Virus record (IMG/VR): IMGVR_UViG_3300003690_000046
Coordinates: 1 to 28,424 of that record
DNA: 28,424 nt
Direction: 5' to 3' (one strand)
Source: a virus
A model generated the notes under the pieces. The model was given only the letters and a program-made list of their open reading frames with translations. It was not told where the DNA came from and made no database searches. Each line of letters begins with the position of its first letter. Within the stretch, counting starts at the first letter, position 1. Positions 1 through 28,424 of this stretch are shown here, in pieces. Made by a program: the position numbers and the translations under genes.

Positions 1-934
1 TACTTTGATCAAAAAACCGACCGATGTCTCGTATCTTGTCTTCCAGAGAATCGGCGCCTTCCACCAATACCGAATCATCCAATGATCGATGCAATTGCCG
101 CCCTTCGTCATTTAGTCCGCACCATACAACCCATTGCTCATCCGATGCGCCAATGATCTCCGTAGCCCGTTTCACTCGTTCCTCCATCGTCATGCGACGA
201 GCTACCAATCGCCCTTCCACTCCAGCCATACCAGTCACGAATAATCGACCAGTCGCCTGTGCATAACTGGCATGGTCAACATCCACGAAGATCGGATCGA
301 TGTTTAACGGCGGGAGATGGTATCCATTGCTCGGGAATCCCAACTGATCCGGAGTAGTAAACATCATGCACCAGGTCGCCATCCATTCATAAAACGCCTC
401 GACCGCATGACCTTTCAATTCCCATTCCCCATCTCGATTTACGAAGAACGAGCCCAACATCTGAGCATTGGTCATTTGCCCGAGGAACTCAGCATGGTTT
501 CCTAGCTCGGTGACATCATTCGGTGCTGGCGTCGCGGTGCAGCAAAGGCGATATGGCACATCACGATACATCTCTATCAGTTTGCCGCGTGTCTTGCCAT
601 CAATGGATTTCAATATCGAACTTTCATCCAATACAACGGCATCTATGGATTCTGCCGGGAAATGATCGACCATCTCATAATTGGTGACATAGAGGCCGGG
701 TCCGGCTATATCCGCGGCGTCACGAATGTAAGACACCGGCATTCCAAACTTGCGGCCTTCATAGCGAGTCTGTTGTGCTACTGCCAACGGTGCGACGACG
801 AGGCCACGGCCTCCGATACGACGGAGCCATTCCAGTTGCATGATAGTTTTGCCAAGGCCACAATCCGCGAAGATCGCACACCGTTCACGCTCGACAGCCC
901 AATCGACGATAGCTTGCTGAAAATCAAATAACAT
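1..934 (-). CDS. Second SF2 helicase, C-terminus outside window
   Basis: The first 311 residues are visible before the left edge. The ATG at 932-934 overlaps the upstream TGA. Residues 23-30 are ADCGLGKT (motif I), LVVAPLAV (45-52) is Ia, VLDESS (101-106) is motif II and CTATPAPND (132-140) motif III, followed by HAEFLGQM and WELKGHA, a layout typical of the phage SNF2/DEAD helicases that carry a DESS box. Motifs IV-VI lie beyond the window. It differs from the SNF2 protein at 5703-7067, so the phage has two SF2 helicases plus one SF1. Confidence 0.88.
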   Translation of the reverse strand, partial: MLFDFQQAIVDWAVERERCAIFADCGLGKTIMQLEWLRRIGGRGLVVAPLAVAQQTRYEGRKFGMPVSYIRDAADIAGPGLYVTNYEMVDHFPAESIDAVVLDESSILKSIDGKTRGKLIEMYRDVPYRLCCTATPAPNDVTELGNHAEFLGQMTNAQMLGSFFVNRDGEWELKGHAVEAFYEWMATWCMMFTTPDQLGFPSNGYHLPPLNIDPIFVDVDHASYAQATGRLFVTGMAGVEGRLVARRMTMEERVKRATEIIGASDEQWVVWCGLNDEGRQLHRSLDDSVLVEGADSLEDKIRDIGRFFDQS

Positions 935-1164
935 CAGCAGCAGACCTCATGCGGTCCAGCCAGCCGGACATAACCGTGACCGTTCTCCAGGAGGTAGTCG
1001 CCGCTTGCGAATACCCGGAGAACGAGCGTCTTCGGCCCATGCCAACAGGTGCTGGACTGCCGGAGGGCTAGGACGCCGCCCTTGCCCGGCTTGATCAGTT
1101 CGCCGCAATCACACCAACCGTCGATGCGGATATGGTCTCCGACGCTGTATACGGTCATCGTCAT
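934..1164 (-). CDS. Small Cys-containing protein (76 aa), unknown
   Basis: I chose the ATG at 1164, preceded by AGGAG at seven bases; the frame runs open to 1371, but that part encodes the out-of-frame zinc-ribbon gene. The product has a short KOW/SH3-like start (VYSVGDHIRIDGWCDCGEL), then beta strands (TLVLRVFASGDYLLENGHGYVRLAG) and ends CC. The C-terminal TGA overlaps the next ATG. No family recognised. Confidence 0.7.
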   Translation of the reverse strand: MTMTVYSVGDHIRIDGWCDCGELIKPGKGGVLALRQSSTCWHGPKTLVLRVFASGDYLLENGHGYVRLAGPHEVCC

Positions 1165-1175
1165 CTTGCATCTCC

Positions 1176-1352
1176 TCAGAATCCCGGCATCCGTGGGTGG
1201 TTCTCTACGTCCGCTTCGATGTCCGCCGCTGGTTTTTCCCAATACCCGCATGGGCAGATCAGCATGAGGACCGGCGGCTCGTGCGGGTCCGGGCGTAATA
1301 GCTCGGCGGTCATGGTGCCGCCGCATTCGGGGCAGGTCCGGCGGATGGTCAT
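1176..1352 (-). CDS. Small zinc-ribbon protein (58 aa)
   Basis: It opens at an ATG 10 bases after AGGAGG. The sequence has CPECGG (7-12) and CPCG (33-36), a compact ribbon with about 22 residues between the pairs, then an acidic helix (AADIEADVENH). It was easy to miss because a longer frame overlaps it in the +1 register. It fits the 20-bp gap after the helicase and ends 12 bases before the next ATG, whose ribosome-binding site overlaps the TGA. Confidence 0.75.
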   Translation of the reverse strand: MTIRRTCPECGGTMTAELLRPDPHEPPVLMLICPCGYWEKPAADIEADVENHPRMPGF

Positions 1353-1371
1353 GCTCGGTAGTCCTCCTCAA

Positions 1372-2931
1372 TCATAAAGCCACCGACCGGGAGCTGGCCG
1401 GCTGGCATAGAATCAGTGATTCCCTGGCCCTGGTCATCCCAACATAGAATAGACGCCGGACCGCCGCCTGGCCTTTACCGATCCACTCGTTCATGCCGGC
1501 AAAGCTAAGGTCCGGGAAAAGATAGACCACATCGGCCTCCCCTCCTTTGACGCTGTGGATCGTTCCGGTGATTATCTGCGGCGTTTTCGACAAGGTCTCC
1601 GCGCCGTGGGCCTCGGCCACGCGGATAGCAAAGGCCGCGCCCGTCCGACGGGACGCTAGGAGGTTCTGCCGCAACCAGTCCAGGTCACCCGACAGCCCCG
1701 CGTCGATGGCCTCCTCGGTTAATAGGTTGTGAATCTTATCCCAATCAACCCCGCCTGTATCGGTCAGATCGTCTAATGTGCCTCTGCTCCCCTTGAGGAC
1801 GCCGGTCATCCTGGACGCGGCCACCCAGTGCCGCATATCGTCGGCAGTCCATAGACCCTCCTCTGACATTCGTAGGAATGCCAGTACCAAGTCTTTCGGT
1901 GTTATGCGGCGCCGGCTGGATTGCAGCGGGTTCCATTCCCATGTAGTTAGCCGATACGGGTTGTGGTAGGGAATACCCTCCCGGCGCAGTTGGCCTAACA
2001 AGGGCCTGATCATATAGTGGCAGGAACCCAAGACCATGACAGTTTTGCCGGCGTCAAGGTATTTTTGCATATCCCGGATGATAGTCGCGGTGTTAGGCCA
2101 AGCGGCGGATAGACGCCGGACTTCTCCCTCCTCATCACGTGGGTAATATTCGACAGGTGTTCGCCCCGGTGTTAGTTCAATCCACCGGACCGCCCTAGCG
2201 TGAACTGCTCGAGGGATGCGGTAACTCTGGCTGAGTATTCGCATCTGGTCATCCGGTATCGCCGGCTCCACGAATACCTCCGGGTCCGACCCTCTCCACT
2301 GGTAGAGGTTCTGATCTGGGTCTCCCACGACCACCAGATAACCCGCTTCCTCGCCCCACTTCCGGGCGAGGCTCATTTCCAGGAGGTCCATATCCTGGGC
2401 CTCATCAAGGAATATCACCGATGGGTTTCCCGGTGCCGCCGGCACCGACTCCAGGCATTGCTCGATCAGGTCGGTGAAATCTAACAGCCCCGCCTCGGCC
2501 TTCCACGATGTCCACGCTTGGGCTAACTCATCGACGTGGATCGGGTAGAAGGTCGCCATCCGGGCCCTCAAGACCTGGTAAACCGCCATCAACTTGTCGC
2601 CAGGCGCTTTACCAGAGTTCTCCAGGTTGTCGCCATCAATCCTGTCATCTGAGAATGACAGCCTCCACTCGGGGAATCGGGCGTTCCAGTCCTCCACGTG
2701 TTTTTTCTCAACCGCCAGGGCTGGCCGGTCCAATGCCTGGTAGCAATGGGCGTGGAGGGTTCCTACATTTCGGGCTGGTATTGGCAACCCACGACCCGCC
2801 GCCTCTGCCGCTGCCGCTCTGGTTAAAGAGGCCACCAGAACCCCTTGCCCATTATCGACCGCTCTTTTGACCTGTCGGGATAACCACGTCGTCTTGCCAC
2901 AGCCTGGTGGACCTATGACTCGCTGTTCCAT
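1372..2931 (-). CDS. UvrD/Rep-like SF1 DNA helicase
   Basis: The 519-aa protein starts at an ATG within a GGTTATAT repeat, with GGGGAG upstream. Motif I is GPPGCGKT (7-14), a GTLHAHCY region near 57, motif II IFLDEAQD (173-180), motif III VVGDPDQNLYQWRG (201-214), QSYRIPR as motif IV, TIHSVKGGEADVV (V), and FYVGMTRAR (VI). This is the complete motif series of 3'-to-5' SF1A helicases. It is shorter than UvrD (~720 aa), with reduced 1B/2B subdomains. Confidence 0.93.
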   Translation of the reverse strand: MEQRVIGPPGCGKTTWLSRQVKRAVDNGQGVLVASLTRAAAAEAAGRGLPIPARNVGTLHAHCYQALDRPALAVEKKHVEDWNARFPEWRLSFSDDRIDGDNLENSGKAPGDKLMAVYQVLRARMATFYPIHVDELAQAWTSWKAEAGLLDFTDLIEQCLESVPAAPGNPSVIFLDEAQDMDLLEMSLARKWGEEAGYLVVVGDPDQNLYQWRGSDPEVFVEPAIPDDQMRILSQSYRIPRAVHARAVRWIELTPGRTPVEYYPRDEEGEVRRLSAAWPNTATIIRDMQKYLDAGKTVMVLGSCHYMIRPLLGQLRREGIPYHNPYRLTTWEWNPLQSSRRRITPKDLVLAFLRMSEEGLWTADDMRHWVAASRMTGVLKGSRGTLDDLTDTGGVDWDKIHNLLTEEAIDAGLSGDLDWLRQNLLASRRTGAAFAIRVAEAHGAETLSKTPQIITGTIHSVKGGEADVVYLFPDLSFAGMNEWIGKGQAAVRRLFYVGMTRARESLILCQPASSRSVAL

Positions 2932-3007
2932 ATAACCATTCTCCCCAATCGTATAAGCAGATAATTCGCCTTTTAGATACGATATATAACCATATAACCA
3001 TATAACC
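2930..3007 (-). repeat. GGTTATAT repeats upstream of the SF1 helicase
   Basis: On the minus strand GGTTATAT occurs three times in tandem at 3007-2984 with an exact 8-bp period, and a fourth copy (2937-2930) overlaps the helicase start codon. They sit in an AT-rich 111-bp gap between primase and helicase. Function could be an operator, an origin iteron set or a translational control element. The interval between also contains GGGGAG, the helicase ribosome-binding site. Confidence 0.85.
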
Positions 3008-3042
3008 AGAAAACGACATCACCCAAAATGTTTTTGTGTGTT

Positions 3043-4629
3043 TTAATTTCGCTTATACCCCCAATAGTTACGCGACGTCTGAGCGCCTTCCGCACTGGAA
3101 TAGAATACCCGCTCAGATTGTACGTCGGTGAGCCTAAACCGAGTGCCTAGTTTTTTGGAAGATAGCGGCTCACCGACATTGAATCTCAGGTGGTTCTTGA
3201 ATCCGCCGAGTGTAAAATAGACCACACCACCCTTGCAGAATGGCAACCCTTGCTGCGCGGCGATATTCGGGTCATCCAGAACTGTCTGGCTGTCCAGGTA
3301 ATCCTCGATCCAGTGACAGGTCTCGTTGATCTGGTCCGAAATCTCGTTGAGGTCATAATCACGGCAGCAGGCCAAAATAGCCCGCGACCGGTTTTCCCAG
3401 TCCACCCGTTTGATCTGGTGCAAGACCTTCCCGGTTGCTGCCGCGATGGCATCACGGAAACGACCTTGGTCCAGGATGTTTTTTACCGTCCCGAGGGTGA
3501 TGTTCCCCGATGCGGTACCCAGCCAATACTCCGGAGGGTCGCCAAGCTCTTTTACCAGGTCGGTGATCTCAACGCCTAGCACCTCCGACATACCGGCCAG
3601 AGTAGGATTGTCTAAAAAACCCGCAGCGACTTCCTCCAATTCCTGCTGAATTTGGGCCTGCTCTGCCGGCCCTCTGGCCTTGGCGATAGTCCGGGCGTAG
3701 TAGTCCGGGCGTAGCTTGAGGTCATCCCCGTTATGTCTCCGGCTGGCGATGAGTAGGTTCACTGTCTCCTGGTCGGTCCATCCCGCTGTAACCGCAAACG
3801 AGGCCAACGACATATCGTAGGATGAGGCCGACTGGTCCAGGAGGTCCGTCCTTCGACGCTCCCACGACCGCTTGAACTTTGGGTCGTTTCCCATCAGCGC
3901 CAAGAACTTCTCAAATGGCGGTTCAACGGCTGGGTCAAGGATCAGGTTGCCGATTGTGGCGTCCGGCAATGGCGGTGCGATCCAGCCATCGGTCGTAGCT
4001 GCCGTCAGGAACGGGAACTCCTCCCAGTTAATCCTCGGCCCGTCGGAGGCCAGGACTTTGACCGGCACCCGGTCGGATTTGTTGTTGAATGTTCCCGGCA
4101 AGCGCATCAGCCTGGAGAGGTCGTGGGTTGCATCCACCGTCCACCCTCTCTTCCGGGCAATCTCGGCCATGTGGCCTTGCCACCTGCTGATTATCCCTCT
4201 CGCATTTTCTCTTTCTATATCACTGCCGAACATCCACGGTTCGTTGAATAACCACCATGCCTGAAAACCGTGACCGGAATGGACCAGTATGGTCGGCTCC
4301 GCTGGCATTTCTGCAATTAACTCCCTAGCTCCCTCCTCGGTCGGGGGCAGTCCGGGTTTCGCATGATTTTCGCCGGCATAGTCCACATCAGCCCACAACC
4401 CCGCAATCCCGTCAATCATCTCGGCGGTCGCCCGTTGGGCGGTCTTTAACAGAACGCCCAATGGAGCGACTCCGACCCCGGTATAGACGTCAAGGTCGGA
4501 CAAATGCCCCACCCTGACATCGTTCAGCCGGTTATACCAGATTGAGCGTTTTTGCGGGAGGGTCCAGATGAGGACTTGCCCCGGCGGTGGGTTGCCCCAC
4601 AACGTTGTCAGGAACTCTCCCGCTTCCAT
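3043..4629 (-). CDS. RepB/AEP-type replication primase
   Basis: This 528-aa protein has the archaeo-eukaryotic primase core in its first ~200 residues: LWADVDY (Asp81, Asp83 as metal ligands), HSGHGFQAWWLF (117-128), and RLPGTFNNK (176-184). These match the RepB-like phage and plasmid primases that make or extend primers at origins. The rest includes a helical linker and a C-terminal domain (about 330-528) with IEDYLDSQTVL and GGVVYFTLGGF. It lies in the replication block with helicases on both sides; no separate polymerase is visible. Confidence 0.85.
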   Translation of the reverse strand: MEAGEFLTTLWGNPPPGQVLIWTLPQKRSIWYNRLNDVRVGHLSDLDVYTGVGVAPLGVLLKTAQRATAEMIDGIAGLWADVDYAGENHAKPGLPPTEEGARELIAEMPAEPTILVHSGHGFQAWWLFNEPWMFGSDIERENARGIISRWQGHMAEIARKRGWTVDATHDLSRLMRLPGTFNNKSDRVPVKVLASDGPRINWEEFPFLTAATTDGWIAPPLPDATIGNLILDPAVEPPFEKFLALMGNDPKFKRSWERRRTDLLDQSASSYDMSLASFAVTAGWTDQETVNLLIASRRHNGDDLKLRPDYYARTIAKARGPAEQAQIQQELEEVAAGFLDNPTLAGMSEVLGVEITDLVKELGDPPEYWLGTASGNITLGTVKNILDQGRFRDAIAAATGKVLHQIKRVDWENRSRAILACCRDYDLNEISDQINETCHWIEDYLDSQTVLDDPNIAAQQGLPFCKGGVVYFTLGGFKNHLRFNVGEPLSSKKLGTRFRLTDVQSERVFYSSAEGAQTSRNYWGYKRN

Positions 4630-5325
4630 CTAAGCCTCGTCTCGGTCGATGTCCGTATTGCCGATGATCGGCTTGATGGCCTGGACATACGCGGCCAGCA
4701 TGTCACGCTGCTCCTCCGGGACGGGGCCAGCGGACTTGGGAGAGATGCGGGAGAAAGCGATGCCGGTAGCGTTGCTGGCCTTCTCGAGTGATAGACGGGT
4801 CACCACCGACCAATACGGCAATCCTTGAGAGGCCAGCCGAAGGAGGTACTTTTTGATCGGCTGGATCGAGGTTGAGGGGGCCTGGATAACTATCGGCAAC
4901 AGGTCGGAAGCCCGGAGAAGAAACAACATCCGCTTCTCTTTGCAAGCCTTGCCGCTGCCGCCCTCGGCGCTGCCCCACTCGTTCAGTGGGCAGGTGTAGC
5001 AATCCCCGCCAGGTTGGCCGTATCCTATATCGCCATTGTGGCTGGAGCAATCGGGCGGCGTATTGCCGCCGACCTCCATGCCGGTTGCCCAGTAGGCCCT
5101 CGGGGCTGTCCAGTGGACGATGATGCCGTCCAAGGTTTTGGCCGAGTCCTCCCCCTCCAATGTGGGAACCGTCCAGTTCAATCCGCCGCCCAGTGGCACC
5201 GTGATTCGGTCAAGGTCGCGGTCGGTTATGCGGTCGTTGCCGATGTTCTCACGGATAGTCTGGAGGACGTTGGTCGGGCCAGATTGCAGGGCCATGTAAG
5301 TCTCGATCTTTTTCAGTGCTGCCAT
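4630..5325 (-). CDS. Cys-rich replication-associated protein, unknown
   Basis: This 231-aa protein starts at an ATG with AGGAG. The N-terminal half is beta-rich (GGGLNWTVPTLEGED...LDGIIVHWTAPRAYW) and is followed by a metal-site-like set: Cys93, His96, Cys109, Cys112 and Cys128, in CSSHNG and DCYTCPLNEWG. The C-terminal half has FLLRASDLLPIVIQAPSTSIQPIKKYL and a charged tail. It is directly coupled to the primase (TAG then ATG). An ssDNA-binding or primase-partner role is plausible but unproven. Confidence 0.75.
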   Translation of the reverse strand: MAALKKIETYMALQSGPTNVLQTIRENIGNDRITDRDLDRITVPLGGGLNWTVPTLEGEDSAKTLDGIIVHWTAPRAYWATGMEVGGNTPPDCSSHNGDIGYGQPGGDCYTCPLNEWGSAEGGSGKACKEKRMLFLLRASDLLPIVIQAPSTSIQPIKKYLLRLASQGLPYWSVVTRLSLEKASNATGIAFSRISPKSAGPVPEEQRDMLAAYVQAIKPIIGNTDIDRDEA

Positions 5326-5326
5326 G

Positions 5327-5731
5327 TTAGTTGCTCCTCATTCTCATTCTGTAGACTTCGGTCACGTCGATGTAGGGTTGCAAGCCCTTGGGAAGGACCT
5401 CGTCCATCTCGCGGACCCAGGCCCGTAATGTGTTTGCGTTCACCGTCTCCTTTACAAAATCGTCGAGTCCCGCCCGGCGGAACGCGGTCAAGGCTTTTTT
5501 ATGGTCTCCGACCAATTTGGCGAATATCTCCCGATTGAGGTAGATGGTCTGGCCGGTCGCGGTCTTGATATTCTGGATGCCAGCTTGGGCGAACTCCTCC
5601 ACCAGCTTCTCCTCACGGGCCGCGAGGTCGGTGGCCAACTTCTTAACCTCGGCCTCCAACTTGCGGCGTTGCTCGGTCAGGGCCGCAAACTCCGTGACTA
5701 GGTCAGCCAACGATAACTGGGTTTGAATCAT
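5327..5731 (-). CDS. Coiled-coil protein of a common phage type, unknown function
   Basis: This 134-aa protein has residues about 8-50 forming a charged coiled coil (EQRRKLEAEVKKLATDLAAREEKL). Then comes IKTATGQTIYLNREIFAKL...ALTAFRRAGLDDFVKETVNANTLRAWVREMDEVLP, a layout I know from small phage early proteins ('G..vyl.re......gd...a...l...gl.dfv.e..n...L...vre'). It sits between the SNF2 and primase-associated genes, which suggests DNA metabolism, for example a Gam-like or replisome accessory role. Confidence 0.75.
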   Translation of the reverse strand: MIQTQLSLADLVTEFAALTEQRRKLEAEVKKLATDLAAREEKLVEEFAQAGIQNIKTATGQTIYLNREIFAKLVGDHKKALTAFRRAGLDDFVKETVNANTLRAWVREMDEVLPKGLQPYIDVTEVYRMRMRSN

Positions 5732-7067
5732 GATCTCTTACCTCCTTCAATACATGGTCGATGACCGCCTCCCGATGTGCCAGGGCATCCATCACGGTCT
5801 CGTCGACCGTCCCGGACGCCAGGATGTGGATGTACTCCACCGGATGCGATTGGCCTGGCCGGTGTAATCTTGCCATGCTCTGATTGTAATCTCCCAGGCT
5901 GAAACCGAGGGAGTAGTAAATGGCATACCGGGCCATCGTGAGGTCCAGACCCAATCCTCCGGCTTGAATCTGGACGGCCAACACGCCGCTGGTCCACTCT
6001 GACAAATCCTTGCGGCGTCCTGAAACCTCATAGCTAGGAATCCCGACCTTGACGGCAATCCGGTGGACCACATCCAGGTCGTGGACAAACCGCGTGAAAA
6101 CGACCACCGGTTCCCCGCCGATATCGGTAAGGGTATCTTCAAGCACCTTGGCCTTGGCCGTATCAATCTCCACGTCGGTGCCATCCTCCAACCGCCCGTA
6201 ACCGCTGGTAATCTGCTGGAGTCGCAACAACCGGGAGAGGGCATTGGATGCGGTGATCTGACCGCCGACCACGTCCGCGATGAACTCGTCGGCCATCTCG
6301 GTGTATAGTCTCTGACCCTCTTTCCCCAACTCACACATCAGGTTGATGGAGAGGGTCGAGGGCAGGTCGAGGACATCGTCGGACTCGACCCGGTATGCCC
6401 TGGAGTAAAATAGGTTCCTCAGCTCGGTTTCTCTCTGATACGCGACGACTTGCATCCTGTTAAAACCGCCCATGATGGCGTAGCGGGATTTGAACCGGGT
6501 AAATGAAGTCCCATAGATTCCCTTGTCCAGAGCGCGGAACTGGGCATAGATGTCGAGCGGGGAGTGGGCCATCGGCGTTCCGGTCAGGGCCACGCGGTGT
6601 TCCACCCGGTCGGAGAGCCTTGAACAGTACCGGGACGCCACGCCACCCGGCGCCTTGATCCGGTGGCTCTCGTCCATCACCAGTAAATCCCACCTCTGCT
6701 TCATGGCCCAGTCCCCGAATGGTTTGCGCCATATAGCATCGTAGTTCACCACGACCACCGTGGGGCGACCGGACCCGAGGGCCTTGGCGGCGGTCTCCTG
6801 CCGGGATTTGGTAGATTTGCCGGCAAGAGGTAGAACGTCGAGAAGACCCGGCGCGTGTTTTGCAAATTCGCCGGGCCAGACATTTGCGACCACACTAAGT
6901 GGGGCGAGGATCAGAACGTTTTCGTAACCCTTACGGGCAATCAGGTCCACGATGACCCTCGACTTGCCGGTCCCCATGTCCATCGCCAGCATCGAGCCGG
7001 GTTTCTCCGCGATAAACTCCAGCGCCTCTATCTGATGCGCCCAGGGTTTCATGCGGTCGGACGCCAT
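5703..7067 (-). CDS. SNF2-type DEAD/H-box helicase (SF2)
   Basis: With the ATG at 7067 (GAGG seven bases upstream) the protein is 454 aa. Motif I is MDMGTGKS (29-36), motif Ia LAPLSVV, motif II DESH (132-135), motif III TGTP (162-165), motif IV region VVVFTRFVHD, motif V QAGGLGLDL and motif VI ARLHRPGQ. This is the minimal two-RecA SNF2 core found in many phages near replication genes; such proteins translocate on dsDNA. A later ATG at 7052 also overlaps the upstream stop. The end overlaps the next gene by 29 bases. Confidence 0.93.
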   Translation of the reverse strand: MASDRMKPWAHQIEALEFIAEKPGSMLAMDMGTGKSRVIVDLIARKGYENVLILAPLSVVANVWPGEFAKHAPGLLDVLPLAGKSTKSRQETAAKALGSGRPTVVVVNYDAIWRKPFGDWAMKQRWDLLVMDESHRIKAPGGVASRYCSRLSDRVEHRVALTGTPMAHSPLDIYAQFRALDKGIYGTSFTRFKSRYAIMGGFNRMQVVAYQRETELRNLFYSRAYRVESDDVLDLPSTLSINLMCELGKEGQRLYTEMADEFIADVVGGQITASNALSRLLRLQQITSGYGRLEDGTDVEIDTAKAKVLEDTLTDIGGEPVVVFTRFVHDLDVVHRIAVKVGIPSYEVSGRRKDLSEWTSGVLAVQIQAGGLGLDLTMARYAIYYSLGFSLGDYNQSMARLHRPGQSHPVEYIHILASGTVDETVMDALAHREAVIDHVLKEVRDHDSNPVIVG

Positions 7068-7168
7068 AGGACATCCTCGGACCCGCAACGCCGGCACCGG
7101 ACAGGGATGTCAACCTTAATCATCTGAGTGGTCGTATTCCGGCAAGTCATACAATAGACGTAATTCAT
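7049..7168 (-). CDS. Mini zinc-ribbon protein (39 aa)
   Basis: It begins at an ATG preceded by GGATAGG, one base after the preceding stop region. Two CxxC pairs (CMTC and CRRC) separated by about 16 residues make a complete zinc ribbon, almost the whole protein. It overlaps the helicase start by 19 bases. The longer frame to 7330 overlaps the HTH gene and is not supported. Confidence 0.65.
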   Translation of the reverse strand: MNYVYCMTCRNTTTQMIKVDIPVRCRRCGSEDVLWRPTA

Positions 7169-7169
7169 C

Positions 7170-7385
7170 CTATCCACGCCGAACCTCCGCAAAGTGATAC
7201 TTCCCGACCTCGATGTCGAGCTCGGCGCACCATTTGTAAAATGTTCCCCAGGATATGCCAAGGTCGTCACAGCAATCCTGGACCATCGTCCGGGTAGCCC
7301 GATACCGCTCCAGGGTATCCAGAACCACATCCCGGATGTCCTTGTGTCGCTGGGCCTCCAGCAATCGTTGAATGGGCGTTTTCAT
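7170..7385 (-). CDS. Small helix-turn-helix protein (71 aa)
   Basis: It starts at an ATG with AAGGAG six bases upstream. Residues about 33-60 (TRTMVQDCCDDLGISWGTFYKWCAEL) have the shape of a helix-turn-helix, with a tight turn at DLGIS and a recognition helix WGTFYKW, as in Fis- or MerR/terminase-like DNA-binding proteins. Probably a transcription or replication regulator. The frame continues upstream to 7520 inside the previous gene, but without a start signal. Confidence 0.75.
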   Translation of the reverse strand: MKTPIQRLLEAQRHKDIRDVVLDTLERYRATRTMVQDCCDDLGISWGTFYKWCAELDIEVGKYHFAEVRRG

Positions 7386-7401
7386 ACTGCTCTCCTTATC
7401 G

Positions 7402-7812
7402 TTAGTGGTCTTGGAAGTACGGGTTGGCCTTACTGAAAAGGTCCTCAGCAAACGGACAAGCGGTATTGTGCTGGGCAAACCAAGTGTGGTCCTCCGGCCC
7501 CCACAGACAGCGGGAGCCATCTGTGTGGGCTAGGTGTGGCTGGCAATCTAAACACCATGTTGATCCGGTACTGGTATGGCGTCCGCAACAGCCGCACCAC
7601 CAACAGGTGCAATGTCCCCACGATTTTTTGCATTCTGAGCAAACGTCAAGGGACCAGGCCAGCGGGTCGATGCCATCGTGCCGGCAAGCCAACTCCCACC
7701 AGACTTCCCGGCAGACCGGATGGAACGCTGACCAATCCGACCGACCCGGTAGATTGGTCCGGGCGTATTCTTGGAACGTGGCGGTCTCCTCCGGTGTTAG
7801 GTCTCGAAACAT
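7402..7812 (-). CDS. Cysteine-rich multi-zinc-knuckle protein
   Basis: The ATG at 7812 follows GGGAGG; a GTG four codons upstream is inside that site, so it is less likely. The 136-aa product is rich in Cys and Trp: VCSEC, a CTCWWCGCCGRH cluster, WCLDC, and later single Cys, enough for two or three zinc sites. N-terminal MFRDLTPEETATFQEYAR is helical. Likely nucleic-acid or protein binding; function not known. Confidence 0.7.
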   Translation of the reverse strand: MFRDLTPEETATFQEYARTNLPGRSDWSAFHPVCREVWWELACRHDGIDPLAWSLDVCSECKKSWGHCTCWWCGCCGRHTSTGSTWCLDCQPHLAHTDGSRCLWGPEDHTWFAQHNTACPFAEDLFSKANPYFQDH

Positions 7813-7841
7813 CCTGCCTCCCACGGCCTCATCAGGGCGGT

Positions 7842-8117
7842 TTACTCGATGGTCAGCTTCTTGAAAAGTCTAACGTCCTTCTTGGCACCGTTCTTGGTAA
7901 ACCGGCCCGTGTAATAGAAGTTCTTGGTACTAATTCGGACGACGGAATCGTATTGGTAGGCATCCCCATCGTGGTTGAACTTCACCGTGAAGTTCAGCTG
8001 CTTTTCCTGGTAGCGCCTAGACGATGCGTTCCCCTGATTTGTCCAGAAGTAGGACGGCTTCAAGGCTTCGTGATTGTCCAAGGCTCGCTGTATCTGGGTC
8101 CGGTCTTCATCTGTCAT
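7842..8117 (-). CDS. Small basic beta-rich protein, unknown
   Basis: This 91-aa protein has a very good ribosome-binding site (AAGGAGGAGGG). After an N-terminal helix (DRTQIQRALDNHEAL) it is beta-rich with many aromatic and basic residues (FTVKFNHDGDAYQYDSVVRISTKNFYYTGRF). It might bind nucleic acid, but no family is recognised. Confidence 0.7.
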   Translation of the reverse strand: MTDEDRTQIQRALDNHEALKPSYFWTNQGNASSRRYQEKQLNFTVKFNHDGDAYQYDSVVRISTKNFYYTGRFTKNGAKKDVRLFKKLTIE

Positions 8118-8187
8118 CTCGTTCCCTCCTCCTTGTTTGGGCGGGGTTTCCCCCGGCCTGCGGGTTCCGGCCCCCGGAGGGGCTGGC

Positions 8188-8361
8188 TCACCGTGAGATC
8201 GCCAGGGCAGTCATTAACTGCCGCTCCACCATGGTGGCGATGGCGCCGACCTCGGAGTCCATGAGAGGCCGACCCAGTCGGGCCTCATCCTCCGCCGCCA
8301 ATTCCTTGGCGATCTTGATGGCTTCCAGGATTATCCCCTTGGCTCCCTCGTTGTTGTTCAT
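8188..8361 (-). CDS. Small helical protein (57 aa), unknown
   Basis: It starts at an ATG with AGAGGAGGGAATGAG and ends TGA at 8188. The product is helical: NNNEGAKGIILEAIKIAKEL, an acidic stretch, then ATMVERQLMTALAISR. It is the first gene after the promoter at 8393, so it may be a regulator, but no DNA-binding motif is clear. Confidence 0.7.
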   Translation of the reverse strand: MNNNEGAKGIILEAIKIAKELAAEDEARLGRPLMDSEVGAIATMVERQLMTALAISR

Positions 8362-8392
8362 CTCATTCCCTCCTCTTGAACCTCTTGCCTAT

Positions 8393-8422
8393 ATTATATA
8401 CTGAAACGATACGGATTGTCCA
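8393..8422 (-). promoter_or_regulatory. Sigma70-like promoter for the next early block
   Basis: TGGACA (8422-8417), an 18-bp spacer and TATAAT (8398-8393) on the minus strand, about 30 bp before the ATG at 8361, which has a good AGAGGAGGG site. It has the same -35 core and spacer length as the promoter at 9775-9804. A pair of 8-bp direct repeats overlies it. Confidence 0.75.
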
Positions 8423-8432
8423 GCAACGATAC
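8405..8432 (-). promoter_or_regulatory. Direct-repeat operator candidate (GTATCGTT x2)
   Basis: Two identical 8-bp copies (plus strand AACGATAC at 8405-8412 and 8425-8432) are spaced 20 bp start to start, near two helical turns. One lies inside the promoter spacer and one just upstream of the -35, so a protein bound to both would block or guide polymerase. Confidence 0.55.
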
Positions 8433-8442
8433 AGAATAGAGT

Positions 8443-8466
8443 GAGGCCGGGAATTACCCCGGCCTC
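8443..8466 (-). terminator. 9-bp hairpin after the SprT-like gene
   Basis: GAGGCCGGG and CCCGGCCTC (8443-8451, 8458-8466) are perfect arms with a 6-nt AT-rich loop, 13 nt past the stop. The sequence after the stem on the minus strand is ACTCTATTCT, only moderately T-rich. It lies between the gene and a new promoter, which supports a terminator role. Confidence 0.6.
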
Positions 8467-8479
8467 GGCTGGTTGTGGT

Positions 8480-9094
8480 TTATTCCACAACGGAGAATTG
8501 GTTGCCGCAGTCCTCCTTGTTGCAAGTCGCCACGACCACGGCCTTGGTCCGAAACTCGGTGCAGCCGCAGGAGTATTTGTGACTGGGACTCTTGGGCTTC
8601 GGCTCCGGTGCTTCCATCTCTACTCGAAACAGGTTGAACATTCCCACATCGGGCTGGCAATCCTTCTCGATGGACTCGGCCAGTTCCTCTCCCGCCGTGG
8701 TGTAACCATAGCCATAGGAGTCGGTCGGATCAGCACAGACCAGTCCCAGCAATTCGGCGTATTCCTTGAATACCTTGTTATGCCGACCTCCCTTGGAAAC
8801 GTCCTTGAGGTCTAGAGAATGGCACCAGAGGTGAACAACTTCATGGACAGCAAGGGCCACAATGACCTCTGGGTCTTCCTTGAGGAGTTCCGCCACGAAG
8901 CTGATTTCGTGGCATAACTGACCCTCTCTGGTCGACCACCTATTCGGAGCGAACCACCCGCCGCACCTTGCCCTTTTCCCTTTGGACTGGATGATCGGCA
9001 CCACACGGTCGCCATTTATTCCGGTGGTTTTTGCCGACCACTTCAAGACCCTTTCCAGTTCTCCCAGTGCTGGTTGTAGTGAATAGATTTTCAT
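8480..9094 (-). CDS. SprT-like zinc metallopeptidase-fold protein
   Basis: This 204-aa protein has an HEVVH zinc-binding motif (residues 84-88, Glu85 as the general base) and a third His at 105 in GGRHNKVFKEY. This is the SprT/Spartan spacing, in which the third ligand follows in a 'H...F' helix. The C-terminus ends in a zinc-ribbon-like set (Cys176, Cys178, Cys191, Cys196), also typical of SprT-like proteins. Members process DNA-protein crosslinks or other proteins on DNA; here the substrate is unknown. It starts at an ATG after GAGGGAGG, and its gene is closed by the hairpin at 8443-8466. Confidence 0.88.
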   Translation of the reverse strand: MKIYSLQPALGELERVLKWSAKTTGINGDRVVPIIQSKGKRARCGGWFAPNRWSTREGQLCHEISFVAELLKEDPEVIVALAVHEVVHLWCHSLDLKDVSKGGRHNKVFKEYAELLGLVCADPTDSYGYGYTTAGEELAESIEKDCQPDVGMFNLFRVEMEAPEPKPKSPSHKYSCGCTEFRTKAVVVATCNKEDCGNQFSVVE

Positions 9095-9136
9095 CCGTAC
9101 CTCCCTCGATTAGCTTCCGCCGACTCTAGGAGTTTC

Positions 9137-9157
9137 GGCTGGGGAGCCACCCCAGCC
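9137..9157 (-). terminator. 8-bp hairpin downstream of the 127-aa gene
   Basis: GGCTGGGG and CCCCAGCC (9137-9144 and 9150-9157) form a perfect 8-bp stem with a 5-nt loop in the 78-bp gap between two genes. No T-tract follows, so it may act as an attenuator or RNA stabiliser. Confidence 0.45.
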
Positions 9158-9172
9158 ATCATCAGGGCGGGA

Positions 9173-9556
9173 TTATTTCCGTTCGTAAGCGCGGATTATG
9201 CTCTCCGATGGAGCGACCCTCTCCTTCCCTTTGGAGTCCCTAAGAAGGATGTCCATTTTCGGGCGATTGGGCAACCAACCGATGACGGTCATCTCTCCTT
9301 GTCTGCCATAGTCGAATGTGGCATCGAGCATATCAGGCGGGAGTGATGTGTAGGACAGTGCAGCATATTCTCGATAGTCTTTGTGGGCCTTGGTTTCTCC
9401 ACCTGAGAAGGTGAGCCTCACCTTCATTACGAATTCCAAGTCCTCAAACTTCCCGCCAACGAGGGCTACGTCGAACCCTGAATCCTTTAATGCCTCCCGG
9501 AGTGCTTCCTCAACTGTGACTCCCAATTCCTTGCAGACCTTCTTGTCAAAACCCAC
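9173..9556 (-). CDS. Conserved-type phage protein of unknown function
   Basis: This 127-aa protein starts at a GTG with AGGAGAAAGGA upstream. After a helical N-terminus and the strand-rich KVRLTFSGG, it has HKDYREYAALSYTSLPPDMLDATFDYGRQGEMTVIGWLPNRPKMDILLRDSKGK. This pattern, a short helix then 'f.y.g....v.Gl.prrpk..vl.....gk', recurs in small phage proteins of unknown role. Confidence 0.7.
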   Translation of the reverse strand: MGFDKKVCKELGVTVEEALREALKDSGFDVALVGGKFEDLEFVMKVRLTFSGGETKAHKDYREYAALSYTSLPPDMLDATFDYGRQGEMTVIGWLPNRPKMDILLRDSKGKERVAPSESIIRAYERK

Positions 9557-9566
9557 GTCCTTTCTC

Positions 9567-9629
9567 CTAATATCCGAATTCTTCCAAAGTTGCCAGGTCG
9601 CCCAGGTCCGCGTCGGTCAAGTTGTCCAT
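9567..9629 (-). CDS. Possible 20-residue acidic peptide
   Basis: An ATG preceded by AGGAGGGATGAG, as good as any ribosome-binding site in the window, opens a 20-codon frame ending TAG at 9567. The product is strongly acidic (DNLTDADLGDLATLEEFGY). It fills the gap between two genes and precedes the AGGAG of the next. It could be a real micro-protein or a leader peptide controlling the following gene. Confidence 0.5.
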   Translation of the reverse strand: MDNLTDADLGDLATLEEFGY

Positions 9630-9639
9630 CTCATCCCTC

Positions 9640-9768
9640 CTAATAAATCCGGCCCTTGAAGTGGCACTCCACGCAGACCCCCATCTGGCTGGTGGTCCTG
9701 GCTGGTCCGACCGGCATCCAATTGTGCCGGTGCTTGAGTACCCCCAGAGCCTGTAGAAGTTTTACCAT
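9640..9768 (-). CDS. Small CxxC protein from a probably leaderless mRNA (42 aa)
   Basis: The chosen ATG lies seven bases after a perfect TATAAT, so the transcript would begin at or near the start codon. The frame is open to 9837, but the longer version would run through the promoter and is AT-rich, non-genic sequence. The product is basic, begins MVKLLQALGVLKHRHNW and ends with a CVECHFKG pair, a short zinc-knuckle candidate. First gene of the early block. Function unknown. Confidence 0.6.
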   Translation of the reverse strand: MVKLLQALGVLKHRHNWMPVGPARTTSQMGVCVECHFKGRIY

Positions 9769-9774
9769 GTATAC

Positions 9775-9804
9775 ATTATATACCCTTGCAATATAAAAAG
9801 TCCA
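9775..9804 (-). promoter_or_regulatory. Sigma70-like promoter for a leaderless gene
   Basis: The minus strand has TGGACT at 9804-9799, an 18-bp spacer and TATAAT at 9780-9775. The start point would fall about seven bases on, at or next to the A of the ATG at 9768, and there is no Shine-Dalgarno before it. The layout is the same as the promoter at 8393-8422. Confidence 0.7.
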
Positions 9805-9837
9805 GTGGGTATATAGGATTTGGCAGGGGAATAGCAA

Positions 9838-9870
9838 CGGCCCCGGCGGGAGGGAACCACGCCGGGGCCG
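9838..9870 (-). terminator. 11-bp GC hairpin at the end of the late operon
   Basis: CGGCCCCGGCG and CGCCGGGGCCG are perfect inverted arms (9838-9848, 9860-9870) with an 11-nt loop. The hairpin is 37 nt past the last late gene and in front of the next promoter. No clear T-tract follows on the minus strand (TTGCTATT), so termination may need a factor, but the position makes an end-of-operon role likely. Confidence 0.65.
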
Positions 9871-9875
9871 CTACA

Positions 9876-9887
9876 AAAGGAGGTGAT
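9876..9887 (+). other. Extended Shine-Dalgarno / 16S 3'-end mirror sequence
   Basis: The plus strand reads AAAGGAGGTGAT, a full-length complement of the bacterial 16S rRNA 3' end, followed at 9893 by ATG and a five-codon frame ending TAG at 9908-9910. On the minus strand, where all genes lie, the same bases read ATCACCTCCTTT, a copy of the 16S 3' end itself, just after the last late gene. It is the only strong plus-strand translation signal I noticed. Confidence 0.6.
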
Positions 9888-9906
9888 GAGAGATGATAAA
9901 TACTAG

Positions 9907-10143
9907 CTAGGTATTGGCGTGGTCCTCCAGGTGCCGGACCAAGCTGCTGCGGAGTTCTCGAACGTCGGTCTTGACTTCCCCGATGTCGTCCCGGAGCGCG
10001 TCCAGCTTGGTGACCACGACCTGGTAGCGGTCAGCCTGACCATTGCCGTGGCGGCAGCTGATTATCGCCCAGGCCACGACGACGACCAGGACGCCGATGG
10101 GGCCGACTATCTCGGCCAGTTCTCCGAGGTTCTCCACTATCAC
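9907..10143 (-). CDS. Holin-like single-pass membrane protein
   Basis: This 78-aa protein has one membrane segment (about residues 13-31, GPIGVLVVVVAWAIISC) and a charged coiled-coil C-terminal half (TKLDALRDDIGEVKTDVRELRSSL). This is the layout of XhlA-type hemolysin/holin accessory proteins. It is the last gene of the late operon, right before a strong hairpin, where lysis genes often lie, but no endolysin is adjacent. Confidence 0.7.
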   Translation of the reverse strand: MIVENLGELAEIVGPIGVLVVVVAWAIISCRHGNGQADRYQVVVTKLDALRDDIGEVKTDVRELRSSLVRHLEDHANT

Positions 10144-10370
10144 AGCCCCCGCTCTAGCCGTAATAGCTCCCGTAGCTCGCTATCAGTGATGGAGTCGTCC
10201 TCCAGCCTCGCCGTGAGCTCGGTCTGCCGTGATGCCAGTAAGGCCCGGTTCGATATTCTCACCGCGTCCTCAGCATCCGCGATATCCTGGGCGGCTTCCT
10301 CCGCCGCGGTGAACTCCACATCGATCTGCTCTTGGCGTTCGGCGTCCCAGATTGTGTGGTGTCTAGGCAT
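10140..10370 (-). CDS. Small helical tail accessory protein
   Basis: This 76-aa acidic, alpha-helical protein contains WDAERQEQIDVEFTAAEEAAQDI and LEDDSITDSELRELLRLE. Small proteins with a 'd.....t..E...l' layout follow tail fibre genes and may serve as fibre chaperones or accessory factors. It overlaps both neighbours. Function is inferred from place only. Confidence 0.65.
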   Translation of the reverse strand: MPRHHTIWDAERQEQIDVEFTAAEEAAQDIADAEDAVRISNRALLASRQTELTARLEDDSITDSELRELLRLERGL

Positions 10371-11382
10371 GAGCTAGTCCATACACGGTGACCCTCCCAG
10401 TGATATTCCCAGAGGATGGCAAGATTTGGACTCTATCAACCGTAATGACGGCGCGGCGCCGCGCTACGACCGCCCCACCGCATATCTCGTTACCTGCCGT
10501 CATGTAGACCACAGTCCCCGTAACATACGGCTGTGAGGTAGCATCGCCCGGCTGTGGGAGCCACAACTCCGCACCAAGGCCCTCTCCGGTGGCGCTCCCC
10601 TGGCCCTCGGTATCAGTTACCAGAGTAATCGACGAATGAGCATTATCTACGCCGCCTGCCCATTGGGAGGTGTTTTCTTTTAGAGCCTCCACGATAAAGG
10701 CATAATCTGACGCCCCGCTATCGATGCCGCTAGAATCGCCCAGCCTCAATTCCATCGACACGCCATCCACCGAAACCACCATATCTGCTACCGCAATCAG
10801 ATAGGTGTCATAGGTAGAGTTCAATCCGGTGATAGTCACGCTGGACGCGCCACTGGCGACTCCCGTACCTATCAGTACCATGCTCCCCCCACCAGCGGCA
10901 GCAGCCCACTTTAACCCCGTTCCCTCACCGGAGTCGGCGGTCAGGACCTGGTCGTTGCTCCCCACCGCCAACATGCTCGGAACTCCGGAACCATCCCCAG
11001 CCATCAGGTGACCTTTAGTTGCCATCGTGGCCGTCACCGCAACGGCTGATGTGCTGTTTCCGACGAGGATGCCGTTAGCCGTGAAAGTGGTGGCCCCGGT
11101 CCCACCGTTGCCCACCGGCAATGTGCCGCTGACTCCGGTCGCCAGGGCGACCTCGTTCCATGCCGGGATATTGCTCGTTCCAGTATTCGCCAGGTATTGA
11201 GTGGATGTCGTACTCTTGGCTAACCTCGCCGGCGTGTTGGCTCCGCTTGCGTAGATTATATCTCCCGCCGTGGTCATCACCGCCGGAGCGGTGACATTGA
11301 GATTGTCCCGGAGATGTGTGTTCAAATCTCCGGCCAAAACGACGTACCCACTCACCCAAGTTTTCGGACTCGTCCAGGCCAT
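10363..11382 (-). CDS. Tail fibre / receptor-binding candidate
   Basis: This 339-aa protein has a ribosome-binding site GGATAGGAG before the ATG. The N-terminus (MAWTSPKTWVSGYVVLAGDLN.HLRDNL) is the typical start of siphovirus tail fibre or minor tail proteins. Residues about 85-110 contain GTLPVGNGGTGATTFTANG, the collar repeat seen in phage fibres, and then LTADSGEGTGLKW. The C-terminal half is Ser/Gly/Thr-rich beta structure, the likely receptor-contact part. It overlaps the next gene by eight bases. Confidence 0.85.
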   Translation of the reverse strand: MAWTSPKTWVSGYVVLAGDLNTHLRDNLNVTAPAVMTTAGDIIYASGANTPARLAKSTTSTQYLANTGTSNIPAWNEVALATGVSGTLPVGNGGTGATTFTANGILVGNSTSAVAVTATMATKGHLMAGDGSGVPSMLAVGSNDQVLTADSGEGTGLKWAAAAGGGSMVLIGTGVASGASSVTITGLNSTYDTYLIAVADMVVSVDGVSMELRLGDSSGIDSGASDYAFIVEALKENTSQWAGGVDNAHSSITLVTDTEGQGSATGEGLGAELWLPQPGDATSQPYVTGTVVYMTAGNEICGGAVVARRRAVITVDRVQILPSSGNITGRVTVYGLAHA

Positions 11383-11383
11383 T

Positions 11384-11812
11384 TTAGGCTCCTATCCCGT
11401 GGTCGGTGTTTTCTTGTTTGAGAGTTGCCACGGTCTCCCCTGGCGACCAGTTACGGTTGACCGCCTGGGACGGGTTGCGTCCGTTCCAGGGCCGCTTCAA
11501 TAACTCGGTCTCGATGGCCTTCCGATTAGTCGGGACGGTTATCCGCAACCATTTCCCGGCGTTGTCGGCGTTCCCGCATATGGGGCACATATAAACCAAT
11601 TCGTCCAAGTTGACGATCAGGGCATCATTGCATCCCTGGCAGTTCACGAGCCATGTGCCATGATTGATCTGGGCCGCGACCTCTCCGGAGGTATTGCCGG
11701 CGGTCGGCTCCGACAGTGAGCCGAATCCCATCCTCATATACATGCGCCGAACCATCGTTAGGTAAGGCTCCTCCTGGAGGTCGTTGTGTTGGACGATGTA
11801 GTCGTCGGCCAT
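11384..11812 (-). CDS. Tail-tip-region zinc-ribbon protein
   Basis: The 142-aa protein starts at an ATG that shares a base with the upstream TGA. Two Cys pairs, CQGC (near 57-60) and CPIC (near 75-78), form a probable zinc ribbon, followed by a basic region and KRPWNGRNPSQAVNRNW. Similar short zinc-ribbon proteins appear beside tail tip genes in some siphophages. No enzymatic motif is seen. A longer version starting at 11863 is possible but would overlap the previous gene by 52 bases. Confidence 0.7.
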   Translation of the reverse strand: MADDYIVQHNDLQEEPYLTMVRRMYMRMGFGSLSEPTAGNTSGEVAAQINHGTWLVNCQGCNDALIVNLDELVYMCPICGNADNAGKWLRITVPTNRKAIETELLKRPWNGRNPSQAVNRNWSPGETVATLKQENTDHGIGA

Positions 11813-13344
11813 CAGTACGCCAGCCTTGTCGAGGTTCCCAGCGCCGAGGTATTCAAGACCCAAAAATCGCTGAACTGGACGGCATCCGAGAGGAGGTATG
11901 TAACTTTGTGGAGTCGGTTGGCGCTGATCTGGTGGCGCACCGCCTCGATGAAGAAGTCACGGTCGATGCTCAAGTCGGCGTTATTCTCAGCCACGACCGT
12001 CACCCGTTCCGATATGTCCCGGTCCAGCATCTCGTTGATGGAGTTGGTATCCTTATTTGCGAAATATGTCATCCTTAAAACGGCGGTCGGGTCTTTGTAG
12101 ATTGAGAGATTAAAGTCGGCCCAATCGAGGGCTTCGCCCGTATCCGGAATAAATTTTGTCTTGCTAGGCCACGTACGTTTTCCGAATGCGGTCTGGCTGG
12201 TCGCGTCCTCCTGTTTGATGGAGGCCGGGTCGTCTGCCGTGATGGCCGTTCCTCTGGCCTGGAGTTTGGTGATGTAGGCGGTGGCCGAGGTATTATTGGT
12301 CAGGGTGATGTCCATCGTTTCGGAGGACTTGGATACTGCGATCCCGATGTCCGAGGTCACGTTAGTCCCGGAGCCATCCGCCGCCGTATTCGCCAGCATG
12401 TCCGTCGTTGACGCCGTAGTCGTCCAGGCGGCGACTCCTCTGGCAGAGTTAGCTGATGCCGAGGTGGGATAACGGGCAATATACGTCCGGGCTACGCCGG
12501 GAGCGATGGACGGGGAACTGGCGCCGGTCTCGGATAATGTCCAAAGGACTGCGAGGCTGGCCGTCGTCCACGTCTGGAGATCGGTCGAAAACTGATTAAA
12601 AATGTGTGGTAACGGATCATCCATAGTGAGGCCGGAATATACCCTCGCGGCTCCGGAGGCGTCCGAATAGGTCGCCTGAGAAGTCAGACCCACGCCAGCT
12701 AACCTATGATGCCGGTTGTCGAATACGATCTTCCCGTCCTTCCCTTCCCGGATAAACCCTCCCTCGGTGGACTCAATTTCCCCTAGGGCCGGGACGGCGT
12801 AGGACTGACTTTTCCAATAACGAGAAATAGTCGTCTTCCCAGTATCAAGCGTCCGGTAGCTACTCCCACTTCCCCATCCAGCCGCGTCCAGAATGTCGTC
12901 CACGACCTGGTCGGTCCTCTGGGAGGTCACCATCGCCACCTCGATCTGGTCGAGGTTGATCTGGCCCAATGGCCCGGTCGCTTCCAATATCGCCGTGGCA
13001 TCCCCTCCGAGGAATACTTGCGGCGTGATCCGGGTCAGGTATCCTTGCCATATAGCCTGGTCGGACTGGGTGGTCGATGTCCCCAAGAGTCGGACGGGAC
13101 GGCCTGGGAGGATGTTGCCGTAAATGGGCGAGTCGGAATTGAACTGGTTATAGTCCCCGGACCTGTTGTCCAGGGTCGCCCGGAGACTTCCGCTTTTTGA
13201 GCGTCCCGTCAACTGGCTGGCCCGGTCGCGACCGAATGAGCATGTGATACCGCGGACCCGGCCCATGTCTATATCCTCGCCGGTGTCGCCCCAATCGCCG
13301 TCGTTGTTCCAATCCACCTGGAGCTTGTACGTTGCAACGACCAT
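11812..13344 (-). CDS. Baseplate / distal tail protein
   Basis: This 510-aa protein follows the tape measure. The N-terminal domain (YKLQVDWNNDGDW...GRVRGITCSFGRDRASQLTGRS) resembles phage tail proteins that begin with a 'DWNNDG.ftg.gDd.t..v' strand and continue with GRPVRLLG...IWQGYLTRI, a distal-tail/hub-like beta-sandwich. The middle (about 250-390) is Ser/Thr-rich, possibly a carbohydrate-contacting or linker domain. It overlaps neighbouring genes by one base at each end. The exact position in the tail tip is unknown. Confidence 0.8.
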   Translation of the reverse strand: MVVATYKLQVDWNNDGDWGDTGEDIDMGRVRGITCSFGRDRASQLTGRSKSGSLRATLDNRSGDYNQFNSDSPIYGNILPGRPVRLLGTSTTQSDQAIWQGYLTRITPQVFLGGDATAILEATGPLGQINLDQIEVAMVTSQRTDQVVDDILDAAGWGSGSSYRTLDTGKTTISRYWKSQSYAVPALGEIESTEGGFIREGKDGKIVFDNRHHRLAGVGLTSQATYSDASGAARVYSGLTMDDPLPHIFNQFSTDLQTWTTASLAVLWTLSETGASSPSIAPGVARTYIARYPTSASANSARGVAAWTTTASTTDMLANTAADGSGTNVTSDIGIAVSKSSETMDITLTNNTSATAYITKLQARGTAITADDPASIKQEDATSQTAFGKRTWPSKTKFIPDTGEALDWADFNLSIYKDPTAVLRMTYFANKDTNSINEMLDRDISERVTVVAENNADLSIDRDFFIEAVRHQISANRLHKVTYLLSDAVQFSDFWVLNTSALGTSTRLAY

Positions 13345-15161
13345 TATGCTCTCGACAGTACGCCGGAGAAGCCACCGCCCAGGACGGCGTCCCGTATGAC
13401 CGAGGTGACCTTCTCCTCAAAATCGTCCATCCCGTTGATGTCCCCGTTGATTACCAGGTTGATCGTCATGCCACTGCCGCCAGCGGCTCCGGCAACCCGT
13501 GGCAGAATTGTGCCGGAGGTCCGCGGGACAAATAACTCCGGGCGGCGTTCCCCAACTATAACAGGTTGGCCGGCGGTTACCGGTCCGCCATGCTCCCGGC
13601 CTTGTATTAAGCCACCCACAAATCCTACCGCGCCGCCGACCTTACTCGCGGCGTCCATCACTTTTTGAATCAAGCGCATGATGGAATCAATGGAACTCCT
13701 GAACACCTCCGTGACCCGTTTCCAGATGTCCTTCGCCACATCGACGATCTTTCCCCAATGTCGTGCTACCAGTATGGCGATCCCAACCGGGGGGAACATA
13801 ATTAGCAGGACCGCGGCCATGCCGTCAATGAAATGGGCCTTGATGAACTCCCACGTTTTTTTGAAGAACTCCGTGATGGCTCCCCAGATTGACAGGGCTT
13901 TCTCTTTTATCGTGTCCCAGTTTTTCCAGAGGAGTACACCGACGGCGATCACGGCGGCGATGGCGAGGAGGATCACGCCGGCGGGAACGCCCATCGCTGC
14001 CATCATCGCCAGCCGCATAAGCCGGAGGGCCTTTGTGGCGATACCCATGCTCAGTTTCATGGCAGGACCGAACCCCGCAATCACCGGACCCGCCGCCATC
14101 ATGATGGGCGCAATCCCAGACATTTTCTCCAGGAGCGCCCCGTTTTGGAAGACCACATCCGAGAGGGCCGATTGAAGCTCCTCCATCCGGGTCTTAGTGC
14201 TGCCGAATGCCTCCGCGTCGTCGGCCATCACGCCGCCCAATCCCTCTAACGATTCCCGGTATTTCTCGGTTTCTTCGCGGGTAAGGCCCAACTGCCTCAT
14301 GATTGGATCAAGGCCGCCCTTTGACAGTTCCTCCAGGAGCTGATTTTGCCCCTTAATCGTCTTGTTGTTAAGGGCCACCTCCTCGTTGTATTCCGCCTGG
14401 GTGATCTTGCCATCGGCCAGAGCTTGGTCCAGTTTGCCGATGGCTTCCTGAGATTTCAGGATTTTCTTGGAGGCGCGGTCCATCCCGCTTTCGATATCCG
14501 CAATTGCCTCGCGGAACTGGCTCATCGCGGCCCTCGAAGTGATCCCCTTCCCCTCCAATGCCGCCATAGCCACAGCGGCATCATCAACCGAGATGCCCAT
14601 ATCGCTCATCTCCGGCGCGAGACGTTCCACGAACTTCAAAAACTCGCCCACATTCCCGGAGGTCTCGCGTGTAATCAGGCCGAATGCGCCCAGCAATTCC
14701 CCTTCTTCTCCGGCAGAAACGCCCACCGATTTCAAGGCCGCGGCGCTCTTGGATAACTGCTCCGAGCTTAGCCCGGTTGCATCACCGACCATATCCCAGA
14801 AAGTCGCGTACTCTTTAAGGGCCTCGGCGGATTCCAGTCCTTGCTTGGACCCTTGCGCCATCAGCCCAAGGGCTTCATCCAGCGGGAAGGTCGCATTGCT
14901 CAAGCTGGTCGCCATATCCCGGATTGCGTCTTCGCTCATCCCGGTGGCGTTGGTCAATTTGCGGGTTGCCTCGGTTAACGGTGCTTGCTTCCGGGCCAAT
15001 GCCTCGATGCCGGTTCCCATGACCACCATGCCGGCACCAACCTTCTTCGCATGTTTGGACATGGCACCGGTGGCCTTGCCAAATGAAGTCTGGAGCTTGC
15101 CCATCTCCGCCTTCGCCTTGCCGGCATCAGCGGTTATTTCTATTTCGACCTTATTGGCCAT
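13344..15161 (-). CDS. Tape measure protein
   Basis: This 605-aa protein sets tail length and is short for the class. The N-terminus (VEIEITADAGKAKAEMGKLQTSF) is typical, followed by TP901-type helical repeats (TNATGMSEDAI, DATGLSSEQL, AALEGKGITSRAAMSQF). A coiled coil is around 225-275, and there are hydrophobic membrane-like stretches in about 355-415 and 440-465. A C-terminal motif HGGPVTAGQPVIVGERRPELF near residue 525 is common in siphovirus tape measures. At roughly 0.15 nm per residue the tail would be about 90 nm. It overlaps the gpT-like ORF by 11 bases and ends on the next gene's A. Confidence 0.93.
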   Translation of the reverse strand: MANKVEIEITADAGKAKAEMGKLQTSFGKATGAMSKHAKKVGAGMVVMGTGIEALARKQAPLTEATRKLTNATGMSEDAIRDMATSLSNATFPLDEALGLMAQGSKQGLESAEALKEYATFWDMVGDATGLSSEQLSKSAAALKSVGVSAGEEGELLGAFGLITRETSGNVGEFLKFVERLAPEMSDMGISVDDAAVAMAALEGKGITSRAAMSQFREAIADIESGMDRASKKILKSQEAIGKLDQALADGKITQAEYNEEVALNNKTIKGQNQLLEELSKGGLDPIMRQLGLTREETEKYRESLEGLGGVMADDAEAFGSTKTRMEELQSALSDVVFQNGALLEKMSGIAPIMMAAGPVIAGFGPAMKLSMGIATKALRLMRLAMMAAMGVPAGVILLAIAAVIAVGVLLWKNWDTIKEKALSIWGAITEFFKKTWEFIKAHFIDGMAAVLLIMFPPVGIAILVARHWGKIVDVAKDIWKRVTEVFRSSIDSIMRLIQKVMDAASKVGGAVGFVGGLIQGREHGGPVTAGQPVIVGERRPELFVPRTSGTILPRVAGAAGGSGMTINLVINGDINGMDDFEEKVTSVIRDAVLGGGFSGVLSRA

Positions 15162-15276
15162 CGTTCTCCGGTTCAGCTATAGCTAGGATTGCCAGCATGG
15201 GCAATAACAGGTCCGCCGGTTCCGCTAATATCTCTGATGGTAATTTCCCATACCGCTGGCAGAGTCCGTCTATCAA
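15151..15276 (-). CDS. gpT-like second tail chaperone ORF, TTG start or -1 frameshift product
   Basis: In the -1 frame relative to the gpG-like gene, 41 codons run from a TTG overlapping its TGA to a TAA inside the tape measure start. The sequence LCQRYGKLPSEILAEPADLL matches the 'lc..fg.lPs.lla......' segment typical of the T part of G-T chaperones. In lambda it is made by a programmed -1 frameshift. Here I see no X-XXY-YYZ heptamer in the overlap, so TTGA-coupled restart seems more likely, as at 19687. Confidence 0.65.
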   Translation of the reverse strand: MIDGLCQRYGKLPSEILAEPADLLLPMLAILAIAEPENDGQ

Positions 15277-15725
15277 TCGGGCGCGTTGGAGTTCTCCAGG
15301 CTCGACGATGCGTCGGCCATCTCGGTCAATGCCGCCAGCGACATGTCGCCATTGCTGGATGCTTCGTCTAAAGGGGCGGGCACCTCCTGGAGTAACTGCG
15401 ACCACGCAGCGATAATCATCAGGGCAATTCGCCCCGGTAACAGACACATCCCTTCTCCGGTCGATGGGAAAGGCTTGCCGTCCGGGTCTTCCAAGTCCCA
15501 CTCCAGCAATACGTCATCACCCCAACGGGTCGCCAACTCCGGCAAACGGTGCATGTCCTCCGGCTGGATCGCCTCGATGAGCCGTTGCATGTCCACAAAG
15601 GTTGCCATCGAAACATCAATCCGCGCCGTGACCACAGCCCCCTCCAGGTCTAATCCGGCGAAATCCAGAGCGTCACTACGTGGGATGACACGGAAGCCGG
15701 CCTTGGTTGTTGCGCCGTTAACCAT
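15273..15725 (-). CDS. Tail assembly chaperone (gpG-like)
   Basis: This 150-aa, acidic, mostly helical protein sits just upstream of the tape measure gene. By position and character it matches lambda gpG-type chaperones that coat the tape measure before tail polymerisation. The central part (LIEAIQPEDMHRLPELATRW) and acidic C-terminus fit. The TGA stop overlaps a TTG in the -1 frame that opens the second chaperone-type ORF. Confidence 0.75.
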   Translation of the reverse strand: MVNGATTKAGFRVIPRSDALDFAGLDLEGAVVTARIDVSMATFVDMQRLIEAIQPEDMHRLPELATRWGDDVLLEWDLEDPDGKPFPSTGEGMCLLPGRIALMIIAAWSQLLQEVPAPLDEASSNGDMSLAALTEMADASSSLENSNAPD

Positions 15726-16130
15726 CTATGCCCACGTTGGGACAACGCCGCCGGCCAATGCGCCGGGGGTTGTCCAGGTCAATGCGCCATCCGCCCCACG
15801 AGTAAAGGCGTAATCGGTGTAGAATAACTCGCCTGCTAACACCTGGCCGCTAACTGTCATAGTCGTCGTCCTCGCCACGCTGCTTGATGGAACCGTCTTA
15901 AAAACATCATGGGACATATTGGAAGCGTCGTTGAAGACGCCGTTGTTGGCGACCGTGAAATCCGCCAGGAGGAGCAGCCGTTCGTGGGCGCTTTTGTCCA
16001 TCCCGGTGATATCAGCCTCCTCCCGCGGTGTGGCCCAGTCGACATTGGTTATGTCATTGGATATGGTCCTGGCAGTGCCGCCCGAGTCGTCAATTGCCAC
16101 GGTCATTCCGAGCCCTGATTCTTTAGCCAT
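15726..16130 (-). CDS. Second tail tube protein (short paralogue)
   Basis: This 134-aa protein shares the tail-tube signature of the gene at 18496-19242: SAHER...VFNDASNMSHDVFKTVP and then YAFTRGADGALTW. It lacks that protein's C-terminal beta domain. It lies directly before the tail assembly chaperone genes, the classic place for the major tail protein, so it may be the main tube subunit and the longer paralogue a decorated minor form, or the reverse. The stop TAG is immediately followed by the next ATG. Confidence 0.8.
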   Translation of the reverse strand: MAKESGLGMTVAIDDSGGTARTISNDITNVDWATPREEADITGMDKSAHERLLLLADFTVANNGVFNDASNMSHDVFKTVPSSSVARTTTMTVSGQVLAGELFYTDYAFTRGADGALTWTTPGALAGGVVPTWA

Positions 16131-16497
16131 CGTTTACACTCCTCCGATAAATATGATCGTTCCAGTGGTCCATGAACTCCAGCGGCTCCATAAGGCGTCG
16201 ATCCTTTGTTAAAATTGGATCGCGCCCGACCGCTACCCTATGTCCGCCGCCCTGGCCGGTGAAACACTCCTGGCCCGGCGAGAATATGAACGTCACCAGC
16301 CCATCCCCGCGCTCCTCCCGGAAGCCCAGCCGTGACCTGCGGATCAGTTCTATATTCGCTATATCGCCCACCGGAAGGATGGTCTTCCAACCCATCGCAT
16401 AATTGACGCATCCGATCTCCTTACAGCTAACCTCGCGCCAGTGGTCCCGTGGGCGGTTTATCTTGAAATGGATCAGCAACCCGCGGTTTGTCGTCAT
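16123..16497 (-). CDS. Conserved-looking tail-module protein, unknown
   Basis: This 124-aa protein starts at an ATGA overlap. It is mixed alpha/beta with two Cys in CKEIGCVNY and the segment TFIFSPGQECF followed by HRV. Proteins with a 'f.pGq.Cf..HrvpleR.P' pattern occur in tail modules of siphophages of Gram-positive hosts, so this is likely a virion or assembly protein. It ends overlapping the start of the short tail-tube paralogue by eight bases. Confidence 0.65.
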   Translation of the reverse strand: MTTNRGLLIHFKINRPRDHWREVSCKEIGCVNYAMGWKTILPVGDIANIELIRRSRLGFREERGDGLVTFIFSPGQECFTGQGGGHRVAVGRDPILTKDRRLMEPLEFMDHWNDHIYRRSVNDG

Positions 16498-17006
16498 TTC
16501 CCGTAGTCCCCATACTGGCGCCGCTCTCCGGACGGGATCAATCCGGCCTTTCCCAAGTCCGATAACACCACCGCGAACCCTTGATGGTCCGCATTGATAG
16601 TGCGCTGCTCATTGATCAGGACTACCACCTGCTTCTCCATCGCATCGACCGCCTCGTCCAGGGCTTCGGCCCGGTCAAGAACGCTGGAGACGGCGGCGAT
16701 CTCCCGGCCCAGTTCTGCGATATGGTCCGCGGTGGTCGTGTCCAACTCCCGGTCCCGGATGCTCTCGATAGCAGGGCCGTATTCCTCCATGATCCAGGCA
16801 AGCTTGGTCATGCCTTCCTCGCTGGCGACCGATAGCTCCTGGACCCGCTCCACCAGCCCGGTATCGTCGTATTGGGATGCCTGAAGTTCCCGGATGCTGA
16901 CCAACGCCGAGTCCAGGTTGCCCCGAAGGGTCACGACCCAGCCGACCAGCCCGATCACTATGATCGCCACTGGGAGGAGCGAGAGACCCAGTTGGAGGGG
17001 CTTCAC
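16494..17006 (-). CDS. Membrane-anchored coiled-coil protein
   Basis: The chosen start is the GTG overlapping the previous stop (GTGA), giving 170 aa. Residues 5-27 are a membrane segment, and the rest is a long acidic, helical region with heptad-like spacing (VERVQELSVASEEGM, AELGREIAAVSSVLDRAEALDEAVDAM). The topology is like an Rz-type spanin or a membrane-tethered regulator, but there is no lipobox partner nearby. Upstream in-frame alternatives would overlap the zinc-finger gene heavily and lack a ribosome-binding site. Confidence 0.65.
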   Translation of the reverse strand: MKPLQLGLSLLPVAIIVIGLVGWVVTLRGNLDSALVSIRELQASQYDDTGLVERVQELSVASEEGMTKLAWIMEEYGPAIESIRDRELDTTTADHIAELGREIAAVSSVLDRAEALDEAVDAMEKQVVVLINEQRTINADHQGFAVVLSDLGKAGLIPSGERRQYGDYGK

Positions 17007-17143
17007 GTTACCCGTTCCCAGACGGCGCCACCCTCCTGGGTGTACATCAGGATTTCCCGGTGTCCGCATCGTTGGCACACCCGGTCGGACCATTCCTCCC
17101 GATGCCAGTTATGGAGATTTATCCAACAGAGCAAACGCGTCAT
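17003..17143 (-). CDS. Small DUF1660-like zinc-finger protein (46 aa)
   Basis: It starts at an ATG overlapping the preceding TGA (ATGA). The sequence begins LLCWINLHNWH and later has DRVCQRCGHRE, giving a Cys/His...CxxC set. This matches the 'C..f.Hkw....C..CG' layout of the short prophage DUF1660 family. Probably a zinc-binding peptide of unknown role. The frame is open further upstream, but no better start is coupled there. Its TGA overlaps the next GTG. Confidence 0.7.
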   Translation of the reverse strand: MTRLLCWINLHNWHREEWSDRVCQRCGHREILMYTQEGGAVWERVT

Positions 17144-17325
17144 TCTGCTTCCAATAATTTGCTTGAAATCCCGGCCAGGAACCCGAAAACGGACCCCGCC
17201 ACGCCAGTGATAATCTCGATACTTTCTAACTGCCAAGCGATGATTGAGATTGTAATCGCCGTCACGGTGCCGCAGACGATTGAGAGAAATACTTGTGGCC
17301 GAACCTTCGATAATAAAATTTTCAT
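17140..17325 (-). CDS. Two-helix small membrane protein, holin-like
   Basis: This 61-aa protein has two hydrophobic segments (about residues 10-31 and 35-56) joined by a short turn containing an acidic pair, a basic N-terminus and an acidic C-terminus. Size and topology fit class II holins or the small membrane proteins phages carry beside lysis genes. There is no endolysin neighbour, so holin is only a candidate. The gene overlaps those before and after it. Confidence 0.7.
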   Translation of the reverse strand: MKILLSKVRPQVFLSIVCGTVTAITISIIAWQLESIEIITGVAGSVFGFLAGISSKLLEAE

Positions 17326-18203
17326 TATTTAACCGTGATTGGAGTATCCACGAGGTTATCGGTTATGGTTCGGGCTTTGACGGTACTGCTAACCACGAAG
17401 TCGGCTAGGTTGATGCCGTCCCCGTCACCAAATTTGGAGGTGTTATCCATAGTAATGGACCCAGCTTTCACGTAGTCGATATTGAAGCCGCCGACCGAAC
17501 AGTCCACATCCGTCATGGTGAGAGTGCCTATGATGGCATCACCCGCGAGTTGGATAATTACACGGTCAACCACGGAATTTTGGGCCATGAATTCGCCGCT
17601 TCCGCGTGAACTGTTTATGTTAATGTCAGTGATCGTTGAGTCGATTGTGGCATCCATTGCGTGCCCGTCTGTATAGGCGCTGAGAACCAGGTTGGAGGTC
17701 TCGATGTTTTCCATGCTCAGGGACGGTGCCGATACACCCGTCATCGTCCAGGTATCCACATAGAGCCAGCCAGTGGTATTGGTGGTTCGCTGGATGGTTA
17801 CACAGTCGGTCAACCCAGCTTTCCCCAAGTCCAGATTGTCCAGAGTTAACGTGCTTAAACGAACCCCGGCAGCAAGGTTGATTTGTAACGTGTGGGACTC
17901 CTCGCCGTCTTCATAAGGGGAAAGCTGAGTCCCCATCTTTTGGGGCAGGGCATACTCTGCGCCAGCATCCGGCCAGTCGTAGGTCGAGGACGCCACATCC
18001 CTGATTGCAAAAAAGAGGCCGACGCTTACGGCTCCTGCACTGACCATGATCGCCATCACCACGACCGTCGTTACATGTCGGCTGGCGAATCCCACCCGAA
18101 ACAGTTTGAACGCCGGCATCCTGAGCAATCTGATAGACGGCATCCGAAATGCCGGGATGCGCCTGTCTCCGACCAGTCGGCAGATTTTCTCAAAGAGCGT
18201 CAT
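17325..18203 (-). CDS. Single-pass membrane protein with a repetitive beta-rich outer domain
   Basis: This 292-aa protein has a strongly basic, amphipathic N-terminus (residues 1-43, with repeated AFRMPS / RMPAFKLFR units) and one membrane segment at about 44-68. The following ~220 residues are rich in Thr, Asp, Ser and Val with spaced LTLDN, LTMTD and ITMDN-like units, which suggests a beta-solenoid. By the positive-inside rule this domain would face out of the cytoplasm. Such a protein is not a usual tail component. It may be a host-modifying moron, a surface receptor block or an adhesin, but the function is unknown. Its stop touches the next ATG. Confidence 0.7.
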   Translation of the reverse strand: MTLFEKICRLVGDRRIPAFRMPSIRLLRMPAFKLFRVGFASRHVTTVVVMAIMVSAGAVSVGLFFAIRDVASSTYDWPDAGAEYALPQKMGTQLSPYEDGEESHTLQINLAAGVRLSTLTLDNLDLGKAGLTDCVTIQRTTNTTGWLYVDTWTMTGVSAPSLSMENIETSNLVLSAYTDGHAMDATIDSTITDININSSRGSGEFMAQNSVVDRVIIQLAGDAIIGTLTMTDVDCSVGGFNIDYVKAGSITMDNTSKFGDGDGINLADFVVSSTVKARTITDNLVDTPITVK

Positions 18204-18496
18204 TTTCCATTCCCATCAATCTTGAAGAGCGCTGCCAATATCCCGGTTACCGGGATAGTAAGAATGGATAAGGCCAGGAGCAGGGGTTCAATATTTTCAA
18301 GAACGCCCTGGCTCGTAGTCGCGGAAATGATAATCCGAGACCCAAGGAACAACCAAACAAAAACCACGGGCGCGGCAATCACCAATCTCACGATATCGCC
18401 GCTGGTCATCTGGATTTTTTCGGGCTTGTCCTCGGTTGCCTTTAATCTTTCCAACTCCTCCCGGGCCAGGCGCAATTCCTCCTGGAGATCGTCCAT
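18200..18496 (-). CDS. Small membrane protein with N-terminal coiled coil
   Basis: This 98-aa protein begins with a highly charged coiled-coil helix (residues 1-28), followed by two predicted membrane segments (about 34-57 and 68-91). It is the first gene of a six-gene group lying between two tail-tube genes. The stop overlaps the next start as ATGA. The coiled coil plus hairpin topology could suit a holin or an exclusion protein, but I recognise no family. Confidence 0.7.
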   Translation of the reverse strand: MDDLQEELRLAREELERLKATEDKPEKIQMTSGDIVRLVIAAPVVFVWLFLGSRIIISATTSQGVLENIEPLLLALSILTIPVTGILAALFKIDGNGK

Positions 18497-19242
18497 TATG
18501 GATTGAGGCTGACATCATCTTGGAGTTCTCCTCGTCTGGTTACCATGCAGAAATCACAATTGCCGAATGTCCCGGTTGTCGACACCCGGAGGTATCGCAA
18601 TATCGCCCCACTGAGCGTTAGCCGCTGGGCGGTCGGAGCGGCGGCGGCGGCGACTGCCACGAAAGATAGAATATCTGCGAACGTCACGTTATCGGCTGAT
18701 TGCTGGATGCTCACGGTCACCGTTCCGGAATCAACATCGGTGATTGATAGGATGCCTACCAGACCGTAACCGGTGGTCGCACCATCGTCCCGGCTGGTGG
18801 AAACACCCGCCGCGGAGTGGGTCTCCTTGCCGGTTGTGAGGGTATTGCCCCACTCTAGAGGGACCCCTGATGCGGCCTGGGTGTCGATGGTGAAAGCTAA
18901 CGACCCATCGCTCCCGCGGCTCCCATCATAATTTAGCTGTTTAGCGTTCAGGCAAGCCGCAACATCCCCGCGGGTCGCCCCGAATGCCCACATCACGATC
19001 CGGTCGGTGGTTGGTAGACTTTTAAAGGCTTCGTGCTCTTGTTCCGACGAATCGTTGAACCAACTTGAGACCGCGAGGTTGCCGTCCGATAATCCCATGA
19101 CCCTTTCATGCGCCGAGGCATTGATGGCCGTGGTGTCCAGCAATTCGCGGGGGCTGCCGGCGTTGTCTAGGGCAGACACATCACCGCTTAGATCGTAGCC
19201 CTGAACAAATATTTGTTGACCAAGTCCGCTTCCCTTTGGCAT
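18496..19242 (-). CDS. Major tail tube protein (long paralogue)
   Basis: This 248-aa protein has a purine-rich ribosome-binding site (GAGGAAGAGG). Residues 1 to about 135 form a tube-like domain with the motif SAHER...FNDSS..EHEAFKSLP, then NYDGSRGSDGSLAF. The C-terminal ~110 residues are a second beta domain (LVGILSITDVDSGTVTVSIQQSADNVTF), like the Ig-type decorations on siphovirus tail tubes. The N-terminal domain is clearly related to the shorter protein at 15726-16130. Its TAA shares a base with the following ATG. Confidence 0.85.
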   Translation of the reverse strand: MPKGSGLGQQIFVQGYDLSGDVSALDNAGSPRELLDTTAINASAHERVMGLSDGNLAVSSWFNDSSEQEHEAFKSLPTTDRIVMWAFGATRGDVAACLNAKQLNYDGSRGSDGSLAFTIDTQAASGVPLEWGNTLTTGKETHSAAGVSTSRDDGATTGYGLVGILSITDVDSGTVTVSIQQSADNVTFADILSFVAVAAAAAPTAQRLTLSGAILRYLRVSTTGTFGNCDFCMVTRRGELQDDVSLNP

Positions 19243-19252
19243 ATCCTCTTCC

Positions 19253-19687
19253 TCACGGGGTAATAGTTATTTCTTCATAAAGCTGGATGTCAAAGGAGAT
19301 TGTCGCCGTCCGGTACAAACTCCCACCCAGGTCTATCGTGGAGACGGTCGCGGGCCCGACCGTGGAGTCGGTGCAGTTACCGTCGAGATTTGCGTCGGAC
19401 CGGAGTTTGGTGTCCACCTCCACCATCGCGTCCCATAGCTCCAGCTCGATGCTCTCCCGGACATCCGCCGACGCCTGAAGCCGGAAATAAGCCCGGACCA
19501 TGATGGTCGTGGTCGACCCAATATCCCCAAGGGTCTGCCAGCCGTTAGTCCGGGACTGTATCCAATAAGCCAGGACGGGAGTGCCGGACAACGCCAGAGG
19601 CTCGGCCCGGATAACTGCCGTGAAAGCCGGGTCGGTGATGGTCGATAACAGAACATCAATCCTGTCCAATGCCCCGGAGCGGCTCAA
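19253..19687 (-). CDS. Tail terminator-like protein
   Basis: This 144-aa protein starts at a TTG overlapping the previous TGA (TTGA). It has a helical N-terminus (LDRIDVLLSTI), a beta-rich centre (TTTIMVRAYFRL) and a C-terminal strand set (TATISFDIQLYEEI). Its position immediately before the tail-tube gene and its mixed alpha/beta layout match lambda gpU-type tail terminators, which cap the tail tube and stop its growth. The assignment rests on size and order. Confidence 0.6.
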   Translation of the reverse strand: MSRSGALDRIDVLLSTITDPAFTAVIRAEPLALSGTPVLAYWIQSRTNGWQTLGDIGSTTTIMVRAYFRLQASADVRESIELELWDAMVEVDTKLRSDANLDGNCTDSTVGPATVSTIDLGGSLYRTATISFDIQLYEEITITP

Positions 19688-20088
19688 TCGAATGCCTCGA
19701 TCAGGGCCCCGCCGATGTATTTGTGGTATAGCGCGGCTTTGTCCCGGTTGATGGCGTTGGTGGCGTTCTCAAACATGTGATACAACGCCTCGACCTTCTC
19801 GGCGTAGTGAACGCCGCCAGCGTTGAAGACCGCCCGATTGTCGGAAGGTTGACTGGCGGCGACACGCCGCTTTAGGTCGCGGGTATGGGCGCCGTGGCGT
19901 TCGCTCTTACTAGACTTCCAATACTGGGAGGCCGGAGGGCCGTAAAGCTGGTCTTTGACCTTGTTGGCCCCTTCCAGAGTTGCGATGTCGAAGAGTCCTC
20001 GGTTGATAATTCCTTGCATAACGCGAAGGCCGGTCCCGTCAAAGACCGGGCCGGTAATCTCAAAATGGACGCCAAACGGTTCAGCCAT
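19684..20088 (-). CDS. Head-tail joining / gp10-like tail completion protein
   Basis: This 134-aa protein is basic in the middle (SKSERHGAHTRDLKRRV) and ends in a helical region. Size, position after the connector, and the N-terminal FEITGPVFDGTG followed by an IINRGL helix fit HK97 gp10-like proteins that complete the head-tail joint. No sequence signature is decisive. It overlaps the connector stop by one base, and its own TGA overlaps the next gene's TTG. Confidence 0.6.
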   Translation of the reverse strand: MAEPFGVHFEITGPVFDGTGLRVMQGIINRGLFDIATLEGANKVKDQLYGPPASQYWKSSKSERHGAHTRDLKRRVAASQPSDNRAVFNAGGVHYAEKVEALYHMFENATNAINRDKAALYHKYIGGALIEAFD

Positions 20089-21005
20089 CAGAAGATCACT
20101 CCGTTGCTCGTCCCGGTCACCCTAAAGTCTGCCAGGGTCATCAGCACCGACCGGACCTCTCCCTCGGCCACGGTCATCGACATATCCCCGGCGCCGATGC
20201 TTCCAGCCGACCCAAGGTCGCGGTTACGGAATGTCAGCTTGGCGATGTCCAGACAAGCCTGGACGACCAGCTCCGGGTAGTCGTACCGGGTCGCCGCTGC
20301 CCCTCCGGAATGCGTGGCCGCGGTCGTGCCATTAACGCCCCGCTGGACCGTCAAGGTATTTCCACTGATGGCCGTTATGTAAAGCTGCTCGGAGTCGATC
20401 AAGACCGTCTGGGCCGGTCCCAGGTCGGTCGCGCTGTTCACGCTGATGGAGGTCGCGGTCGTGGAGGTTATAGCGTCCGCCGTAGTAACGGACAAGGTAT
20501 CCGAGGTATATCCCCATTCCCCCAGGATCGACAAGGTCTGTTGACCGGCGTCGAGGGTGTTGCTCGTATCCTCATTCAATTTGAGGATGGTCTTGGGCGC
20601 GGAGTTGTAAGGCATCAAGAAGAAGTCGTTGGCATAACCCTCGGTAAGGACGGTACTGGCTCCGCGGTCGGTGTCGTCGTAAGCCGTCACCGTTGTTGTG
20701 GAGACCAGCCAGCCGTCCAGCGGGATGACACTCGCCAGGGAGACCGAGGTCGAAATGTCATTGGTCCCGGCCAGAACTAGATACTGGGGAGACTGGACCA
20801 GCGACCCGGACCCGATGTCGTAATACCGGGTCTCGGTCAGCGGCCCAAACGTCCCGCCCTCGCAGTAAAGGTCGATGCGCCGGGACGATGCCTCCAGGAT
20901 TCGCCGGATGCTCCCGGCGTCACTCGTCCACCCGGAGGAGAATGAGGTCCCGGCCAGGTAGTCCCGGAGGTCGTCAGCCGTGGCATATGTATGGCGGGTC
21001 GCCAC
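20088..21005 (-). CDS. Head-tail connector (gp6-like adaptor) with an inserted beta domain
   Basis: This 305-aa protein starts at GTG overlapping the previous stop. The N-terminus (YATADDLRDYLAG...RILEASSRRIDLYC) is the alpha-helical start typical of HK97 gp6/SPP1 gp15-like connectors, which attach below the portal ring. The helical C-terminal part resumes at PELVVQACLDIAKLTF. Between them, around residues 170-243, is a Thr/Ser/Val-rich segment (SISVNSATDLG...VQRGVNGTTAATH) of the kind found as an added beta domain in phage structural proteins. It is about twice as long as a minimal connector. The stop touches the following ATG. Confidence 0.75.
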   Translation of the reverse strand: MATRHTYATADDLRDYLAGTSFSSGWTSDAGSIRRILEASSRRIDLYCEGGTFGPLTETRYYDIGSGSLVQSPQYLVLAGTNDISTSVSLASVIPLDGWLVSTTTVTAYDDTDRGASTVLTEGYANDFFLMPYNSAPKTILKLNEDTSNTLDAGQQTLSILGEWGYTSDTLSVTTADAITSTTATSISVNSATDLGPAQTVLIDSEQLYITAISGNTLTVQRGVNGTTAATHSGGAAATRYDYPELVVQACLDIAKLTFRNRDLGSAGSIGAGDMSMTVAEGEVRSVLMTLADFRVTGTSNGVIF

Positions 21006-21184
21006 TAAGTGGTTACCTCCTTGTCCTCGGTGGTCTCGGCCATCTTATTGGTGGGCCGTCCGCCTTGTTTGAAGTAGGCGGGATTGGCTTTGAGGGTCGC
21101 CGCCGGGACATCGTATTCCACGCCGGATTCGTAGACCACGCCGTCCCCAGAAGAAAAGTTCTGGATGCACATTGTCTTTGCCAT
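21005..21184 (-). CDS. Small head-region protein (59 aa), unknown
   Basis: The protein starts at an ATG with AGGAGG four bases upstream. It is acidic at the C-terminus and contains GDGVVYESGVEYDVPAATLK, resembling the short phage head proteins with a 'gG..y..G...dlp...a..li..g' pattern that often follow capsid genes. No catalytic motif is visible. The stop shares one base with the next gene's GTG. A head-decoration or head-completion role is inferred only from position. Confidence 0.75.
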   Translation of the reverse strand: MAKTMCIQNFSSGDGVVYESGVEYDVPAATLKANPAYFKQGGRPTNKMAETTEDKEVTT

Positions 21185-21199
21185 GTGTCCTCCTGAGTT

Positions 21200-21225
21200 G
21201 GGCGCGGAGCCGAAGCCCCGCGCCC
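21200..21225 (-). terminator. 11-bp hairpin with UUCG tetraloop after the capsid gene
   Basis: On the minus strand GGGCGCGGGGC, loop TTCG, GCTCCGCGCCC forms an 11-bp stem with a C(UUCG)G tetraloop, one of the most stable small RNA folds. It lies 18 nt after the capsid stop and just before the AGGAGG of the next gene. There is no T-tract, so it is more likely an attenuator or an mRNA 3'-end stabiliser that favours capsid expression than a full terminator. Confidence 0.7.
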
Positions 21226-21242
21226 TATTAGCTGACCGCTGG

Positions 21243-22082
21243 TTAGGCGGCGCGTGGAATTTTGAAGGCGGCGGCGAGGCCGACCTGGCCGTCACCTCTC
21301 CGGGTAGCGAAAAAACCTATCTGGTCGTTGCCCATATAAAGTGAGTCGTTACGCCTTATTGTGAAACCGACCCTATCGAAAATGTAATACTGTTTGAAGT
21401 CGCCGAAGATGGCTATCTTCTCAGTTGAGGTGATGGTGCCACCCAAGCCGCTCACCACATCGGTCAAGACGTTCCTCTTGCCGAGGATGAAGTCTGCCGG
21501 CGCGGCGGTCAGGCTTGGGATGGAATGCACCCCGGCGGCGGTGATCGCGATCGAGTTTACCAACGCCGCGATGGTTGACTTCATCACCCAACTGGCGTTG
21601 GCTCGGTGCTGGGCATTCAATGCGTAGTAGGTGCCGATAAGGTCGGCCCCCACGACAGCGGTCGCGCTCGCCATTGTGTAAAACGCCACATTACCATCAG
21701 AAAGTATCCCGGAATACTGGGTCGATCCGTTTCCACTGATGACGCCAACGTCCTCGAACTGTCCAGCCGCCTCCTGGAATATCTGCGAGAGCAGGGCCGG
21801 GAGGTTGATGGCCGAGTCGTCCAGGAGTTCGCGGGATACCTTGACCAGACCGCCGGACTTCTCAATGGCGAACGTCACCTGACCCACGACTGGCGTGGAC
21901 TCGGTCGGGGCTGCTTCCTCTGCGATAGCCGCCCATGTCGCGCTTGCCATCGTCGGGATATAGCCGTCCTTGGATGCGACCCGGATGACGGTGCAAAGGG
22001 GTCGAAGCTGGGAGCCTGGGACGCCCGTGTCATGTATGGTATTCGCAAGAAACGCCTCGGGGACGAAGAAGCCGCCTTCTGC
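21243..22082 (-). CDS. Major capsid protein, exon 2 (HK97-fold shell domain)
   Basis: These 279 codons plus stop follow the intron directly, beginning AEGGFFVPEAF. The region carries usual capsid features: PGSQLRPLCTVIRVASKDGYIP, a helix with KVSRELLDDS, GNGSTQYSGIL, a backbone-helix region ASWVMKSTIAALVNS, and C-terminal FGDFKQYYIFDRVGF...GFFATRRGDGQV. It could be mis-called as a separate gene from a TTG at 22085, but that codon lies within the intron's last bases and has no ribosome-binding site (only GGAG eight bases up, part of a P9-type stem). The frame joins exon 1 exactly when 275 nt are removed. Confidence 0.93.
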   Translation of the reverse strand, partial: AEGGFFVPEAFLANTIHDTGVPGSQLRPLCTVIRVASKDGYIPTMASATWAAIAEEAAPTESTPVVGQVTFAIEKSGGLVKVSRELLDDSAINLPALLSQIFQEAAGQFEDVGVISGNGSTQYSGILSDGNVAFYTMASATAVVGADLIGTYYALNAQHRANASWVMKSTIAALVNSIAITAAGVHSIPSLTAAPADFILGKRNVLTDVVSGLGGTITSTEKIAIFGDFKQYYIFDRVGFTIRRNDSLYMGNDQIGFFATRRGDGQVGLAAAFKIPRAA

Positions 22083-22357
22083 CAATTTGTTACTCCTAGA
22101 TTTTCTAGGGGACTACTCATTTCTGGTAGCCTCTCATGGTTTCCCATGAGGTCGGACTATCTCATCAACTCCTGGGAGTTGTCGGGCGCTTATGGGACTT
22201 ATTGCTCGGCTGCTCATTCCCTAGTCTCTGAACCTTCCTCGTTACTAATCGCCGTTTACGAGGCTTGGCTGCGGATCGGCTTGCCTTCCGGTTTAGCGTT
22301 CCCGCAATTCACCCGATTTTCATTTAACTATCACTAGCTAACGGGACACAAAAGTTT
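22083..22357 (-). ncRNA. Group I self-splicing intron in the major capsid gene (275 nt)
   Basis: The conserved core elements are all visible on the minus strand: P near 22301-22310 (GAATTGCGGG), Q near 22267-22277 (GATCCGCAGCC), R at 22222-22233 (GTTCAGAGACTA) and S near 22153-22164 (GATAGTCCG core). Pairings by eye: P3 22310-22316 with 22182-22188 (7 bp), P4 22302-22307 with 22269-22274, P6 22258-22263 with 22237-22242, P7 22222-22226 with 22155-22159, P8 22176-22181 with 22166-22171, and a 7-bp stem with a GAAA loop (22133-22150). A possible P7.1 suggests subgroup IA. P1 pairs exon UACGGAU with GUCC-C-GU (22341-22347, one bulge, U.G at the splice site). P10 pairs CUUUUGU (22348-22354) with exon 2 GCAGAAG over 7 bp. 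The intron ends in G. It encodes no endonuclease. Confidence 0.93.
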
Positions 22358-22825
22358 ATCCGTATCTTCTTGCATGGCTTTAACTTCGTCCGGGCTGGCC
22401 GTCTTCCAGAACATGTCATCAGACGGTGACCGCATCCACTTGATGAACGTGTCGGTCATAAATCTGGCTTCGTCCTTGACGTTGTCGCCGCACAAATCTT
22501 GGACCCACAATGGCTGGGCCATCGCCGGAAGCCCTTTTACCCAAGACGCTGGCTTGTAGTCGTTTTTGATCCTGGCGGTGGTATCCATCGCGTTGTAAAC
22601 CGCCACATCGTTGGAGGTCACCGGGATGGCGTTCAAGGGCTGGCTGAACTCCCCGCGTAGCTTCCGCACCTGGGAAGCAGCCTGGTCTATCTGGTCGGCC
22701 CTCTCCATCCTCACCTGGGCCTCGTCGGCCAAACGCTGGAAGGTGTCCAGCTCGCCTTGCTCGATGGCCGTCTGGGCCTGGTCAAGCAACGCGCCCGCTT
22801 CATTCCTAATTTCTTTGGTATCCAA
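22358..22825 (-). CDS. Major capsid protein, exon 1 (delta domain and N-terminal arm)
   Basis: These 156 codons run from a TTG start (AAGGAG eight bases upstream) to ...MQEDTD. The first ~60 residues are a charged, coiled-coil-like region typical of the HK97 delta scaffold domain, which the upstream protease would remove. Unspliced, the frame continues only seven codons past the exon into a TAG at 22334-22336. The 3' end of the exon, UACGGAU, pairs with the intron guide sequence. Joined to exon 2, the protein reads QEDTD|AEGGFFVPEAF, the usual HK97-capsid wording, and totals 435 aa. This is not a pseudogene: both halves are intact and conserved-looking. Confidence 0.9.
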
Positions 22826-22837
22826 TTCAGTGTCTCC

Positions 22838-23881
22838 TTATCGACTTATTTGTAATTCAAGGCGCATCCGGGTAAGGCGTAACCGATGGCTGGCCGTGTC
22901 CGAGGCGGTCAAGGTGACCGTGTCAGAGGCGGCACCAACTGGATCGTCCGACATAGACTCGCCGGTGGCTGGTTCAAACAGGATGCCGTCGTGGGCGCGA
23001 CAGAACGACCGGGCCTCGCTCTCTGTCCACTCCAGGACTGGCATCCGGTAAGACGTTAGGGACCAATCTCCGGACTCCGCGTGGCGCCCGAAAAGTATCT
23101 CCATCGACTTGCCGTCAAAGTCCCCGTCCTCGATGGTCTCCGAGGATGTCCGGAAGCGGTCGAAGGCGTCCGGCTCCAGGATGCGGCAAGCGTGGAAATT
23201 AGGGTATGGCTTGACCTCCGGGTCTGGGGCCGCGTAACGGCTCCCCTCCGCGGCGGCCTCATATGCCGAATGGGACCGGCAGGGCATCCATACGGACTCC
23301 CCGTCCACCTCCATTCGGTGGGCGCCGGAGCATCCCAGTTCGTCGGCCCTGGACTCGGCATCCTCCCTGGTGGCATAGGTGTCCGGGGCCTTCAAAGCCT
23401 TAGCCGCTATGGTCGATGTGGAGGGGGAAGCCCCACGGATAACGGCTGAGACCTCGACCCAGTCCAGGTCGAGGATGCGCCGGATCGTTTCTTTTCCGGC
23501 CCGGTCGTAGACCACCGCATCCCCATCGGGGAGGTTGAAGCCCACCGACCATTCCCGGATGTATTCACCGGCAATGTTGGAATAGGCTTCCTGGCCGGCC
23601 TGGGTGTCGAGGTTCATCTGCATCCTGGTATATAACCGATGCTCGTCACCCGCACCGGTCTTCTCAGGTTGTGCGAATACGACCTTCCCCACAAGTTTGC
23701 TCTGGTCGTGTCCGGCCAGGACCGGGATGGGGAGGTTGGCCCGGATGCTGGCGTCAAAGGCGGCTGGGTCGATGATGTCCCCGTCCGCGTCCCGGATTCC
23801 CATTGTGTTGACGTATGCCTCGACAATCCCGGCCTTATCGTCCAGCACTTTGGCATCCGAGACGTAAAACTTATTGATCAT
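22838..23881 (-). CDS. Prohead protease (U35/HK97 family) with an extra C-terminal region
   Basis: This 347-aa protein cleaves the capsid scaffold (delta) domain inside the prohead. The catalytic domain fills residues 1 to about 165, with His58 in VLAGHDQ, Ser112 in EWSVGFN and Glu143 in WVEVSA in the expected order. Beyond it are about 180 additional residues, including a Cys-containing segment (ELGCSGAHRMEVDG...WMPCRSH) and a YPNFHACR motif. I have seen similar appendages on phage proteases but cannot assign a function. It overlaps the portal stop and ends 12 nt before the capsid start; its stop codon abuts the capsid Shine-Dalgarno. Confidence 0.9.
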   Translation of the reverse strand: MINKFYVSDAKVLDDKAGIVEAYVNTMGIRDADGDIIDPAAFDASIRANLPIPVLAGHDQSKLVGKVVFAQPEKTGAGDEHRLYTRMQMNLDTQAGQEAYSNIAGEYIREWSVGFNLPDGDAVVYDRAGKETIRRILDLDWVEVSAVIRGASPSTSTIAAKALKAPDTYATREDAESRADELGCSGAHRMEVDGESVWMPCRSHSAYEAAAEGSRYAAPDPEVKPYPNFHACRILEPDAFDRFRTSSETIEDGDFDGKSMEILFGRHAESGDWSLTSYRMPVLEWTESEARSFCRAHDGILFEPATGESMSDDPVGAASDTVTLTASDTASHRLRLTRMRLELQISR

Positions 23882-25983
23882 ACTGCGGTCTCCTCCGGCT
23901 TGTAATTCCGGGGCATCGGTTGCCAGTTCAATGTGCCGTTGGGATGGTCGTCTATATTTTGGGCTTGCTCCACGGTGTATATCTGGCCGTTACGCTCGGC
24001 GCATGTCCGCCCGTATGGGTCGCCAGGGTCGATATAGTTATCGTCCGGGTCGCCGTCTATATCGTCGGCGCGGACGTAGCTAAAGCCCTGCTCTTTGAAA
24101 AAACCGACGGAAGTCAGATTTTGCGACCTCATTACCTCCGTACGGGCGATCAGCCGGGAGCGGGATTCGGTCTCGGTCAGGATGGACCGGAGACCAGGGA
24201 ATGGAGGGTCGGCGGTCGGGACGCCCCGCGCTAGTTGCGAAATGGAATAGCCATTCTCCAGGGCGATTGTCACTCCCCGTTGTATGGCCCGGTTGGTCGT
24301 CCGGTGGATTATCGCCGCCCTGGCCGGTGCCTGGACGAGGACCGCTTGCACAAAGGGCAGTTGCTCCGTCCACTCCAACGTCCCGGCGAAGCCGGTGGCG
24401 TTGATTCTGGCAACCGTCTTCTTGGACATGCGGAGCATGGCTTGCTCGATGATGGCCTGGAGGTCGGGTATCCCGTCCTCCAGCATGGAGGGATCAAAAC
24501 CCGGCGGGAAGTCCTTGGAATCTGAGCTGGTCCGTTCCATCCACCGGCCCAGGATGCCGTCCACCCGGTTGCGGAGTCCGCGGAAATGCCGCTGGACCCG
24601 CTTCGCCATCTGGTCGGTCTCCTCCTCCCGGTCCTCCAGGAGTTGGCGGCGTAATATCCCGGCCCGTCGCGCTACCCGCGGCGCCTTCAAGACCGGGATG
24701 GCGTCCCATTCCTTGAGCGTTCCGACCGCCAGGGACTCCTCCACCGGAGCGGCGCCAACGGCAACCGGGGCCGGTGTCCCCTCGCCTACTTCAAATATGG
24801 ATGACGGTATCCTCCGGACCGCGCCATCGGTGACGGCTTCCAGGCCAAGTTGTTCTCTGGCCTCGTTCAGCGTCAGGATGCCGCCGGCGAATAAGCCGGT
24901 TACTCTGGAGGTCATCGCCTCGCGGTCGTCCAGGCCGGAGCGCATCTCGGCCCAGTCCACGGTCAGAGTCTCGTTGCCGGGATAATCGCCAAACAGGTTC
25001 CGGTTGAAATGCCGGAGGATGCGGGAGACCATCGGCTCCAGGGTCTCCGAATGAAAGGCCATCCGGGCCTCGCGGTAGTTGCTATAGGTCGAGCGTTGGA
25101 GTCCCACGTTGGCACCGACCAAAATGGCGGGCACTCCGAAGACGGCACAGATTCTGGACTCGGTCAGATTGTGGAGTTCCGTGAGGGCCATGTCCTTCGG
25201 GGAGTTTGCCATCGGGACATAGTCGGCGTCCTCGTCCAGGATGGCGATGCGGTGGAAGTTATTCCGTCCCCCAAACTGGGACCGCCAACGGGAGCGGATG
25301 GTCGCGGCCTCTTCCTGGGTATTCAATCGCCGCTTTATCTTCAATAAGCCGCTGGGAATTCCGGCGTTCTGAAAATAATTTTTGGCGAAGTCCGTCATGT
25401 TGAGATCGAGGTTGACGTTCCGCGCCAGGACTTGGAGAGGACTCAGGCCGTAAAGGTCGCCGCCGGGATTCGGCAGCGCGAGGTGGCAAAGGTCTTCCCG
25501 CGGGATATTGTAATCCACGCCGCCGACCTCGTAGATATAACCCTCCGCGCCGTGGTCCCCGCCGATGATACGCACCCTGTCCGGTCGGAGATGGTAAAGC
25601 GCGGACACCTTGCCGCTCCGGTTGCGCTCCTTGAGCGTGTAGGTATTCCCGGCCACCATCAGGTATGTGACCAGGGTTTCGACAAAGGAATACCAGTCGG
25701 AGGTCGGGTTGGGACGATTGGTCAGGTCGTAGAGGAGGCCGGAGGTTATCTCGACAGCACCGCCGCCGGTGGCGGGAGCCTGGACATAGTACCGGGGAGA
25801 AGCCGCGCTGACCGCCAGCTCGCGGATGCAAGCGTGGACGATCTCACTCTTGGCGTAACCCTCGGTCGCGAAGGACTCGAATGAGGCATCGGGATAGGCC
25901 GCCTGCCCCACATCGTAATTGAGAGGGACAGCGACCGCGACCTCGCCCGGTTCGGCCTTACGTAAGAAGTCCCAGAACGGCAA
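23878..25983 (-). CDS. Portal protein fused to a C-terminal MuF (head morphogenesis) domain
   Basis: The protein is 701 aa. I chose the TTG start at 25983 because GGAGG lies six bases upstream and the product then begins MPFWDFLRK, like many portals; the frame is open further upstream to another TTG at 26100. Residues 1 to about 400 have HK97-type portal character: a YMVAGNTYTL-type strand, GLSPLQVLARNV, and a region around GVPAILVGANVGLQRSTYSN. The last ~95 residues carry a MuF-like end (RTEVMRSQN, a Cys in RTCAERNG, then DDHPNG). The fusion joins the DNA gate of the head with a minor head protein usually encoded separately. The stop overlaps the protease start as ATGA. Confidence 0.9.
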   Translation of the reverse strand: MPFWDFLRKAEPGEVAVAVPLNYDVGQAAYPDASFESFATEGYAKSEIVHACIRELAVSAASPRYYVQAPATGGGAVEITSGLLYDLTNRPNPTSDWYSFVETLVTYLMVAGNTYTLKERNRSGKVSALYHLRPDRVRIIGGDHGAEGYIYEVGGVDYNIPREDLCHLALPNPGGDLYGLSPLQVLARNVNLDLNMTDFAKNYFQNAGIPSGLLKIKRRLNTQEEAATIRSRWRSQFGGRNNFHRIAILDEDADYVPMANSPKDMALTELHNLTESRICAVFGVPAILVGANVGLQRSTYSNYREARMAFHSETLEPMVSRILRHFNRNLFGDYPGNETLTVDWAEMRSGLDDREAMTSRVTGLFAGGILTLNEAREQLGLEAVTDGAVRRIPSSIFEVGEGTPAPVAVGAAPVEESLAVGTLKEWDAIPVLKAPRVARRAGILRRQLLEDREEETDQMAKRVQRHFRGLRNRVDGILGRWMERTSSDSKDFPPGFDPSMLEDGIPDLQAIIEQAMLRMSKKTVARINATGFAGTLEWTEQLPFVQAVLVQAPARAAIIHRTTNRAIQRGVTIALENGYSISQLARGVPTADPPFPGLRSILTETESRSRLIARTEVMRSQNLTSVGFFKEQGFSYVRADDIDGDPDDNYIDPGDPYGRTCAERNGQIYTVEQAQNIDDHPNGTLNWQPMPRNYKPEETAV

Positions 25984-26067
25984 AAATGACCTCCACCGGC
26001 TTCGGGCTTGCGCCTCGGACACATGCCGGGAAAGGCCACTATTTGTCAATCTAGCATATCGGGGAGC

Positions 26068-26095
26068 AAAAGAAAAGCCCCGGTGGTTAGCCGGG
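26068..26095 (-). terminator. Possible weak intrinsic terminator
   Basis: On the minus strand a 5-bp GC stem (CCCGG/CCGGG, 7-nt loop) is followed by GCTTTTCTTTT. It sits after the DnaX-like gene and before the portal. The stem is short, so termination may only be partial. It also argues against the most upstream TTG start for the portal, which would place this hairpin inside the coding region. Confidence 0.4.
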
Positions 26096-26118
26096 AGCAA
26101 CCGACCAGCCGGCAGAAC

Positions 26119-26388
26119 TCATACCTTCAATACTGGCCGCAGAACCAACGTGCGCCCGAATGCCTGAGCAACCAATAGCTCCAGAGTTTTCCGGATCAAT
26201 GGAGAGTCCAGTTCATCGATGAAGTGCTGGAGATGTGCTGTATGTCGGAATGGTAGTACCAATGTGTCGGGCGTCGGATATATGTCCCGGTTATTCACAT
26301 CCCGCAAAAGAGCGCCGATGTTATAGCGTTGGGGCTGTAATGCTGATGCGATACGGCAAAAGTCCGGCCATTGGAGATTGCTTGTCAT
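26119..26388 (-). CDS. Small protein resembling the C-terminal domain of DNA polymerase III gamma/tau (DnaX)
   Basis: This 89-aa protein starts at the ATG overlapping the com-like stop. Its pattern is a Trp near the start (W7), then GALLRD (25-30), DTLVLPF (41-47), a helix through residues 50-75, and FGRTLVLRPV (77-86). It follows the layout of the C-terminal domain found in many bacterial DnaX tau proteins, where a strand 'dtLvL.F' is followed by a helix and then 'lGrpv.l.v'. No AAA+ module is present, so it would be a stand-alone domain. It could act as a decoy or adaptor for the host replisome, but that is speculation. The assignment was made by eye and needs a profile search. Confidence 0.6.
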   Translation of the reverse strand: MTSNLQWPDFCRIASALQPQRYNIGALLRDVNNRDIYPTPDTLVLPFRHTAHLQHFIDELDSPLIRKTLELLVAQAFGRTLVLRPVLKV

Positions 26389-26495
26389 CGTGCCTCGTTC
26401 CGGGTCTTGCATCTGCCGCAGACTATAACCGTCCCGCGCTCGGCCTTCTCGGCCAGGAGTTTTCCACAATGACCACACCGGAGTTGTTTGGTCAC
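26385..26495 (-). CDS. Mu Com-like zinc-finger peptide (36 aa)
   Basis: A GTG-started ORF encodes 36 residues with two CxxC pairs, Cys7/Cys10 and Cys26/Cys29, in the arrangement QLRCGHCGKLL...VIVCGRCK. This matches the RCxxCxKLL...I.CPRCK pattern of phage Mu Com, the small zinc protein that binds mom mRNA and switches on its translation. It is shorter than Mu Com (62 aa) and lacks the extra C-terminal tail. A stop lies in frame just upstream, so the GTG is the only useful start. The stop overlaps the next ORF as ATGA, so the two are organised like com-mom, although the partner is not a Mom enzyme. Whether it binds RNA here is inference. Confidence 0.75.
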   Translation of the reverse strand: MTKQLRCGHCGKLLAEKAERGTVIVCGRCKTRNEAR

Positions 26496-26507
26496 TCGGC
26501 CCTGATT

Positions 26508-26584
26508 GCTGGGTTAAAGGCCGCCAACCGGAGGGGGTCCCCGGTGGTAAAGCGGGAAGGCCAGTTGGCGGCCTTTAACCCAGC
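26508..26584 (-). repeat. Perfect 21-bp inverted repeat between terL and the com-like gene
   Basis: Positions 26508-26528 and 26564-26584 are exact reverse complements of each other (arms begin GCTGGGTTAAAGG) around a 35-nt GC-rich spacer. The repeat begins two bases beyond the terminase stop. In the transcript its 3' arm ends 12 nt before the GTG of the com-like gene, so the weak Shine-Dalgarno (CAGGG) lies directly against the stem. There is no T-tract after the stem, so it is not a standard terminator. It could be an RNA regulatory stem, a mobile-element remnant or, less likely, a processing site. Confidence 0.9.
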
Positions 26585-26586
26585 CA

Positions 26587-27951
26587 TCACCAGACTCCAA
26601 TCCCCGGACCTTGACCGGAATAACACATCGCCAGGGCGTCCGCATCGTCCGGACTTCCGCCCGTCGAGCGTTTCTTGAAGTCGTCCTTGGACTCTAACTT
26701 GATCCGCCGGTCTCCCTGGACGGTATATCGCCGCGCCGATAACTGGGCAATCACCGCGGGGTTGTCATCGATGTCGATGGTCCCGTCTCGGAAAGCCTGG
26801 CCCAACTCCAACCACGCCTCCGCGATGGCGTTGACGTATCGGTCAGACCTCCGCGCTTTCTCCCCTCCGTTGAATGCGACGATCCGGACCCGCCCTCCGG
26901 CCACGTTCTCCTCGTTGAGCCTGTCGGTGACTCCCCCGCCAACGCCCGTATCATCCACGATTATCTCGGTCACGGCCAGGTCGTCCTCGGCCATCGCCTT
27001 GAGCCGACCGGCCACCTCCTGGGTGTCCCTCCCTTGGGACTTCCAGGCCAGACGGCAGACGTTCCCCTGCCGGCGGTAGACCACCGTCTTATCCGCGCCG
27101 AACCGGGCTACGTCACAGGCCAGCGTGGCCTCGCCCTCCGGCTCCAGTTGCCGCTCGACCGCCTCCATCAGGAGCGACCGCGGGACGATAGCGTCCTCCA
27201 GGTTGTCCGGGAACCTGCCCAGGACCGAGGCGATATACAGGGCCGACTCCTCTCCCCACTCCCGGCGCCGTTCTTCGATCTGCTCGGCGGTCACCATGCC
27301 GGGGATCACCTCGCGGCCTTCCCGGATGTTGGGCGTGTCGGAAGCGGCGATCTCGATGGTGTGGTAGAGGTCGGACCCGCCGTGGAACGCGTCGTAGAAC
27401 TCTCCCGACGAGGCGAAGGCGTTCCCAGTCAAAAGCATTCTACTGGGGTTGAGTCTTTTAACGGCCTCGATGTGGGACTGCTCGATGTTGTGGGCCTCGG
27501 TCAGGATGACCAGGAGGTTCGGGGAGTGGAAGCCCTGGATGTTGTACTCGTTATCGGTGGCGAAGCCGACCGCATAGTGGCGGTCGTCCAACTCCCACCG
27601 GGCCGTCCGGTACATCTGACCGCCCAGTGGTATTCTTGACGTCAGGTATGCGGCCCTGGCTTCCTTCCAGACGATGTCGGAGACTTGGCGGTGGGTCGGG
27701 CCGAGGACGACGCAGATGGCCGGGTAATGGGTAGCCATCCACCACAACATGATCCTGGCTGACTGCCAATCCTTGCCGGTGCCGTTAGCCCCAACGACCG
27801 CCACCCGGTTGTAGTCCCTGACCGCCCTCGCCATCTGGAGCTGCTTGTCGTAAACCGTGGTGCATCCGAGGACGGATTCCCAGAAGTAATCCGGGTCGGC
27901 TTTGGCGCGGCCCACCAGGAAGCGTTTCTCGGCCTGGGATAGCGTCGTCAT
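26587..27951 (-). CDS. terL: Terminase large subunit
   Basis: This 454-aa protein is the ATP-driven packaging motor and headful or cos nuclease that acts at the portal. The N-terminal ATPase domain carries a Walker A (GANGTGK, residues 54-60), a Walker B-like strand (LLVILTEAH, 146-154) with Glu152 as probable catalytic carboxylate, and a coupling motif near LLTGN (173-177). The C-terminal RNase H-like nuclease domain shows the expected acidic residues: Asp280 in the ACDVARFG strand, Asp333 in EIIVDDTG, and Asp436/Asp438 in DDADAL. The usual Asp before the catalytic Glu in Walker B is replaced by Thr. Length is normal for the family. It starts at an ATG overlapping the upstream stop. Confidence 0.95.
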   Translation of the reverse strand: MTTLSQAEKRFLVGRAKADPDYFWESVLGCTTVYDKQLQMARAVRDYNRVAVVGANGTGKDWQSARIMLWWMATHYPAICVVLGPTHRQVSDIVWKEARAAYLTSRIPLGGQMYRTARWELDDRHYAVGFATDNEYNIQGFHSPNLLVILTEAHNIEQSHIEAVKRLNPSRMLLTGNAFASSGEFYDAFHGGSDLYHTIEIAASDTPNIREGREVIPGMVTAEQIEERRREWGEESALYIASVLGRFPDNLEDAIVPRSLLMEAVERQLEPEGEATLACDVARFGADKTVVYRRQGNVCRLAWKSQGRDTQEVAGRLKAMAEDDLAVTEIIVDDTGVGGGVTDRLNEENVAGGRVRIVAFNGGEKARRSDRYVNAIAEAWLELGQAFRDGTIDIDDNPAVIAQLSARRYTVQGDRRIKLESKDDFKKRSTGGSPDDADALAMCYSGQGPGIGVW

Positions 27952-28244
27952 GTTAGGTTGTACGCGTTATGGACGGTCAAGCGCGGCTTGGATTTCAGAC
28001 CTGTCACTCGTATCTTATGGGCACATTCGGGACACCGTGTCCACCTGGACGTTGTACCATTCAACCGGCTTTCAACCTTACCGTCTGCATACCAGTATTG
28101 TCGGCCTTGCTGGACTTCGATCTCCCCGGTTACTGGAGACCCGCCAGCGATACACAATACCCGCCGGCGTCCGATCTTGTCGTAACTCTCGACCGTCCGC
28201 CCTTTCTTAGTTTTCCACGGCCAGGTTAGTCCCCATATCGACAC
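27948..28244 (-). CDS. Small protein with one CxxC knuckle, unknown function
   Basis: This 98-aa protein starts at a GTG with a good ribosome-binding site (GGAGGGAG about six bases upstream) inside the end of the preceding gene. It is basic and beta-rich. Near residues 75-78 it has a CPEC zinc-knuckle-like pair, with another Cys near residue 31, so any metal site would be incomplete or shared between subunits. The stop overlaps the terminase start as ATGA, so the two are probably translationally coupled. Its position beside the terminase suggests a packaging or DNA-end role, but I recognise no family. Confidence 0.7.
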   Translation of the reverse strand: MSIWGLTWPWKTKKGRTVESYDKIGRRRVLCIAGGSPVTGEIEVQQGRQYWYADGKVESRLNGTTSRWTRCPECAHKIRVTGLKSKPRLTVHNAYNLT

Positions 28245-28424
28245 GCTCTCCCTCCACTATCTGGCCGGCGCCGTCCATCGCTTCCCGGAGGAGGTCCGCG
28301 AAGGTAACGCCGCCAACCATGACGTTCTGTTGCTGGAGTTGGATCAAAGGCTTCTCCGGTATCAGACCGCCGATGGTGTCCAGGCGCCGGAGAATGTCCA
28401 GGACAATCCCTGTGGCCCTCGCGG
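28207..28424 (-). CDS. Partial CDS (5' end outside window), candidate small terminase or other pre-terminase protein
   Basis: The last 71 codons of an ORF enter from the right edge and end at a TAA. The visible C-terminus is mostly helical, with an amphipathic stretch (VLDILRRLDTIGGL) followed by a Gln-rich segment (IQLQQQNVMVGG) and an acidic tail. No diagnostic motif is visible. The position two genes upstream of the large terminase and the helical C-terminus would fit a small terminase subunit, but this is inference from gene order only. The next gene starts inside it with a 38-bp overlap, which suggests one transcript. Confidence 0.55.
   Translation of the reverse strand, partial: ARATGIVLDILRRLDTIGGLIPEKPLIQLQQQNVMVGGVTFADLLREAMDGAGQIVEGERVDMGTNLAVEN

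Follow-up and report, generated by a model that had tools for sequence, protein, structure and literature searches.

A compact, predicted self-splicing group I intron in the major capsid gene of a metagenomic phage contig, with kin at three sites of the same gene

An IMG/VR record of 28,424 nt, a metagenome contig which was taken whole and is called the window here, contains a major capsid gene that is split by 275 nt. Judged from sequence comparison, these 275 nt are very probably a compact group I intron which excises itself from the capsid messenger and is kept as a mobile passenger. A coat-gene intron as such is already known; what is added here is comparative, namely three insertion sites in one gene, a shift of the target by 9 nt, a gene with two introns, and a conversion tract around one of them.

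Judged by its gene content, the record stems from a tailed phage. All features of the window described below are located on the minus strand, where the usual order of terminase, portal, S78 protease and capsid was found. The portal gene (23878..26100; Pfam PF04860, 1e-67) and the prohead serine protease gene (22838..23881; Pfam PF04586, 3e-15) precede the capsid gene. The portal frame comprises 740 aa, of which only residues 87-419 are covered by the Pfam portal match; the long C-terminal part gave no Pfam match at the cut-off used. A collection of bacterial and archaeal genomes was searched for the 25-nt intron core as an exact pattern and for capsid relatives by a pattern method; neither search gave a match.

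Exon 1 of the capsid gene (22358..22825) starts with TTG, encodes the N-terminal 156 codons including a delta-domain-like part, and is homologous to the first part of the uninterrupted major capsid proteins in 74 relatives. Exon 2 (21243..22082) comprises 279 codons plus stop and encodes the HK97-type domain (Pfam Phage_capsid PF05065, 1e-41). Beyond the 5′ splice site, the frame of exon 1 continues for seven codons (KLLCPVS) to an in-frame TAG (22334..22336), which would halt translation of unspliced RNA. An earlier sequence-only reading had described exon 1 with these seven codons, exon 2, and the 275 nt between the two ORFs, and its coordinates all proved correct. It had furthermore claimed that removal of the 275 nt restores QEDTD/AEGGFF in frame (the slash marks the junction); joining of the exons indeed gave one capsid protein of 435 aa with this junction, and 74 relatives encode the same protein without a break. 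These relatives were identified among 80 loci obtained in a scan with the joined protein. When they were aligned, as the sequence-only reading had suggested, the 275 nt were absent and all 74 capsid genes were uninterrupted over the junction; the insert is thus no translated capsid segment in these relatives, a case which that reading had named as refuting. The joined protein was also aligned to solved HK97-type capsids (PDB), and this alignment was continuous over the junction. Exact removal of the intron hence restores the host gene, as is characteristic of a group I intron.

The covariance search that had been proposed as a check yielded a match of the intron (22083..22357) to the group I model RF00028 with 105.4 bits and E=1.1e-26, covering the model in full length (positions 1-253) at an Rfam cut-off of 50 bits. 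With curated cut-offs, Rfam gave no other match anywhere in the record. The intron has a G as its 3′ end and contains P7.1; as subgroup IA is marked by an additional helix P7.1 (and P7.2) located between P7 and P3, the intron may be IA-like. The P, Q, R and S elements and the pairings P1, P3, P4, P6, P7, P8 and P10, all of which had been recognized from the letters before, are present; P2, P5, P6a, P7.1, P9, P9.1 and P9.2 were found in addition. Pair counts over homologous introns support the P2 hairpin with its GUGA loop (22325..22340), the 5′ strand of P3 (22310..22316, partner 22182-22188), and the P9, P9.1 and P9.2 hairpins (22095..22150). P4 and P5 with the P and Q elements (22270..22306) as well as P7 were located by Rfam alignment and pair counts; P7 is formed by the R and S elements (22222-22226 with 22155-22159) and encloses P7.1, the 3′ strand of P3, and P8 (22155..22226). 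P6 and P6a (22232..22269) are supported by covariation, with four P6a pairs changed on both sides. The intron thus possesses the conserved core P3 to P8 with P, Q, R and S elements which marks group I introns.

Capsid genes of the relatives are interrupted at three different sites. Site A, directly after QEDTD, is occupied by the intron of the window and at the same codon boundary in ten other contigs (L084, L085, L087, L088, L124, L157, L179, L208, L209, L210). Site B is located 9 nt downstream of A, after QEDTDAEG; its intron likewise measures 275 nt and belongs to the lineage of the A introns (L082, L083, L086, and the truncated L216 and L217). The intron at site C (codon 407/408) is 331 nt long and about 55% identical to those at A and B; it was found in L020, L024, L030, L157, and the truncated L211. 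L157 therefore carries both an A and a C intron, each of which was matched by Rfam. The B introns group with the A intron of L124 (support 99/98). We tentatively consider, with a confidence just short of even, that A and B represent one intron lineage re-aimed by 9 nt within the same gene. Such a re-aiming would have left the body common to both and replaced the first ~50 nt, which contain the guides for both exons; this exchange may have taken place by modular recombination or by reverse splicing, with no endonuclease encoded by the intron itself. Two contigs end (L208, L209) and one starts (L084) at almost one point within the intron. Breaks inside the intron are expected if co-occurring phages share a near-identical intron, and intron-bearing capsid genes may be under-assembled.

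The fold was tested with seven homologous introns having exact ends, using the P1 to P10 structure and 500 shuffles. Paired cells amounted to 98.4% in the seven introns as compared to 89.7% in the shuffles, and 21 pairs were changed on both sides, a number reached by 0 of the 500 shuffles. Sliding the partners by 1-3 columns left only 0-5 doubly changed pairs. The doubly changed pairs are located in P1, P2, P4, P5, P6a, P7.1, P9, P9.1, P9.2 and P10; two covarying pairs fall into P7.1, and a P7.2-like hairpin was recognized by sequence in the site C introns. P3 and P7 are invariant among the A and B introns of this set. The more distant site C introns retain the core, with compensated changes in P3 and a constant P7; support for P3 therefore comes from the site C kin and that for P7 purely from conservation. 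A chance origin of the fold is excluded by the E-value together with the covariation.

The splice sites had been placed by P1 and P10, and this placement is supported by exon and guide bases that vary together and by a covarying P10. The 5′ strand of P1 is the exon sequence ACGGAU with U at -1 (22358..22363), for which pair counts indicate pairing with 22341-22347, leaving one bulged C. The latter positions are the internal guide sequence GUCCCGU, that is, the 3′ strand of P1, which forms a U.G pair at the splice site and is supported by covariation. The intron strand of P10, CUUUUGU (22348..22354), pairs with GCAGAAG of exon 2 (22076-22082); P10 has the 7 bp claimed for it, and in four of these seven pairs both partners are different in the A and the B introns. 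All complete introns have the U.G pair at the 5′ site, with the adjacent pair changing from A-U to G-C between A and B, and U before the 5′ site as well as G at the 3′ end were found in every complete intron at all three sites. The guides match the intron's own flanks in each case, and the bulge in the guide strand recurs at one and the same position, with one C at site A and two at site B. A P1 with U.G pair and internal guide, a terminal G, and a P10 on exon 2 are thus present, as expected for group I introns.

Exon bases next to the insertion sites were compared with those of intron-less genes; as related sequences are not independent, the counts are consistent patterns and not significance tests. 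Every complete intron allele has T directly before the site, as compared to 37/79 intron-less relatives at A, 16/79 at B and 4/71 at C (a GGT codon in none of these four). GCAGAA, which completes P10, follows the site in all genes with a site A intron vs 4/78 intron-less genes. A search for the joined flanks, ACGGAT directly followed by GCAGAAGG, gave 18 pattern hits, none of them in an intron-less member of the window's capsid group; two of the hits are very distant (25%) capsid relatives.

Introns and exons were further compared for their identity among contigs. The first 146 intron nt of L085 and L209 are 99.3% identical, exon 1 only 72.6%; the window and L085 share 96.4% identity in the intron and 83.5% in exon 1. 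Site A introns diverge to 80% identity, and the high identity of the introns partly reflects constraint. The intron of L087 is a mosaic with L085-like ends and a middle part (P6a to P7.1) like that of L157 and the site B introns. Over 4.5 kb, L157 shows 99.4% identity to L179, which lacks the intron C of L157. Around this intron, from -184 to +77, 27 differences between the two contigs were found, 20 of which match L141, and the C intron of L141 is 99.7% the same as that of L157. Positions 5690-6044 of L157 and the corresponding part of L179 form a natural pair with and without intron, with a conversion tract of about 260 nt. From its sequence, the tract is the kind of footprint expected where repair has copied an intron into an allele that lacked it; it could in principle also be an assembly chimera in this one metagenome contig, although the match to L141 is only patchy. 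Recent transfer with co-conversion of the flanks was thus found for site C only, whereas site A offers only the contrast between intron and exon identity.

The intron does not belong to the endonuclease-encoding mobile introns. No homing endonuclease frame is located within the 275 nt, no endonuclease was found among the window proteins (PHROGs, Pfam), and six-frame family searches of the whole record for HNH, HNH_3 and GIY-YIG gave no match. The same was true for HNH_3 and GIY-YIG in 12 sampled related records, most related records being fragments, and for a six-frame search with Endonuclease_7, which was run without a positive control. As the intron lacks an endonuclease of its own, it was probably moved either by one provided in trans or simply by recombination among related phages that infect the same cell.

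Following group I chemistry, guanosine would attack behind U 22358, which forms the U.G pair of P1; once released, exon 1 would in turn attack behind G 22083, where exon 2 is aligned by P10. The joined message would encode the 435-aa coat protein, and the unspliced message a dead-end product of 163 aa. The intron would persist as a mobile passenger, with kin at three sites and a spread between phages faster than that of the exons; the site C intron would have arrived together with its gene-conversion tract.

A different reading of the split gene assumes two genes: the intron would be inactive, exon 1 would give a scaffold-like protein of 163 aa, and exon 2 would be translated from TTG 22085, so that the capsid consists of two pieces. 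We regard this as very unlikely. AGGAG-N7-TTG, a ribosome-site-like sequence with an in-frame start, is indeed located immediately ahead of exon 2 (22083..22097), the introns of the A and B relatives end with ATG, GTG or TTG and have AGGAG at an equal position, and the start of exon 2 is near the maturation cut of the LittleE capsid (PMC3706429). Against it, compensating changes have preserved the ribozyme together with both splice pairings and P10, which would be pointless without splicing, and no intron-free relative with two independent genes was seen, whereas 74 have one gene. Furthermore, a similar 3′ end at site C precedes only 28 codons, and a start there would yield no capsid; AGGAG-NTG was therefore set aside as a functional second start. 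AGGAG followed after 6-7 nt by an in-frame start was observed in the window (22083-22097, minus), in L157 (4656-4960) and in L082 (864-1162, minus). Translation of unspliced RNA of the A and B introns could start at exon 2, and the AGGAG-NTG end probably is a by-product of P9.2 and the conserved GTAACA tail.

Less probable still is a decaying relic in a dead phage which retains the group I fold and no longer splices. Nothing direct points to it apart from the record being a metagenome contig without known host, and it conflicts with exons that are intact and conserved, with the retained core elements, and with the agreement between 5′ flank, 3′ flank and guide. An assembly artefact or a translated insertion we consider practically negligible: several contigs do end within the intron, where assembly is fragile, but an artefact is already refuted by the ten more, independent contigs that carry the insert between the same two codons, and translation conflicts with a length of 275 nt, not divisible by three, as well as with several stops in the capsid frame. 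A self-excising group I intron remains the reading we strongly prefer.

Gene callers will break up or shorten the main structural gene in phages of this kind; by comparison with the relatives, the capsid gene call can be cleanly corrected and given exact splice sites. Additionally, the set of alleles (empty, A, B, C, and A+C) together with the 99.4% identical pair with and without intron provides a natural setting for the spread of endonuclease-free introns; it also suits the questions of how introns come to target a new position and what makes a ribozyme tolerable to a phage in a gene that must be expressed so strongly.

The sequence-only reading had called an intron in the coat protein gene notable and thereby overrated its rarity: such introns are documented in mycobacteriophage LittleE (PMC3706429) and in crAss-like phages (PMC7886860), and for this intron type they are frequent among the IMG/VR matches listed. 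In LittleE (JF937101, gp13), splicing was proven by RT-PCR and by N-terminal sequencing of the protein over the junction, and the lactococcal phage Tuc2009 was named as another capsid-gene case (PMC3706429). As in the window, the LittleE intron interrupts an HK97-type major capsid gene just past the delta-domain cut, is preceded by U and ends in G. In an alignment on the GG(Y/F) motif, its site (GTGG/YAVP) is 12 nt from A and 3 nt from B. However, the LittleE intron has about 0.8 kb, carries an endonuclease gene on the opposite strand, and reached only 30.7 bits with RF00028; it is therefore not a close relative of the window's intron.

CrAss-like phages of the Delta and Zeta groups contain group I introns in their major capsid genes, even several per gene (PMC7886860). 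They are large gut phages whose introns were found mainly via endonuclease domains, whereas the introns described here have 272-331 nt and no endonuclease reading frames. The best DNA match to an isolated phage was obtained with the DNA polymerase introns of the Bacillus phages BSP12 and phiNIT1, of which 56-78 nt of the core matched at 78-84%; these reside in a different gene, and in BSP12 an HNH endonuclease gene, absent here, adjoins the match.

Introns in SU10-type capsid genes and in psbA from IMG/VR have the same core, GGTTCAGAGACTA...AGCGCCC, as the intron of the window. They differ in that the capsid family and the sites are others, psbA being a photosynthesis gene; the insertion early in the capsid gene is a feature which the SU10_MCP introns share with the window. 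The IMG/VR scan for the intron core gave, among the matches listed, 112 downstream fragments with at least 17 SU10-type capsids and at least 16 PsbA, and among these matches the SU10-type capsid genes, which belong to environmental phages, host such introns as often as psbA does. In the SU10-type cases that were read, the intron is located inside the capsid gene itself. At L097, L118, L148, L176 and 13 more loci, it lies ~20 codons into the capsid gene, with a scaffold gene upstream; the 322-aa frames upstream of SU10-type introns were assigned to this scaffold gene and set aside. Among the IMG/VR matches listed, introns of this core type often reside in capsid genes.
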